Source: Moesziomyces globuligerus
Taxonomy: Eukaryota; Basidiomycota; Ustilaginomycetes; Ustilaginales; Ustilaginaceae
Length of the DNA stretch: 64,000 nt
NCBI GenBank assembly: GCA_030849465.1
Contig: JARVLF010000015.1
Coordinates: 248,001-312,000, forward strand
Reading direction: 5' to 3'
Made by a program: the position numbers and the translations under genes
Notes under the pieces: model-generated
Told to the model about the DNA's origin: nothing
Database searches by the model: none
Seen by the model: the letters and a program-made list of their open reading frames with translations, nothing else
In this document: piece by piece, positions 1 to 64,000 of the stretch
Numbering within the stretch: position 1 is the first letter of the stretch
Layout of the letters: each line of letters begins with the position of its first letter

Positions 1-923
1 GATTAGGATTCCCGAAGCATGGAAGGACAGGATGAATCTTTGCCCGAATGTGAGACAAGCAGCGAACAGCGAACGGTCTCGTTGCACCTGCACTCTCAGC
101 AGTTGTGGGAGGACTCGATGCCGTCGGCCAACTTGAGACGGGGGGCGGCTTCTCGAACCATCAAAAGCGAGCCCACCGACCCACAGCAGCAACAGCCGAA
201 CTCTTCGCAACCGCAAGGGTCGACGCTTTCTTCGCACTCCTCCTTCTCCTCGCCAGCTGCCCTCCTCCCCACCCTCCTCCATCCCACTCCTTGGCCCTTG
301 TCAGTGGCCCTTGTTGCTCCCGGATCCCTGGTCGTGCTCTTCCCTCCTTCTCTTCGGTCGCCCTCCTCGCCACTCATCCCCTCTCGCCCTCCGCCGCCCC
401 TCGCTCCGTCAACTTTGTTCGGTACCTTTCGGCATCATTGCAGCCACCTTGCATCGTCCATTCTTCGAGCCTTCCTCTGCTCCTGTCCATCACTTTCCTT
501 ATCGCCGACCTTGCCGCGGCCGCTGCCACTACCGCCCGCTGCCCACGGTTCGAGAGCTCCCTTGCCAAACCGACGGTGTTCCACCTAGCCGCCGCCGCTC
601 AAGCTTTCAATCCCGACTCCGCCCTTTGCAGTACACAAACATACCTCATTGGCCTTCCGAACTTTCCTGCTACCGTTCGTTCTGCCAGCTCTGTCGGTGA
701 CTCAAACAAACTTCCTCGGCAAGCAAATCGCAACGAACGTTCCTGAACCACCCTTTCTTCGGCACGCAGTCAACTTCACGAAGCCATCGGTCCAGCCCTT
801 TTCCCTCTCTCCCTATAAAGCAGCGTCCTTTGTCTCGCTTCCCGACCATCCACAGCCACCTATCTTTTCCCTCTTGCTGTCCAAGAAGCTATCTTTGGCT
901 CCTCCCATCTACACTCCGTCAAC
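1..923 (+). promoter_or_regulatory. 5' region of the ZIP transporter gene
   Basis: No conserved coding sequence is visible. From about 220 onward the plus strand is strongly C/T-rich, typical of smut promoters and long 5' leaders. A TATA-like TATAAAG lies at 814-820, about 105 bases before the ATG at 924, with pyrimidine-rich sequence after it. The open frames here are low-complexity Ser/Pro/Leu readings of that CT-rich DNA, so I do not call them genes. Confidence 0.5.
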
Positions 924-1988
924 ATGGCTGACGAACAACCCAACTGCAGCGGGCCCGGCGACAACTACACCGGCTCCATCGGTCTCCGCATCGGCGCCAT
1001 CTTCATCCTGTGGGTCTCGTCCACCGTCGTCACGCTCTTCCCTATCCTCACCCGCCGCGTACCCCGCTTCAGTATCCACCGCGAAGTCTTTGACTTTGCA
1101 AAGTACTTTGGCTCGGGCGTCATCATCGCCACCGCCTTCATCCACCTGCTTTCGCCGGGTGTCGAGGAGCTCAGCTCGCCATGCCTCAACGAGCACTTCC
1201 AGAACTACCCCTTCGCCTTTGCTTTCGCCATGATCGCGCTCTTCGCCGTCTTTATCGTCGAGCTCTTCGCCTACCGTCTCGGCAGCAAGTGGGCCAACAA
1301 GCTCGCCTACGACCCGCACACCGGTGGCCACCACCATGCTCTCGAGCACCACGGCGGCGTCGACCGCGAGCCTGAGCACGCGCATGCTCCTGCGCCAAAG
1401 GCCGCGGATGATCTCGAGGGTTCCGCTGCCGGCTCGGCCGCCGAAGCCAAGATGATCGCCGAGTCCGGCTCGTCCATCCAGACCCCGGTCGCCATCAGCT
1501 CGCAAGCGTCCGAGATCCTCGGCGTACTCATCCTCGAGTTCGGCGTCATCTTCCACTCGGTCATCATCGGCATCACGCTCGGCACTACCACCGACTTCAC
1601 CATTCTCTTTATCGTCATCATCTTCCACCAGATGTTCGAGGGTCTTGGTCTCGGCACGCGTCTCGCCTTCCTTCCGCTCCAGATGAAGTCTTGGATCCCG
1701 CTCTTAGGCGCGATCATCTACGGCCTCGTCACCCCCATCGGCCTCGCAATCGGCCTCGGCGTGCGCAACTCGTACAACGGCGACTCGGCCACCGCCAACT
1801 ACGTCACTGGCACCTTCGACTCGGTCTCGGCCGGTATCCTCCTGTACACCGGAACCGTCGAACTGCTCGCGCACGAGTTCATCTTCAACGAGAGGATCCG
1901 CAACGCCTCGCTCACCAAGCTCACCGTCAGCGTCGTCGAGATGATGGTCGGCGCAGGCCTCATGGCGCTTCTTGGCCGATGGGCATGA
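924..1988 (+). CDS. ZIP-family zinc/iron transporter
   Basis: This 354-residue single-exon protein belongs to the ZIP family (Zrt1/Zrt2 type), which moves Zn2+ or Fe2+ into the cytosol, usually at the plasma membrane. About eight hydrophobic segments are visible, the first near residues 21-41. A histidine-rich cytosolic loop around 132-154 (GGHHHALEHHGG) separates transmembrane segments 3 and 4, as expected. The metal-site histidines are in place: FHSVIIG near 210-216 in segment 4 and FHQMFEG near 234-240 in segment 5. The ATG at 924 follows a TATA-like box by about 105 bases. Zrt-type genes are usually induced by zinc shortage. It could also carry iron, but it is not adjacent to the iron genes at 27-33 kb. 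The family call is firm; the substrate is inferred. Confidence 0.93.
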   Translation: MADEQPNCSGPGDNYTGSIGLRIGAIFILWVSSTVVTLFPILTRRVPRFSIHREVFDFAKYFGSGVIIATAFIHLLSPGVEELSSPCLNEHFQNYPFAFAFAMIALFAVFIVELFAYRLGSKWANKLAYDPHTGGHHHALEHHGGVDREPEHAHAPAPKAADDLEGSAAGSAAEAKMIAESGSSIQTPVAISSQASEILGVLILEFGVIFHSVIIGITLGTTTDFTILFIVIIFHQMFEGLGLGTRLAFLPLQMKSWIPLLGAIIYGLVTPIGLAIGLGVRNSYNGDSATANYVTGTFDSVSAGILLYTGTVELLAHEFIFNERIRNASLTKLTVSVVEMMVGAGLMALLGRWA

Positions 1989-2877
1989 GGAGGCAACACT
2001 TCGTTATATAGATTCTTCGCTTCGCTCCCAAAAATGTTCGGCACGGGTCAGGGCCACGGCCCTCTTCGAGATTTCCCTTCGGAACCGCTTCGGAATCTCT
2101 GCTCTGCTACGCGCTGTCCGTGCAGCCTGCGCAGCCTGTGTATTCAATCATTCGGCCCGCTCATTTGAAATCGCATACCCAGCACACATCCATGCCTTGT
2201 ACGGAGCCATCTGTTCTCGTCTTCGTCAGTTTGAGAAATGAATTGAGTTCGTTCGGCGGATTCACTGTAAGTTGAACAGATGATGTCGCGAGAGTGATTT
2301 CATTAGCCGGTGTTAGCAAGCTCCGGGGAAGTAAGGTTTCGGAGGATTGTCGAGATCATCGACATGCATCGCTCCAAGGTTTCGCTTCCGCGCTTGGGGA
2401 GACATGATCCCGCTTCCGCACTCGAACGACAAGTCAGACATGCGGGACTGTCAAAGGTATAGCGGGGTCAGGTCAGGATATAAAGCCTTGCGACAGTCCG
2501 CTCCTCCTCATGCTTCCGCACTCCAAACAGCCGCGCTTACCACATATCTCTGCAAAGCGTTATCCTTTCGCGCAACGTCTGACGACACCCCGGACAGCTC
2601 GGATATATCTTTGTCGAACTCACGACATTGCTACAACGCGCCTGTTGCACTTGGTCTTCGTCACCATCAAGTCGAGGTCCCGCCAGGCATCTCCTTCCGG
2701 ATCGCTGCCAGCACGTAGGTGAGTGTCCGTCACCTTCATCTGAACCTTTAAATCAGCGTACACTGACGCTGCTGCCTCCACGCCATTCGCGCGCTATGCT
2801 ATCATTCAGAGCTCGTAGACATCGCCGGGACTGGACTCCATCATCCGTACCCTCTTCTACCGCACTAGTCTGTCACT
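1989..2877 (+). promoter_or_regulatory. Intergenic region and leader of the first helix-turn-helix gene
   Basis: No recognisable gene. The first part should hold the 3' UTR of the ZIP gene. A TATAAA at 2479-2484 suggests transcription of the downstream gene from roughly 2510, which would give a leader of more than 300 bases. The leader contains a plausible intron (separate entry). Confidence 0.4.
2719..2809 (+). other. Possible 5' UTR intron of the first helix-turn-helix gene
   Basis: A donor GTGAGT at 2719 and an acceptor ATTCAG ending at 2809 frame 91 bases, with a branch-like CACTGAC near 2760. Joining the flanks does not put any upstream ATG in frame with the ATG at 2878, so this would be a leader intron. 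It is sequence-based only and would need transcript data. Confidence 0.35.
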
Positions 2878-3345
2878 ATGGCCTTTTTCACCGGTAGCAG
2901 CCGTTTCCACACGGTGAAGCGTTCGGGCTCGCCACGCACCGAGTCCCAGTCCTCGCTCCTTTCGATGCTGGACGAGATCGATGAGCTCGATGCGGACGAC
3001 AAGGTTCCCGCCGAATCGAAACCCGACGATGCCAATCCCAGTGCATGCGAGCACGCCGAGCTCGAGCCTACCAAGACCGAGGCGGCTGCATCGCCCGCTG
3101 GCGCCGAGAGGAAGCCTCGCCGGATCACGTCGGATGCAGAGAAGCAGGTCATCATGGCACTCGTCACGCGCGGCACGGCCTACACTGAGATCGGCAAGAT
3201 CCTCGACATGAAGCCCAACACGGTGCAGAAGTTCATCTCGCGCCAGCAGAAGCGTGCGCTCATCGCCGTCGATGCCGCAAAGCATGCTCACGCCACCACG
3301 CCTCCCAAGAGCAAGACGACCCGCGTCAAGAAGGCAGAGGCATAG
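2878..3345 (+). CDS. Small helix-turn-helix protein A, function unknown
   Basis: A 155-residue protein that I do not recognise as a named family. The first 75 residues are acidic and look disordered (LDEIDELDADD near 31-41). Residues about 80-130 form a basic helix-turn-helix-like segment: RRITSDAEKQ, then VIMALVTRGTAYTEIGKIL, then MKPNTVQKFISRQQKR. This resembles the compact DNA-binding fold of Myb/homeodomain-like or resolvase-type helix-turn-helix domains. The tail is Lys/Arg-rich and could act as a nuclear localisation signal. Gene B (3842-4423) has the same architecture in the same orientation, so the two look like diverged paralogues. No metal-binding residues, signal peptide or membrane segment are visible. 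A DNA-binding role is inference; a real gene is likely because the architecture recurs. Confidence 0.65.
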   Translation: MAFFTGSSRFHTVKRSGSPRTESQSSLLSMLDEIDELDADDKVPAESKPDDANPSACEHAELEPTKTEAAASPAGAERKPRRITSDAEKQVIMALVTRGTAYTEIGKILDMKPNTVQKFISRQQKRALIAVDAAKHAHATTPPKSKTTRVKKAEA

Positions 3346-3841
3346 CGCCTGCACTGCTGTAGCTGTAGCGTCATTCTCCGGCCCAAAGACTCTGTGATGA
3401 CGATCATGTAGACTCCGTCTAGCTCGCCGCAATAAGAGCAAGACCAGTGTTGCAAGCACCGTGAAGTCTGTGATCCGAAGAGTCGGGTGTGAGCGAGGTC
3501 AGAGTGAGATGCGGCTCGAGCGTTCACAGTCAGGGGAGGATTGTGAAGGAGAGGGGGAGGAGGTGCGGAAGCTAGACCGAGCACGGTCCAGCAAAGTGTG
3601 CAGAGGCCGCTTCCTCAGTCCCGCACTTGTGTCAGGAAGTGCGGAACGCAAAGCCTTCGTGGGGACATAACCTCTTCCCCACCTTCTCACGTTCCCACAT
3701 CCGCTTCCGCATCCTCCATCTCGATTCACCTCGACTCGCCACCCCTCGTCACTCGAGCCCCTGCCTGACTAACGATCTCATCTTCGTTCATCCACATCAC
3801 GCTTCACCGCTACCCATTTACCTACCCACCCCTCAGTGATC
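3346..3841 (+). promoter_or_regulatory. Spacer between the two helix-turn-helix genes
   Basis: 496 bases with no gene. The last 150 bases before the ATG at 3842 are C/T-rich, like the leaders of other genes here. There is no clear TATA element. Confidence 0.35.
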
Positions 3842-4423
3842 ATGCTTGACGACTTCCAGAACGCAACGGCGGCCGAGACCGTCGACCTGTTTTCCGACGA
3901 CGACTCGGAGACGGTCCACGGATCGGACTCGGGCTGTTCGCCCACTTCGTCCGGCGAATCGTCGATCCAGGTCCTCGGCACCGTTCGCTCCGCCACCCCG
4001 GCGATCTGCCTCGACGATTCCAACGCCGGAGCCGACCAGTGCATGCTCGCTGACCGCAAGAGCAGGGTCGACACCAAGGTCAAGAGGGAGACCAAGCCCC
4101 GCACGACTCGCGCCCAGCCGGCGCGCAGGCTCGACGATACCGACCGCGAGAAGATCTATGCTCTGCGCGACGCCGGTGTCTCCAACCAGGTGATCGCGGA
4201 TCAGCTCGGATGCTCCGTCAACGCGGTCAGCCTGACCATGGTTCGCCGTCGCAAGAAGATCCAAGACTTCGTCGCTGGCCTCAGTAGCAAGGCCAGGAGC
4301 CCCACCAAGAACAATGCTTCGCGCAACCGTGCTCAGCCCGGCCGTCAGCGTGTCAAGGGCGAGGTCAAGCCCGAGACCGACTTGCTCGTCACTCCCACCG
4401 TCAAGAAGGACGAGGTGCTTTGA
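3842..4423 (+). CDS. Small helix-turn-helix protein B, function unknown
   Basis: A 193-residue protein starting at the ATG at 3842; the open frame extends six bases upstream to a GTG, which is not a plausible eukaryotic start. The N-terminus is acidic, and VDLFSDDDSE near 14-23 resembles a SUMO-interacting motif (hydrophobic core followed by acidic residues). A basic linker follows. Residues about 95-145 form a helix-turn-helix: RRLDDTDREKIYALRDAG, then VSNQVIADQLGCS, then VNAVSLTMVRRRKK. The Ser/Lys-rich tail has several KxE stretches. It shares order of parts, length of the domain and strand with protein A at 2878-3345. Function unknown; a chromatin or transcription role is inferred. The next gene converges on it from the other strand about 240 bases away. 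Confidence 0.65.
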   Translation: MLDDFQNATAAETVDLFSDDDSETVHGSDSGCSPTSSGESSIQVLGTVRSATPAICLDDSNAGADQCMLADRKSRVDTKVKRETKPRTTRAQPARRLDDTDREKIYALRDAGVSNQVIADQLGCSVNAVSLTMVRRRKKIQDFVAGLSSKARSPTKNNASRNRAQPGRQRVKGEVKPETDLLVTPTVKKDEVL

Positions 4424-4664
4424 TCCGCTTCGCGGCCTCTCATCGCAGCGTACGTGTGTCGACGCCTTCGACCCGCATTGACGGACACCCCGCACGAAGA
4501 AAGCACGCGCTCTCACCCTGTACGCACGTCGCAGACTCAACCCGCCCCACACATCACATCGTCATCGTCGATCCTAAACGCCATCTGGAGGACTCGGGGT
4601 CATATCCGTGTCAGTCTTGCGAGTCTAGGGCCTGAATACATTTCGTCAGGCACGCGCCACACGA

Positions 4665-6773
4665 CTACACGGCCCAGGCCGTCCGTGCCCGATCCTTCCT
4701 CCAAAGCACATGTGCGCCGCGCCTCGGGCCAAGCAAGTAGCCTCTGTCGAGTTCGATCTGGATCGGCGTCGTTTCCTTCGGGTCCTGGGTCGTCTGACCA
4801 AAGATGCGCTGGAGTCTACGCACGGCGCTGGGCCAAGCGAAGACCGTGATATGTCCGAGCCCCCTCCCCATGCGATGATCGCCGCCGGGCCAGGTACGCA
4901 GCAGATGTAGCGCTTCGATGAAGTCCTGCATGTCGGTTTCGAGCTGAAACACATCCTCGTCCACCTCGTCGTCGTCGTTCGCCGTCGTCTGAGCTTGGTG
5001 TGTTGTCTCTAGCGTCGGTAATTGAGTTGGCGACCAGGTATCTCTTCCATTCTGAAACGCCGGTCCTCGCCTGCGCGTGACCAGCCTGAGCTCCAACTTC
5101 TCGAGTAACGGTAGGGTGACGCGCAGCTCGCGGGCGGTTGCGGGATCCATACCGAACACCAGCAGTTCGAGCTCCCTCAGGTCTTCGAAGGTCGGAAGAC
5201 TCAGGTAAGGGATGGTGGTAAGTTCCGTGCAGAGCCTGGAAGGCTGCGGGCCCTTTTCGAGCCTCGACACCGTGCCCGTATGGAGCGCGCCCATGCTGAA
5301 GAGATCGAGGCTAAGCTCGTGCAGCTGCGGCATGGCGAGAAGCATCTGCTCGATACCCACCGCCAGCGGACCATGATCCGCCAGCGCAGAGGGACAGTAG
5401 CCAGAAGCGTCAAACTCGGAGCTGCCGATTTGGAGCCGCCGTACGTGCTTGCCGAGCGACGGATTGTGCAGCGCCAGTGTGACGCGAAACGAACGGAACG
5501 CCGCCGGCGTATGCAGCGACACACTGTGGTACAGCTTCGGGACGATCAGATGGTAGTATCGACGCGACAGCACCAGCATGTTGGTTGGACACGATCGTGG
5601 TTCGTGCGGTGACAGGCTCGGACACGCGGCCATCAGCAAGATGTGCGAAACCAGCTCCTCGGGAAGCTGGCGGAACTCGCCTGGCGAAGTGCGGCTTGCA
5701 GCGGGAGCAGTTCCTGGCATTGTATTTCGATAGGCCTTGGATTGTGTCGTATCAGTGTATGATGCAGGCCTGCCGACTGCCCAGCGAGCGAGGTTCCTGA
5801 GGCGTTGTCCGATGCGGGTATCGAGCGCTTCGTAGGCTAGCACGTTGACGAGGCTCTCGATCTCGGGATACACAGGTACCTCGATTCTCCTCTGAGGATC
5901 CGTGACCGCGATCCAGTCCCTCCGTTTTGCTGCTGTGAGCAATGCTGTCGCCAGATCGTTCGCGGTGCCTGCTCTTCTCGCTGTTGCGGCGCTCTCGGAA
6001 TGGATATGCCGATGCACGAAGGGCCTGGGCACGCCTGTCGGCTGAACGCTATCCGGCAGATTCGTACCGCCGATTCCGCCGCCGTTCCACTGGGTGGTGG
6101 GAACGATGGGTGCACCGGACGGCCAGGTGGTCGAGCCAAGCAGCAGCAGGCTGCTGTGCGGGTTGGCGGAGCGCGAGGCGAGTCGGGCCTGAAGACGCGT
6201 GCCGAAGCAGTCGCAGATGCGTTCGACGGCGTTGCGAAAGCCGAGGTAGATGAGACGCGAGATGATGAAGGCGGCCACCGCGTCGAGGAGCAGGTACGAG
6301 GCCGAGAACATGAGCACGATGCCCCACATGCGCGGACTCGGTCGAATCGCCCTGATCCACTCGATGCGCACCAGCGCCGGCACGGGCGAACCTCTGGACG
6401 AAGAAGCGAGGATGAAGATGGAAAGGCAGCTGCGGACGATCACAGCGCTGGTAGAAGGTAGGTTATGCACGAGACTGGGTGAAGACAACAGATCGCGCCG
6501 ACTGATGTTCATGCCAAGGATCAATGTTGCAAAGACGGGGGAGGTTCCGTAGAGCAAGCCAGTTGGCCCTAGTGCAGCTTCACATGTCAGCCGTGCTACG
6601 GTAGAAGCAGCGAGCTTGAGTGTGTCAGCGCCAGAAGCGGTGAGACTGGTTAGGCTTCCCTGATGAGCAGCGAAAGGAAGGGAGAGAGATGAAGTGGGCT
6701 GGACCGGACTAAACTTGGTGTTCCTCGAGCCGTTGTCTTGTCGTGTGGTGCTGCGGCTGCACGCACCCTGCAT
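4665..6773 (-). CDS. F-box-like protein with N-terminal membrane segments
   Basis: A 702-residue open frame starting at the ATG whose complement is 6771-6773; one further codon upstream is TTG. The N-terminal third has hydrophobic stretches at about 112-133 and 148-176, which look like membrane helices. A middle part of unknown family follows. From about residue 369, LPEELVSHILLMA matches the start of an F-box, and the remaining 320 residues hold Leu-rich segments (LHELSLDLF, LRELELLVF, LEKLELRLV) like the leucine-rich tail of fungal F-box proteins. F-box proteins act as substrate adaptors for SCF ubiquitin ligases. An internal ATG near 5720 sits just before the F-box and could start a shorter conventional protein. 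The fusion may therefore be real, or an upstream gene and an F-box gene may share one open frame. Confidence 0.6.
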   Translation of the reverse strand: MQGACSRSTTRQDNGSRNTKFSPVQPTSSLSLPFAAHQGSLTSLTASGADTLKLAASTVARLTCEAALGPTGLLYGTSPVFATLILGMNISRRDLLSSPSLVHNLPSTSAVIVRSCLSIFILASSSRGSPVPALVRIEWIRAIRPSPRMWGIVLMFSASYLLLDAVAAFIISRLIYLGFRNAVERICDCFGTRLQARLASRSANPHSSLLLLGSTTWPSGAPIVPTTQWNGGGIGGTNLPDSVQPTGVPRPFVHRHIHSESAATARRAGTANDLATALLTAAKRRDWIAVTDPQRRIEVPVYPEIESLVNVLAYEALDTRIGQRLRNLARWAVGRPASYTDTTQSKAYRNTMPGTAPAASRTSPGEFRQLPEELVSHILLMAACPSLSPHEPRSCPTNMLVLSRRYYHLIVPKLYHSVSLHTPAAFRSFRVTLALHNPSLGKHVRRLQIGSSEFDASGYCPSALADHGPLAVGIEQMLLAMPQLHELSLDLFSMGALHTGTVSRLEKGPQPSRLCTELTTIPYLSLPTFEDLRELELLVFGMDPATARELRVTLPLLEKLELRLVTRRRGPAFQNGRDTWSPTQLPTLETTHQAQTTANDDDEVDEDVFQLETDMQDFIEALHLLRTWPGGDHRMGRGLGHITVFAWPSAVRRLQRIFGQTTQDPKETTPIQIELDRGYLLGPRRGAHVLWRKDRARTAWAV

Positions 6774-7226
6774 CAAAGCCTGTGCATCTCAGCTGCCCGA
6801 TAGTGCGGATACGGCGCTGGCTGATGCCTTGGCTGTTGCATTGGCCCGGTTGCTCCGGGCGGTGGCCGCAGAGTTACCGCTCGGTGGCACACGGACCCAA
6901 ATCCGCACAGCTCCACATCTCCGGTATGCCCAGTCGGGCCTGTTTCGTGCGTGATGAGCCAAGGTGTGAGACCGAGCGACAGAACACATCGTCGAGGAAA
7001 ATGACTGCATTCCGGAAATCCCGACCCGAGCAATCTCCGCCAGCAGACCCTTTCGCATTTGGCCTGAGCCTGTAACTGAGCATCTTTTCGCGGCGACTTC
7101 CTCGGACCCTGCCCCATCGCTCTGCCCTTGCCTACGATCCTAATCCCACTCGCTGCGCCATTGAGGAGCGCGAAGGCCGCAACGAGCCCACGAATGGCAA
7201 GCGCCTCAATAGCTTTGCCGTCAAGA
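6774..7226. promoter_or_regulatory. Divergent promoter region, F-box-like gene and YTP1-like gene
   Basis: 453 bases between divergent starts. No conserved coding sequence or clear TATA box. The in-frame ATG at 7194 may also serve as the start of the downstream gene, which would shorten this region. Confidence 0.35.
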
Positions 7227-8816
7227 ATGGCGCCTACGTCCGGCAAGATGATGCTGCCACTCGCATGCTTCGCGCTCGCATGCATCCCGGCGGCCCGCGC
7301 TCACGGTCACCATGCACATGGTCCTGCGGACAACTCGGTGCCCATCGACAGCATCCTTTGGATCCACATCGGCATTCAGACGCTGGCGTGGTTCTTCCTC
7401 TTCCCGCTCGCCATGGTGCTCGGCATGGTGCGTCACCGCCTGCACGTGCCGCTCGCCACGGCCTCCCTGGCGCTCACCGTAGGCGGCTACTTTCTCGGCC
7501 ACGGTCACGGCGGCCGCCAGTTCCCGCACACGGCCCACGGCACCATGGCCTCGCTGCTCGTCTTCTACCTCGGCGCCCAAACCTTCCTTGGCATCTACCT
7601 CAAGCTTCACCTCCAATGGCGTCCGGAGAAGTGGATCCGACCCACCCTCGTCACGATCCACGGCGTGCTCGGCAAGAGCTTCCCCATCGTCGGCTGGGTG
7701 CAGATGGTCTTGGGCGTCTCGACGCTCCAGTCGTGGTGCTTCGGCGGCCATCTTGGCCAGTGCCTCGCCCACTACATCATGGGCTCTGCCTTCCAGGCGT
7801 ATGCGGCGATCCTGGTCATCATGATGAAGGCCGGCGGCGACTGGCTGCAGCGCCGCGGCCAGAGCCAGGAATGGTTCGACTCGTGGGTCATCATGCTCTG
7901 GGGCATCGTCAACACGTTTACCGAGCACCACGGCGGGCCGTGGACGCACAAGGACCTGCAGCACACGCTCATGGGCGTGCTGTGGTGGGCTGGAGGTGCT
8001 CTGGGCATCTGGCTTAGCCGCGGAGGCCGACGCAACGTCTTCCCTTCGATCATCATCATCCTGACGGGCTGGGCGATGAGCGCGCATGCGCAGGAGCTCA
8101 TGATCTCGACCATGGTCCACTCGCTGTTTGGCTACGCGCTCATGGGCGCGGGTATCGCACGCATGATCGAGGTCTGCTTTGTCCTCCAGGATCGCCCGAC
8201 CGGCACCACGCACGAGTCGCCCGACGTACCGCTCGCTCGCCAGGAGGCCGTCAACGGAAGCTGGTATCCGATCAAGGCGTTCCAGTACCTGCCGCCGTAT
8301 CTGCTGGTCGCGTCTGGCGTGCTCTTCATGTCGGCGACCGACGAAGAGCTGCGCTGGGCCGACGGACGCGGCGTCGACCACGGTACCTGGGGCCTGATCG
8401 ATTTCAGTGCTTCGATGCTCGTCTTTCTGTGGATCAACGTGCTCGTCGACCTCTACGTCGGATACGGCGGGCGGTACGGTGCGGCGCGCAAGAACGCAGC
8501 ACAGGTCAGAGCAGCGGACCGCGAAGCACAGCCGAGCCGCTCGATGTACGCGCGACTAAGCCTTGGCGGCAGTAGCGGGCGCGACGCTGGCACAAATGCG
8601 ACTTCCCGTTCCCGTCCTGCACCGGCTGCTGCGGCTGCGGAGCACCACGAGCTGAACGGACTGACCGGAAAGACTCGGGGCGCCTACGATGACGGTATGG
8701 GCGAGCCGAATCACGTACTTTTCGACGAAGAGGACGAGGACCCGTTCGAGGAGAAGGACCGTGACGACGGACAGAGCAGCGGCAGCAGCGCAGGACGTGG
8801 GCGCATTCAGCTCTGA
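7227..8816 (+). CDS. YTP1: YTP1-family polytopic membrane protein
   Basis: A 529-residue membrane protein of the fungal YTP1 family (DUF2427 region followed by the Ytp1 region, cytochrome b561-like topology). I chose the ATG at 7227: it has A at -3 and G at +4, and it leads straight into a signal peptide (PLACFALACIPAARA) followed by a His-rich start, AHGHHAHG. An in-frame ATG at 7194 would add 11 residues; the open frame reaches further up only to a TTG. About ten or more transmembrane helices follow, with family landmarks such as HTAHGTMASLLVFYLG, HGVLGKSFPIVGW, NTFTEHHGG and the Ser/Ala-rich charged tail after about residue 415. The molecular function of YTP1 proteins is unsettled; membrane-bound histidines suggest haem or metal binding, which is inference. 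A 15-base C tract begins four bases past the stop. Confidence 0.88.
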   Translation: MAPTSGKMMLPLACFALACIPAARAHGHHAHGPADNSVPIDSILWIHIGIQTLAWFFLFPLAMVLGMVRHRLHVPLATASLALTVGGYFLGHGHGGRQFPHTAHGTMASLLVFYLGAQTFLGIYLKLHLQWRPEKWIRPTLVTIHGVLGKSFPIVGWVQMVLGVSTLQSWCFGGHLGQCLAHYIMGSAFQAYAAILVIMMKAGGDWLQRRGQSQEWFDSWVIMLWGIVNTFTEHHGGPWTHKDLQHTLMGVLWWAGGALGIWLSRGGRRNVFPSIIIILTGWAMSAHAQELMISTMVHSLFGYALMGAGIARMIEVCFVLQDRPTGTTHESPDVPLARQEAVNGSWYPIKAFQYLPPYLLVASGVLFMSATDEELRWADGRGVDHGTWGLIDFSASMLVFLWINVLVDLYVGYGGRYGAARKNAAQVRAADREAQPSRSMYARLSLGGSSGRDAGTNATSRSRPAPAAAAAEHHELNGLTGKTRGAYDDGMGEPNHVLFDEEDEDPFEEKDRDDGQSSGSSAGRGRIQL

Positions 8817-8820
8817 GTTG

Positions 8821-8835
8821 CCCCCCCCCCCCCCC
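8821..8835 (+). repeat. Poly-C tract, 15 bases, in the YTP1-like 3' UTR
   Basis: Fifteen consecutive C residues start right after the stop codon of the YTP1-like gene, followed by T and four more C. On the sense strand of SPT3 an equal C tract lies in its 3' UTR (plus-strand G run at 52446-52460). Confidence 0.95.
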
Positions 8836-9891
8836 TCCCCGTCCCTCATCACTTGTATACTACGCCCCGTTTCGCTACCTTTCACTTTGCACTTGCAATC
8901 GCATCAGGCGTCAATGTCGATACTGTACGCCAGCCGGTGTCTATGAGATCGGTTGGGTCTGATATTGCTACCGCAGCCAATGCTTGGCCGCTGCATCGGC
9001 TGTGATTCAGTCGCTTTCAAATCGGCTCGGTGCATCAGGCTGCAGGGTCTCGTCCCAACAAAGTGCAATTCTGTGCTGGCTGCAGGCATGGAAGAAAGGA
9101 AGGAGGATCGGATGCATGCCCAAATCGGGTGCGCAGCCGACCCGCAGATCGGCGCAGATGAAGTTGTCGCGGCTGCTGTCGGGGCCAGCTGATTCTGACA
9201 AGCCAAGAACCCGAAGTCGTAGAAGCGTGCGTGCGAACGAACGTGCTTGGGTGTGTTAGCGTTGGGTGCAGCCCACAGCGACTGAGGGCGTGCGCGTGCG
9301 CGTGTCAGGTCGCTTTCAAACGTGGGCTCGCTCGCTCGCTCGCACGGACGGGGGCTTGGATTCCGCTGACTGGTGCGCGAAAGTGCGCGCTCTGCCGGCT
9401 CCAAAGGTGGAAAGGGCAGAGAACGGAGAGAGTGCAAAAAATGTGGAAGGGCCGACGCAATTTTTGGGCGTCTCGCACTCCGAGGCGCTGCCAGAGCCAA
9501 TGATAGCGCTCACTCACCCTCGCCCGCCTTGGTTGTCACCCCCGCCGTGTTCACGCTGCTGCTCGCGCTCGCACATGCCTCCTCGCGCACTCGCGCACAG
9601 TCCCAGCTCACACTTTAGCCAGCCGTTCCCCATCGAGACTCTCATCAACCACCTACCATCAAGCAGCAACAGCCCGCTGCTGCTTTTCGACGGTATCGGA
9701 CTCGCTCGCGCACCACCTTCAAGATCGTCCAAGACTCGCTCGCGCATCGCTTCCACAAACGTCATCTCTGACAGGGCAGGGAGAATCAAGACACAGGTCG
9801 ATCTGCTGGCTTCGTAGAGCAAGACTTTGGTCGAGGCAGGTGCACTCGAGTACAAGATCCTTCTCTTGTCGCGCGACATCACAGAGCCGTG
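8836..9891 (+). promoter_or_regulatory. Intergenic and 5' region of the cytidylyltransferase gene
   Basis: About 1.06 kb with no gene I can support. It contains alternating CGCTCGCTCGCT near 9328 and runs of GCGTGCGCGTGCGCGTG near 9288. The short frames here show no family resemblance. The start of the next gene is the ATG at 9892. Confidence 0.35.
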
Positions 9892-11967
9892 ATGGCAGCA
9901 CCTTCCAGAATGCCTCACAGCGGTAGTGGTAGCAGCGCCACTGGTGCGACCGCACCATCAGCATCAGCGCCAGCCTCGTCCTTGCAGCCCACCTCTCCCA
10001 CAGCACATGCCCACCCGCACCATCATCACCATCATCACCACCACCACCATCACCATCACGCTCACCACATCACCGACCCCGCGCGTCGCAAGAAGAAGCA
10101 CCTCCCCGCCCAGCTCGCACAGCTCCAGCTCGAGAACGAGGACGACGACGCCAACAACTTCATCTCTTCCTCTCGAGACGCTTCCGAGGAGGACAATGAC
10201 GACCAGGAGGAGACCTTTGACGACGACGCCTCCATCGCCTCGCTTCGCCAACATCAGCAGGGTCCTGCTTCCAGCTCCCTCTCCAACGTCCCCATCTCTT
10301 CCTCGCTTTCCTCCATCCCGCCCAACGACCGCGATCAGGCCCTGATCGACTCAGCTGCCCTGCACCAGCCGTCCAAGCTGCAGCATCAGGTCAAACCTAG
10401 CCCTGCCATCGACGACAAAACCCCCGCGAGTACAAGCCCGCCCCGGGTCGCCGCCGCCTCAGCACCGGCTGTTATCCCCGGCACCGCTGCGCCGCCTACC
10501 AGGACCGCTCAGCCAAACGTGCAGCACGGCTTCGTTTCGCCTACCCAGCAGCAGCTGTCTTCTCAAGATCGCAGACGCGAGGCCTCATCCGATGACGATG
10601 ATCGATACGTCCGGGCCTCGGTGGGCGCCACGCTGGCCAACGCGAGTGCCGCCCTCTCCAGCAGCTCTTCAACTGAGCTTCTTCCCAAGGCGGTCGTCGC
10701 ACAGCGCCAGGCGACCCATCCCTCGGCATCAGCTCCTGAACGGGCCGCAAAGACCAACGCGGCAGCTGGCCTCAACCTCGGCTCGCTTCCGTCTCCCAAC
10801 ATTGTGGGTGCTTCTTCGTCGTCTCAGCCGCTGAACACCGTCAAGCCGCAGTCCCAGACGATCGACCCGATCTCCAGCGTCGCTGCCGCAGCCACCCCCA
10901 GGGCGCAGCAAGCAGGCCAGCCCGCCGCGGCGCCAGCCCTCGATGCCTTCGCTCTCGGTCAAGGAGTCGCTTCGGGTGGCGCTTCGGCTGCCAAGCGCAA
11001 AACTTCCGCCTCGCATCACGCCTCCACGGCTGCCGCCCGTCGCGCCGACATCCACGATGGCTCGGCCGAAGAGGGCGGTAACAACACGGACGGAGCGACT
11101 CCTTACGACGGCGACGTCGAGTACGCTGCCCGCCCGCCGCTTCCGGCCACTGTCGGGACTTCGGCCGCCAACGCCTCGAATCAGCGCGAAGTCGCAAGCA
11201 AGGCTTCGTCCGCTTCCACCTGGGCTCCGGCCAAGAGCACCGCACCGGGCCCCGTCCGTTCGCGCTCCTACATCGAGACCATGAAGAGCCGACACGCCGA
11301 CTGCCATCCCCAGGGCGATGACCACGAAGAAGGCGGCTTCCAGCCCTCGTCGATTCCGTCTGCGGAGGAGATCCAGGCGTGGGTCAACCAGGCCATCTTC
11401 CGACCCGAGCCGCAGCGCGACTATGCGATCAACCCGCCGCCCAAGCGCTACGACAGCGAAGGCCGCGAGCGCCCCATCCGCATCTACGCCGATGGTGTCT
11501 ACGACCTATTCCACTACGCTCATGCGCTCCAGCTTCGACAGGCCAAGCTCTCCTTCCCCTCGGTGCACCTCATCGTGGGTGTGGTCAGCAGCCACTCGTG
11601 CGGCAAGCACAAGAACAAGCCCGTGCTCACCAGCCAGGAGCGCTACGAGTGCGTGCGCAACTGCCGCTGGGTCGACGAGGTGCTCGAAGACGCGCCCTGG
11701 GTGGTGGACCAGAACCTCATCGACACGCTCGAGATCGACTACATTGCCCACGACGACCTGCCGTACTCGGGCATCGGTATGGAGGACATCTATGCATTCG
11801 TGAAGAAGCAAGGCAGATTCTTGCCCACTAGAAGGACTGACGGTGTCTCGACGTCCGAATTGCTCGGTCGTATCGTCGAGGTCTATAGGGAGGGCAGCCT
11901 CGATGGCAAGCTCGTCAAGATCGGCCTCGAGGACCTTACCTCCACACATGTGAGCAAGGCCAGCTAG
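9892..11967 (+). CDS. PCT1: Choline-phosphate cytidylyltransferase
   Basis: A 691-residue enzyme of the Kennedy pathway that makes CDP-choline from CTP and phosphocholine for phosphatidylcholine synthesis. The start is the ATG at 9892; the frame runs three bases higher to a GTG. Residues 1 to about 525 are low-complexity (Ser/Ala/Pro/Gln-rich), including 14 consecutive histidines at 43-56. The catalytic domain begins near 529 with IRIYADGVYDLFHYAH, then LIVGVVSSHSCGKHKNKPVLT, RYECVRNCRWVDEV, IDYIAHDDLPYSG and the RTDGVSTSELLGRI signature. The usual HxGH nucleotide-binding motif reads H541-Y-A-H544, with Ala for Gly. After the catalytic domain only a short tail remains, with no long amphipathic membrane-binding helix of the animal type. 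Ethanolamine-phosphate cytidylyltransferase is less likely because there is a single domain. Family call is firm. Confidence 0.93.
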   Translation: MAAPSRMPHSGSGSSATGATAPSASAPASSLQPTSPTAHAHPHHHHHHHHHHHHHHAHHITDPARRKKKHLPAQLAQLQLENEDDDANNFISSSRDASEEDNDDQEETFDDDASIASLRQHQQGPASSSLSNVPISSSLSSIPPNDRDQALIDSAALHQPSKLQHQVKPSPAIDDKTPASTSPPRVAAASAPAVIPGTAAPPTRTAQPNVQHGFVSPTQQQLSSQDRRREASSDDDDRYVRASVGATLANASAALSSSSSTELLPKAVVAQRQATHPSASAPERAAKTNAAAGLNLGSLPSPNIVGASSSSQPLNTVKPQSQTIDPISSVAAAATPRAQQAGQPAAAPALDAFALGQGVASGGASAAKRKTSASHHASTAAARRADIHDGSAEEGGNNTDGATPYDGDVEYAARPPLPATVGTSAANASNQREVASKASSASTWAPAKSTAPGPVRSRSYIETMKSRHADCHPQGDDHEEGGFQPSSIPSAEEIQAWVNQAIFRPEPQRDYAINPPPKRYDSEGRERPIRIYADGVYDLFHYAHALQLRQAKLSFPSVHLIVGVVSSHSCGKHKNKPVLTSQERYECVRNCRWVDEVLEDAPWVVDQNLIDTLEIDYIAHDDLPYSGIGMEDIYAFVKKQGRFLPTRRTDGVSTSELLGRIVEVYREGSLDGKLVKIGLEDLTSTHVSKAS

Positions 11968-12265
11968 GCGGGGCGGATACGCAATCAGATCGAGCAAAGG
12001 CCAAGCCACTGCTACCAGCAATCCATTTCACTGTGATCTCATCCGCCGTGTGCGCTGCCTACGAACTGATGCAAGTTTGAGCGTGAGGACAGGATGCGAT
12101 TTGGTGCGGGCAAGGGACGAATCCCGAGTTCCGCTAAAATGAGTCGCTGTGGAGGTTTCCCAAAATCCCAGAGCTCCCACCACCTCAGTTCTTCCTCCGA
12201 CCTCATCATCGTTGCACCTTTGTCAAGACGCTGTCGAACTTCGCAGGTTCGCGGACTTACCGACC

Positions 12266-13144
12266 ATGTACCATCCTACGCGTGGAGGAGCGCGGGGTGG
12301 AGCAGCCGAGTTCAGCTGGGACAAGGTGAAGGAATCCAAGGACCGCGAGTTCTACCTTGGCAATTCGGTTGCCGCGCCGACGGGCCGATGGCAAGACGGC
12401 CGCGACATCAACTGGTACAACAAAGACACCGCTTCTTCCTCCGCATCGGCTGCTGACGAGAGGCGCGAGGAGCTGCGCCGCATCAAAGAGGCGGAGACCG
12501 CGGCGCTCTATGCCAAGCTGGGCAAACCGCCCCCGACGTCGACGACCGACAACCTGGCGAGGGTCGGAGACAACCTCGCCTTCGGATCAGCAGCAGCGCC
12601 TGGAAGGAGCGCTACAGGTGCGAATGGCGAACCTCTCGAGGCGGGCAAGTCAAGGTGGGGCAAGGGTGCCGAGGAGGATGTGTCCGAGGCGGATAAGAAG
12701 CTCGCACGCAAGTTTGCGAGAGACGAGGTGAGGAGACGCCGCGCCGAGGGCGAGGAGGGAAGCAGACGCGAACGCGAACGCAGTGACCGTCACAAGAGAA
12801 GCAGACACGAAGAGGCCGACGAGGACAGACGCCGTCGACATGAACGACATCGGGACTCAAAGCGGCACCGCGACCACGGCCGAGACGGCGACGAGTCCAG
12901 ATCAAGGCACGATCGAAGCGCGCGCAGTCGCAGTCGCAGTCGTAGTGTCAGTCCGCAAAGACGAAGCCGCAGCAGATCACCGGAAGGCTCGCGCCGGCAC
13001 CGACATCATCATCATCACAGAGAAGACGACCACCGACGCAGATCGCGAGATGCAACCTCAGTCGAGCGTGAGCATCGCTGCCATCGAGATGATGATGCTC
13101 GGCAGCGTCGCGAGCACGATACTTCGCACCGTCGACGTGATTGA
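12266..13144 (+). CDS. MMTAG2-like protein with RS-rich tail
   Basis: A 292-residue protein whose N-terminus matches the MMtag domain of multiple myeloma tumor-associated protein 2: MYHPTRGGARGG, then FSWDKVKESKDREFYLGNS, then PTGRWQDGRDINWY. This fixes the start at the ATG at 12266; the open frame continues 39 codons upstream, but those residues lie outside the family. A coiled-coil-like charged stretch follows near 55-75, then a long Arg/Glu/Asp/His/Ser region (about 150-292) with SRSRSRS and SPQRRSRSRSPE repeats, like SR splicing factors, and a run of five His. The human homologue is a poorly characterised nuclear phosphoprotein. A role near pre-mRNA processing is inferred from the RS repeats. 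Only 298 bases separate it from the cytidylyltransferase stop. Confidence 0.85.
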   Translation: MYHPTRGGARGGAAEFSWDKVKESKDREFYLGNSVAAPTGRWQDGRDINWYNKDTASSSASAADERREELRRIKEAETAALYAKLGKPPPTSTTDNLARVGDNLAFGSAAAPGRSATGANGEPLEAGKSRWGKGAEEDVSEADKKLARKFARDEVRRRRAEGEEGSRRERERSDRHKRSRHEEADEDRRRRHERHRDSKRHRDHGRDGDESRSRHDRSARSRSRSRSVSPQRRSRSRSPEGSRRHRHHHHHREDDHRRRSRDATSVEREHRCHRDDDARQRREHDTSHRRRD

Positions 13145-13583
13145 ATCTCAAGCAGGCCCTTATGTGCAGAATCTACCCTTTCGTCCGAGGCCTCACTATT
13201 GCACAACTCGGGTTCGACACCTCGCTGTTCACGAGCGAGAGCGGTGAGCAGTCGTGTAAATGAGAGGGCGTCCCTGGACGCGTCTGAGGACGAGACGCGG
13301 TGTGCTACGTGATTTTTTTCCACAGCTGTGGTGCGGAAGGCCGGAAGAACTCAGCCTCCACACGACCCTGGCTCGTACAACATCAGGACTGCCCCGGCAT
13401 CGTGCTCTACCTTGCTCTTACATCACGATAGACACCATCGCAGCAACAACGAGCTCCGCACCGAGCTACTTTGCGCGACCAGCAGCACTGTTGTGCCAGT
13501 AGTACTGGATCATGTCGGCATTGCGGTGCGCTCTTCCCTCTAGACTCGCAGCCACCCGTGCGCTTTGTCGATAGTTGCCCGTC
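13145..13583 (+). promoter_or_regulatory. Spacer and leader of the polymerase eta gene
   Basis: 439 bases without a gene. A pyrimidine tract ending TTTTTTTCCACAG at about 13314-13326 looks like an intron acceptor, so the polymerase leader may be spliced, but no donor can be assigned confidently. Confidence 0.3.
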
Positions 13584-16103
13584 ATGGCGTCGCCCAAGAA
13601 AGTGGCGCAACAGTACGACGCCATCGCTCCGACTTCCTCGTCATCTGCCGCAGCTAGCTCAACTTCCGGTCCATCTCACGGTGCCACAAAAATGCCCGAA
13701 GAGCGAGAAGAGCACCCTTCATCCGACCACGCCCAATCCTACGCTCACCTTATAGACAATCCGCCATCGCTCGCACCACCCGAGCCCTCCAGCGTACCGA
13801 TACCGTCACATACGAACCTCGAGACGACGGTGCACACATCAGGACCTCCACCCTGGCCGACGATCACGTACAAGCATCTGCTATCGGCGGGCACGCTCAA
13901 CCCTGCCAACCCGCTGCGCGTGGTGGCGCACTGCGACGTCGACGCCGCCTACGCGCAGTTCGAAGCCTCTCGTCTAGGTCTGGATGCCACCGCCATTCCG
14001 ATCGCCGTGCAGCAGTGGCAGGGCTTGATCGCGGTCAACTATCCAGCTCGCGATGCCGGAGTCTCGCGCTTCGAGAGCATCCCGGAAGCGCTGAAAAAGT
14101 GCCCCGACCTGCAGCTCGTCCACGTCGCCACGTACGCCCACGGCAGCAACAAGGCCGACTACCACCCAGACCCCAAACCCGAAACCCACAAGGTCAGCTT
14201 AGACCCCTACCGCAGGGAAAGCACCAAGATCCTCTCGATCTTCAAAAAGACGTGCCCGCGCGGCGCCGTGGAGAAGGCGAGCATCGACGAGTCGTACTTC
14301 GACCTCACCGTCGAGGTGCGCAAGCTCATGATCGAACGCTTTCCGCATCTTGCACAGCCGCCGCCGGACGATCCGGCCACAGGTGTCAAGGGGATGGATC
14401 AGCCGTTGCCGCCTCCGCCGCGGCTCGGTCTCAAGCAGTGGAAACAGCTCGGCTACGTCGTGCCCAAGTCAGGGGATGTCGGCAAGGCGACGGGGATTGG
14501 TCGACCGGAGAAGGCAGTGGCCAAGCGTGCTCTGTTGGTCGATGCACCCGTAGGAGCTGGCGTCGTCTCGGCGGCGCTGCCACCCGTGACAGCTGGCGAG
14601 GGCAAGGAGAAGGAGGCGCAGGGTGCGCAGGCTGGGTCGTCCTGGGGCTCGGAGCAGGATCGACTTACGGATCCGGCATCGAGCCAGCCGGACGAGCTCG
14701 ACGAGGAGGCTGCGCTGTGGGACCGAATCGAGTACGGCGAGACGACGTGGACCGACGTGGCGCTTGCGCTCGGAGCGGAGCTCATGAATCGGGTGCGGCA
14801 GAATGTGCTGGACGAGCTCGGCTATACGACGTCGGCGGGCATCGGCTCGAACAAGACGCTGGCCAAGCTCTGCTCGTCGTGGCGCAAGCCCAACGGGCAG
14901 ACGATCATGCGTCCGTGCTCGGTGGCCAACTTCTTCGCCACGCTGCCCTTCCAGAAGATCCGCTTCCTCGGCGGCAAGCTCGGCAACGCAATGGGGCTCG
15001 AGTGGAACTCGGCGACCGTGGCGGATCTGTGGGAGGTCGGGCTGGACGAGATGCAGGCCAAGTTCGGCGAAGAGGCGCGCTGGGTGTACAATGTGCTGCG
15101 CGGCATCGATCACAGCGAGGTGCGCGAGCGCGTCAACAACCAGACCATGCTCGCCAGCAAGTCGGTGCGACCCGCGATCACCAGACCGGACGAGGCGATG
15201 CACTGGTTGAGCATCCTCGCAACCGAACTCGCCATCAGGCTCAGAGAGGCGAGGGACCAACGCACAAATCTGTGGCCAAAGACGCTCGTGCTCAGGTACA
15301 TCAGGGCTGGCTCGGTGCCGCGCAGTCGCCAGGCCGCCTTCCCCTTCACCGACCCGCGCAACCAGGACGACCTCGCCAGGGTCATCCTCAAAAAGGGCCA
15401 GAAGCTGTGGGAGGAGAGCGTGGGCGATGCGCTGGGCTCAGGCTCGGGTGGGTCAGGGATGGGAGGCGACGCCAAGGTGCTCACGATAGCTCTGGGATTC
15501 GGCGGGTTGGCCGAGGGCGAGGTAGGCCAACGTGGTATCACGGGCTTCTTGGGCGCTGCAGGCAGCTCGACATCGAATCCCAGCGCGATAGCAATATCGA
15601 CCAAGTCAACTGCGTCAGAAGCCTCCGAGGGACAGGCATCGCCACGAAAGAAGAAGAAGCTGAATCGGCTCGACAGCCTGTTTGAATCACAGAGCAGACA
15701 GCAGCAACAGCGATCGACACCGCCGGTACAGCTCAAGGACGACGACAACGGCGAAGGAACGATCAACCCAGCCGCGCCAGACGCAGCCGAGAAGGAGGAT
15801 GGCGGCGAGGCCAAGGTTGCATCGGCTGGAGCGGATCGGGAGGAGAAGGAGGAGGATCCTAGATGGACTTGCCCGGAGTGTGCGCACGTTGTTAGGGCGC
15901 CTCGGGACTCGGCATGGTTCGAGAAGCCTTATCTGGTGTCGAAGCTCAAGGATGAGCACCTGGACTGGCACTTTGCCGTATCGCTATCACAAGCCCCACA
16001 GCCATCTGCCGCCCCCTCTTCGAGCGGTCTGCCGGCTGCCAATGTACCACCGGCCACGCAGAAGAAGAAGCGGGCGCTCGACAAGTTCTTCACGCGTCGC
16101 TGA
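13584..16103 (+). CDS. RAD30: DNA polymerase eta (Y-family translesion polymerase)
   Basis: An 839-residue translesion polymerase that copies past UV photoproducts. The ATG at 13584 is used; the frame reaches TTG three codons higher. The palm begins near residue 112 with VVAHCDVDAAYAQFE, and the second catalytic acidic motif is KASIDESYFDLT with D235 and E236. The thumb/helix-hairpin region carries TSAGIGSNKTLAKL near 416-429. Between SIDE and TSAGIG lie about 180 residues, roughly 70-80 more than I would expect for the family, including a Gly/Ala/Glu-rich insertion. The C-terminus has a ubiquitin-binding zinc finger (CPEC then EHLDWHF, giving C2-H2 ligands) and ends in a PCNA-interacting box, QKKKRALDKFF. 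These parts support eta over iota or kappa. Confidence 0.95.
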   Translation: MASPKKVAQQYDAIAPTSSSSAAASSTSGPSHGATKMPEEREEHPSSDHAQSYAHLIDNPPSLAPPEPSSVPIPSHTNLETTVHTSGPPPWPTITYKHLLSAGTLNPANPLRVVAHCDVDAAYAQFEASRLGLDATAIPIAVQQWQGLIAVNYPARDAGVSRFESIPEALKKCPDLQLVHVATYAHGSNKADYHPDPKPETHKVSLDPYRRESTKILSIFKKTCPRGAVEKASIDESYFDLTVEVRKLMIERFPHLAQPPPDDPATGVKGMDQPLPPPPRLGLKQWKQLGYVVPKSGDVGKATGIGRPEKAVAKRALLVDAPVGAGVVSAALPPVTAGEGKEKEAQGAQAGSSWGSEQDRLTDPASSQPDELDEEAALWDRIEYGETTWTDVALALGAELMNRVRQNVLDELGYTTSAGIGSNKTLAKLCSSWRKPNGQTIMRPCSVANFFATLPFQKIRFLGGKLGNAMGLEWNSATVADLWEVGLDEMQAKFGEEARWVYNVLRGIDHSEVRERVNNQTMLASKSVRPAITRPDEAMHWLSILATELAIRLREARDQRTNLWPKTLVLRYIRAGSVPRSRQAAFPFTDPRNQDDLARVILKKGQKLWEESVGDALGSGSGGSGMGGDAKVLTIALGFGGLAEGEVGQRGITGFLGAAGSSTSNPSAIAISTKSTASEASEGQASPRKKKKLNRLDSLFESQSRQQQQRSTPPVQLKDDDNGEGTINPAAPDAAEKEDGGEAKVASAGADREEKEEDPRWTCPECAHVVRAPRDSAWFEKPYLVSKLKDEHLDWHFAVSLSQAPQPSAAPSSSGLPAANVPPATQKKKRALDKFFTRR

Positions 16104-18217
16104 GGCGATCCGTGTTTTGGGGTTAGCACCCTGCTTTTTCTTGGTTTCGCCATCCCGCTGCCTCGCGTGGCTCGCCGATTTGCAACTCCGCTCCCCTCGT
16201 TGGCCTCTCGCCGTCTTCGCGTGTCGCCACCAACGTTTCCCCTCGTTTTGGCGATGCTGTAGTCCCTCGATGGCGACGAGACGTTTCGCGCTTTCACACT
16301 TCGTTGGCCAATCTAATGCGTGCAAGTCGTCGATCCTATTTGCCACTTTGTGTCTCGCGTCGGCGAGTACAGTAGGGCGTTGGATAGGCGAGCTAGATCA
16401 TCGATCGACACGCCTCATCCCCCATCTGAGCGCGTGGCAGGAGGTCCAGCCTTCAGACCGGTCGCCATACCACACCGGCCTTTGCGTTCTTGGCAACAAA
16501 TGCACAACACGGCCCACGACGAACCTTCATCCGTTTGCGCTCTCATCGTGTTCCGTGTGAGCGTGCATTCTTTGCGTCCGGCGGAAAATCGACCTTTCCC
16601 GGTCCAGCCTAGGTGCAGCCGCATCAGGATGGCAAAAGCTACGATCGGAGGATGGGTGCGTGGACATCTGAAAAGCTTGGCAGCGATGCATTTATCCTCG
16701 GCGGCCCGGGTTTGACGACAAGCCACGGGCGGATGCCAAGGCGGAGGCACGCGCTGCAGCACGGCGGATCAATCAGTCGATCCGTTTCAATGCCTGCGCC
16801 TGCCTCTTTAAACTTATTGTACGAGTGCGCACCACGTGTGGGCGACGACGAGCCTGGTAGAAGGATGCATCGGGGCTGGCTGGGAGTGGCCAACGAAAAT
16901 TTGGAAAAATCGAATTTGCCGCCATTCTGAGGCGCCGATCCTCCTCCGTCCAGGCACAATGCGAGAGGAGCGCGTGAGATTGGCAGCGACCCTTACTTTT
17001 TTTTCCTTTTCCTTCTTCTGTCCCTTTTTTGAAAGTCAGATCGACAGACTGCAGGTGCAGGAACCCTTGTTTTTTTTTTTTGGCTTTTGTTTTTGCGCTC
17101 TAGATCCGTCACGCTTCCCGTGCCTGATGGATGTGACAGGCTGCGCCGCGTGCCCGCGCTTGATGCCGCTGTCACGCCACGTCGCCATGGCGTGCGCCGC
17201 AGTCACCGTCCAGACCGTCGATTCGCTTGCTCCTCGTCCCGATGGGAATCGCCACGCTCCTCGCCACACTGGCATTGCCTCCCGTGCCTGCGTTCGAGCT
17301 GCAGCGCTCTCCTTCTCCTATCGCCAGACCTCTACCGCCACCGAGCGCCAACTGGTTAAACCTTGCCGAATGGCGCAGCTCCTCCAGCATGCACCTGCAT
17401 GCTTTTCGGGGGGGGTGATTCTCATGCAAACTCCCCTCGTACTTATTTTTCCGCTTTCCGCTGAAATGCTCTTGCGCCTCCCTGCTCTGCTACTCTAAAC
17501 AGCTTCTGCGCAATCGGCCCGCGATCTTGCAGGTCAGCCGCTTCAGGGTGCGGCTGCTGCCCCTCCGCTCCCGTACGATGCGCAAACCAGCCCGAAGCCG
17601 AGCCTGCACCAGTTTACCTCCGTTCGCCCCTTCTTTTCTTCGTGAAACATGAGCGTGCCCCGACCCATCTCTCTTTTCTTTTTCCGCTCTGCCTCCGTCC
17701 ACACCCTCGTTTTCCCAGCCGGACCTCCGATTTATCCTTATCCCAGCCCTCCCGTCATTCGGCGGTGAGCAGACACGGGTCTACGAGCACACGGATGTCG
17801 TGCGCCAGATCCTCAGTGGCATGTGGCGCGCTCTCCCCGTCCGTTCGTCAATCCAATCTATGTGAGGAAGGCGACCGCGTGTTGTGGTGCGATGAAACTC
17901 AGATTCGACCCCCTGGTTCAGAGCTGCGCCACTGGCGCAAAGCATGTCATACACTGGCGTGCAACTTACCTCTGCGCCGACTGGCTCTGTTGTGGCGCTC
18001 GTCGCAACGCTGTCCGCGCCTCGTGCAACCCGAAGGCTCGCCTGCGCAGAGACAACTCCGTGCAGGTAGGTATAAGTACACCCGCCTTGATTGACAGACC
18101 ACGGATCTCCGTCCACCAAACACATCCTCCCCTACGCTCCCCACCTCTAGATACCACCCGAGCCCCTCTCTGCTGGACGGAGCCTCACCCTCGGCCTACC
18201 TTATACCTCACTTCACC
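16104..18217 (+). promoter_or_regulatory. 2.1 kb gene-free stretch upstream of the GH128 gene
   Basis: No frame resembles a known protein. The stretch has lower complexity and more A/T than its surroundings, with T runs near 16998-17030 and 17069-17082 and C/T-rich sequence near 17260-17350 and 17600-17760. A TATAAG at 18071-18076 lies about 145 bases before the GH128 ATG. It probably combines the polymerase 3' UTR with an unusually long regulatory region, or hides a non-coding or lineage-specific gene. Confidence 0.35.
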
Positions 18218-19358
18218 ATGAAGTTCCTCGCCCTCCTCCTCTCGACGCTGCTCGCCCTCGTGGCGCTGCTCCCGCAGTCGGCGCACGCTGCCCAGCGCGG
18301 CCTGGCTTGGGGCACCAACGACAACTGGGGCAGCGGCGTCGCCAAGGGCCTCATCAAGTGGTACTGGCACTGGCAGGACGGTCCCAACTCGAGGTTCAAC
18401 GGCATTCTCGAGTTCGTCCCCTGCTACTGGGGACCCAAGTACAACTCGCAGTGGGCGCAGCGCAAGAACGAGATGAACGCCAACCCGCCCAAAGCGCTGC
18501 TCGGTTTCAACGAGCCCGACATCAGCGGACAGTCGAACCTCGACCCACAGACTGCGGCTAACCTGTGGATGCAGGAGATTCAGCCGTGGAAGAAGCGCGG
18601 CGTCCGTCTCGGCAGCCCGCAGATCGTGTGGAACCAGGACTGGCTCGCCTCGTTCATGAACGCTTGCAAGAGCAAGGGTTGCACTGTTGGTAAGTACCTT
18701 TTTCCTAGAACAAACTCTAAATCTTCGCATATGCAGGCAGGTACAACCAGCTGCGCAAGATGCTGCGCCGACTCCCCGATCGAGCTTAACGACTCCCCCA
18801 TGCACGCGTGGGGATCAGGCTCGAACGTGGCTGCGGCAAGCCAGAGCTTGCTCGTTACCCCCCAAGTCCCCCCCACTCGATAGGATGCTGACACTCTGCG
18901 TTTACTTTGGCCATGCACTAGACTTTATCGCCATCCACTGGTACGGTTCGTGGTCGGACCTGAACGGTCTCAAGAACTATGTCACGTCGGTGCGCAACCG
19001 TTTCGGTCTGCCGATCTGGGTGACCGAGTACGGCGTCACCTCTGCATCCGGCGGAAGCCAGCAGCAGGTCAAGCAGTTCCACATCGACGCCACCAACTGG
19101 CTCAACTCGCAGTCGTACGTCGAGCGCACCTCCAACTTTGGCAGCTTCCCCTACACCAGCCCTCCCGACGCCTACGGCTCGCGTCTCAACGCGCTCTTCA
19201 ACGGCGACGGCAGCCTGCGCGATCTCGCTTACTGGTACATCTGGACCTCGGGCTCGGCTCGCCGCTCCCTCCGCTCCGACGGCAGCTCCGAGCAGGACCA
19301 CGAGCAGACAAAGAGGGAGATCCCCATCCAGGACAAGCCCGCTAGCTTCAGCGCCTAG
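18218..19358 (+). CDS. Secreted GH128-type beta-1,3-glucanase (Asl1-like)
   Basis: Two exons, 18218-18689 and 18922-19358, with a 232-base intron (donor GTAAGT, acceptor GCACTAG), give 302 residues. A signal peptide (KFLALLLSTLLALVALL, cut after AHA) opens the protein. The rest matches the GH128 (Glyco_hydro_cc) fold: RGLAWGTND, ILEFVPCYWG, LLGFNEPDIS with the likely acid/base E99, then across the splice VDFIAIHWYGSW, and PIWVTEYG with the likely nucleophile E193. The splice is supported because the join rebuilds the conserved DFIAIHWYG strand. These enzymes cut beta-1,3-glucan and in fungi act on their own cell wall or surroundings. If the intron is retained the frame stays open to 18883 and yields a 221-residue form lacking the nucleophile. 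A TATAAG lies about 145 bases upstream. Confidence 0.9.
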
Positions 19359-20058
19359 CTCAACATCCTCCAAAATTGCCATCAGGATCACAGGGACCCC
19401 TCACTCGACTGCCTTTGAGCAGAGATGAGGCGCCGGTCCCGCGTCTCCGGTTTGGTCGCTCGTCTTGCCGTGTCTCTCGCTGGTCGTTGTATTCATATTC
19501 GGGCCTAGCTTCGCATTTCACTTCTCTCAGCATCGTCATGGGCCTCATTGTCTTCCTCCCCTGTATACCGCAGTGCTGCTCGATTCCAATTCGCAGTTCT
19601 CCTTCCCATTTTCCGTCGTTCCCCTGCGTGTTTGATGAAGTCAGTGTGGTGCTGGCCCATGAGGAGGCGGGTCGAACGTGACAGCTGTCAGCGCGATAAA
19701 TGGCCAAACCCCGCGGAGTCTGGCCGCGAGCATGTTACGTCCCTCTTTGGGAGCAAGTTAGCGGCGCGCTTTCCGGCTAAAATCGCGAATTTGCACGGGG
19801 TCTTGGCCGGCCGCTTCGCTCCGCAGGTTCGGCAGGCCGGAAACGCCACAGTCACTGGATCGCTCGGCAACCACGGCAAAACAGCAAAGCTGCTCGGGCT
19901 TAAGGCTTCCCCGCAACCGAACACCCCTTGACAGCTCGCCACCACCTAATAAACGCGACAGAGAGGGCCGACATGCGCACGGAGTGAAGCCTGCCATACT
20001 AAGCCAGCGTTGCACCTCGTTGGCACGGATTTCAACACACAAGATAGATTCAGGCACG
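19359..20058 (+). promoter_or_regulatory. Intergenic region upstream of the MCT-like transporter
   Basis: 700 bases with no supported gene. The transporter frame extends upstream to a GTG at 19984, but the first good ATG is 20059, so the last 75 open bases are treated as leader. Confidence 0.35.
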
Positions 20059-21603
20059 ATGTCGCTCTCGACAGGCGGTATCCCAGTGCCCCCTTTGCCG
20101 ACAACGACGACCTCGGAACGCAAAGATGCCGACAACGTGCTCGGCGCAGGCCAAGATGGCCAGCATGGCGCTGTGGACCTGTCGACCACGACCAACGTCG
20201 TGCTGTCCGACGCCCAATTCACCATCCGTGAAGGCGGGTATGGCTGGGTCAACGTCGTGTGCAGCTTTCTGCTGAATGCGTCGACGTGGGGTGTCAACAC
20301 GACATTCGGTGTTTACTTTTCCTACTACCTGCAAAACGACTACTTTGCGGGCGCGACGCCGATGCGCTACGCCTATGTGGGCGGTCTTTCGGTGGCGAGC
20401 TGCATGCTGGTGGCTCCTTTCGTCAATCTGCTCTGGCGCTCCTCGGGCTGGTTCAAGACCCCGCTGTACCTGGGCATGATCTTCATCTCGCTCGCGCAGG
20501 TTGGCGCCGGGCTCTGCAAGACCTACATCCAGCTGCTCTTCACCCAGGGATTCTTGTTCGGCATCGGGCTGGGGCTTACCATGATCCCCACGCAGCCTTT
20601 GCTTAGCCAGTGGTTCCGAAGAAAACTCAGCTACGCCCAGGGCCTGGCTGCGGCAGGAAGCGGCATGGGAGGCCTGGTCCTGGCAAATACGACGCGCTAC
20701 TTGATCCAGGAGAAGTCGCTCCAGTACGCACTCATCTGCAACGGCATCGTGTCGTTCGTGGTGCTTCTTCCATGCATCACACTGATGAAATCGACGGAAC
20801 CTCAGCCGATGCACTTCATCCCTTCCAAGTTCCGCAAGCACAAAGTCACGACGGAAAGCACGTCGGCTGCTCGCATCAAGAAGAACCCGCTCGAACTCAA
20901 GTGGTTCTTCCACCCAGGATACCTGTTCGTGCTGCTCTTCGGCGTCTTTTCCATGATCGGCTACTTCGTAGCGCTCTACTCGCTCGCCGCCTTCGCTTCG
21001 TCCGGGCTAGGGCTGACGCAGAAGCAGGCTTCGACGCTGCAGTCGATCCTCGCAGCAGGACAGATGATCGGTCGACCGATGTGTGGATTCCTGCTCGACC
21101 TGATCGGACGCCATCCGTGCACGATGCTCATCCAATTCCTGGCGGGTCTGACGTGTCTGGCGTTCTGGCTTCCCGCCCGCTCTTTCGGTCTGCTGGTCGT
21201 CTTCGCCGTCACCCAGGGCCTGCTGGGTGGTACGGTGTGGAGCAGCGTCGCGCCCATCTCAGCCGAAGTCGTCGGCATCCGCGATCTTCCCTCGGCCCTC
21301 GCCGTCTTCTGGTTCGCCACCGTCATCCCCGCCCAATTCGGCCAGCCGATGGCTGTGGCGCTCATCAATCACTCGCAGACCAGCCTCGGACGCAGGGGTG
21401 CCAATGCTTACCTCATCTCGATCGGATTCTGCGGCGCCTGCTTCATCGCCAGTGCGCTCATGCTCGGCATGAGCTGGCGCTACGTCCGCGCGAGAAACAA
21501 GAGAGAGCAGCTCGAGAATGCCACCCGCACCCCGGGCCAGCACGAGTCTCATCCGGATACGGTACACTCCTCTACACCATCACATGTGACAGAAAAGGCT
21601 TGA
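20059..21603 (+). CDS. MFS monocarboxylate-transporter-like protein
   Basis: A 514-residue major facilitator of the monocarboxylate porter (MCT, SLC16-like) group. A disordered cytosolic N-terminus of about 55 residues leads into REGGYGWVNVVCSFLLN, the diagnostic [D/E]GG[Y/W]GW start of transmembrane segment 1. Twelve membrane segments can be traced, with a central loop near 255-285 and GRPMCGFLLDLIGRHPC in the second half. The C-terminal tail is polar. Fungal members carry monocarboxylates or other small organic solutes, riboflavin in one yeast case, so the substrate cannot be named. It sits between two secreted carbohydrate hydrolases, which fits uptake of breakdown products, but this is inference. 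Start chosen at the first ATG; the open frame begins at GTG 25 codons higher. Confidence 0.88.
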   Translation: MSLSTGGIPVPPLPTTTTSERKDADNVLGAGQDGQHGAVDLSTTTNVVLSDAQFTIREGGYGWVNVVCSFLLNASTWGVNTTFGVYFSYYLQNDYFAGATPMRYAYVGGLSVASCMLVAPFVNLLWRSSGWFKTPLYLGMIFISLAQVGAGLCKTYIQLLFTQGFLFGIGLGLTMIPTQPLLSQWFRRKLSYAQGLAAAGSGMGGLVLANTTRYLIQEKSLQYALICNGIVSFVVLLPCITLMKSTEPQPMHFIPSKFRKHKVTTESTSAARIKKNPLELKWFFHPGYLFVLLFGVFSMIGYFVALYSLAAFASSGLGLTQKQASTLQSILAAGQMIGRPMCGFLLDLIGRHPCTMLIQFLAGLTCLAFWLPARSFGLLVVFAVTQGLLGGTVWSSVAPISAEVVGIRDLPSALAVFWFATVIPAQFGQPMAVALINHSQTSLGRRGANAYLISIGFCGACFIASALMLGMSWRYVRARNKREQLENATRTPGQHESHPDTVHSSTPSHVTEKA

Positions 21604-22856
21604 GATGCAATACATTTTGCTGTGTTCACGATATCATCATACCCTGACCATCCCGCATGACTTACGACTTGCTCGTTGCTGTCTACCAGGCATTGTGCGT
21701 GGAAATGGAAATCCAGAGCGAAAAGGTCTGACCAAAATGAAAGAAAAAAGAAAAGAAACTGCAGCACCTAGGATTCCCGCGTGGTCCCCCACCGCAGTAC
21801 TGACTAGGCGATATCTTGCTTAACTTCGCAGATCGGACGGGATGCGGTGCTTTCAAGATTCTATGGCCGCAGATACAGGTGTGTGCCCATCTGTTGTACA
21901 AGTCTACGATGCGTTTTCCGGGATCGCGGACCTCGACGAGCCGCGGAATTGGTGAGCACGAACGAAGCTCCTGTAAGTTTTCCTGACGACTTGGCTCGGA
22001 AAAGATGCTTGTCAGGGTTCCGAGATCCAGGCTGTCGAGAGGCGAAAAAGGAACGTTAAACTACCGAGGATCTTCCTGCCGAGTGGCTCCGCCTGTTCGT
22101 CCGCCTCGGCGAAGCGGAGCTGAGCGGTGCAACGATCGGACGGCTATCCATATCCGCAATGCCTCTCCTGCGGCCGGCGGCGAAAGCAGCGTGCGCAAGA
22201 CGACTCCGTTCCGTGCAGCGCTGATGCACAAGTGGTCTGGTCCGGCGCACCGGCTCCTCGAAGCAACGCGCGTCCGGCGAGATGTCGGAAAGAAGATTCG
22301 GCGCAATTGCACTAGCCGAGCTCACGGAGCCCCACACTCCGTAACGAGGCACTCCCACTAGCTTGCTATTCTGCAGCATTGTTGCATGTCGATGGCCATC
22401 ATCCTGCGCCCGACGCACACATACGGAGATCACGCAGAAGGCGAAAAGCCCCCTCGGTGATCACACTCGGCTGTTCCTTCACTGTTCTGCACCAAGGCTC
22501 GGCGCGAATACCACAAATTTGTGACTTTGTGGGGGCCCCAAAGCATCCGCAGTCAAGATCAAACCCGATATGGAAGGACCAGCATGAAGTCTGCCGGCAA
22601 CTTGCATCTTCCAGCTTCCGCATGAAGAGCCATCGTATAGCAGAACTGCATCACAGCGGCATCGGACCACTTCGTTCGCGCTTCTTGACACTCCTTACAA
22701 GGAAGGTGAGAGTCTTCCAGGCTCCCGCCGCAAGCAATATAAGCAGCCTTCCTTTGCGCAAGGATTAGCTTCTTTCATCATCCGCCCAGAGATTCAGAGC
22801 CCTCGACTGACCCCATCTCATCTCATCCTTCACTCACCACCCCTCCGCTGACACAG
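21604..22856 (+). promoter_or_regulatory. Promoter region of the alpha-amylase gene
   Basis: 1.25 kb with no supported gene. TATAAG at 22738-22743 lies about 115 bases before the ATG. CCCCAC near 22330 and GGGGGCCCC near 22528 resemble Mig1/CreA-type glucose repressor cores, which would be expected for an amylase, but such short motifs are common by chance in this GC-rich DNA. Confidence 0.45.
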
Positions 22857-24344
22857 ATGCATCTCGCTCACATCGGCTCGCTGCTGGCGGCCTCGGCCGT
22901 CCTTTTGGGCAGCGGCGTGGATGCCGCCACGCCCGCGGCCTGGAAGACTCGCACCATCTACCAGATTGTCACCGATCGATTCGGCGTGGCCAACGGCGTC
23001 ACACCCTCGTCGTGCGCCGCCGGCACCAACGTCTACTGTGGAGGCACCTTCCAGGGCATCATCGCCAAGCTCGACTACATTGCCAACATGGGCTTCGACG
23101 CCATCTGGATCTCGCCCGTCGTGACCAACGTCGACTCGCCCAATGCCTACCACGGTTACTGGCAGCAGGATCTGTACGGGATCAACTCCAAGTTCGGGAC
23201 CGCTGCGGACCTCAAGGCGCTGTCGGCGGCGCTGCACGCCCGCGGCATGTACCTAATGGTCGACGTGGTGGCCAACCACATGGGCCAGCAGGTCAATGGC
23301 AACTCGGCCAGCAACAACCCAAGCCTGTACCGCCCCTTCAATCAGCCTTCGTTCTACCACAACTTCTGCACCATCACCAACTACAACGACCAGAACAACG
23401 TCGAGCAGTGCTGGCTCGGCTCGTCGCAGTCCGACGGTCTTCCAGACCTCAACACCGAGAACCCGACGGTGCAGAACGGCCTCAACTCGTGGGTCAAGGG
23501 CCTCGTTGGCAACTACTCGATCGACGGCCTGCGTGTCGATACGGTCAAGCATGTACGCAAGGACTTCTGGCCTGGCTTCAACTCGGCTGCCGGCGTCTAC
23601 TGCACGGGCGAGGTGCTCTCGGGCGACCCGGCTTACGTCTCGCCCTACCAGAATGTCATGGATGGCATCATCAACTACCCCATCTTCTACCCGCTCACGC
23701 GTGCATTCCAGCAGACGCACCAGGGCTTCACCGAGATGAAGAACATGGTCAACACGATCCGCTCGCAGTTCAAGGACCCGATGCTGCTCACCAACTTCCT
23801 CGAGAACCAGGACCAGCCGCGCTTCCCCTCGCTCAACGGCGACCGCGCGCTCGCCAAGAGCGCCATCACCTACGTCCTCACCGGTGACGGTATCCCCATA
23901 ATCTACTACGGACAGGAGCAGAGCTTCAACGGTGGCAACGACCCGTACAACCGCGAGGCACTCTGGAAGAGCGGTTACAACACCAACGCCGAGATGTACC
24001 AGCACATCGCCAAGGTCAACAAGCTGCGCAAATTCGTCAAGAACCTCTCGACCAACAACCCCATCACCACGCCGCTCACCAGCGTCTACGACGATGCCAT
24101 CGCTTGGGTCTACCGCAAGGCCGGCATGGTCGTCGCCCTCTCCTCGGGAGGAAGCTCGGCGGCAACACAGAACCTCTACATCCAGGCTAGCTCGCTCCCC
24201 TCGGGTCAGCTCCAGGACGTCATCTCGTGCAAGACCATCACCGTCCCTACCAGCGGCACCGCCACCATCCAGCTCAATGGCGGTCAGCCCGCGGTCTACT
24301 ACCCCGTTGGCTCTCTTTCCGGCTCGGGCATCTGCGGCCACTGA
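22857..24344 (+). CDS. Secreted alpha-amylase (GH13, fungal type)
   Basis: A 495-residue single-exon enzyme that hydrolyses alpha-1,4 links in starch or glycogen outside the cell. A signal peptide (LAASAVLLGSGVDA) is followed by WKTRTIYQIVTDRF, the usual start of Taka-type amylases. The conserved regions appear in order: VDVVANHMG, GLRVDTVKHV with nucleophile D228, GEVL with acid/base E252, and FLENQDQPRF with D319. Offsets of 22 residues match Taka-amylase after adding the signal peptide. The residue before D319 is Gln318, where GH13 amylases nearly always have His. A C-terminal beta domain closes the protein and no starch-binding module is present. The next gene converges on it about 110 bases away. 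Regulation by glucose repression is likely from the family, with only weak motif support. Confidence 0.94.
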   Translation: MHLAHIGSLLAASAVLLGSGVDAATPAAWKTRTIYQIVTDRFGVANGVTPSSCAAGTNVYCGGTFQGIIAKLDYIANMGFDAIWISPVVTNVDSPNAYHGYWQQDLYGINSKFGTAADLKALSAALHARGMYLMVDVVANHMGQQVNGNSASNNPSLYRPFNQPSFYHNFCTITNYNDQNNVEQCWLGSSQSDGLPDLNTENPTVQNGLNSWVKGLVGNYSIDGLRVDTVKHVRKDFWPGFNSAAGVYCTGEVLSGDPAYVSPYQNVMDGIINYPIFYPLTRAFQQTHQGFTEMKNMVNTIRSQFKDPMLLTNFLENQDQPRFPSLNGDRALAKSAITYVLTGDGIPIIYYGQEQSFNGGNDPYNREALWKSGYNTNAEMYQHIAKVNKLRKFVKNLSTNNPITTPLTSVYDDAIAWVYRKAGMVVALSSGGSSAATQNLYIQASSLPSGQLQDVISCKTITVPTSGTATIQLNGGQPAVYYPVGSLSGSGICGH

Positions 24345-24455
24345 AGAGTCTCGGCCTGCTTTCGTCCTCATCCCATTTCTACCCTCTTTTCGCACTGGCT
24401 CATTTGAAAGGTGCTGATCAAAATCGCGACTGAGTTGTGCTTTTCGACTGCGGGT

Positions 24456-26753
24456 CTATTTGTCCGTGACGCGGGGTGGGGAGATGCAGGCTTCCGACTT
24501 GCAGAAGCCGGCGGAGTGCTCGAAGAAGAGCTTGTCGGTGCCGCTGGGATGGTCTGCCTCGCAGGCACGGAAGCAGCGCGAATACAGCGCGCACGTCAGA
24601 TGACCCTGGACGAATGCGGTCTTCTTGGCCTCGGGCTTGAGCGCGAACTGTTTGCGCACGTCGGTCTCGTCGTCCGCACGCTTGTCCCGACGCGGGCCGG
24701 GTTGGTCGAGGCTGAACGTCTGCTGGTAGAGGTTGACAAAGACGCAGCCGTGCGTCTGATCGCACGCGCGCTGACACTCGGTAGCATTGCGAACCAAACC
24801 CCAGTGCAGGAACGACGTCGAGTCCGAGACGACCGAGCCGAACAGCTGGCCGTGATACGTAGCGACGGGCTGCATCTTGTCGCGGAAGATGGTCTCGTAG
24901 CCCCGATGGCACTCGTCCATCTCCTCGCCTCCGGCGATGGAGCGCTTGGAGACCTGCTCCGCACCATCGTCCTTCGGACTGGAAGTGACGCTGGATGCGT
25001 GCGAGCCGTTGTGCTTGCGGTGGGATCTGTGCTTGGGCTTGGAGGGTGTCTTGTCGAAGAGCTTGGGATCGTGCGCGCAGCTTTCGGCCTTGTGCTTGAA
25101 CTCCGCATCAGCAGCAACGAGCGAGGTGAAGCCAGGACACTTGCGCGAGCAGTGGCGCGCCATGATCCCGATCATGGTACCCACCATCCTGGCCGAGAGC
25201 TTCGCTTCCGGGTCGCCGTCGTGGAGGTGCGGCGGCGAAGAGGGCTCGGTCTTGTGCGCCACGCAGTACGGGATCGAGCGCTGGATGAGCGACCTGCACT
25301 GCTCGGCTGAGCCGCCGCACTTGTCGCTCGAGTGCGAAGCTTCCGAGTCGTGGTTCGCAGAAACGCTAAGGGCATCGCGCTTGCTCGGGCCACTGCTGGC
25401 CGCACCGGGCGCACTGCCTGAGACCCCAGGGCTGGAACTACCAGCCGTCGAACCAGCATCGGCTGGACCAGTGTCGATTGCACCGCTGCTCATCGCAGCA
25501 CCAGGCTTCCTATCGTCCGGCGTTGGGCCACTTGCCGTCGAGCCCGCGCCAGTCAAGCTAGGGTCGAGTGCTCCACCACTCTTCGCAGCGCCCGCCTTCT
25601 TACTGTCCATCGTCGAGCCACCAGCGGGCAAGCCTCCGTTCTTTGCGTCACTAGAGGCTGATCCAGCGATAGATGAGCCGGAGTCAGTCCCATCGCTGGA
25701 GGAGGCTCCGGAATCGGTACCGGGTGCGGTCGAATCGGGCGGAGACGTACTCGCACCCGCGCCTGGCGATACCTTCGCGTCATCGGTCGAACCTGGCGTC
25801 GATCCTGCCGCGCCCGCACTACCTTCATCACCGGAAGACGTGCTACTGTCAGCCACAGCCGTATCAGCGCCCGCCCCGGTCGCTCCCATTGCACCGCTGG
25901 CGCCACCCGCGCCAGCAGCGTCAGCTAAGGGATCAGTGGTAGCATTATGCTGCGCCTTGAAGAGTTCCATCTTAGCGTGGTCAGCCTCCCTCTGCTTGAG
26001 ATAGTCGAGGAAGGCGACGCCGAGCTTGCCGCCGACGTCGGCGCCGGTCTGAATGAGCGGCATGAAACTGCCCAGCCCACCTCCGCCCATTCCACCCATA
26101 CCGCCCATACCGCCCATACCGCCCATGGGCATGCCGGGAGCGAGAGGATCGCGCTTCTTTACCGGATCAGCATCGACATGCTTGGGCTGCTCTTGGGCAG
26201 CCGTGGCGAGACTGGCAGCTACGATGCGGGCGGCGTAGTCGGTGCGTGCCGAAGAGGGCAGGTCGCGCTTCATCTTTCCGACCGCTGCGTCCAGATCGGT
26301 GAGTTTGCTTACGCAGATGCTCGAGTCGGGGAGAGTGGCGGGGGTGTTGCCGTGGCGACAGAAGTTGGCAAAGTCGTCCTTGGAGCGCGCACCGAGGTGC
26401 TTGGAGCCAGAAGCGGGATGGTTCTTGGGCGTGAGTGGACAGGTTTTCTTGTCGCCACCGTCCCAGGGGGCGATGTCGTAGATGCGATCAAACGTCCAAC
26501 CGGGCAGGCTGTCGTTGAGGAAGGGCTCGAGCATACCACCCTTGTCCGAGCTCGAGCGACGTGCTGGTCCTTGCCGAGGTGTCCACACGCGCATCGCTCG
26601 CCCCCACATCCGCGCCCGCAATCCACCGTGCGGGTGAGAAAGAACACCGTGATCTTTGGCCGAGACCAGCCCGAACCATATCACGAAAACCCACAGCAAA
26701 CCCAGAAGCCTGGACAGCATGGTGACCAGAGAAAGCGCAAGGAAGGCGTGCAT
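24456..26753 (-). CDS. Secreted cysteine-rich protein with several Kex2-type sites
   Basis: A 765-residue protein with a long signal peptide (about 1-32, ending GLVSA). Dibasic KR sites, typical of Kex2 cleavage, occur at 162-163, 200-201, 458-459, 603-604 and 691-692. Residues 210-226 are a Gly-Met repeat built on a 9-base unit, and about 277-455 are Ser/Ala/Gly/Asp-rich and presumably disordered. Cysteines are sparse before and dense after residue 479 (15 of 18). The end, about 628-735, has the pattern NATECQRACDQTHGCVFVNLY then LTCALYSRC, which resembles PAN/apple-like domains and basidiomycete proteins labelled fruit-body-specific gene A. It could be a surface or wall protein, or an apoplastic effector precursor; I cannot decide. 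TATAAG at 26793-26798 (minus strand) lies only 40 bases upstream of the start. Confidence 0.75.
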   Translation of the reverse strand: MHAFLALSLVTMLSRLLGLLWVFVIWFGLVSAKDHGVLSHPHGGLRARMWGRAMRVWTPRQGPARRSSSDKGGMLEPFLNDSLPGWTFDRIYDIAPWDGGDKKTCPLTPKNHPASGSKHLGARSKDDFANFCRHGNTPATLPDSSICVSKLTDLDAAVGKMKRDLPSSARTDYAARIVAASLATAAQEQPKHVDADPVKKRDPLAPGMPMGGMGGMGGMGGMGGGGLGSFMPLIQTGADVGGKLGVAFLDYLKQREADHAKMELFKAQHNATTDPLADAAGAGGASGAMGATGAGADTAVADSSTSSGDEGSAGAAGSTPGSTDDAKVSPGAGASTSPPDSTAPGTDSGASSSDGTDSGSSIAGSASSDAKNGGLPAGGSTMDSKKAGAAKSGGALDPSLTGAGSTASGPTPDDRKPGAAMSSGAIDTGPADAGSTAGSSSPGVSGSAPGAASSGPSKRDALSVSANHDSEASHSSDKCGGSAEQCRSLIQRSIPYCVAHKTEPSSPPHLHDGDPEAKLSARMVGTMIGIMARHCSRKCPGFTSLVAADAEFKHKAESCAHDPKLFDKTPSKPKHRSHRKHNGSHASSVTSSPKDDGAEQVSKRSIAGGEEMDECHRGYETIFRDKMQPVATYHGQLFGSVVSDSTSFLHWGLVRNATECQRACDQTHGCVFVNLYQQTFSLDQPGPRRDKRADDETDVRKQFALKPEAKKTAFVQGHLTCALYSRCFRACEADHPSGTDKLFFEHSAGFCKSEACISPPRVTDK

Positions 26754-27355
26754 CTACGGGCCGGGTGGCAGATCGTCTATGTGCGGCGGGTTCTTATACC
26801 TTGCGATCCGCGCTGATACAGTGCTCAACGTCAGAGGTGCAAACACGCTGCAGGGAAGCTTTTTTCTGGCTCGCATTGTGTCGTGGGGCGTTGTCAAGCA
26901 TCGTCGAAGAAGTGAGGTTCGGGATTGGGTCCAACAAAAAGCGCAAGGTACGAGCGAGCTAGAGTCATTGTGTACGGTTCGCACTTTACTCGACGATGCG
27001 AAATGACATACGAGGGGGCCGGGCGCGTTGATGTGGGTTTTGCGCCCCACGCGCACGGTTGCCCACAGCCACCGAGGGCGCGGACTCCGCTACCGTCCGT
27101 GGCCTTCTGCACGCCAGTGCTAGAAAGAGCGTCGAGGCCTGAAACTCCGCCTCACTCATTCCGCCTAGAGGCACGAGCGGACCTCCTCCCTGTCACACTC
27201 GCAATCGACGGATCTACATCACCAGCGCGCGGGAGAGCTTCTGTGTGAGCGGACCGGTTGTGTTGACTTGTTTCTCATATTGCCATGCTGTTGTATTACA
27301 TTTTGGGTTCGTCGCACGCACCTAGTGTGCGACATGATATCTGCTCTGCACCGAT
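26754..27355. other. Gene-free spacer with the secreted protein's promoter
   Basis: 602 bases between the start of the Kex2-site gene and the end of fer1, both on the minus strand. It holds the TATAAG at 26793-26798 and presumably the fer1 3' UTR. I see no coding sequence. Confidence 0.4.
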
Positions 27356-29251
27356 TCACTCGTCTTGATCCTCATCGTCATCGAGGTCGTCCTCCTCGCC
27401 CGAGTGCCATCCGTAGAGGACGACGGTGGCGAGGCCGAGGAGGCCTGTGATGGTGCAGCCGGTGAAGGCGGCGATGGCGCGTCCGGTCCAGCCCGACTCG
27501 AGATAGGACGGGCCCTTTGCGAGGCCGTCAAAGTCGGTGGTCGAGTTGAGGCCGACGGCGTTGCCTGTGGTTGCGATGCCCTGTGCCTGGCACTGGTTCT
27601 TGATGTAAGCGGGGACGCTGAGGAAGTCGTTCGAGAGCACGTCGGGCGCCTCGATAAAGATCGAGGCGAGGCCCGAGACGAGATGAGGGTCGATGTGGCA
27701 GTGGAAGAACCAGGCGCCTGGATTGTCGGCACGGAAGCGCAGATACGCCGAGCCGCCGGGGGGCACCATGACGGTGTCTCGCCTCATGGGGTTGAGCTGC
27801 GACGCATTGAAGGGCGGGTTGATCGCCGGGTCGTCCGAGGTGACGTCCTGCGACTTGTGAACCACCTGGAAGTGGTGACCGTGGAGATGGAAGGGATGCT
27901 TGCCCGCGTCCCAGTTGAAGAGCTGCACCTCGACCATATCGTTGTGCTGGATGACAAAGGCGTTGGCGTTGGGCCCGTAGATGGCCGGATTGGAGGCCAG
28001 GGCGCCCATCGAATCGGCCGAGAGGAGCGCGGGGACCTTGGGAGCGACGTACGAGATGTTGTTGAAGGCGGCGTAGTTCTGGCCGTTGGACATGGTGTCG
28101 AACGAGACGTCGAGGCGGTGGACCGCATCCGGCTGCACCATGGGCTCTGCGTTGACGGGGGTGAACTGGAGATCGTCAAAGTAGGTGTACTCCTGGATGA
28201 TCTTCTCGGGACCGAATTCGCCCTTGGGAGCGTTGGGATACGAGATGGTAGCAGAGACATTGAGCTGAAGATCCTCGGGGACGAGGTCGAACATGTCCTC
28301 GTCCATGTTGGCGTGGAGCTTCCAGTTCTGGGGCGAGGAGTCGTTGCGGGCGGTGACGAGGACGCTGAAGCGCTGAGCGACGGCAAGCGAGAGGAAGTCG
28401 ACGGGACGGGGCTCGACGTCGACGCCCTCGATCTCGATGACCTGCATGTCGTGACCAGAGAGGTAGAAGTAGAAGGCTGCGAGTGCGGACATGTTGATGA
28501 CACGCAGGCGGTAGGTCTTGCCTGCTTCGAAGGGGAGCGTGGCATTCTCGCTGAAGCCGGGGAGGTAGGTTGCGAGGTTGGTGGTGTTGGGCGTGTGTGC
28601 AAAGTAGATGAGGGCGGACTTGGGCACGGGCTCGGCGCCGGTGGGGTTCTTGCGGTTCATGAACTCGTTCTTGACGAGGTCGGTGTAGTTGGAGTGGTAC
28701 CAGTCGCCGAGGATGACGGTGTAGTCGTCGTCGTAGGAGTAGTGCATGTCTGCCGGCTCGTCCGGATGGATGATGACGGGAGAGCGGAGGCCGTCGGTGT
28801 ACTGGTCGTTGTTGTGGGCGTGGATCCAGAAGGTGCCCATCTGCTTGCGACGGTCGGCGGGGGAGGCGGGCGAGTTGAGCGTCTCGTAGGTGAAGCTCTC
28901 GCCGGGAGGGATGGGGCACTGAGTGATGGCGACGGCACCATCAAAGTAGCCGGTGCGGTTGAAGAACATGCCGTGGGAGTGGAGCGAGGTGCCGACGCCG
29001 GTCTGGAGGCCGTTTGTGGCAGTGATGCGGAGGGTATCGGAGGCATTGACGTTGATGATGGGCGGAGGCCAGGTACCATTGACGCCGATGACGTGCCTTG
29101 GGAAGAGACCGTCCGGGTTGACGTCAGGGATCCAGTTGATGTTCCAGTGGTGCTCGACGGTGGCCGCACTGACGCTCGTGAGGAGCGAGCCAAGCGAGGA
29201 AGCAAGCAGGGCCAAAGCTGGCAGAGCCGTGCTTGGTCTTGTTCGGACCAT
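27356..29251 (-). CDS. fer1: Iron-transport multicopper oxidase (Fet3-type ferroxidase)
   Basis: A 631-residue plasma-membrane ferroxidase that oxidises Fe2+ for the partner permease. I start at the ATG complement of 29249-29251; the open frame goes seven codons higher to TTG. A signal peptide covers about 1-29. All four copper motifs are present: HSHG (91-94), WIHAH (142-146), HPFHLHGH (452-459) and HCHIDPH (517-523). Many N-glycosylation sequons (NGT, NAS, NRT, NYT, NTT) fit an external domain. One membrane helix near 589-615 and a short acidic tail give the type I topology of Fet3. It is divergent from the iron permease fer2, and the two share a promoter with five GATA-type iron boxes. This matches the U. 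maydis fer1/fer2 high-affinity iron system. Laccase is unlikely because of the membrane anchor and the permease partner. Confidence 0.94.
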   Translation of the reverse strand: MVRTRPSTALPALALLASSLGSLLTSVSAATVEHHWNINWIPDVNPDGLFPRHVIGVNGTWPPPIINVNASDTLRITATNGLQTGVGTSLHSHGMFFNRTGYFDGAVAITQCPIPPGESFTYETLNSPASPADRRKQMGTFWIHAHNNDQYTDGLRSPVIIHPDEPADMHYSYDDDYTVILGDWYHSNYTDLVKNEFMNRKNPTGAEPVPKSALIYFAHTPNTTNLATYLPGFSENATLPFEAGKTYRLRVINMSALAAFYFYLSGHDMQVIEIEGVDVEPRPVDFLSLAVAQRFSVLVTARNDSSPQNWKLHANMDEDMFDLVPEDLQLNVSATISYPNAPKGEFGPEKIIQEYTYFDDLQFTPVNAEPMVQPDAVHRLDVSFDTMSNGQNYAAFNNISYVAPKVPALLSADSMGALASNPAIYGPNANAFVIQHNDMVEVQLFNWDAGKHPFHLHGHHFQVVHKSQDVTSDDPAINPPFNASQLNPMRRDTVMVPPGGSAYLRFRADNPGAWFFHCHIDPHLVSGLASIFIEAPDVLSNDFLSVPAYIKNQCQAQGIATTGNAVGLNSTTDFDGLAKGPSYLESGWTGRAIAAFTGCTITGLLGLATVVLYGWHSGEEDDLDDDEDQDE

Positions 29252-31091
29252 GTTGTGCTGGATTGACCACAAAGGTACAGAGTGGCGACACGGGAGGGCG
29301 GGAAGATGGAAGAGCCGCGGATACCAAGAGGTGGGTGGACTGGGGGCCGGAAGAAGCGGGCACGAGGGACGCTTCGCGAGCTAGTTTATCAGAGAAGTGG
29401 CGGGAGCCGGCGAGCGAGTGTACGGCGCTGGAGAGGTTCGGCAGTCACTGCCGAGGAAGTGAGAATCGGTCCGGTGTGTGATGAGCGAGAGGAGGGAGGA
29501 GATCCAGGCTCTGGAAGCGGTTGCTGGAAGCGGTTGATGGAGCCGAGGAAGAAGACGAAGAAAAAATAATGGCAGCTGATCGAGGGCGGAGCGAATGAAG
29601 TGATCTGATAAGCGGGAGCAAGGTGAGTTTGTTGGCGCAGGAACGGGAGCGGCAAGGAGCTAGAGAGGAGCCAAGGTGATGCGCACGCTTCGGGGAGGAG
29701 CGGAAGGAGGGTCGAAGGCCAACGATTGGGCGTCGGGAGCGGGTCGGCTTGAATGGTTAGAGGAGGCAAGGTTTGTGGAATTGGACAAAGCCTATTCGGA
29801 CTGGGCCGAGCCGGACGACGAACAAGACGAGCGAGAGAGGTTGAGCAGTGTATCAGATCGGATCAGATAAGAAATGAGCCACAGAGCTCCAGTGCCTCGA
29901 GAGCTCCCGCTCGCGCTCCAAAGCGCGAGAGGCTCGCCTACTGGGCATGTGGCAAGCAGTGCATGACAAGTGGCTAAAGCTGGCCTGGCCCGCCTGGCCC
30001 GCCTGGCCATGGCGGAGTCGAGGTGGTGCACTGACCAAATCACAGCCGACTTCTGTGCTCGAGTCGGCCCATTGTCGTTGGTGGCAGCTCTGGCGCAACG
30101 ACGGCACGCGCTATGCCCGCCAAACCCACGGCTGGAGCAGGCGCAGGATGCCACGAGACGGAGCCGCAACCGTCGGAGTCAGAATAACCTCTCCTGCGGC
30201 TGGTGAATCGCATGCACGACTCTGCATATCGAACTGCCGAGCGCTGGCTCGTGGTGCGGCCGAGCGTGGACCGTGGGTCGGTTGCTCACTAGGCTCAACG
30301 TGGCGCATGCAGCCAGGGTCGTGCTGCCTCGGTTCGGCTCGACTCTGCTCTGCTCTGGAGCTTCTATCTGATAAACCACCTCTCGCTCCTCCTTTTCCTG
30401 CGCACACAGAGTTTGGCCGGCTGATCCGGAGCATGGTGAGCCCTCGCATCTGCCCACGCTAGCCCTCATTGTCTCTCAGCCCTCGGCTCCCTCGGCTCCC
30501 TCGGCTCCCAAATCCGATCCTCGTCCAAACCTGTGGATGAAAAGTCGTCAGAGAGGGCTCCCGTGTCGGTGCGGCATGGTGAAGCGGGCCAGACCAATCC
30601 CTCGGCCGCCTGATCTGATAATCCGCACCGCCCGCCGCTGGCTCCCTCCCTGCTCCCTCTTTTTTTTTTTTTCATCCCATTGTCTTGCGCCTTGTTGCCA
30701 TCCTCCGAACCTTGCATCCACTCGCTCCGCACACCTTATTCGCTCTTTGCCTCACTCTCCGGAGCCATCCGGGTTGCGCCACTTGCTTCGGGCCCACCTT
30801 GGACCAATCCGCAGCGCCTTGTCCTTGGCTCCAAAAATCTTTGCTGCGCTCAACTGCGCTCAACCTTGAGCTTCATCCTCGACGAGGCTGATCGGTTTGG
30901 CCGCTTATCAGATCCGAAGTCAGACTCGACTCGTTCGTGCCTAGCCTTCTCTTGCTTCGGCAACCCAGTCCTACCTTTAAGCCCTTGCCTCGTCGCATCG
31001 GCTCCCCTACAAATCTTCCCTCGTGCTACGTTTCCAAGCCCCGTCACCTTCCCAACTCATCGCACCGCTTTCCACGCACGAGGCATCAACC
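29252..31091. promoter_or_regulatory. Shared divergent fer1-fer2 promoter with five GATA iron boxes
   Basis: 1.84 kb with no gene. Exact matches to ATCWGATAA, the long form of the GATA site used by fungal iron repressors (SreA; Urbs1 and Fep1 bind related GATA cores), lie at 29603-29611, 29862-29870, 30366-30374 and 30613-30621 on plus and 30905-30913 on minus. Near matches lie at 29386-29394 (minus, CTCTGATAA) and 29851-29858 (minus). The distribution covers both ends, so both genes can be controlled. The region also holds short direct repeats: GCCTGGCCC three times near 29981-30010, CCTCGGCTC units near 30480-30508, and CTGGAAGCGGTTG twice near 29510-29536. Confidence 0.85.
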
Positions 31092-32650
31092 ATGGCGGTC
31101 GGAAACAAGGTGTTCGCTCCGGCCATCTTCTTCATCGCCGCCAGAGAGGCGCTCGAGGCGTCGCTCGTCATCGGCATCCTCTCGGGCATGCTCGAGAACC
31201 TCGTCCTGCACACAAAGTCGGCCGAAGACATCCGCGACGAAGCCTCGCTCTCCGACGACGAACGTCAACACGCCGATCGCAAGCGCCGCACCATCGTACG
31301 AAAGCTTCGCAAAGTCGTACGTAGCCGCGTCTCTTCGCTTCGACCCTTTGCTCTAGGAATCGCATGCTGATGCTCTTGTTGCTCTCTCCTTCTTTGCTTC
31401 GACGTGGTCATGTTCAGGTGCTGCTCGGCGCGTTGACAGGTCTGCTGATCGCGTTTGCCATCGGTGCCGCCTTCCTCGCCGTCTTCTACACCCAGGTCAA
31501 CGACCTCTATGGCAAGGCCGAGGAGCTCTGGGAGGGCATCTTCAACCTCGTCGCCGTGCTGCTCATCACGCCCATGTCGCTCGCCATCCTCCGCGCAGGA
31601 AACAGCAAGCGCAAGTGGAAGCGAAAGCTCGAGAGCGCCTTTAACGAACGTCACATCCAGCCCACCCGAGCACGCGATGAGGAGCGCGCCTCTACCGCCG
31701 TCGCTCGTCCCATCGCTGAGGACGATGTTGCTTCCTCCTCTTCCTCTTCGGCTATTCGAGCTGCCAACGCCAGCGCGGACACCGAGGCGAACACCAAGAC
31801 GACGGGTACCGAGAAGCTCAACCCACTCGAGGCGGTTGATGTCGTCCCTACCATGGCTCGGAGCGCTCCGACGGCGCGATCGAGTCGAGGACTGCGTGGT
31901 CTGTTTTCCAAGCCCTCGGGTGCGGTCAGCGATCTCAAGCTCAGGATGAACCGTGGAACGCTCGCGCTCTTCACCATCCCGCTCATCACCACGCTCCGCG
32001 AAGGTCTGGAGGGTGTCGTCTTTATCGGCGGTGTCTCGCTCGGTCTTCCTGCTACCTCGATCCCGCTCCCGGCGATCGTCGGTCTCGGCGTAGGTTTGCT
32101 CATCGGCTACCTCATCTTCCGCTCCGGCAACGTGCTCTCTGTCCGCATCTTCCTCGTCGGCTCGACGTGCTTCCTCCTACTCATCGCCTCGGGCATGGCA
32201 AGCCGCGCCGTGTACTACCTCCAGTTCTACGCCTACGTCAAGCTCGTCGGCGACGCCGCTGCCGAGTCGGGTGACGGTCCCGGCTCGTTCAACGCCCAGG
32301 GCTACATCTGGCACTTTAACTGCTGCAATCCAGAAGCCAACAAGGGCGGCACAGGCTGGGGCATTCTCAACTCGCTCTTTGGCTGGAACAACACCGCTAC
32401 CTACGGCTCCGTCTTCATGTATGTTGGCTACTGGTTCGTCGTTGCAGGCTACCTCTGGTTCCAGATCTGGAAAGAAGGTCGCCTCGCTTTGGTCTGGAAC
32501 GGTAACACCGTCTGGCAGTCCAAGCGCGCCATCCGCATCCGCGAGGCTAAACAACTCAGGTCTCGTAACCGTCTCCAAACCCATCTCGACTCGAATCTCG
32601 TCTCCGACGAAAAGCCACCACAGCCAGGCCCTTCCTCCCTCCCCCAGTAG
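31092..32650 (+). CDS. fer2: High-affinity iron permease (Ftr1-type)
   Basis: Two exons, 31092-31316 and 31418-32650, with a 101-base intron (donor GTACGT, acceptor TTCAG) give 485 residues. The donor was chosen because it alone keeps frame and gives RKVVLLGALTG, matching the family's second membrane helix. It carries the iron-binding motifs REALE at 18-22 and REGLE at 269-273; the second lies in TTLREGLEGVVFIGG. Seven membrane helices are traceable, with a Ser/Ala/Thr-rich loop of about 100 residues before the second motif, longer than usual. The C-terminal domain includes WHFNCCNPE and NSLFGWNNTATYGSV, typical of fungal Ftr1. It moves iron oxidised by the divergent fer1 product into the cell. 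Expression is expected to be repressed by iron through the shared GATA boxes. Confidence 0.94.
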
Positions 32651-32891
32651 CCTCCGAACACTAGCCTACAACAACCTTGATCGATATCACCATGTAGGAT
32701 CCTGCACTGTAGCCATCCACCAAAATTCCCAGAACGACGCATGCATTCCACCCCACTTTCCGTCTTCGCAAGACGTCCTGCCGTATCGATAGTGAAAGTT
32801 GACATGTGTGCTGATGGAGACGAGTATAGGTGAGAGATGAGCTGGACTGTGTGTGTGCGGGGTGTGTGTGGCGGGCTGCAGATGCTGAGGT

Positions 32892-34020
32892 TTACTGAGA
32901 CTTCTTCTCGCCGGAGATGGGGTCCTTGCGCACGCCCATCTGATCGGGCGTCTGGACCTGGGCGAGCTGGGCGACGGCAAAGTAGACGATCGGCACGAGC
33001 ACGCCGCCGACCAGCAGCAGCACTAGCAGCAGAGGCGTCGAAAAGAGCTGTGGCGCGCGGGCGTACGACGCGACCATCCGAGACCAAGCAAAAGAGCACG
33101 ATCGTCAGTGAAAGGAATGTGAGCAGCCTTCGATGTGCGAGCGAGCGACGTACCTGGTACCGGGCAAAGATGCCGCCTGTAGGCTCGGCCCACTTGCCGT
33201 CGGACGACGAAGGCGATGCCGCGACCTACGAATTGTTTTAGCAGAGACGATCCGACGCGGAAACAGAGTGTAGAAGGCAAAACAACACCGGTCAGCACAC
33301 CCTATGCAGCACGAAAATAGGAAGGGCGACGTACCTGGCGCTTGGAGTGCTGGTGGAGTGTCTCGTCGGCGTCTGGGACGATGAGCACAAGGTTGTTGGG
33401 ATACGCCTCATGGATCGACTCGAGAGTCTGCAACAGGTCGGCCTCTGCGGTACGCAGCCAGGATGGAAAGCAGAATTCAGGCATCAGTACAACTGATCCA
33501 AGTGAGCGAGGGTGGTTGCGATGATTCGCGTACCTTGGTTTCGCAGGTCGTCGACCGAGATGTCGAGCATGTGCGGGGCACCCTTTAGGTGGTGGAAGCG
33601 CTCCGCTGGCTTGGGGCTGGTGATGTGATACTTGTTGTGTCCGCAGGCCTCGGTGATGCGCTTGACCACCTTGCCCATCACGTCCGCTTCGGGGTAGGCA
33701 TTGAAGGTGATCTGCTCGGCGGCGCCAAGCGCCCTAGCACGCAGCGAGTGGGTGGGCGAGTGTCGCAGACCGGCGAATGCGTCGCCGTCGAGGTTCTTCA
33801 CGGACACAACGGCGAACGCGTCGATCGAGCAGGCTGGCGACTTCTTGCCCGAGACGAGCAGCGAGTCGACGAAGCTCGAGACGCTCGCGTCCGCCGGTGG
33901 CTCGAACTGCATCGAGGGTTGCTGCTGCGAGGTGAAGGCCAGCACGGGCGGCGCAGGGTGGCTCGCCGAGACGCACGCAGCCGCAGCCAGCAGCGATGCA
34001 ATTGCAAGTGTCGTCCTCAT
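32892..34020 (-). CDS. BIG1/VOA1-family (Ac45-like) ER membrane protein
   Basis: Four exons on the minus strand, 34020-33534, 33444-33335, 33225-33154 and 33047-32892, with introns of 89, 109 and 106 bases; all have GT-AG ends, and donors read GTACG each time. The product is 274 residues. It opens with a signal peptide (TLAIASLLAAAACVSA). A luminal domain follows, with EADLLQTLESI and NNLVLIVPDADE. The C-terminus reads GGIFARYQLFSTPLLLVLL and ends in one membrane helix before QTPDQMGVRKDP, like the Ac45/VOA1 membrane domain shared by yeast Voa1 (V-ATPase assembly) and Big1 (beta-1,6-glucan synthesis). I cannot separate those two roles from sequence alone. It converges on fer2. Confidence 0.8.
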
Positions 34021-34573
34021 CGTGTATGGCACGGTATCGAAGCGTAAGCGGCGATGAGGCGGATAGGATGCGCGATGGTGGAGCGTCGTCAAGCCGTCCA
34101 TGCGAGGTGGTTCGTGCTCAGCCAGTCTGCAAGAGCTGCCACACACAGGGGCCGCCTGAAGGTCCAACTCACGCTCACGCTTCACAACGCGCTGCCAGAT
34201 CGGCTCCGTCCTTTTTTCGATCCGTTGGCCTCTCTGCATCAGCAATTTCAACCCCGATTCCCCGCACCGATCCGCCTTTCGCATCTCGACCTTGACGCAG
34301 CCAGACTCATGCGCTGAGCGCTGCTTGTCTGCTCTTCGCTGCCATACAGGTGCATGGACTCATTTCGCGCTTTCCAACTCATCCTCCATCTCGTCAGTGG
34401 CAACAGCCACGACTGCTCTTGCTGGTCCTCGAGCTGTAGCCGACTCCAAATCACACCAATGGCAGTCACAGCATCGGCCGGGTGACACGCTTTGGATTAG
34501 TGACGGCACATGATTCCCTGAGATGTCCGATTCCTGTTCTGGTGACTGCACGCAGACATAGGCTTGGGTCGAA
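34021..34573 (-). promoter_or_regulatory. Spacer upstream of the BIG1/VOA1-like gene
   Basis: 553 bases with no gene. It should contain this gene's promoter and the 3' UTR of the SDR gene that lies further up on the same strand. No clear TATA element. Confidence 0.35.
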
Positions 34574-35692
34574 TTACACCGAGGTGTAGCCGCCGTCGAC
34601 GAGGAGGTCAGTGCCGGTGGTGAAAGCGGAAGCGTCGCTGGAAAGGTAAACGACGGCACCCTTGAGATCCTCAGGGTCGCCGAGACGGCCCATGGGGGTG
34701 AGGTTCTCCCAGGTGGTTCGGAGCTCCTTGCCGTTGGGGCTGTTCTCGAGCACGGCGCGGCTGAGCGAGGTGAGCATGTATCCGGGCGAGAGCGAGTTGA
34801 CGCGGATGCCGGCCTTGGCCCACTCGACGGCCATGGAGCTGGCGAGGTGCTTGACGGCGGCCTTGGAGGCGTTGTAGGGCGCCTGAGCCTGGGGGACGTT
34901 GACGACGGAACCAGACATGGAAGCGATCATGACGATGGAGCCCTTGGTCTTGTCGTCCATCATGCGCTTGGCGACCTCGCGCGCGACAAAGTAGGAGCCG
35001 CTGATATTGATGTCAAAGAGCTTCCTGAGCTTGGCGGTGGGGTATTCGGTGGCGGGGAAGTTTTCGACGATGCCGGCCGAGTTGACGGCGACGTGGATCT
35101 TGCCGTAGCGCTTGTGGATGCGTCCGATGACGTCGTGCACCTGCGCCTCGTCCGAGATGTCGCAGCCGTAGCCCGAGATGTCGAGCTCGCCCGGCTGGAC
35201 ACCGCCGTGCTGGGTGAACCACTCCTCGACCTCGCGCGCCGCGTGGTCGCACTCGTCCTGGTTGAGGTCGACGATGGCCACCTGGTTGGCACCCGACTCG
35301 ACAAACGTGCGCGCGATGAGGTTGCCGATGCCGCGTGCAGCGCCAGTGACGATGCAGACCTTGCCCTCCATCGAGAAGCTGGCGAGCGTGCGCTGCGTGT
35401 GACGGCCGACACGGCCGCCGGTCGTGTTGTGGCCGACGTCATCGCGAGGGTGGCGCGAGCTGTCCTCGGGATACGGCACCACGACGTCGTCCTTGGTCGA
35501 GGCGAACGGCGCCGTCTCGAGCGGCTTGGCCTTGCCGTGGTTGTCGCCGTGGCTGAGGCTGCGAGACGAGCTGGCAAACGCGCGTGCCAGCTGGGCTGGA
35601 CGAGCGGGAGCGCGAACCGCCGATCGAGCGCCGGGAGCCAGCGTGGTCAGGACGCGTGCTGCGCGGGCAGCTGTTGCTGGGTTGGTCCACAT
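34574..35692 (-). CDS. Short-chain dehydrogenase, arabinitol/sorbose reductase type, with mitochondrial-like leader
   Basis: A 372-residue classical SDR using NAD(P)H. The first 50 residues are rich in Arg/Ala/Ser with no acids (TAARAARVLTTL, RAFASSSRSL), like a mitochondrial presequence. The Rossmann motif TGAARGIG lies near 116-123, NSAGIVEN marks the adenine pocket, and the active site is IASMSGSVVNVP then YNASK. The end, TTGTDLLVDGGYTSV, is typical of D-arabinitol 2-dehydrogenase and L-sorbose or xylulose reductase relatives. The natural substrate is probably a polyol or ketose. It is divergent from dihydroxyacetone kinase across 1.8 kb, which may mean linked ketose or polyol metabolism (inference). 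Start is the first ATG, with no intron signals. Confidence 0.86.
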   Translation of the reverse strand: MWTNPATAARAARVLTTLAPGARSAVRAPARPAQLARAFASSSRSLSHGDNHGKAKPLETAPFASTKDDVVVPYPEDSSRHPRDDVGHNTTGGRVGRHTQRTLASFSMEGKVCIVTGAARGIGNLIARTFVESGANQVAIVDLNQDECDHAAREVEEWFTQHGGVQPGELDISGYGCDISDEAQVHDVIGRIHKRYGKIHVAVNSAGIVENFPATEYPTAKLRKLFDINISGSYFVAREVAKRMMDDKTKGSIVMIASMSGSVVNVPQAQAPYNASKAAVKHLASSMAVEWAKAGIRVNSLSPGYMLTSLSRAVLENSPNGKELRTTWENLTPMGRLGDPEDLKGAVVYLSSDASAFTTGTDLLVDGGYTSV

Positions 35693-37478
35693 TGTTGTCG
35701 TCGTATGTAGTGGATTGCGGTGATTCGAAGGAAGGAAGGTTTGCGTCGGCCAAAGTGATGTTGGCTGACTTAGCTTCTGGACGAGAAGTTGAGGCGCCTG
35801 CTGTATACAGGGTCATGCGCACTCCGTTGGAAGCTCTGTCACCCAGGCCCGGCGGGCGACTCAACCTGTCGGCGCTGTTTGCCGAGACGTTCTTCGTCGA
35901 AATCAGTACAGAGATTTTCACCGATGCACAGGCCACGCTGTGTGTCGATGCATATCCCCGATGACATTGCCACCCCGCTGCAGTCAACCTGCCGTAGCCG
36001 ATGCTCACACCGATGGATTGCCCACCACATAACCACGTTCCAACCTCGAGCAGCGAGATGGGGGCGAAAGTGGGCGTGTATAGATGCTCCTTTGACGTGT
36101 GTCTGCTTTTCCGCGTGGGGGCAATCGTGCCTGTGCCGATCCTTCGGAAAATGGTGGGAGGCGTCGAGCGCAGGGTGGCGAGGAATCCTGAGCGTGTGGG
36201 AGCCGGGACGGGCTCGGTGTTTTGTTTTCGCCGACGCGTCGGTTGTTCTTCCGTCCTCTCCCACCGCTACATGCTCGTCGGCTTGAACTTGCCCGCGTCC
36301 TCGGTGGGCGAATGCCTCCGTTTTCGGTTGGCCAGCTGCTGCGTGGGGCACGCGACGGATGCTGCGAGGCAAAAGCGGTGCGGCTCGGAGCCTGTGCGTG
36401 CTGGGCAGGCAAAGGCAGCAACAGAGCCGTGTGGTGGGAGAGTTTGCACGCCATGCCCGCCCACCGCCGACACGGCTCATCGCAAAGACTGCATGCGTCG
36501 TCGGGCGATCACGTCCGTTGCCGATCCACAACCGGCTCAGGCTCACGTGAATGATGTACTGTGCCGTAGACTAGATCGGGTCTGCCGTTGGTCAGAGTGT
36601 GAGAGCGAGCTAGAGCTAAAGACACCGAGGCGCGGCGACCAAGGCACTGTGCGCGGCGAGTTGTCGAGACTCTGACTGGCTGTTTGGCGGTTGGTGCTAT
36701 CTCAGACACGTCCTAGACTGCGAGGAGCAGAACTACGGGGCAATGCACCGCAGGCGCTGCGTGCCAAGTTGAGCTGGATTTCGGCATTCGACTTGCGGTG
36801 TGGAGGATTCAAAGTGAAGCTCTGCAGAGCGCAGCCTCGGCCACTTTGCGACCGAAGCTGCAGCCTCAGCCTTTTTCTCAGGCTTGGCCCGAGCACGGCC
36901 CTCCCACCGCTTCCACCGCTTCCAACTGCGAATCCTCAGCACTCTTCCCCCCCCACTCTGAATTTCGGCCCTCGACGCTCGAGCAGATGCGGGGCAAGAA
37001 TGCGACTCTACCATAGGTTGGGGTGTGCGGTGACCAACCGAGTCGTCCCAGTCCCAGTCCCAGTCCCAGTCCCAGTCCCAGTCCTAGTCCCAGTCCCAGT
37101 CACAGTCACAGTCACACGCCGAGTTGGCTGATTGGTGGGTCTCGACCTGATGCTCGGCAGTGGCGAGAGAGTGTGTGTGTGTGCCTTGCCCCGTGCCCCA
37201 CAGGCTTGCGGATGTGCAGACTCTGGAGCAGCCGGCCTTCGTCGAGGAGCCGAGATCCTTCGCCACCTCCCGCAGCCTGGTCGTTGCCCCACTTTAAGCG
37301 CCTCTCCCACTCCTCCCTCTTCTCCTCCCCCCACCTCACGTAGCAACAATCGCTTCGAGCTCCACTCAAGCCCCTCCTTTGACTTCACGAGTTGCTTTCT
37401 GCCAACATCTGCTCTTTCCTCATCGCCACACACATCCACGTCAGTAGCGCGCAAATCGTGCTCTCCTAGGCTATCAAG
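35693..37478. promoter_or_regulatory. Divergent region between the SDR and dihydroxyacetone kinase genes
   Basis: 1.79 kb with no supported gene. It contains the hexamer repeat array listed separately and a C/T-rich leader before the kinase ATG. No exact GATA iron box was seen here. Confidence 0.4.
37047..37116 (+). repeat. Imperfect CCCAGT hexamer array
   Basis: About eight tandem CCCAGT units, one changed to CCTAGT, are followed by three CACAGT units, for about 70 bases. It lies some 360 bases upstream of the dihydroxyacetone kinase ATG. Units are contiguous with no spacers, so it is a microsatellite and not a CRISPR array. Confidence 0.9.
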
Positions 37479-39455
37479 ATGGCGACCAAGCACGTCTTCG
37501 ACAGCTCCGTCGGTCTCGTCGACCGCAACCTTCGCGGAACCGTCGCGCAGAACCCCGCGCTCCGATAGTGAGTACCACAGTCATGCGCGGCAGGCTTACA
37601 TGATGGCCACGCTGGTCGAGATCCGACTCTACTGCTTGATGACTGACGCGATCATCTCTCTTCTTGCCCCTTCTTTGTTACGATCGGCTTCCACAGCTAC
37701 TCTCCTCACAAGGTAGTCTACGACCCCTCGCACCCGAACGAGAAGGTTGCCGTCATCTCGGGCGGCGGTGCAGGCCACGAGCCCGCCCAGGCCGGCTTTG
37801 TCGGTGAGGGCATGCTTGCTGCCTGCATCTCCGGCGACATCTTCGCCTCCCCCTCGGCCGCCCAGATCTGCTCTGGTATCGACCTCATCAACCACGACGC
37901 CGGTGTGATCATGGTGGTCAACAACTACACTGGCGACTGCCTCCACTTTGGTCTCGCCGCCGAGAAGGCGCGAGCTGCCATGGCCTACTCGGGCAAGAAG
38001 GGCGGCGGAGTCGAGGCCGTCATCGTCGCTGACGATGTGGCTGTAGGCCGAAAGCGTGGTGGCCTCGTCGGCCGTCGCGGTCTGGCCGGTAACATCTTCA
38101 CCTGCAAGATCCTCGGTGCCGCTTCGGACAAGGGCATGGATGTCAAGCGCATCGCCGACCTTGGCCGCAACCTCATGGACAACATGGTCTCTATTGGCAC
38201 TTCCCTCGACCACTGCCACGTTCCCGGCCGACCCAAGGGCGCCGAGGAGCGCGGCGCGCTCGCCGAGGAGGCTGCCGAGCTCGGGATGGGTATCCACAAC
38301 GAGCCCGGCTTCAAGCACATGGACAAGAAGCCCGAGCCCGAGGCTCTGCTCGGCGAGATGCTCGACCTGCTTCTCAACCCCGACGACGAGGACCGCGCCT
38401 ACACGCCCTTTGACAAGGACGACGCGCCCGTCCTCTTTGTCAACAACCTCGGCGGCATGAGCCAGCTCGAGATGAACGCCATCACCGACCTCACCATCGA
38501 GCTGCTCGAGAGCAAGTGGAACCTGCACCCTTGCCGCGTGCTCTGCGGTCCGTACATGACCTCGCTCAACGCGCCTGGTTTCGGCGTTTCGCTCATCAAC
38601 CAGAAGCGCTTCGAGAAGAACACGGGCCAGAGCCTGCTCGAGCTGCTGGACCACCCGACCACCGCCTACTCGTGGCTCGGTGTGCAGTCGGGCTGGGGTG
38701 GCTCGCACGGCCACCCGCGCGACCGCAAGGCCGAGGAGAAGGAGGCTGCCGACCACCTGCAGTCGGTGCGCAAGGCGGGCGGTTCGGTCAGCGGTCTGGC
38801 CGACCCGGGCGCTTCGTCCAACGGCCCGGTCAACCCGCAGCCCGAGCTGGTCAAGAAGGCCATCCTCTCGGCATGTGCGGCTACGGTCGAGATCGAGCCC
38901 ACGCTCACGCGCTACGACACGGTTGTCGGTGACGGCGACTGCGGCGAGACGCTGGCGCAGGCGGGCAACGAGGTGAAGAAGGCGCTCGAGAAGGGCGAGA
39001 TCCCGCTCGACAACGCCGCGGGCACGCTGATCGCCATCGGCGAGGTGCTCGAGTACGCCATGGGCGGCACTTCCGGTGCGATCTACGCGCTGTTCTTTGC
39101 TGGTCTCGTCCAGTCGCTCCTCTCGCAGCCCTCGGGCACCCAGGCGGACGCCAAGGTGTGGGGCAAGGCTGCGCTCGATGCGCTCGAGAACCTGGGCCGC
39201 TACACGCCTGCGCGCCCCGGCGACCGCACGCTCGTCGATGCGCTCGACCCCTTCTGCCGCGCGCTGGGCGCTGGCAAGTCGCTCGCCGAGGCCGTCGACG
39301 CCTCCAAGGTGGGCGCAGAGAAGACCCAGGCCATGACCCCGCGCCTTGGACGTGCCACCTACGTGGGCTCCAAGGATGCTGGCGACATGCCCCCTGATCC
39401 GGGTGCGTGGGGCATCTGGGCGCTCACCGACGGCCTCCGCAAGGGCCTCGAGTGA
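37479..39455 (+). CDS. DAK: Dihydroxyacetone kinase (single-chain, ATP-dependent)
   Basis: Two exons, 37479-37567 and 37697-39455, with a 129-base intron (donor GTGAGT, acceptor CCACAG) give 615 residues. The join yields LRYYSPHKVVYDP, matching the family. The DhaK domain fills about 1-350, with ISGGGAGHEPAQAGFVG, SLDHCHVPGR, and GMGIHNEPG where His230 is the likely covalent substrate histidine. The DhaL domain starts near 400 and has the Mg-ATP loop VVGDGDCGETL near 478 and GGTSGAIYALFF. The enzyme phosphorylates dihydroxyacetone to DHAP in the glycerol and methanol/formaldehyde detoxification routes of fungi. Cytosolic; no targeting signal or PTS1 is seen at the C-terminus. Divergent from the SDR gene. 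Confidence 0.95.
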
Positions 39456-40565
39456 TTCCCCAGCCCAAGTTAGGATGCAACCTTTCTTTCACAAACTTGT
39501 AAAGAGATTATCTTTTTTGTCCTTCACGGCCTGCTTCGTAAGGTATCTGGCAATCCCAATCGTCTCGTAGCTACACGCCAGATGTGTGAGGGGATGTGCG
39601 GCGAACAGGGTGTCTGGCTGATCAGATGGAAGGAATGCGGGACTCCGCTCTGACAGCCTGGTGGTTCCGTGCGTGGTGCGGAGGTGAACGCGCTTGCAAG
39701 TGAAACCAATTTAGGCGGTTGCAGAGGAGGGTGACGCAAGGCGGCTTTAAGCGAAGCTGGCCGCACGGCAAGATGATTTGCAGCAAACGCTGACATGACG
39801 CGCCGAAGTGGAGAAAAAGATCAACATCCCGAGCCGTGCGTTTTCCTTTGATGTCTGTTGAGACGCCGGCCGGCTCGGTCAATACCAATGCTGGCCGCGG
39901 ATGCAGATGTTTCTACGCGCATCGATTAAGCGCAGGGCAGAGATGCGTGGGTGGCAAGCGCCTCGATGCAGGTGAGGAGGTGGTTGGCGCCGAGGTGCAT
40001 GATGGGATTTGGAATTTTTTGCGAGGCCTCGGTCGATCCGATGGCGCACGTCGGATGCATCCGACGCTAAGGACCAAGTGCCAAGTGCCAAGTGCCGAAG
40101 TGCGTATGATGGCTTGAGAAAGTGGCAAAGGTGACAAACGTGCCCAGACCGGAGCTAGTGGAGCGAGCGGCCCAGGCACGCACAACGCCTTGTTGCCTTG
40201 CTCCGCTCCACCGTAAGCAGACGGCCATCTGCTCGAGCTTTCGGCATCCACACAACACCCGCCCAACTTTTTTTAGATCCTCCTCACGCCTCCAACCTCA
40301 CGGACCTCTTTGCTTCATATACACTACCTCGCTGACTCGTCGTACAGCCTCGCAAGGCGCGAGCTCATCTGCACTACCCCTAACAACTCATCACCTACGC
40401 ATCCCCACCTTACGGCGATACCCAATCCTGCATCAGGACTATCAAGACGACTGCTTCCAACCGCTCCACCAGCATTGCAAACATACACTGAGCTCTTCAA
40501 CGAACACGAGCATACCCAATTCCCGTCTACTCCACAGTAGCCGTCAGAACCGCTAGGTGCACACC
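39456..40565 (+). promoter_or_regulatory. Intergenic and leader region of the DUF1769 gene
   Basis: 1.1 kb with no supported gene. The last 300 bases are C/A/T-rich leader-like sequence. A triple AAGTGCC repeat lies at about 40076-40098. Confidence 0.35.
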
Positions 40566-42356
40566 ATGCCGCGCCTCAAGGTGCAGGTGGGCTCGGACCG
40601 CTTCCATATGGAGGACTGCCGTCTGAACGATACGCAGCACCCGCACGAGATCGAGACGGAGCACTTCGTCGGCCGAATCCTCGTGCGCATCCTCGACGCC
40701 CCGGGAGCCGCGCAAGGCGAAGCTGGCCGCGAGTACTTTGAAGGTCGCTCGCGCAAATTCTGCATCCAGATCGAGGGCCGCTTCAAACAGCGATGGAGCG
40801 GCAACGACATTCTCTTTGGCACCGACTTTGACCGCTTCGTCGACTTCCCGCGGGCGCCCTTCAACGCCGGCATGAAGGTCGCCAAGTACATCGACCCGTG
40901 TACCTTCTACGAGCTGCATCCGGACTCGGGTCGGCCGTACATCATGTCGCCGTACATTGCGTGCATGAACACGTTCTGTGCCTGGCCCGCGCCTTCGCGA
41001 GCCCACGATGCCGTCGTCGTGCTGCGCCACACGCACCGCGCCAATACGCCCGACTCCTCGCGCGCGCCGACGCCCATCATCGACCCGGAGAAGTCGATCA
41101 ACAACCCGCACAATGCGCTCGTCGCCAGCCCGCACGCCAGCGACGCCGAGGACGAGGGAGACATCGTCCCGCGCGAGTCGCTCGACCGAAGCCGCAGTCT
41201 CAGCGACAAGAACGCCGCCGCGGCCAAGAAGAAGAAGGGCTGGTTCGGCGGCTTTGGCGGTGGCGGCAGCGGGCACAAGGAGGAGCGCATCCTCAAGAAG
41301 TACTGGCGCTTCGTCGGATTCAAGGACGAGCCGCGAGTGCGCGCGCTGCTAGAGGCACATCACGCCAAGCTGCGCAGCAGTCACGGTGGCGCGGATTCGC
41401 CCTTGCTCGCCACACACGCCGTCGCACGACAGGGAAGCGTCGGCAGCGTCGGTAGCCTCGGCAGCGTCGGATCGAACGATGTGCAGCACGGCCCGGCGGG
41501 GCAGACGCTCTCGGTCCTCGGCACAGGCAAGAGGACCGAGATGGACCGCACGCCCGACCGCGCCCTCACACCCAACCACGGATACGGCCACGAGGAGATG
41601 CCCAACTCGCCGCGCGTTGGCAGTGGAAGCTTCAGCGACATCGGCGCAGGCGACATTGCGGCAGCACCGCCCGGTGATGTCAACGAAGGCGCTACCGAGT
41701 CCAACTCGAGCGGACCGACGCTGGTGGCGCCTAAGCCTAAGCATGGCGTGGCCGTACCGCTCGATGAATCCGAGGCTCCGGCGCCGACTCCCTCGGCTGC
41801 TGCCGCGTCCGCTGCTGCCACGACGAGCTCGGCCCCACGCGAGGACAAGCCAGAGATGCCGAAGCTGGAGCGCATCGCCACGGCGGTTCGCCACGAGATG
41901 GAGGAGTCTGCCAAGTCCGACGGCCTCAAGGACGGCGACTTTAAGCTCGCCGATACGCTCGCGCAGACCCACCTCAGCCGCAGCAGCAGCGCTCAGGCCA
42001 ACGCCGTTGGAAGGTTAGACGAGCAGCTGGGGCCGTGGCGTTTCGCGGACCCTGGGACGGATATGATTGAAGACAATGCGTTCATCTTCACCACCCAGTC
42101 GCTGCCCGTGCCTCGTCGCCGCAAGCACTTTGCCCACGAGAAGAATCGACTCGACTTCCACTACGACCCGGACGTCGTTTACGGCGCTTCGTTTTTCACC
42201 GACGCCATGGACTTCAACACCTTCAACCTCGGCATCGGCCCCGTCAGGATCAACCTCGCCCGCTTCTTCCAAGACATGCCCGTCAGATATACGCTCAGGA
42301 GCACAAAGGACGAGAACCTCACCTTTGCAACCATCAGCTTCCAGCTCGTAGACTAA
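40566..42356 (+). CDS. DUF1769-domain protein, function unknown
   Basis: A 596-residue protein with the fungal DUF1769 signature split into two parts. The first, about 1-145, includes FVGRILVRILDAPG, FCIQIEGRFKQRW, GNDILFGTDFDRF and CTFYELHPDSGRPYIMSPY. The second lies at the C-terminus, about 510-596, with HFAHEKNRLDFHYDP, YGASFFTDAMDFNTF and MPVRYTLRS. Between them is a 350-residue polar insertion with KKKKGWFGGFGGGGSG near 222-237 and then KYWRFVGFKDEPRVRALLE. No signal peptide or membrane helix. The domain has no agreed function. The ATG at 40566 is used; the frame runs three codons higher to GTG. Confidence 0.85.
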   Translation: MPRLKVQVGSDRFHMEDCRLNDTQHPHEIETEHFVGRILVRILDAPGAAQGEAGREYFEGRSRKFCIQIEGRFKQRWSGNDILFGTDFDRFVDFPRAPFNAGMKVAKYIDPCTFYELHPDSGRPYIMSPYIACMNTFCAWPAPSRAHDAVVVLRHTHRANTPDSSRAPTPIIDPEKSINNPHNALVASPHASDAEDEGDIVPRESLDRSRSLSDKNAAAAKKKKGWFGGFGGGGSGHKEERILKKYWRFVGFKDEPRVRALLEAHHAKLRSSHGGADSPLLATHAVARQGSVGSVGSLGSVGSNDVQHGPAGQTLSVLGTGKRTEMDRTPDRALTPNHGYGHEEMPNSPRVGSGSFSDIGAGDIAAAPPGDVNEGATESNSSGPTLVAPKPKHGVAVPLDESEAPAPTPSAAAASAAATTSSAPREDKPEMPKLERIATAVRHEMEESAKSDGLKDGDFKLADTLAQTHLSRSSSAQANAVGRLDEQLGPWRFADPGTDMIEDNAFIFTTQSLPVPRRRKHFAHEKNRLDFHYDPDVVYGASFFTDAMDFNTFNLGIGPVRINLARFFQDMPVRYTLRSTKDENLTFATISFQLVD

Positions 42357-42597
42357 TAGATACCGCGCCTCTATAGAACACTGTCATCACAATACACTCT
42401 TTACTCGTCCCAGACAAGGAGCGATTGAGGCCGCAGCGTCACCCCCCGTGAAACACGGCAAAAAGAAGATCAAGATCGAGCAAAACAAGTACATTGTTTC
42501 CAGATGTGGGGAGAAAAAGTGAGGGTCGCAACTGGACCTCGGTTCATACACAGAGAGAAAGGGAGGAGGGCAAAGGGGGGACGAAGAGGCAACGGTT

Positions 42598-43414
42598 TTA
42601 CTTGCCCTGGGCGGCGCCCTTGGCGAGGTCCTTGTCGACCTGGGTCTGTTTTGCCTGTCTTGCGAGCTTCATCTGCTTCTTCTTTGCGACCGTGTTGAAG
42701 TAGGTGGCGAGGATGAAGCGGATGAAGGTGAAGAAGGGTTCCCAGACGACGGCGGGGAGGTAGTTCTGGGCGACGGCGATGGTGATGGGCGAGGTGGTCC
42801 AGGTGACGCGCATGACGGGCCAGAAGGCAGCCTTTACGGCGCGCTTGATGTTGTCGACGCCGCGGGCGCCGTTGATGTAGGCCATGCACGAGAGGTAGAC
42901 CGTGTTGGCAAACACCGAGACGGTGAGGTTCGAGGTGATGATCTGGAGGATCTTGTCGCGGGTGGTGGTGCGGCCGATGAAGGCCTTCTGGAGCAGGCCG
43001 GTGAGGACGTGACCCATGGGCGCCGAGACAAAGAAGCCGTAGACAAACATCTTGAGTGCGCGCTCGTTGATGCCGAGCTTGGCGGCGTACGCCTGCAAGA
43101 GGCCGACGGGGTTCTGCTGCGCCTGGCGCTTCTTCTCGTCGAGCGACGAGGGCGTCGTGGCCGTGGGCGCCACGCCGGCAAAGTGACCCGCAAGCACCTC
43201 AGCCAAGGCCGAGAGCACACCAGAGGTGATCATCCTGTGCACAGTGCGGAAGCGATCGGAGGAGAGGTTTAACGCTCGTGTTCGCAGATCGAAGTGTAGA
43301 TAGCGTGCTTGGGACTTACTTGGTGCGGAGCGGATTGGCAGCAAGTGCCGAAAGGTAGCCGACCAGCAGCGGGTTGGTCGTCAGGGGCGACGGCTTTGCG
43401 ACAACGGCAGCCAT
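42598..43414 (-). CDS. Mpv17/PMP22-family membrane protein
   Basis: Two exons, 43414-43320 and 43234-42598, with an 85-base intron (donor GTAAGT, acceptor GCACAG), give 243 residues. The first exon supplies LLVGYLSALAANPLRTK, the conserved family opening, and joins directly to MITSGVLSALAEV. Later landmarks include GFFVSAPMGHVLTGLLQK, a central TWTTSPITIAVAQNYLP and VVWEPFFTFIRF. Four membrane segments are expected, in mitochondrial inner (Sym1) or peroxisomal (PMP22) membranes. The tail is Lys-rich (KKKQMKLARQAK). Mpv17 proteins form membrane channels of unsettled substrate. Compartment cannot be decided from sequence. It diverges from PRP19. Confidence 0.9.
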
Positions 43415-44697
43415 TCTATTTGTGATGCAGAGTACAGAGAGGAAGATGTGGATCGCGGAAGGAGAATTCAGAGCTCAGCAATTATATTCTCTGGATACGC
43501 ATAGCCGGAGCCGGACACGCCAGCTCGCCGGAGACGACGGGCCGCTACGAGATGAAGGTGGCGTCGTGACACTGTTTGCGATGAAGGCACGTTCGTGATG
43601 CGTCGCCGAGGACACCGAGGACTGGCCGAGGTTGATGAGGCCCGTGCGCCCCCGGATTCGAGAGGCGATGAAGGGCGGCGGCGAAACTCACTTTGGAGAC
43701 GATAAGGGAGCTAGAGAAGGGAAGCAGTGAGGGGGATCTGCTGAGGATGACGATCTGCAACGTTGTTGAAGATGATGGTGGTAGAAAGTGTGGCTCGTAG
43801 GAAGGCCCACGGCGGTAGTGGAAGCCGGCGACCGGCAAAAGCACTGCGCACGAGCGCCAAGCTTGGGGACGCGCTCAAAGGCAGAAAGCCACGGCAACGC
43901 CGCTACGGAGAGCAGGGTCGGTCGTGGCGGCGCTTGCTCCTGGCTATCTCGGCTTCTCCACACTTTTCCAGGCACACGCGCCTTTGCTCGTCCAGAACCT
44001 TGGTGCGCCCATCGCCACTCGTAGTCAAGCCGCCTAGCCGGAATACCCGGTCACGCTCTGCCAGCCGGTCGCTCTCGCTCACCGCGAGCATAATCTTCTC
44101 TGACGAGCACGCCCTCTCACCCTTGGCTCTGGCGCAAGGTGCTCTCGGCGTTGACCACGCTACGCACCGACCCTGCTCTGAGCACGTTCTGCATTCTGGT
44201 GGGCCTGTCAAGTGCCCTCGCCGAGGCCGAGCGAATCCCATGGTTGACCGCCTGACAAAGAGTCGTCGGCTTGTTTTGCGGGGAAAAAAGGGTCTGAGCG
44301 AGCCAACAAGAGCTGCTTCGCTTGTCGCCTCGTCTAGCGCGTCACTGGACGTTGCCCTCGAGCTTCGGCCGTACCACAGCCTGGCCCCACACATTTCGCA
44401 CGGGATCTCGACGACTGCTGCCATTTTGGACCGGTAAAGGCGGATCCCCCCAGGCTGGAAAAGCTGATCAATTGTTAGGCCTTCGTGCATCTCTCGCGCG
44501 AGAGGCTGGCCGCGAAAATTGCCCGACGCGAAGCAAGGACCAACATCGAAGGTCGTCCGTCCGATTTGCATCCGCGCTCGACCTTTTTTCGCCAGGCTCC
44601 CTACGCCTTCACTGACGTCCTTGCCCTCACACTATCACGTCCACCCGGCTACACTATCCCCAAGAGTGCCTTTGCGCACGATCAAAGTGTCCTTGCG
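43415..44697. promoter_or_regulatory. Divergent region between the Mpv17-like gene and PRP19
   Basis: 1.28 kb with no supported gene; frames crossing it look random. No clear TATA box, as usual for housekeeping genes. Confidence 0.35.
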
Positions 44698-46626
44698 ATG
44701 TTCTGTGCTATCTCAGGAGAGCCTCCCAAGGTTCCCGTCGTCTCTAAGAAGAGCGGTCTCATCTACGAGCAGCGCCTCATCCACAAGTACATCAATGACA
44801 ACGCAAAGGACCCCGTAACCGGTGATGCGCTCGAGCTCGACGATCTAATCGAGATCAAGTCCAGTAAGTTCCCCTTTCCCCTGCAGCGCGACGCTTTTCC
44901 GCCAAGATCTTGCAGCACATGTATCGAAGCAAGTGTCCCCGCCCACGTGCAAGGGTGCGTCCACATAGGATGAAATCGCTTTCTCAAAAACTACATATCA
45001 ACTAGAAGCTGTTGATGAGCCTTCGGGCGACGACTACACCACGAGGTCTGACACGCACCGACACATGCGCGACACGCATGCTTCCACACTCTGCTGCTTG
45101 ATCTTGCGCGTCACGCCTCAGCATCTCACGTCCTTTGGTGATCCTCCGAGCTAACGCTGGGATGTGTTTTGCATTGTACTGTCCACGCAGGCCCCAAGAC
45201 GGCTGTGCCTCGCCCACCGCAACACAGCTCGATCCCTTCGCTGCTCACTTCTCTGCAGAACGAGTACGATGCGATCATCCTCGAGACCTTCACGCTCAAG
45301 AAGCACTACGACAACTTGCGGCAGGAGTTGGCGCACGCGCTCTACGCCAACGACGCGAGCGCACGCGTCATCGCCCGCTTGCTCAACGAGAGGGACCAGG
45401 CACGCGCAGCGCTCGCAAGCATCCAGGGCACCATCGGCGCCGGCCCGTCTTCGTCCAAGGCGGCGCAAGACGTCGAAATGGCCGACTCGGCGCCCGCCAA
45501 CAACGGCGCCGCCGCAGAGGGCAGCGGTCTGGCGGCGGACGTGGTCGAGATCATCGACTCGACTGCGCAGCGACTCTCGTCGCAGCGAAAGGCCAAGTCG
45601 AAGCGCAAGGCGCCCGAGGGATATGCGACGCAGTCGTCGCTGTCCGAATTTGCCGAAACCAAGAGCCTGCCTTCGATGCACCACGCCAAGCCGGCGGGCG
45701 TAAGCTGCCTTGCGCTCTCGGCCGACGGCAACGTGCTCGTCACGGGCGGCAACGACAAGAACGTGCAGGTGTACGACCGCACAGAGGACAAGGTGCTGGC
45801 TACGCTCAAGGGACACACGAAACGCATCACGCGCGTCGCTGTTTCCGGCACCACGGACGCCCCGATCGGCGCGGACGCCGCGAGTGAGGCAGCTGCGCTC
45901 CCCGACCATGTCGTGAGCGCGAGCGAGGATGGCAAGGTCAAAGTGTGGACACCGACTGGTGCCACGGGGGCCAAGGCGCAGGCGTACGCCGTCTCGAGCA
46001 CGTCGTCTCCAAACAAGGGCGAGGTGACCGGGCTGGACGTCCATCCATCCGGCGCCTTTTTCGGCTGTGCCGGTCGCGACGGCGTGTGGAGCCTACAATC
46101 GCTCCAGAGTGGCGCCGAGCTGCTGCGCGTTGAGGCTGACCTGGGCGATGCCTACGAGAGCTTCGCATTCCACCCGGATGGCCAGCTCGCCGCTACGGGC
46201 ACTGCGGAAGGCGGCATCCGCGTCTGGGACATCAAGACGGGTCAGAACGTGTCGACGTTGCAGACCGAGCTCGCGTCCCGCATCACCACGCTTCACTTCA
46301 GCGAGAACGGCTACTACCTCGCAGCAGCCAGCGATCAGGGCAAGGCGGTCGAGGTGTGGGATCTGCGCAAGCTCACCGCGGTCGGCAAGATGAGCGTCGA
46401 GGACGAGGGGGAAGGCGGTGTTGCCGCCGTGCGTTTCGACCCTTCGCTCCAGTTCCTCGCCGTGGCAACCGACAGCGTTACGGTGTTTGCGAACAAGTCC
46501 TGGACCCGGCTGGCGACGTTGCAGGGAACCGCCAACCTGACCGGCTTGAACTGGGACCACCGCGACGGAAGCATCGTCGTTTCGAGCCTCGACCGCACTG
46601 TGCGTTCTTTCGGCGTCGCTGCCTAG
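44698..46626 (+). CDS. PRP19: Pre-mRNA-processing factor 19 (U-box ubiquitin ligase)
   Basis: Two exons, 44698-44863 and 45191-46626, with a 327-base intron (donor GTAAGT, acceptor CACGCAG) give 533 residues. The U-box is encoded mostly by exon 1: MFCAISGEPPKVPVVSKKSG then LIHKYINDNAKDPVTG. Exon 2 starts with the linker and Prp19 tetramerisation coiled coil, SIPSLLTSLQNEYDAIILE, then RQELAHALYANDASARVIARLL. From about residue 225, WD40 repeats fill the rest (CLALSADGNVLVTGGNDKN, SAFHPDG-like blades). Prp19 is the core of the nineteen complex, which activates the spliceosome. The intron is the longest in this window. Its position in the U-box linker is supported by the restored frame and residues. 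Confidence 0.95.
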
Positions 46627-48848
46627 CTGACAAGTAGCGAACCCACCATACCGTGTATAATCTATACCACTTTCTCCGAGGCTTCGTGGTCGTCGACCGA
46701 TGTGGGTGCGCTGGCATCGGCGTTCGGTGTGAGGGAAGGTAGATTTCGGGAATTTTGAGCCAAAATTTAAGATGGGCGCATTTTTGTTTTTGCCTTTTGC
46801 TTTTTGTTCCCGTATACCTTCGAACCGACTGCTCGAGAGAGGACCGCCAAGCTCCTACCTTGAGCTTTCGCTTGCCAAGAGGCTCCGATGCCTGCTCTGG
46901 GTCTTCAGGGTGGTCCGAAGCAAGAGCAAATAGCCTCAGCCGACACTACAAACTCGCTCTCTGCCAGGATTACCATGGGAGGATATCGGGTAGCTCGGGG
47001 TTCAAACGGGACGGACGTGCTCGGTGCAGAGCAGCTTCGGAACGGACAAGCTAAGATTCAGTTCGGATAGTTGGCCTGCCTGAAGAGTGCGGCGACCGAA
47101 CCGCAAGCATGTTCCATCGAATCAGACCTTCGCACGGAAGCTCGCTGGGAGCCATTGTGCTGGTGCGGTTAGATGGCCTTTGGGGATCGGGGCCAGAGCG
47201 ATCTAACACGAGGATGGATTTCACCCCGGGCTAACAAACGTCTCGGAGATTTCTTTTTTGGGTCATCCATTCTGACGCATCGATCAGCGGGGCGAGACAG
47301 TAAGCAGCAATACCGCTCGCTGGGCACCGCTCCAAGGCGGCCTGCAGAGGCGCACTCTTCCCATCCAGAGGGTGTGTGTGGTGACTCCTGCGGGTTGGAC
47401 GGTAGAGTGGACCCGCAGCCGCCTTCTGGACGGCCTTTGGCACTCGCGTGAACTGCAGGCTGAGGGCAAAGGTAGCCTCGCAGCGGGCAACTGTATCGAG
47501 CCACGCGGCATGGGACTGTATGGGGGAACCCCCAGAACCCTGACTGCTTGCAACATCGTACCAGCTAAGTTTATGCCAAAGGATGCAACGCAGTTTGGTC
47601 TCTTTCCGCTTGCTCCCGACACGAGCGCGCTGTCAACGCTACGCCACATCACCAAATTGAACCCTGATATGCACAGCATGAGTCCGCGGTGACAGCCATG
47701 GGCGGTGCCCCGAATGGCGAATGGCTCGAGTGACGAGGCGAAAAGTCCACGGTCGCAGCTACCTGAGCCGTAGCAGTGCCCCCGCAAGGAGGTTGGGCAG
47801 CGCCGGGCGGAACCAATCTCCCGCAAGGCCGCGGTCGCTGTCGCTGGACTGGTTTTGATGCAGCTGCTAGACTCACGCGATGTGGGATTTTGCGCTTTTG
47901 CTGAACGAGCGGAAAGTCCGCGGAGTCAGGCGTGATGACATCCAACGCTCCGACTGAACTCCGCGGCTCTGCCCACGATCCGGAAATTATAGCGCCCTCC
48001 TTCTATTTGGTTGCCGCTTCCCTTTTCCGGCCCTGACGTCGTGCCTGTCCGCAGCTCGGGTCTGCTTGCCTTGAGTCGGCTCCCATCCATCATCGCGAAG
48101 GAACGCTTTCGAAAGGGGAGACGGGACCCCGGAGATTCTTTGTGCATGCTTGGAAGCCAATGCGCTGACCAGCCGTTCCGACGATCCGTTCGGAGAGAGG
48201 GGACGATCGAGTGGAGGGAGGCGCCAACGGGTGGAGGTCCGGCAGTAGATCGGTACGCATGAGTGGGATTGGCGAGTTAGATTTACGCTCGGAGGAAAGC
48301 ACAATTTTCCTTAGCCGACGACAGCTGAAATCCTTAGAGCGTGTCGCCCGCCGCCTCAGCCCGCTCGCTCGCTTGCAGAATCACCGCGGCGCAGGTGGGC
48401 GAATCCGTCGATGCAGGTCACCGCCTCGGTGCGGCTGGAAGCTCTCAAACCTCCAGCCTCTCAGCTCTATTCGTGGGGCCCGGCCCTTCCGACCTCGAGC
48501 TGTCGAAAAGCGTCGACACAAAGCGCCGGTCTCGCCCTTGCTTCCCCACCAACGCCCTGCCATCGGTCCCATCCGTCCCTCGACACTATCTGACGCACCC
48601 GCACCTCTCAACTTCCATCCTCACTTCCACCCCACCAGTCCCACCAGCCACACAGCTATCGACGCACGCTCTCCACCCAATCGATGCATCGATCGCACTG
48701 TCTCTCCTAGCAAGCGCCCCACATCCGCGCACGCCAACCTCTTGGCCTTTAGCTTGATCGCTATCACCACTACCATCGACATCTCGCAGGCAAGCTCTCA
48801 CCCAGGCGCACCTTTGCGTTTTGTCATCGAGCGCATACGGTCGCAGCC
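46627..48848 (+). promoter_or_regulatory. 2.2 kb gene-free stretch upstream of the Zn2Cys6 factor gene
   Basis: No frame here resembles a known family on either strand. The last 400 bases are C/T/A-rich, like a leader. Long upstream regions often accompany regulatory genes, but a lineage-specific or non-coding gene cannot be excluded. Confidence 0.35.
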
Positions 48849-51800
48849 ATGTATCAGCCCAACATATATCCGCAGAGCGCGGCCCCACCCCCGGATGCGA
48901 TCTACCACCAGCATATGATCCCGACGTCCAGCTATCCCGCTGAGCCTCACATGAGTGCGGCCGTACCGCAGCCCGCCATATCCGCCTCCTATTCCAATCC
49001 CGATCTCTCCACCACCGCTGCCGATACCTCAATCGGCAACGCAGATCACGATGATGATGGCGACGCCGGTGGCAAGCGAAGAAGGGTCCAGCGCGCCTGC
49101 GACGTAAGTTTCTTTTGCTTTGAGAAGTACTGCACATCAAGAGTTGGCACGGCCGGATCAACTCATTACCTTTCCTTTCCGCTCCTTATCGCTCGTACAG
49201 ACATGTCGAAAGAAGAAAGTCCGCTGTGACGGCCTTCAACCTGAGAGGGGCGCTTGCTCCAACTGGTAGGTCTCTTCGACCAAGAGCACCCTGGTTGGCT
49301 CCGATGCTGACCAATTGACCCGCGTCCCTTTTGTTATTCTGCTGCCAGCGCCAATTACGGATACGAGTGCACGTTCATCGACGCCGCTCGCAAACGGGCT
49401 CCACCTCGCAGCTATGTCGAGGCGATCGAAGCACGAATCGCAAAGATGGAACATCTGATCACTTCACTCGCCCCAGGCGTCGATTTCACCGACCGCATCG
49501 GCAAGCCCATCAGAAGACCCGACGACAAAAGTGACGAGAACACCAACGACAACAGTGGGGCACCAGACTCCAGTTCCGCTGCCGCCGACATCTCTTCCGC
49601 ATCCATACCACTCGACTCGCGCAACGCTTTGTGCGGCTCGACTGCCGCCCTTTCGCAGATGCTCGCTGCTTCTCATAGCAAATCCCGCAGCTCGTCCGAA
49701 CCTACTCTACTCTATGCTAGCGAGGACGACTCGGAAGACGACATCGCCTTCATCGAGTCAAGATTCAGCGAGGTCAATTTGCAGTCCCGGCCAGCCCTGC
49801 CATCGAAAGCCAACACCTTCGACAGCATCAATTCGGAGCGCATCATTCTCGGCGAAGGCAGCACAGCCGACCCTCGCTCACGCAACATTCCGTCGCACAA
49901 GTTCATCGGCAAGGCCAGTGCCATGCATACCTTGCCCATCCTCGAACGACTCAGCAGCAGAAACGTGCAAGAGCTAGGCATCCACCCAAAAGGCGCACGT
50001 CCAGAGTTCTGGGCCATCCCCACCGGCCTCCTCGACCCTCCTGCCGATCTTCAAGCCGCCATGGCCGTCTTTCCGCCATCGGATCTCGCCGATCAGCTCA
50101 TCGACGCCTACTTCAGCCGTATGAACCGCGAGTTCCCCGTCGTCAACGAGGCTCAATTCCGTCACGAGTATGCCAACTCGCCGGAGCTTCGTGCTGAGCC
50201 GGAATGGCTGGCTCTCTGCCTCTGCATCTTCACCGTCGCCAGCCCCTACATTTCCGATCTCAGGACGAGGGCCTCACCCGACGATCCGCTCTCGCGCGGC
50301 ATGCATTGGTGGCAGGCTGCCAAGAACCTGGTCTATCGCAACTCGCAAATGCGCAAGCCCATCGTATACATCCAGTGCCTCCTGCTCGCCACGCTCTTCC
50401 AACTCGCCCTGCCTCTGTCCGCCTCCACCTCCTGGCTGCTGCTCGGGGCAGCGATCCGAGTCTTGCTCGACATCGGAGCACATCGGAGACAGGCGGCCAA
50501 AAAGCTCGGTCTTTCCAGACTCGAAGAGGAGACGTTCAAGCGTGTCTTCTGGGTCGCTTACAGCCTCGACCGCGAGGCTGCCTCATCACTGGGTCGTCCG
50601 ATCATGCTTCAGGACGAAGACATTGACGTCGAACTTCCCATCGAGATCGACGACGAGTACCTCTTCAACACACCCGAAGGCGAGCCTCTGCCCAAACAGC
50701 CGAGCAACAAACCGGCGCTCATCAGCGGGTTCCTCTGCTCGCTCCGCCTCGACGAGATCGTCGGACGTACGCTCAAGACCGTGTATGCGCTGCAAAAGAC
50801 CAAAATCCGCTTCGGCATCAACTCGAAGGAATGGGAGGAGAGGCTCGTCACCGAAATCGACTCGGCGCTCAACAGTTGGCTTGACACTGTCCCATCGCAT
50901 CTGCGCTACGATCCACACGAGCCCAACGACGAGTGGCTGATCCAGTCGTCGCTCATCTATTCGAAGTACTACCAATGCCAGATCCTCGTGCATCGACCGT
51001 TCATCCCTGCCAAGAAGGGCGCCAACGAGAACTCCATCCTCAACTTCCCTTCCCTCGCCATTTGCACCAACGCCTCGCGCAGCATCAGTCATCTCACGCT
51101 GAGCCTCAAGGACCGAAACCTCCACAACCTCGTCGGCATGCCCGTCGCGTTCCGCATCGTCTCGGCGAGCACCATCCTCATCTTGGTTGTGTGGGGCGCC
51201 AAGCGCAACGGCGGTAGGGTGTCGAGCTCTGCAACGACGGATCTACGACGCTCGATCGATGTGCTTCGCTCGATGGAAGACGTGTGGCAGTTCTGCGGCA
51301 AGGCAGTCGATATTCTCGAGTCCATCATGTCCTCCACTCAGAGCAGCGTGCAGCGCCAGACGTCCGGCGACCAGGGCACCAAGCGATCCCGCGACGGATC
51401 CGAGGTCGTGGACGTCAAGGCGGGAGGCGACGCGTCCTTGACACAGGCCGGTGCTGGAAAGGAGGCCGGCAAAGGCCGGGCGACCGAAGCGCAAGGCAAG
51501 GGACGAAACCATGTGCCAGCCAAGCCAGATTCGACGGACAACTTTGCCGGCGATGCTCAGCCTTTGGCTCCAGAAGCAAGGCAGCTGCCGCTGTCGACGC
51601 TGCAGCTTGCCTCGATGACGCCTCAATCGAGCGCGGAGCAGTCGCCTTCGTCGGCGACTGATGCCAAACCGAAGCAGACGGCCGACCTGGCCCCGAATCC
51701 AAACGTACTCGGCGATCCGTTCGGACCCAAGACGCCTCAGCCCACGCAGCGGGCACGCATCCCGTCGCTTAGCGGCGCCTCGGGGATCCCTGCTTCGTTA

Positions 51801-52274
51801 TCGTTCGGTCTTCTGACGCCTTCGGCGGGCCAGTGGGCTAATGGCATGGAAGCGGATTATCTGCAAGGACCACATGCGCAGTCGATGGGCCAGTATCTGC
51901 CGACAATCACGCCTTCGATCTTCGACAGCCTCAATCTGCCGCCGACGGCGGATGACATGATGGCCTCCAACGTCGCCAGCATGGCCGGCATGTCGCAGTT
52001 CAGCTTTGGTCCGACCAACGGTGCGGGCAACGGGCTCGGCGTCCAAGGCGACATCTACGGTAACTTTGATCGCTACTACGGCGGCCCGCATGCGTCGGAT
52101 GCTCCGCAAGGGCCAATCGACGTGCGTGCGCAGTCGAACGATGCCAACACACCACAGTCGGAGGGGAGCAATGGCTTGGCGTCGTATGCGTTTGAGCTCC
52201 TCCAGAAGCAAAGCGTGTGGAACCTCGACGACGACTCGCTCAACCTCCTCCAGCAGTGCGGTCAGCAGAGCTGA
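48849..52274 (+). CDS. Zn2Cys6 transcription factor with fungal-specific regulatory domain
   Basis: Three exons, 48849-49103, 49201-49265 and 49349-52274, with introns of 97 and 83 bases, give 1081 residues. The binuclear zinc cluster is assembled only by splicing: RRRVQRACD ends exon 1, TCRKKKVRCDGL...GACSNC is exon 2, and ANYGYEC opens exon 3, giving all six cysteines. A linker and short coiled coil follow (RSYVEAIEARIAKMEHLI). The fungal-specific middle homology domain spans roughly 340-700 (LIDAYFSRMNREFPVVNEAQF, GAAIRVLLDIGAHR, VFWVAYSLDREAASSLGRP). The C-terminal 350 residues are disordered and Gln/Ser/Ala-rich and may activate transcription. The layout resembles carbon-source regulators of the XlnR/Cat8 kind, but I cannot name a target. 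Acts in the nucleus. Confidence 0.92.
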
Positions 52275-52445
52275 TGCAGGTCGTGCATTGCTTCTGAACT
52301 TCTGCATTCTGATATCCTGAAAAAATCCTCTCCCACCTCTCACTTATGCTCTCTGTATTATGCTGGGTTCGTTTCGGTTTCATCTGTAATCGCGGCCGGG
52401 TAGCTTGCGTCTGCTGAATGTGCGTGAAGCCGAGATCAGGGGAGA

Positions 52446-52460
52446 GGGGGGGGGGGGGGG
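52446..52460 (-). repeat. 15-base homopolymer (poly-C on the SPT3 sense strand)
   Basis: Fifteen G on the plus strand, hence fifteen C on the SPT3 sense strand, 29-43 bases past its stop codon. Same length as the tract at 8821-8835, also in a 3' UTR. Confidence 0.95.
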
Positions 52461-52488
52461 TATAGAGGCGAGATGTGCGCGCGGGAGG

Positions 52489-53736
52489 TTAGATGACGAA
52501 GACACGGGTGCGGCGGAGACCGCCTGGACCTGCTGAGCCGCGGAGGCCAGTGCTGAGTGCTGCGGGATGTTTGCGCTGCAGACGTGCGAAAGCCTCTTGG
52601 ACGTGCGAGGCGAGCAGCGGCGTTTCGACCGAGGGGGGAACCGAGAAGAGGGTGCACAGTTCGTCTTCAGCGGCTGGCTTCGTGGAGCTGTCTGGAGCAT
52701 CAGCATCCGGCTCTGTGTCTGTTGTTGTGAGGGTACGATCTGCTGCATTGGCGGCATCTTGGGCGTCGGAAGCCAGCGGAGCTGCGGATTCCGACTTGGT
52801 CCGCTTGCTGACCGTCGACGACGAGGCAGCGTTAGGCTCAAGCTTTCGCTTCTCGCCCGATAGCGAGGTGGGACGTTGCTGAGACTGCGCGTCTGCGCGG
52901 ATTCGAGCCGCCTGCTGCTCCTCGAGCGCCTTCTTGATCGCCACGGCACCCAGGCAGAGCTCCCTGACCACCTCGAAGGCGAGGAAGCCGAGGATGTCGA
53001 TAATGTCGTCGTTCGGCTTGACGTCGAGGTAGGCGTTGGCGTTGATGAACTCGCGGAACTTCTTGGCCTTTCGAAAGGTGAAGCTCGCCTGTCTGCATTC
53101 CGAGTAGTGGACGTATTCGTCTCGGGTCATGCGTCGCGTGGCTTCGTCGGCATCCTTGAGACGCTGCATCGAAGCCTCGTGCGCCTCGATATCATCATCA
53201 TCCTCCTCCTCCTCTCCATCCGCGCCTGGCAGGGCGAGCACATGCTCGGAATAGATCGACGAGATCTCCCACGGAAGTCGGATCTTCATCTTGGTCGCCT
53301 TTGTGCTCGGGCCTTCGATCGAGGTCGGATCGTCGAGCGCATCCATCTCGGTCGCTCCGCCCGGCGCTCCGCCCGAGTCGCCCGAGTCCTTGGCGTTCTT
53401 GCGCACATCCTTCCAGCTGAGATACGTGCGCAGGCGGTTGACCTTGGCGCGGTCGTAGCGGATGAGGAAGATGAGGTCCTCGGGCGAGAGGTACTTGGAC
53501 GCACGCCGCTGCGCCAGACGCCGCGACTGGATGATCATCTCGATCACCTGGCTGCGCACAATGTCCTCGACGAGCCGAGTCACCTCGGCTGCCGCATCGA
53601 CCACGTCCGCAAAGACGAACATCATCTGCGCGATCTCGACCTGGTAGCGATACTCGGGGGCCGGGGCGTCGGATGCATCCGGCTCCATCCCAGGCCCGGG
53701 GAAGGAGCTCGACGCCGATGCAGCTCCTTTCGACAT
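52489..53736 (-). CDS. SPT3: SAGA subunit Spt3
   Basis: A 415-residue protein matching Spt3 of the SAGA coactivator, which helps load TBP at promoters. The N-terminal histone fold is clear: YRYQVEIAQMMFVFADV, then ETTRLVEDIVRSQVIEMI-like helices, then YLSPEDLIFLIRYDRAKVNRLRTYLSWKDVRK. The C-terminal histone-fold part includes MTRDEYVHYSECRQASFTFRK and NDDIIDILGFLAFEVVREL. An acidic insertion (GEEEEDDDDIE) lies near 175-185, and the last 130 residues are low-complexity before FARLQRKH near the end. Yeast Spt3 is shorter, so the linker and tail are extended here. Start is the first ATG. In smuts Spt3 has been linked to mating and development, from general knowledge. Divergent from the MDR gene. 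Confidence 0.93.
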   Translation of the reverse strand: MSKGAASASSSFPGPGMEPDASDAPAPEYRYQVEIAQMMFVFADVVDAAAEVTRLVEDIVRSQVIEMIIQSRRLAQRRASKYLSPEDLIFLIRYDRAKVNRLRTYLSWKDVRKNAKDSGDSGGAPGGATEMDALDDPTSIEGPSTKATKMKIRLPWEISSIYSEHVLALPGADGEEEEDDDDIEAHEASMQRLKDADEATRRMTRDEYVHYSECRQASFTFRKAKKFREFINANAYLDVKPNDDIIDILGFLAFEVVRELCLGAVAIKKALEEQQAARIRADAQSQQRPTSLSGEKRKLEPNAASSSTVSKRTKSESAAPLASDAQDAANAADRTLTTTDTEPDADAPDSSTKPAAEDELCTLFSVPPSVETPLLASHVQEAFARLQRKHPAALSTGLRGSAGPGGLRRTRVFVI

Positions 53737-54260
53737 GCTTGCTCCGAAGCGAAGAGTCGAGGTGGGTAGTCTTGCTTCGTGAGTAGGTTCCTTGCTCGTG
53801 GGCGGCTCGTCGTGACGATGCTGAAAGGGGGATGAAAGCAGGGTCGAATGCGAAAGCAGGCGTGATGCAGGGCCCCGCGGATTCGGGCGCCAAAATCAAG
53901 CCAAGGTTTGTGTGGAGCTCTAGCTTAACAAATAAGAAATAAGCTCCACGTGCTCACGCGCTAGCGAGAGAGAAGCTTATAATAAAGTTGTGGAGCGGCT
54001 ATGCAGCACTCCGCGCTCTGTCATCCGGGATGACGGTGGCCTGCTCGCTCGGACCAAGCGCATGACTGGCACGTTGCTTTCGAAAGAGTTCTGCGCAACG
54101 CCGAGTGGCCCACTGTTCGGAAGAAGATGCCGAACGCGCACGCACCACGTGCGCACACACCAACAAGACATTTAAACGCACCCTCTCCGCCCCGATTGCC
54201 TAGCTTGGCGTCTATCAACACATCTGACCAACTTAGCTCCGTTCAACAACGTAGATCGAC
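53737..54260. promoter_or_regulatory. Divergent promoter of SPT3 and the MDR oxidoreductase gene
   Basis: 524 bases without a gene. An A/T-rich patch with AACAAATAAGAAATAAG lies at about 53928-53944, unusual for this GC-rich window. Confidence 0.4.
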
Positions 54261-55409
54261 ATGGTCAACAAGGCAGTCCGAGTCACCAAGGCCAACGGTG
54301 CGGTCGTCGAGACCCAGGCGGAGCCGTTCTCTGCATCTGATCTGAGCGCTGAGGAGGTGCTGATCAAGAACGTCGCGGTGGCTTCGAACCCGAAGGACTG
54401 GAAGCTAGCGAACCGCGGCATCTACGAAGGAATAGAGGGCAACGACGTTGCTGGCTACATCGAGGCCGTAGGCTCGGACGTCAAGCACCTGAGCAAGGGC
54501 GACAGGGTAAGTGCATGGACTCCTACCTTAGCTTCCGCGTCGGATCGAATCGATCACGGCAGCGTAGTGACGCTTTTTCGCTCATGATTCTGTCTTTGGC
54601 GTCAGGTGATTGCGTTTACCGTGATGGCCAATGCGGACAAGTACGGCGCGTACCAGCCGTACACAGTGGCGCCGGCCTGGACGACTGCCAAGCTGGCGGA
54701 CAATGTGTCGTTCGAAGACGGCGCGACGCTGCCGCTCGCTGTGACGACGGCGTTTGTCGGTCTCTACGACAAGCTGGGCCTGCCGGAGCCATCGTCGGAC
54801 GGCAAGCCTGCGCCTGGGGCGGAGAAGGTGACGCTGCTCGTGTGGGGCGCGAGCTCGTCGGTGGGCGCCTACGTGACGCAGCTCGCCAAGATCTCGGGCT
54901 TCAACTTGGTTGCGGTGGCCGGAGCGGCTCGCGATGCCGTGGAGGCGCTCGGGATCCCCGCGAGCCAGATCGTCGACTACCGCGCCGAGCGCGCGACGGT
55001 GATCGAGAACATCAACAAGGCGGCAGGTGGCTCTGCCTTTACGCACGTCTACGACTGCATCACGTCGAAGGAGACGGTCGACACGGTGGTCGAGCTGCTG
55101 TCGACGGCGCCGAACCATGGCGGCAAGGTGACGACGGTGCTCAACAGCGACTACGACGACGCCGAGGCCAACGAGAAGCTGCAGAAGCAGACGGGCATCA
55201 GCTTCGATCGCACCATGTGCGGCAGCGTGCACGCCGACAAGAAGGACTTTGGTGCGCGCTGGTTCAAGACGGTCGCAGACTGGACGGCCGAGGGCAAGCT
55301 CAAGCCGAACAAGGTGCAGCTGCTCGAGGGCGGTCTGGATGGCATCCCGGCGGGCCTCAAGCTGCTCGAGCAGAACAAGGTCAGCAACCGCAAGCTAGTT
55401 GGTAAGTAG
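54261..55409 (+). CDS. Zinc-independent MDR oxidoreductase (quinone/enoyl reductase-like)
   Basis: Two exons, 54261-54506 and 54606-55409, with a 99-base intron (donor GTAAGT, acceptor GCGTCAG), give 349 residues. The N-terminal GroES-like half has VASNPKDWKLANRG and GNDVAGYIEAVGSDV, and the splice restores KGDRVIAFT. The nucleotide-binding half has LLVWGASSSVGAYVTQLAK. No structural or catalytic zinc cysteines are seen, so it belongs with the quinone oxidoreductase/trans-enoyl reductase branch common in fungi. Substrate unknown. The end is odd: the stop codon lies inside GGTAAGTAG, a strong splice-donor match, so a longer spliced C-terminus is possible; no downstream exon convinced me. Confidence 0.88.
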
Positions 55410-56215
55410 CTTCCGCATTGATGGGCCCGACAGCATGCGCTAGACGACAGCACACTGACTGTGTGGACTTGGTCGACTCTGACGACCGTGAACCACAGCG
55501 CGCATCGCCGATACTCAGGCTTAAGCGGCCACACGTTGGGTGCCACGCGCAAGGCTCAGAAGCAGCCCCGCACGGATCGACGATCCGCCTGTGTGTAGCC
55601 GAGCCGCGTGATTGTCAAAGATGAGCTTCTCCTGTGCCATTGGTCTGATAAGTCGAGTCGAGGATACGAGGCTGGCTGAACGCGTGCGCGCGTCGCCCGG
55701 GCCGCAAAAGCCGAGGAGCGTTGCAGAGACAAGCAAAGGCAAGGCACTCACGGCTGTCTTCGGGTTGATCCGCCCGACAGCCACCAGGTTTGGCGCAGCG
55801 CCCTTTTTCGGTGGAGTCACATTGGAATGCCAGTCGGCCAGGGTCTCGCAGCGGCGCGTGACTGTGACTGCCAACGGGCACTTTGACTGTGCCTCACTCA
55901 GTCCGAGCCAAGATCTGGAAATCCAAATTCTGCAGTTTTGTTCGGGGATTTTGTTTGGTAGGCCAGAAGCGAATTTTTCTCGCCTCAGGCCTGGGCTGGC
56001 AAAGGAAAAAAAGGGTTGGGTCGCGTGCACCGTGGCTTCGGAGCGCATTTCGCGCACTTATCGGTCTGACTCGGTCTGCAGCAAAGCGTAGAAGCAGAAG
56101 CGCACTCGCTGAATCAAGAGTTGTGGGCGGTATATAGAGCAGCCCACTTCCATCTCCCTCTCCGCAGCCACTAGTCCTGTTGCTCGACCATAGATCTGCT
56201 GCTCCCATCTAGACG
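55410..56215 (+). promoter_or_regulatory. Promoter region of the branched-chain aminotransferase gene
   Basis: 806 bases with no supported gene. TATATA at 56131-56136 lies 80 bases before the ATG. TGACTC at 56067-56072 and its reverse form GAGTCA at 55814-55819 match the core of Gcn4/Cpc1 sites, which commonly control amino-acid biosynthesis genes. Site function is inferred. Confidence 0.5.
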
Positions 56216-57442
56216 ATGCCTGCTCCTACAACTGCACCAGCCCCTGCACCTGCCGTTGCTCTGGCGGGTCCTTCCACCATGGCGCCGCTCAACGCTGACC
56301 TGCTCCAGGTCACCCTCAACGAGTCGGCCCCCGCGCCCGACTTTGACAACCTCGTCTTCGGTCAGAAGTTCTCGCCGCACATGCTCATCGTCGACTGGAA
56401 CCACAAGACCGGTTGGGGCGTTCCTCACATCAAGCCCTACGGCCCGCTCTCGCTCTCGCCCGCCGCGCCTGCGCTCCACTACGCCAGCGGCCTCTTCGAG
56501 GGCATGAAGGCCTACCGCTCGGCCGACGGCTCGGGCAAGATCCGCCTCTTCCGCGCGGACAAGAACATGGAGCGCATGAACCGCTCCGCCGCCCGCGCCG
56601 GTCTGCCCACCTTTGACGGCGACGAGTTTGTCAAGCTCATCAAGGCGCTCGTGCGCCTCGACCGCGACTACGTGCCGCACGGCGAGGGCCAGACGCTCTA
56701 CCTGCGCCCCACGCTCATCGGCACCCCGGACACGCTCGGCATGGGCGTCCCCACCGAGGCGCAGCTCTTCTGCATCTGCAGCCCCGTCGGCAACTACTAC
56801 TCGTCCGGCTCCGGCTCCAAGCCCGTGAGCCTGCTCGCGCGCACCGACGTCGTCCGCGCCTGGCCCGGCGGCACCGGCTGCTACAAGCTCGCCGCCAACT
56901 ATGCGGGTGCCACCCGCCCGGCGATGGATGCGCTGCTCGAGGGCTACCACCAAGTGCTCTGGCTCTTTGGGCCCGACAGGCAGCTCACCGAGGTCGGTGC
57001 GATGAACCTCTTTGTCGTCTTCCGCGACCAGTCCTCGGACGCCGAGACGACCAACTACGAAGTCGCCACGGCGGCGCTCGATGACGGCACCATCCTGCCC
57101 GGTGTCACGCGCGACACGATCCTCTCGCTCCTCCGCGCCTACAAGCACGGCGAGGTCGCCATCCAGGGCCTCCCCAAGCCAGAGCACATCACCGTCGCAG
57201 AGCGCAAGGTCACCATGGACGAGATCATGGACAAGGCCGAAAAGAACCAGATCGCAGAGGTGTTTGGCTCCGGCACCGCCGCCGTCGTCTGCAGCGTCGA
57301 CAAGATCGGCTTCGAGGGCATCGATATCCCCATCCCCATCCAGGCAGATGGCATGGGCACCTTCATGCGCACCATGCTCCGCGAAGTCACTGGCCGCCAG
57401 TGGGGCGCCATCCCCTGCCCCGAATGGAGCAGCGTCTGCTAA
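56216..57442 (+). CDS. Branched-chain amino acid aminotransferase (fold-type IV PLP)
   Basis: A 408-residue single-exon enzyme that interconverts leucine, isoleucine and valine with their 2-oxo acids using glutamate/2-oxoglutarate. Family landmarks run in order: HMLIVDWNHKTGWGVPHI, LHYASGLFEGMKAYR, YLRPTLIGT, GGTGCYKLAANYAG with the PLP lysine, LTEVGAMNLFVVF, LPGVTRDTILSL and EVFGSGTAAVVCSV. The first 20 residues are Ala/Pro-rich (PAPTTAPAPAPAVAL) and lack arginine, so mitochondrial import is not evident; this may be the cytosolic form. D-amino-acid aminotransferase is excluded by length and motifs. A TATA box lies 80 bases upstream and two Gcn4-type cores sit further up. Confidence 0.95.
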   Translation: MPAPTTAPAPAPAVALAGPSTMAPLNADLLQVTLNESAPAPDFDNLVFGQKFSPHMLIVDWNHKTGWGVPHIKPYGPLSLSPAAPALHYASGLFEGMKAYRSADGSGKIRLFRADKNMERMNRSAARAGLPTFDGDEFVKLIKALVRLDRDYVPHGEGQTLYLRPTLIGTPDTLGMGVPTEAQLFCICSPVGNYYSSGSGSKPVSLLARTDVVRAWPGGTGCYKLAANYAGATRPAMDALLEGYHQVLWLFGPDRQLTEVGAMNLFVVFRDQSSDAETTNYEVATAALDDGTILPGVTRDTILSLLRAYKHGEVAIQGLPKPEHITVAERKVTMDEIMDKAEKNQIAEVFGSGTAAVVCSVDKIGFEGIDIPIPIQADGMGTFMRTMLREVTGRQWGAIPCPEWSSVC

Positions 57443-57567
57443 GCATTCTCACGCCTTGGGGTCCAAATCGTCCCCGCTTTATACCATCTGTCACCAGGAC
57501 TCGTACAGAAATCACATTGTTACTTGCACGTCAGCTGGATGCATTCGCGGTCGAAGGGCTGGGTGGA

Positions 57568-58359
57568 TCAGATGGTGTAGCGGAAGTAGGGGCTATCCTC
57601 GCCGCGAAGGAGGACGTCGATTTTGCGTCTGTCTGCTTGCGAGAGCAGGGACTCGTGCTGCAAGCTCACGGCCTTTTCTTGATCCGCCTCGATCGGCTCT
57701 GTTGGTGACGGGATGGATGCGAGGGCGTCGCGTCTGTCTCTGCGGCGGTTGATGTTCCAGAAGGCGAAGCTGAGTGCGGCCGAGACGATGACGCCGAGCA
57801 GAAGGAGCGCGGCGCTGGTCGCGGTGCCCTTGACGTAGTACGGCTTGTCGGTGGCTGGGAAGAGGTGCGTGCCGAGCAATGGACCGCACTGACCGATCGT
57901 AGCAAAGATGACGAGCCCAAGTCCCTTTTTCGACTCGCTCATCTGGTTGGCCATCAGCCACATGTACAGGATCGGGATAAAGGGGAAGAGGCCATTGACG
58001 ATAAGCCAGATCCCAACGTAGCGCGCTGCAGTCGACCTGAGACACGCAAGCATCAGGTATCCGATCGCTCCAACGATGAGCAGCACCGTACACACCGGAC
58101 CACGCACTTGATACCTGTCCGTCAACCAGCACGCCGAAAGCGAGACGACAAACGCCAGCACGTACGGAGGCGCCGAAAGCCCCTGCGCCCTGATGCTGCC
58201 GTAACCCATCTCGGCGATGAGCGTAGGCACGTACACGGGTACGCTCGAGTAGCCGACGTTGATGATGAAGAAGAGCACCGCCGTGATGTACGACATCGGA
58301 TCGGTGAAGGCAGCAGCAGCGTTGGTCCAGCTCACCTGCTCTCGCACCCTCGTGCGCCA

Positions 58360-58407
<48 letters not shown>

Positions 58408-59235
58408 TGAGCCCGAGGCGGCAAGTTGGACAGCCTCAGGTGGAGGTGGACGGAAGAGACGAGCTTCTGCAATCGCCTTTTGCCTCTCGGTGAGGAAGCT
58501 GGCGGACTGGATGCTGTTGGGCAGCGCAAAGTACGCGACGGGGACGAGGAGAAGCGTCGGGATGCCTTCGATGAGGAAGAGCAGACGCCACGACTCGACC
58601 GCCGTGTGCGCGTGCACGAGGCCGTAGGCGATGGAGCCTGCAATCGCCGCCGAGATGGCACCTGCCGAGACAAAGATGCCGAAGCGCAGGCCGATCTCGT
58701 TCTTGGGGTAGAAGAAGGAGAGGTAGAGTGCCCAACCGGTGCCATACCCGGCTTCGCTCACGCCGAGGAAGAAGCGTGCGGCCATCATACCTGCCCAGTT
58801 GCGCGTGGCGGCTTGGCAGATGCCGGCGATGCCCCAGACGAGGACGCAGAAGGCCATCCACACGCGCGGCGGCAGAAGCTTGTACATGAGCACCTGGAAC
58901 TGGAAGACGATGTAGGCAATGTAGAAGATAGTGAGCAGCCACTGGAACTGCGCGTCCGACATGCCGAGCGACTTTTCCATCCCCGCCGTCTTGGCGTTGC
59001 CGACGTTGGAGCGATCCAAAAGCGCGGCGAGGTAGAGCAGGAACGAGGTCGTGACGATGCGCACGTCGAGCTTCCGCCGCACCACGCTTTCCTCGTCGTC
59101 AGACCACCATTTGGTCAGCTTGGCCAGATAGGCCTCGGTGCCTGCCGCACCTGGGTCGGCATGGACAGAGCCGGGTAGGCTTGAGGAGTAATCACCCCCG
59201 GCTTCGTGAGCTTTGGATGCGGTATCGATGTGCAT
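57568..59235 (-). CDS. MFS anion:cation symporter (Dal5/Tna1-like)
   Basis: A 555-residue transporter starting at the ATG complement of 59233-59235; the open frame reaches GTG 28 codons higher. Typical features of the Dal5/Tna1 (allantoate/nicotinate/vitamin) family are RRKLDVRIVTTSFLLYLAAL then DRSNVGNA in helix 1, ARFFLGVSEAGYGTGW, and the second-half helices from PMSYITAVLFF to LGVIVSAALSFAFW. The cytosolic loop between helices 6 and 7 contains 15 consecutive Thr encoded by a triplet repeat (separate entry). Likely proton symport of an organic anion; the solute cannot be named. The neighbouring amidase on the same strand hints at amide or nitrogen-compound use. Confidence 0.9.
58361..58405 (+). 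repeat. (GTC)15 triplet microsatellite inside the MFS gene
   Basis: Fifteen perfect GTC triplets on plus, read as ACG/Thr codons on the minus-strand gene, in the loop between transmembrane helices 6 and 7. Length changes in whole triplets would keep frame. Confidence 0.95.
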
Positions 59236-59899
59236 GTGGCGCTGGCCGTCGCTCAGACCCTGGTGTGCAAGATGATGGTGAGAGGGAGGACAAGTCTTCA
59301 AGGAAGCTGGTCGAGTCACGGGAGAAAGCCAGTGGCAGCCGGGCCCGCTGTTGCTCTAGCGCCGAACGAACCAACGGCAGTATCGCAGCGTCGGCGTCCA
59401 GGACGGCGTGTGTGGACCTTGCGGTAGGCTCGTGTGGGGTGAACCGCCGAAGGCTTGTCGCTTGCAGCTCGCTTGCAGCCCGCTCAGCTCGCTCCCCACT
59501 CTTCGGCAGCCCGGCGGCGGTCAGTCGGATGCGCCGGCGATTTCCCCTTTGCCTTCGGCTACGCAGTGGTCCACTTTGCCCTCGCACTTTTCAAAGCTGA
59601 ATTACGCTTCTGTGCTTCTGTGCCGCGTTCGGCACATCGGAGTTTCTCCAGTCGCCGCTCTGCACGTCGCATAGCGCCAACGCAGCCAACCCCGCCACCG
59701 AAGCTCACTCGCGCCTCATTGGATCACATGTCCCACCTCGCTCATCACGCCCACTCAACAATGTGAACCACGCCTGCATCTTAGGCCACGAGTCGTTGCA
59801 TATCCGCAAATTCGATCCCGGACCTGTCAGAGCAAAGCGAGCCCTGCACACAAATGAAAAAAGGCAAGATTCGCGCGGCTTCATGAACCTTCCTAGAGG
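59236..59899 (-). promoter_or_regulatory. Spacer upstream of the MFS carrier gene
   Basis: 664 bases between the MFS start and the amidase stop, both on minus. No supported gene or clear TATA box. Confidence 0.35.
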
Positions 59900-61945
59900 C
59901 TATGCCTTCTCGCTGAAGAGTGCGCGCGTCAGACTTCCGGGCCCGAAGCCGACGGCGTGCTTGGCCGATGCTTGACTGATGGCGTCGCCCCGTGCGTCCA
60001 AGCGATTCGTCCACGGCGTGCCGCGCTGCGAAGGCGTGGGCAGCGCATCGTCCAGCAGGCGCATGATGCCGATCGCCTTCTCGTCGTGGTATGGACGTGT
60101 GACCACCTGCACACCCACCGGGAGGCCTGCCATCTTGTTGGCGTCGTACGCCGTCTTGTACAGCAGGAAGTTGGCCACCTTGCTCGTCTCGTTCCAGCGC
60201 GCATCGCCCGCCCACCTCGCGTACGCGCTGCGCTGCTCGGCCGACGCGTTGTCAAAGTCGCTCGCCCGGTGCGAGTCGAGCACCGGGTCGACGCGCAGCA
60301 CGGGCACCACCGCAGACGGCGCCTGGGCGATGTTGTACAGCACCGTCGAACCTGCCATGGCCGAGTTGTGGTCCGCACCGCCGTGCGGCACGGCGGGGCA
60401 TGCCTGCGTGGGCGCAATGAGCGCATCGAGCGCAAGGTCGTCCCACATGATGTGATTCCACCGATCGACGAAGCGCTCGCGCCTTTCGAGCACGTCGGCA
60501 TGCTCCGCTGCGCTCTGGCGCATCATCGATCCGGCGAGCTCGGCGTAGATGTGGTCGCGCACAATGTAGCGTACGAAGAAGACGATCACGCCCCGCAGCC
60601 AGCGCGGGATGCGACTCAGACGCACAGGCAGTTGCACCTGCGAAATGAGCTTGTCGCGTCCCAGGTAGCTCTCCAAGTTGCGGTAGCCGTCGGCGGTGAG
60701 CAGGCGGAGGAAGAGGCGCATCACCTCGAGCGTCTGCAGCTGCTTCGGCTGGATCTCGACCAGCTCCACGCGCTTCTCCGAGTACTTGGCCTTGAGCGCA
60801 GCGACGCACTCCAGGATGGCACGGTAGCATGCCGGCGTTGTGCGGTAGATGCCGTCGCCCACCACGTATCCGATCCTCAACGGAGTGCCTCGAGCTTCCG
60901 ACATGCCCAGCGGATTCAGCCAAGCTTCGTTGAGCACGACGGTCGACGAGTCGGACAGCTTGAACTTGGCCATCGCCTCGTCGTGCTCCACCGCCTGGCG
61001 CAGCACACTAGCGTCGTTCTTGTCTCTCGGCGTGCGGAGCCAGGTCGGCACGTGCTGGCGTGCGACTTCGATGAAGAGCGTCTCGACGTCAGCCGCGCTC
61101 CTGCACATCGGGCCCGCGACCGCCTTGACCGACTCGAACCCTTTGCCAAAGTCACACATGCCGTTGTACGACCATCGACCTGGACTCGGCTTGATCGTGT
61201 AGATGCCCGCGTGGTGCGACGGGATTCGCAGACTGCCGGCAATATCCGTTCCCAGACCAGCGGCCGATCCATCGCATGCGATGATGGCCGCCTCGCCTCC
61301 TGAACTTCCGCCGGCCGTGTGATGCGCGCTGTACGGGTTCAGTGTGCGACCGAAGACCGGATTCGTGCTCTCAAAGGTCATGAACGTCTGCGGGATGTTG
61401 GTCTTGACGTACAGCAGCGCACCGAGGTGCTCGCAGATCGACACGACCGAAGACGATACGGGCTCGGCTGGCTTGGCGATCCAGCCCGAAAAGCCGATGG
61501 TCGTCTTCTGACCCTGGACGTGAAACATGTCCTTGACCGAGAGGGGCACACCGTGCAGCGGGCCGACGAGCTCGCCCGTGCGGTCAAAGAGCGCATCGAG
61601 CTCAGCAGCACGCTCGAGCGCATGGTCGATGAACACCTCGGTCAGGCAGTTGGTGCGGATTTGCGCTCGGCGCGTCGCTCGAACGTAGGCACAGAGCACT
61701 TCGGTCGAGGTCCATCGTCGTGCCTTGATACCTGACGTGATGCCAGCAATGTCGCACGACAGGATGTCGAGATCTTTCGGGCCCAAGCCCACCTCCAGAT
61801 TGTTGCAAGGGCTTTGAGCGTTCTGCACGACCAGGCTCTTCGGCGACGGCTCGTCGGGAAGTGCATGGCGCAGAGCCTGGTCGCGCTGAGCGACGTGGCT
61901 CTCGATCGCCTGTTGCGCAGCAGACTTGTATGCGAGTCCCAGCAT
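59900..61945 (-). CDS. Amidase-signature hydrolase (acetamidase/FAAH-like)
   Basis: A 681-residue serine amidase if the ATG complement of 61943-61945 is the start. The open frame continues 39 codons to a GTG at 62062 and includes a plausible RIDLSGPID segment, so a small upstream exon or an earlier start is possible. The catalytic triad Ser-cisSer-Lys is present: Lys in PLSVKDMF, cis-Ser in TAGGSSGGEAA, and the nucleophile Ser in GLGTDIAGSLRIPS. A hydrophobic stretch LRGVIVFFVRYIV may contact membranes, as in fatty-acid amide hydrolases. The C-terminus has AGLPVGVQVV, the family end motif. Likely substrates are short or fatty amides. The MFS carrier next to it may import a related compound (inference). 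Confidence 0.9.
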   Translation of the reverse strand: MLGLAYKSAAQQAIESHVAQRDQALRHALPDEPSPKSLVVQNAQSPCNNLEVGLGPKDLDILSCDIAGITSGIKARRWTSTEVLCAYVRATRRAQIRTNCLTEVFIDHALERAAELDALFDRTGELVGPLHGVPLSVKDMFHVQGQKTTIGFSGWIAKPAEPVSSSVVSICEHLGALLYVKTNIPQTFMTFESTNPVFGRTLNPYSAHHTAGGSSGGEAAIIACDGSAAGLGTDIAGSLRIPSHHAGIYTIKPSPGRWSYNGMCDFGKGFESVKAVAGPMCRSAADVETLFIEVARQHVPTWLRTPRDKNDASVLRQAVEHDEAMAKFKLSDSSTVVLNEAWLNPLGMSEARGTPLRIGYVVGDGIYRTTPACYRAILECVAALKAKYSEKRVELVEIQPKQLQTLEVMRLFLRLLTADGYRNLESYLGRDKLISQVQLPVRLSRIPRWLRGVIVFFVRYIVRDHIYAELAGSMMRQSAAEHADVLERRERFVDRWNHIMWDDLALDALIAPTQACPAVPHGGADHNSAMAGSTVLYNIAQAPSAVVPVLRVDPVLDSHRASDFDNASAEQRSAYARWAGDARWNETSKVANFLLYKTAYDANKMAGLPVGVQVVTRPYHDEKAIGIMRLLDDALPTPSQRGTPWTNRLDARGDAISQASAKHAVGFGPGSLTRALFSEKA

Positions 61946-63261
61946 GTCGATCGGTCCTGACAGGTCGATTCGAGGGTGGTTGGGAGAGGATGCTATGATG
62001 GCGTTGTGAGGCAACACTTGCTGCGTCTCGCCTGTCGAGAATGAGCGTGAATGTGGGGCCACCCGGTGCGTGTCACACGAGAGCCGTGCATTGCCGTACA
62101 GTCACTGTACCTGAGTCCTCCGGCTCATCGGCTCCAACTTCCCGACCGACCGAAGGGGATCATCACCGATCTTGAAGCCCTGAACCCGATAATTGCAATT
62201 TGAAGATGGCCAGATTTTGTGGCTGCAGGAATTTGTGCGCTCGACGCCGAGGCGGGAAATTTTGCGATCCGGTTGGCAGCACGTTCGCTCTCCGCCGCCG
62301 CGTGCGCACGGCACTGCACAAGTGCTTTCATGCGGCCCTGTTGGATTAGCTGCAGGTCCACGTTCCCTCTGCCCGTGTCGTATTGAGCGCGTTACCAACT
62401 TGGTTGCTGGCTATAGCGGCCAATACAAACGCGCACCGTTTGGCAGCTGCACGAGGGGTCCATTTCCGCCGAGCCGGAGCACGTTGTCCACCCCAACAGC
62501 ATGCACGTTGCTCGTGCTCGCCAACTCTCGACACCGAGCCTTGCCTCGATCATTCCTTGTTCTTGCGGTCTCTCGCTGGTGCTCAGCAGATCGCAGCCCT
62601 TCAAGAAAGTGCCTCTGATGTCACACAAGCCTTGGGGTTGCTAGGTGGGGAAACCGATGCACATCGCGCTACATTGGGAGGGCACGAGTGAACGGCGAGA
62701 AGCAGCAACGGCTTGCGGCGGGCTTCGAATCAAGGCGCTCTGCTGCGCAAGAAGGGTCAACCGTGTGAGGCGTGCAGCGTTGTCCCCGAGCTAGGCTCGG
62801 CGTCGCATGATCCTCCACACTTGTGGACCCCGGCTTGACGCATGAAGCCTGCCACACCCCTCCCGGCAGGCAGATCTGCATCTGCAGCGTGAACATGTGC
62901 CAAGGGCTGTCGGAGCGATTGTCAATGTGCTTGGCCAGCCAATGCGTCTCCTCCTCGTTCGGCCGCGCCACGCCGGTACCCGACTCTTCCTGGCGCCTCG
63001 ATGATCCCTGCTTGATCCTCTGTCGTCCGACCTCTTCAACCGAGCCCGAGTGTTGTTCTCGCCACCGTTGCTCACTGAAGAGACAGCATACATCCGCCCG
63101 AGGTTCCTACCTTCCTTCCTCATCCCATTGGAACAACAGCATCGTTCCTTCCCCCCACCAGCTTCGTTGCGTCCGTCTCGATCCCTTTGTTGGTCTCGAG
63201 CTTGCCCTCGTCGCACTCGCTGCCAATACCCCATCTAGATCGTCCGCTGTTAGTCGCAAAG
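61946..63261. promoter_or_regulatory. Divergent region between the amidase and UDP-glucose dehydrogenase genes
   Basis: 1.3 kb, of which the first 117 bases may still code for the amidase N-terminus. The 200 bases before the dehydrogenase ATG are C/T-rich leader. Nothing else recognisable. Confidence 0.35.
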
Positions 63262-64000
63262 ATGCCCGCGCCTACTTTGAACGGCAACGCCAACGGCTCG
63301 TCGGGCCAGTACCATGTCCAGTCGGTGCCGACGCAAGTGCGCACCATCTGCTGCATCGGTGCCGGCTACGTCGGGGGCCCGACGTGCTCGGTCATCGCGC
63401 TCAAGTGTCCTCACATCAAGGTGATCATCGTCGACGTCAACCCGGTGCGGATCGCCGCGTGGAACTCCGAGGTGCTTCCCGTCTTCGAGCCCGGTCTCGA
63501 CGAAGTTGTGCGCCAGTGCCGCGGCAGGAACCTCTTCTTCTCCACCGACATTGATGCAGCCATCCAAGAGGCTGACCTCATCTTTGTCTCGGTCAACACG
63601 CCCACCAAGACCTCGGGCGTAGGCAAGGGCTTTGCGGCCGATCTGCACTACGTCGAGGCATCTACGCGACGCATTGCCTCGGTCGCAACCAGCTCCAAGA
63701 TCATTGTGGAAAAGTCGACCGTCCCTTGCCGCACTGCCGCCAGCATGCGCACGATCCTCGAATCCAACTCGAGCTACACGGCCGACGGCACGCTCATCTC
63801 GTTCCAGATCCTCTCCAACCCCGAGTTTCTGGCGGAAGGCACGGCGATCCGCGACCTCATGGCTCCCGACCGCGTGCTCATCGGCTCGCTCGACACGAGC
63901 CAGGGCAAAGCGGCCGCCAAGGCGCTCAGCGAGGTGTACCAGAACTGGGTCGACCCGTCCAAGATCTACGAGACGGGTCTGTGGTCCTCGGAGCTGAGCA
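63262..64000 (+). CDS. UDP-glucose 6-dehydrogenase, N-terminal part (cut by window end)
   Basis: An open frame from the ATG at 63262 runs 246 codons to the right edge without a stop, so the gene is partial. It matches eukaryotic UDP-glucose dehydrogenase: after about 25 polar residues, [19 protein letters not shown] is the NAD-binding GxGxxG strand-helix, followed by [93 protein letters not shown] and [10 protein letters not shown]. The enzyme makes UDP-glucuronate for polysaccharides and UDP-xylose. The catalytic cysteine and C-terminal domain lie beyond the window. Confidence 0.95.

Follow-up and report, generated by a model that had tools for sequence, protein, structure and literature searches.

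The divergent fer1-fer2 promoter of Moesziomyces globuligerus and its dense cluster of ATCWGATAA boxes, a probable target of an Urbs1-type iron repressor

In Ustilago maydis, fer1 and fer2 have been described as being regulated by Urbs1, with both genes up in low iron, and the loss of Grx4 has been reported to lower their expression under this condition (PMC10672361). The regulon response is not uniform, since sid1, sid2 and fer8 are described in the same Grx4 study as for the most part unresponsive to iron in wild-type cells at the chosen time point (PMC10672361). In Aspergillus fumigatus, the intergenic region of ftrA and fetC has a reported length of 1,326 bp and is, at full length, 5.9-fold more active in low iron (PMC10294635). 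For Aspergillus, repression of hapX by SreA has been described as well, and the grxD promoters of 20 species have been found to hold a conserved ATCWGATAA (PMC6762210).

The window analysed here, meaning the whole 64-kb stretch of M. globuligerus DNA, holds a comparable gene pair. A sequence-only reading of this window had pointed to five ATCWGATAA boxes between fer1 and fer2 and had ascribed the motif to SreA; the ascription agrees with the published record, in which ATCWGATAA is defined from SreA targets as the extended motif, with sites at U. maydis sid1 and Schizosaccharomyces pombe fio1-fip1 that comply with it (PMC2610380).

The fer1-fer2 spacer and its boxes

The fer1 gene (27356..29251, minus strand) encodes a Fet3-type multicopper ferroxidase of 631 aa with three Pfam Cu-oxidase matches. 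The protein is 93% identical to the cluster represented by the Moesziomyces antarcticus T-34 multicopper oxidase, and among solved structures it is closest to yeast FET3 (1zpu, E 1.9e-108), to which it aligns over most of its length. In this alignment, the columns of the three acidic iron-site residues of Fet3p, which we take to be numbered E185, D283 and D409, are occupied by E, D and D and are thus all identical; a comparison by eye with the laccase 9gly shows D retained in the middle column and A in the third. The fer2 gene encodes an FTR1-type permease in two predicted exons on the plus strand, the first (31092..31316) resting on translation and splice prediction and containing the start of the protein with REALE, the second (31418..32650) on splice prediction and a Pfam FTR1 match (E 3e-42) and containing REGLE. 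The predicted Fer2 accordingly has two REXLE motifs, REALE at 18 and REGLE at 269, and it has been the only FTR1 match in a search of the genome.

The start codons lie at 29251 on the minus strand (fer1) and at 31092 on the plus strand (fer2), so that the divergent genes share a single intergenic region of 1,840 bp (29252..31091) with a GC content of 60%. A scan of both strands of the window has returned five exact ATCWGATAA matches, all five inside this spacer and at the coordinates and strands that had been claimed for them, and no sixth. Box 1 (ATCTGATAA, 29603..29611, plus) and box 2 (ATCAGATAA, 29862..29870, plus) are centred 356 and 615 bp from the fer1 ATG, the central box 3 (ATCTGATAA, 30366..30374, plus) is located 1119 bp from fer1 and 722 bp from fer2, and box 4 (ATCTGATAA, 30613..30621, plus) and box 5 (ATCTGATAA, 30905..30913, minus) are found 475 and 183 bp from the fer2 ATG. 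The boxes span 1,311 bp with successive spacings of 259, 504, 247 and 292 bp, which leaves each gene with two boxes at most about 620 bp from its start in addition to the central one.

Three near matches, all on the minus strand, accompany the exact boxes. One of them (ATCAGATAG, 30364..30372), which had been missed in the sequence-only reading, overlaps box 3, and both read together give CTATCTGATAA, a near-palindromic double GATA. A further one (ATCTGATAC) adjoins box 2 at 12 bp from centre to centre and occupies 29850..29858, not 29851-29858 as had been noted. The third (CTCTGATAA, 29386..29394) has been placed correctly and is rated weak, because its motif class does not cluster away from contig ends. 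The spacer also contains CCAAT boxes, two facing each gene (ATTGG at 29725 and 29780, CCAAT at 30594 and 30804), which are possible candidates for sites of the CCAAT complex and HapX; their number does not exceed chance by a rough estimate.

Distribution of the boxes in the genome

The earlier statement that no exact match occurs elsewhere is valid for the 64-kb window and not for the genome, in which 59 exact matches have been counted over 18.54 Mb. We have rejected a strong over-representation of this total: the reversed pattern as a control gives 9 matches, but Markov expectations range from 25 to 62. As the total falls within the Markov expectation, single sites carry little weight, and the signal is the clustering. 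The 59 matches correspond to 56 distinct places, since three pairs represent one palindrome each, read on both strands. With a gap of 2 kb as the locus rule, the 56 places form 37 loci, of which 10 hold at least two places and together account for 29 of the 56. When 56 sites are placed at random 20,000 times, the number of multi-place loci averages 0.33 with a maximum of 4, and the largest cluster comprises 3 places (in 39 runs), with 4 or 5 in none. The fer1-fer2 spacer is the densest locus of the genome with 5 places, followed by the sid1-sid2 and the ferric reductase loci with 4 each.

Two degenerate patterns have served as controls. BTCWGATAA occurs at 98 sites (75 for its reversed control) and clusters only twice, both times no more than about 2.2 kb from contig ends; near matches of this class have therefore been rejected as regulatory. 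The repeated matches in question are found at C17:39-2092 and C20:636155-638106 and are perhaps subtelomeric repeats. ATCWGATAB occurs at 203 sites, and among the matches listed (100 of 203) there are four two-place loci, one of which is the fer1-fer2 spacer, and no three-place locus. Since pairs arise in this control, two-place loci count for less than loci of three to five places.

For the spacer itself, chance expectations have been derived from nine Markov-type models with three kinds of training sequence: the window without the spacer, 205 kb from elsewhere in this genome (regions chosen for holding sites, with those sites masked) and the spacer. Eight of the nine predict 0.0025-0.0065 matches of ATCWGATAA in 1,840 bp. 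Models from the rest of the window or the 205 kb give 0.0025-0.006, and those trained on the spacer give about 0.006 at order 1 and order 2 and 0.083 at order 3. The five observed boxes thus exceed the 0.003-0.08 expected, with a Poisson probability of five or more of ~1e-13 at an expectation of 0.0065 and of ~3e-8 at 0.083. The bare core HGATAR occurs 7 times in the spacer; outside the spacer, 128 overlapping segments of 1,840 bp contain 1.6 on average and 5 at most, so that the core is less enriched than the extended motif. The count over window and genome, which had been proposed along with the boxes, places the spacer far above chance and locates the signal in the clustering.

Genes behind the boxes and a possible regulatory circuit

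Eight of the 10 multi-place loci have been read as sequence (the window, L034, L035, L037, L038, L045, L050 and L051; C19:612925 and C21:496163 are outside this set). In all eight, the sites fall outside predicted coding sequence or ahead of its start, as judged from ORF predictions and, for L051, from a plain ORF list only. Six of the eight front genes of iron uptake, iron release or regulation. Besides fer1/fer2 with its five places in the window, these comprise the divergent sid1-sid2 promoter (L038, C5:260464-261590; five exact matches at four places), the ferric reductase locus (four places), the locus of a mirC-type MFS siderophore transporter (three places), a HapX/Yap1-type bZIP locus (L035, C3:436995-437338; two places) and a probable heme oxygenase locus (L050, C15:2303290-2313289, sites 4841 and 5147; two places). 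By family assignment, sid1 belongs to the ornithine monooxygenases (Lys_Orn_oxgnase) and sid2 is an NRPS; one of the four places between them is the TTATCTGATAA palindrome, which matches on both strands, and the boxes are located 1.2-2.3 kb from the sid2 start and 2.9-4.0 kb from the sid1 start, both starts being predicted. Within the same genome, sid1-sid2 and fer1-fer2 are alike as divergent iron-gene pairs with five exact matches and differ in that the sid1-sid2 boxes form four places, not five, and stand farther from the starts. The mirC-type protein shares 83% identity with Sporisorium reilianum proteins named 'probable siderophore iron transporter mirC'. The L050 gene is a probable heme oxygenase with boxes ~1.2-1.5 kb upstream of its likely start, hinting at heme-iron release as a part of the regulon. 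The remaining two loci front an ABCB-type transporter (three places) and an FSP1-like oxidoreductase (two places), neither of which is clearly an iron gene. Judged by coordinates only, the surroundings of C19:612925-612953 look like the ferrichrome A cluster, an acyltransferase-family match being found 1.5 kb downstream of it, next to a large NRPS. Counted over known regulon members, the motif is present with five matches at sid1/sid2, three at the mirC-type gene, two at the HapX-type bZIP and one at a Grx4-type gene.

Among the 27 single-place loci, 15 have been read as sequence, with the palindrome at C19:622187 being one of the 12 left out. In at least three of the 15 (L040, L041 and L048) the site is situated within a long ORF scored as coding, which fits chance. 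Single boxes have further been seen upstream of genes resembling Tah18/NDOR1 (131 bp; L031), Dre2 (~725 bp; L042) and Nar1 (~335 bp; L044), which all belong to cytosolic Fe-S assembly. Membership of the cytosolic Fe-S assembly pathway in the regulon has been rejected, as a test set beforehand on further genes of the pathway failed: no exact site has been found near the Nbp35/Cfd1-type matches (three PF10609 loci) or the Cia2-type match (one PF01883 locus), and of four glutaredoxin matches one, the Grx4-type, has an exact site nearby. Given this failure, the boxes in front of the Tah18-, Dre2- and Nar1-like genes are possibly due to chance.

The HapX-type bZIP and Grx4-type loci provide a further lead. 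The bZIP gene (L035, C3:432170-442169, 5531-7858, plus) is preceded by two exact boxes at 4826 and 5161, ~700 and ~360 bp upstream, and its product combines a Hap4-type CCAAT-complex-binding motif with a bZIP domain. Its cysteines are found in ORF numbering at 242, at 412/415/421/423, at 543/550/553/563 and in a C-terminal CPC at 771/773, and by eye they form CRR-B-like and CRR-C-like groups. Compared by eye with the published description, this plan is that of the U. maydis peroxide sensor Yap1, which a 2014 paper has suggested to be a Yap1/HapX chimera that might take part in iron homeostasis (PMC4232046). The Grx4-type monothiol gene (L054, C19:353150-354450, ATG at 428) combines, by eye, a Trx-like part with CGFS and carries a single box (99-107) 321 bp before its ATG, in line with the motif described for the Aspergillus grxD promoters (PMC6762210). 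The L035 boxes suggest that the repressor controls the HapX-type bZIP in the way SreA controls hapX, and one may postulate that the whole SreA-HapX-Grx4 iron circuit of Aspergillus is wired alike in smuts, a tentative proposal that falls just short of being probable. If it were true, the regulator of oxidative stress that the maize smut needs for virulence would be an iron-gated HapX under the repressor of fer1/fer2, and iron and peroxide sensing would be joined in one factor. Our searches, made in open-licence papers only, have shown no paper that makes this HapX/Yap1-Grx4 box link for smuts; it may be in print.

A candidate for the repressor itself has been obtained from the GATA family (PF00320), which has 12 matches in the genome and includes two double-finger genes among those found. 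In one of them (C16:643292-643831; L052, C16:643250-643900), the fingers are 146 residues apart with CX5CX8CX2C in between, which is the hallmark of Urbs1 and SreA. The second double-finger gene (L053, C20:192400-192850), with its fingers 84 residues apart, is devoid of this motif, and consequently the genes found include one candidate Urbs1 orthologue. No exact box occurs within 300 kb of the candidate gene on its contig.

Readings of the promoter and comparison with described systems

From the sequence evidence, we consider it highly likely that the spacer is a bidirectional fer1/fer2 promoter which an Urbs1/SreA/Fep1-type GATA factor represses through the ATCWGATAA boxes when iron is sufficient. 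For a promoter that is shut by iron, the boxes would very probably represent ordinary and expected biology, though they are unusually dense. Judging from relatives, with plentiful iron the Urbs1-type factor, probably an Fe-S-sensing protein that partners Grx4, would sit on the boxes and keep both genes shut; in low iron it would be released, and fer1 and fer2 would be made together, since their products function in a single complex. The earlier proposal that both genes belong to one iron regulon is supported by the extended SreA motif, by the pairing of a ferroxidase with an FTR1 permease, by the gene for an Urbs1/SreA-type factor and by the box clusters at other iron genes.

The same proposal had included a cooperative or looped mode of repression, in which repressor molecules bound at sites spread across 1.3 kb would touch one another and shut the two promoters as a unit. 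Five exact sites across 1,311 bp would suit such an arrangement, as would the two minus-strand near matches beside box 2 and overlapping box 3. There is also a precedent for the distance: An et al. (1997), by its title, reportedly ascribes the repression of sid1 in U. maydis to 'distal GATA sequences', and the sid1-sid2 sites of the present genome lie 1.2-4.0 kb from the predicted starts. Helical phasing has been rejected as a support, however, since the spacings amount to 24.7, 48.0, 23.5 and 27.8 turns without a common phase. As two sites at no more than 620 bp are available to each gene, separate local repression explains the layout and no loop is required; a single such element has been described at A. 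fumigatus ftrA (PMC10294635). We regard the cooperative or looped mode as unlikely. In the simplest view, the boxes nearest to each start, two per gene plus the central one, would have local and additive effects on each gene; cooperation or looping, though conceivable, is not needed.

A second alternative is that another GATA factor, e.g., a nitrogen regulator, mainly reads the boxes and that the link to iron is secondary. The genome offers readers of this kind in its 12 PF00320 matches and in the double-finger gene without the cysteine motif, but the lower enrichment of the bare GATA core in the spacer speaks against them, as does the publication of ATCWGATAA as the motif of the SreA regulon, here clustered mostly at iron genes, and we judge this reading to be quite improbable. 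That the boxes are accidents of composition within an A/T-richer stretch can practically be dismissed: the genome-wide total does stay near the order-1 Markov expectation (59 and 62), but the GC content of the spacer is like that of the window (61%), its five boxes stand against 0.003-0.08 expected, none of the 20,000 random placements has yielded a cluster of 4 or 5, the 98 sites of BTCWGATAA cluster at two contig ends only, and the listed ATCWGATAB matches (100 of 203) reach two places per locus in four cases, the spacer included, and three in none.

Repression of both genes by an Urbs1-type factor thus being the preferred reading, the iron-repressor code of fungi, consisting of ATCWGATAA and one Urbs1/SreA-type factor, would appear to read alike in a smut and in Aspergillus. 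The pair for reductive iron uptake is the most heavily marked locus of the genome, and a short list of candidate targets results from the other loci. Among the described systems, fer1-fer2 of U. maydis is a like kind of gene pair, reported to be regulated by Urbs1 and induced in low iron (PMC10672361). In fio1-fip1 of S. pombe, a cluster for reductive iron assimilation under Fep1, the described GATA-factor site complies with the motif (PMC2610380). The ftrA-fetC pair of A. fumigatus likewise joins a permease and a ferroxidase through one bidirectional promoter with the ATCWGATAA motif of SreA; it is described with one ATCWGATAA and a preceding GATAA on the opposite strand (PMC10294635), whereas the promoter presented here carries five exact copies.
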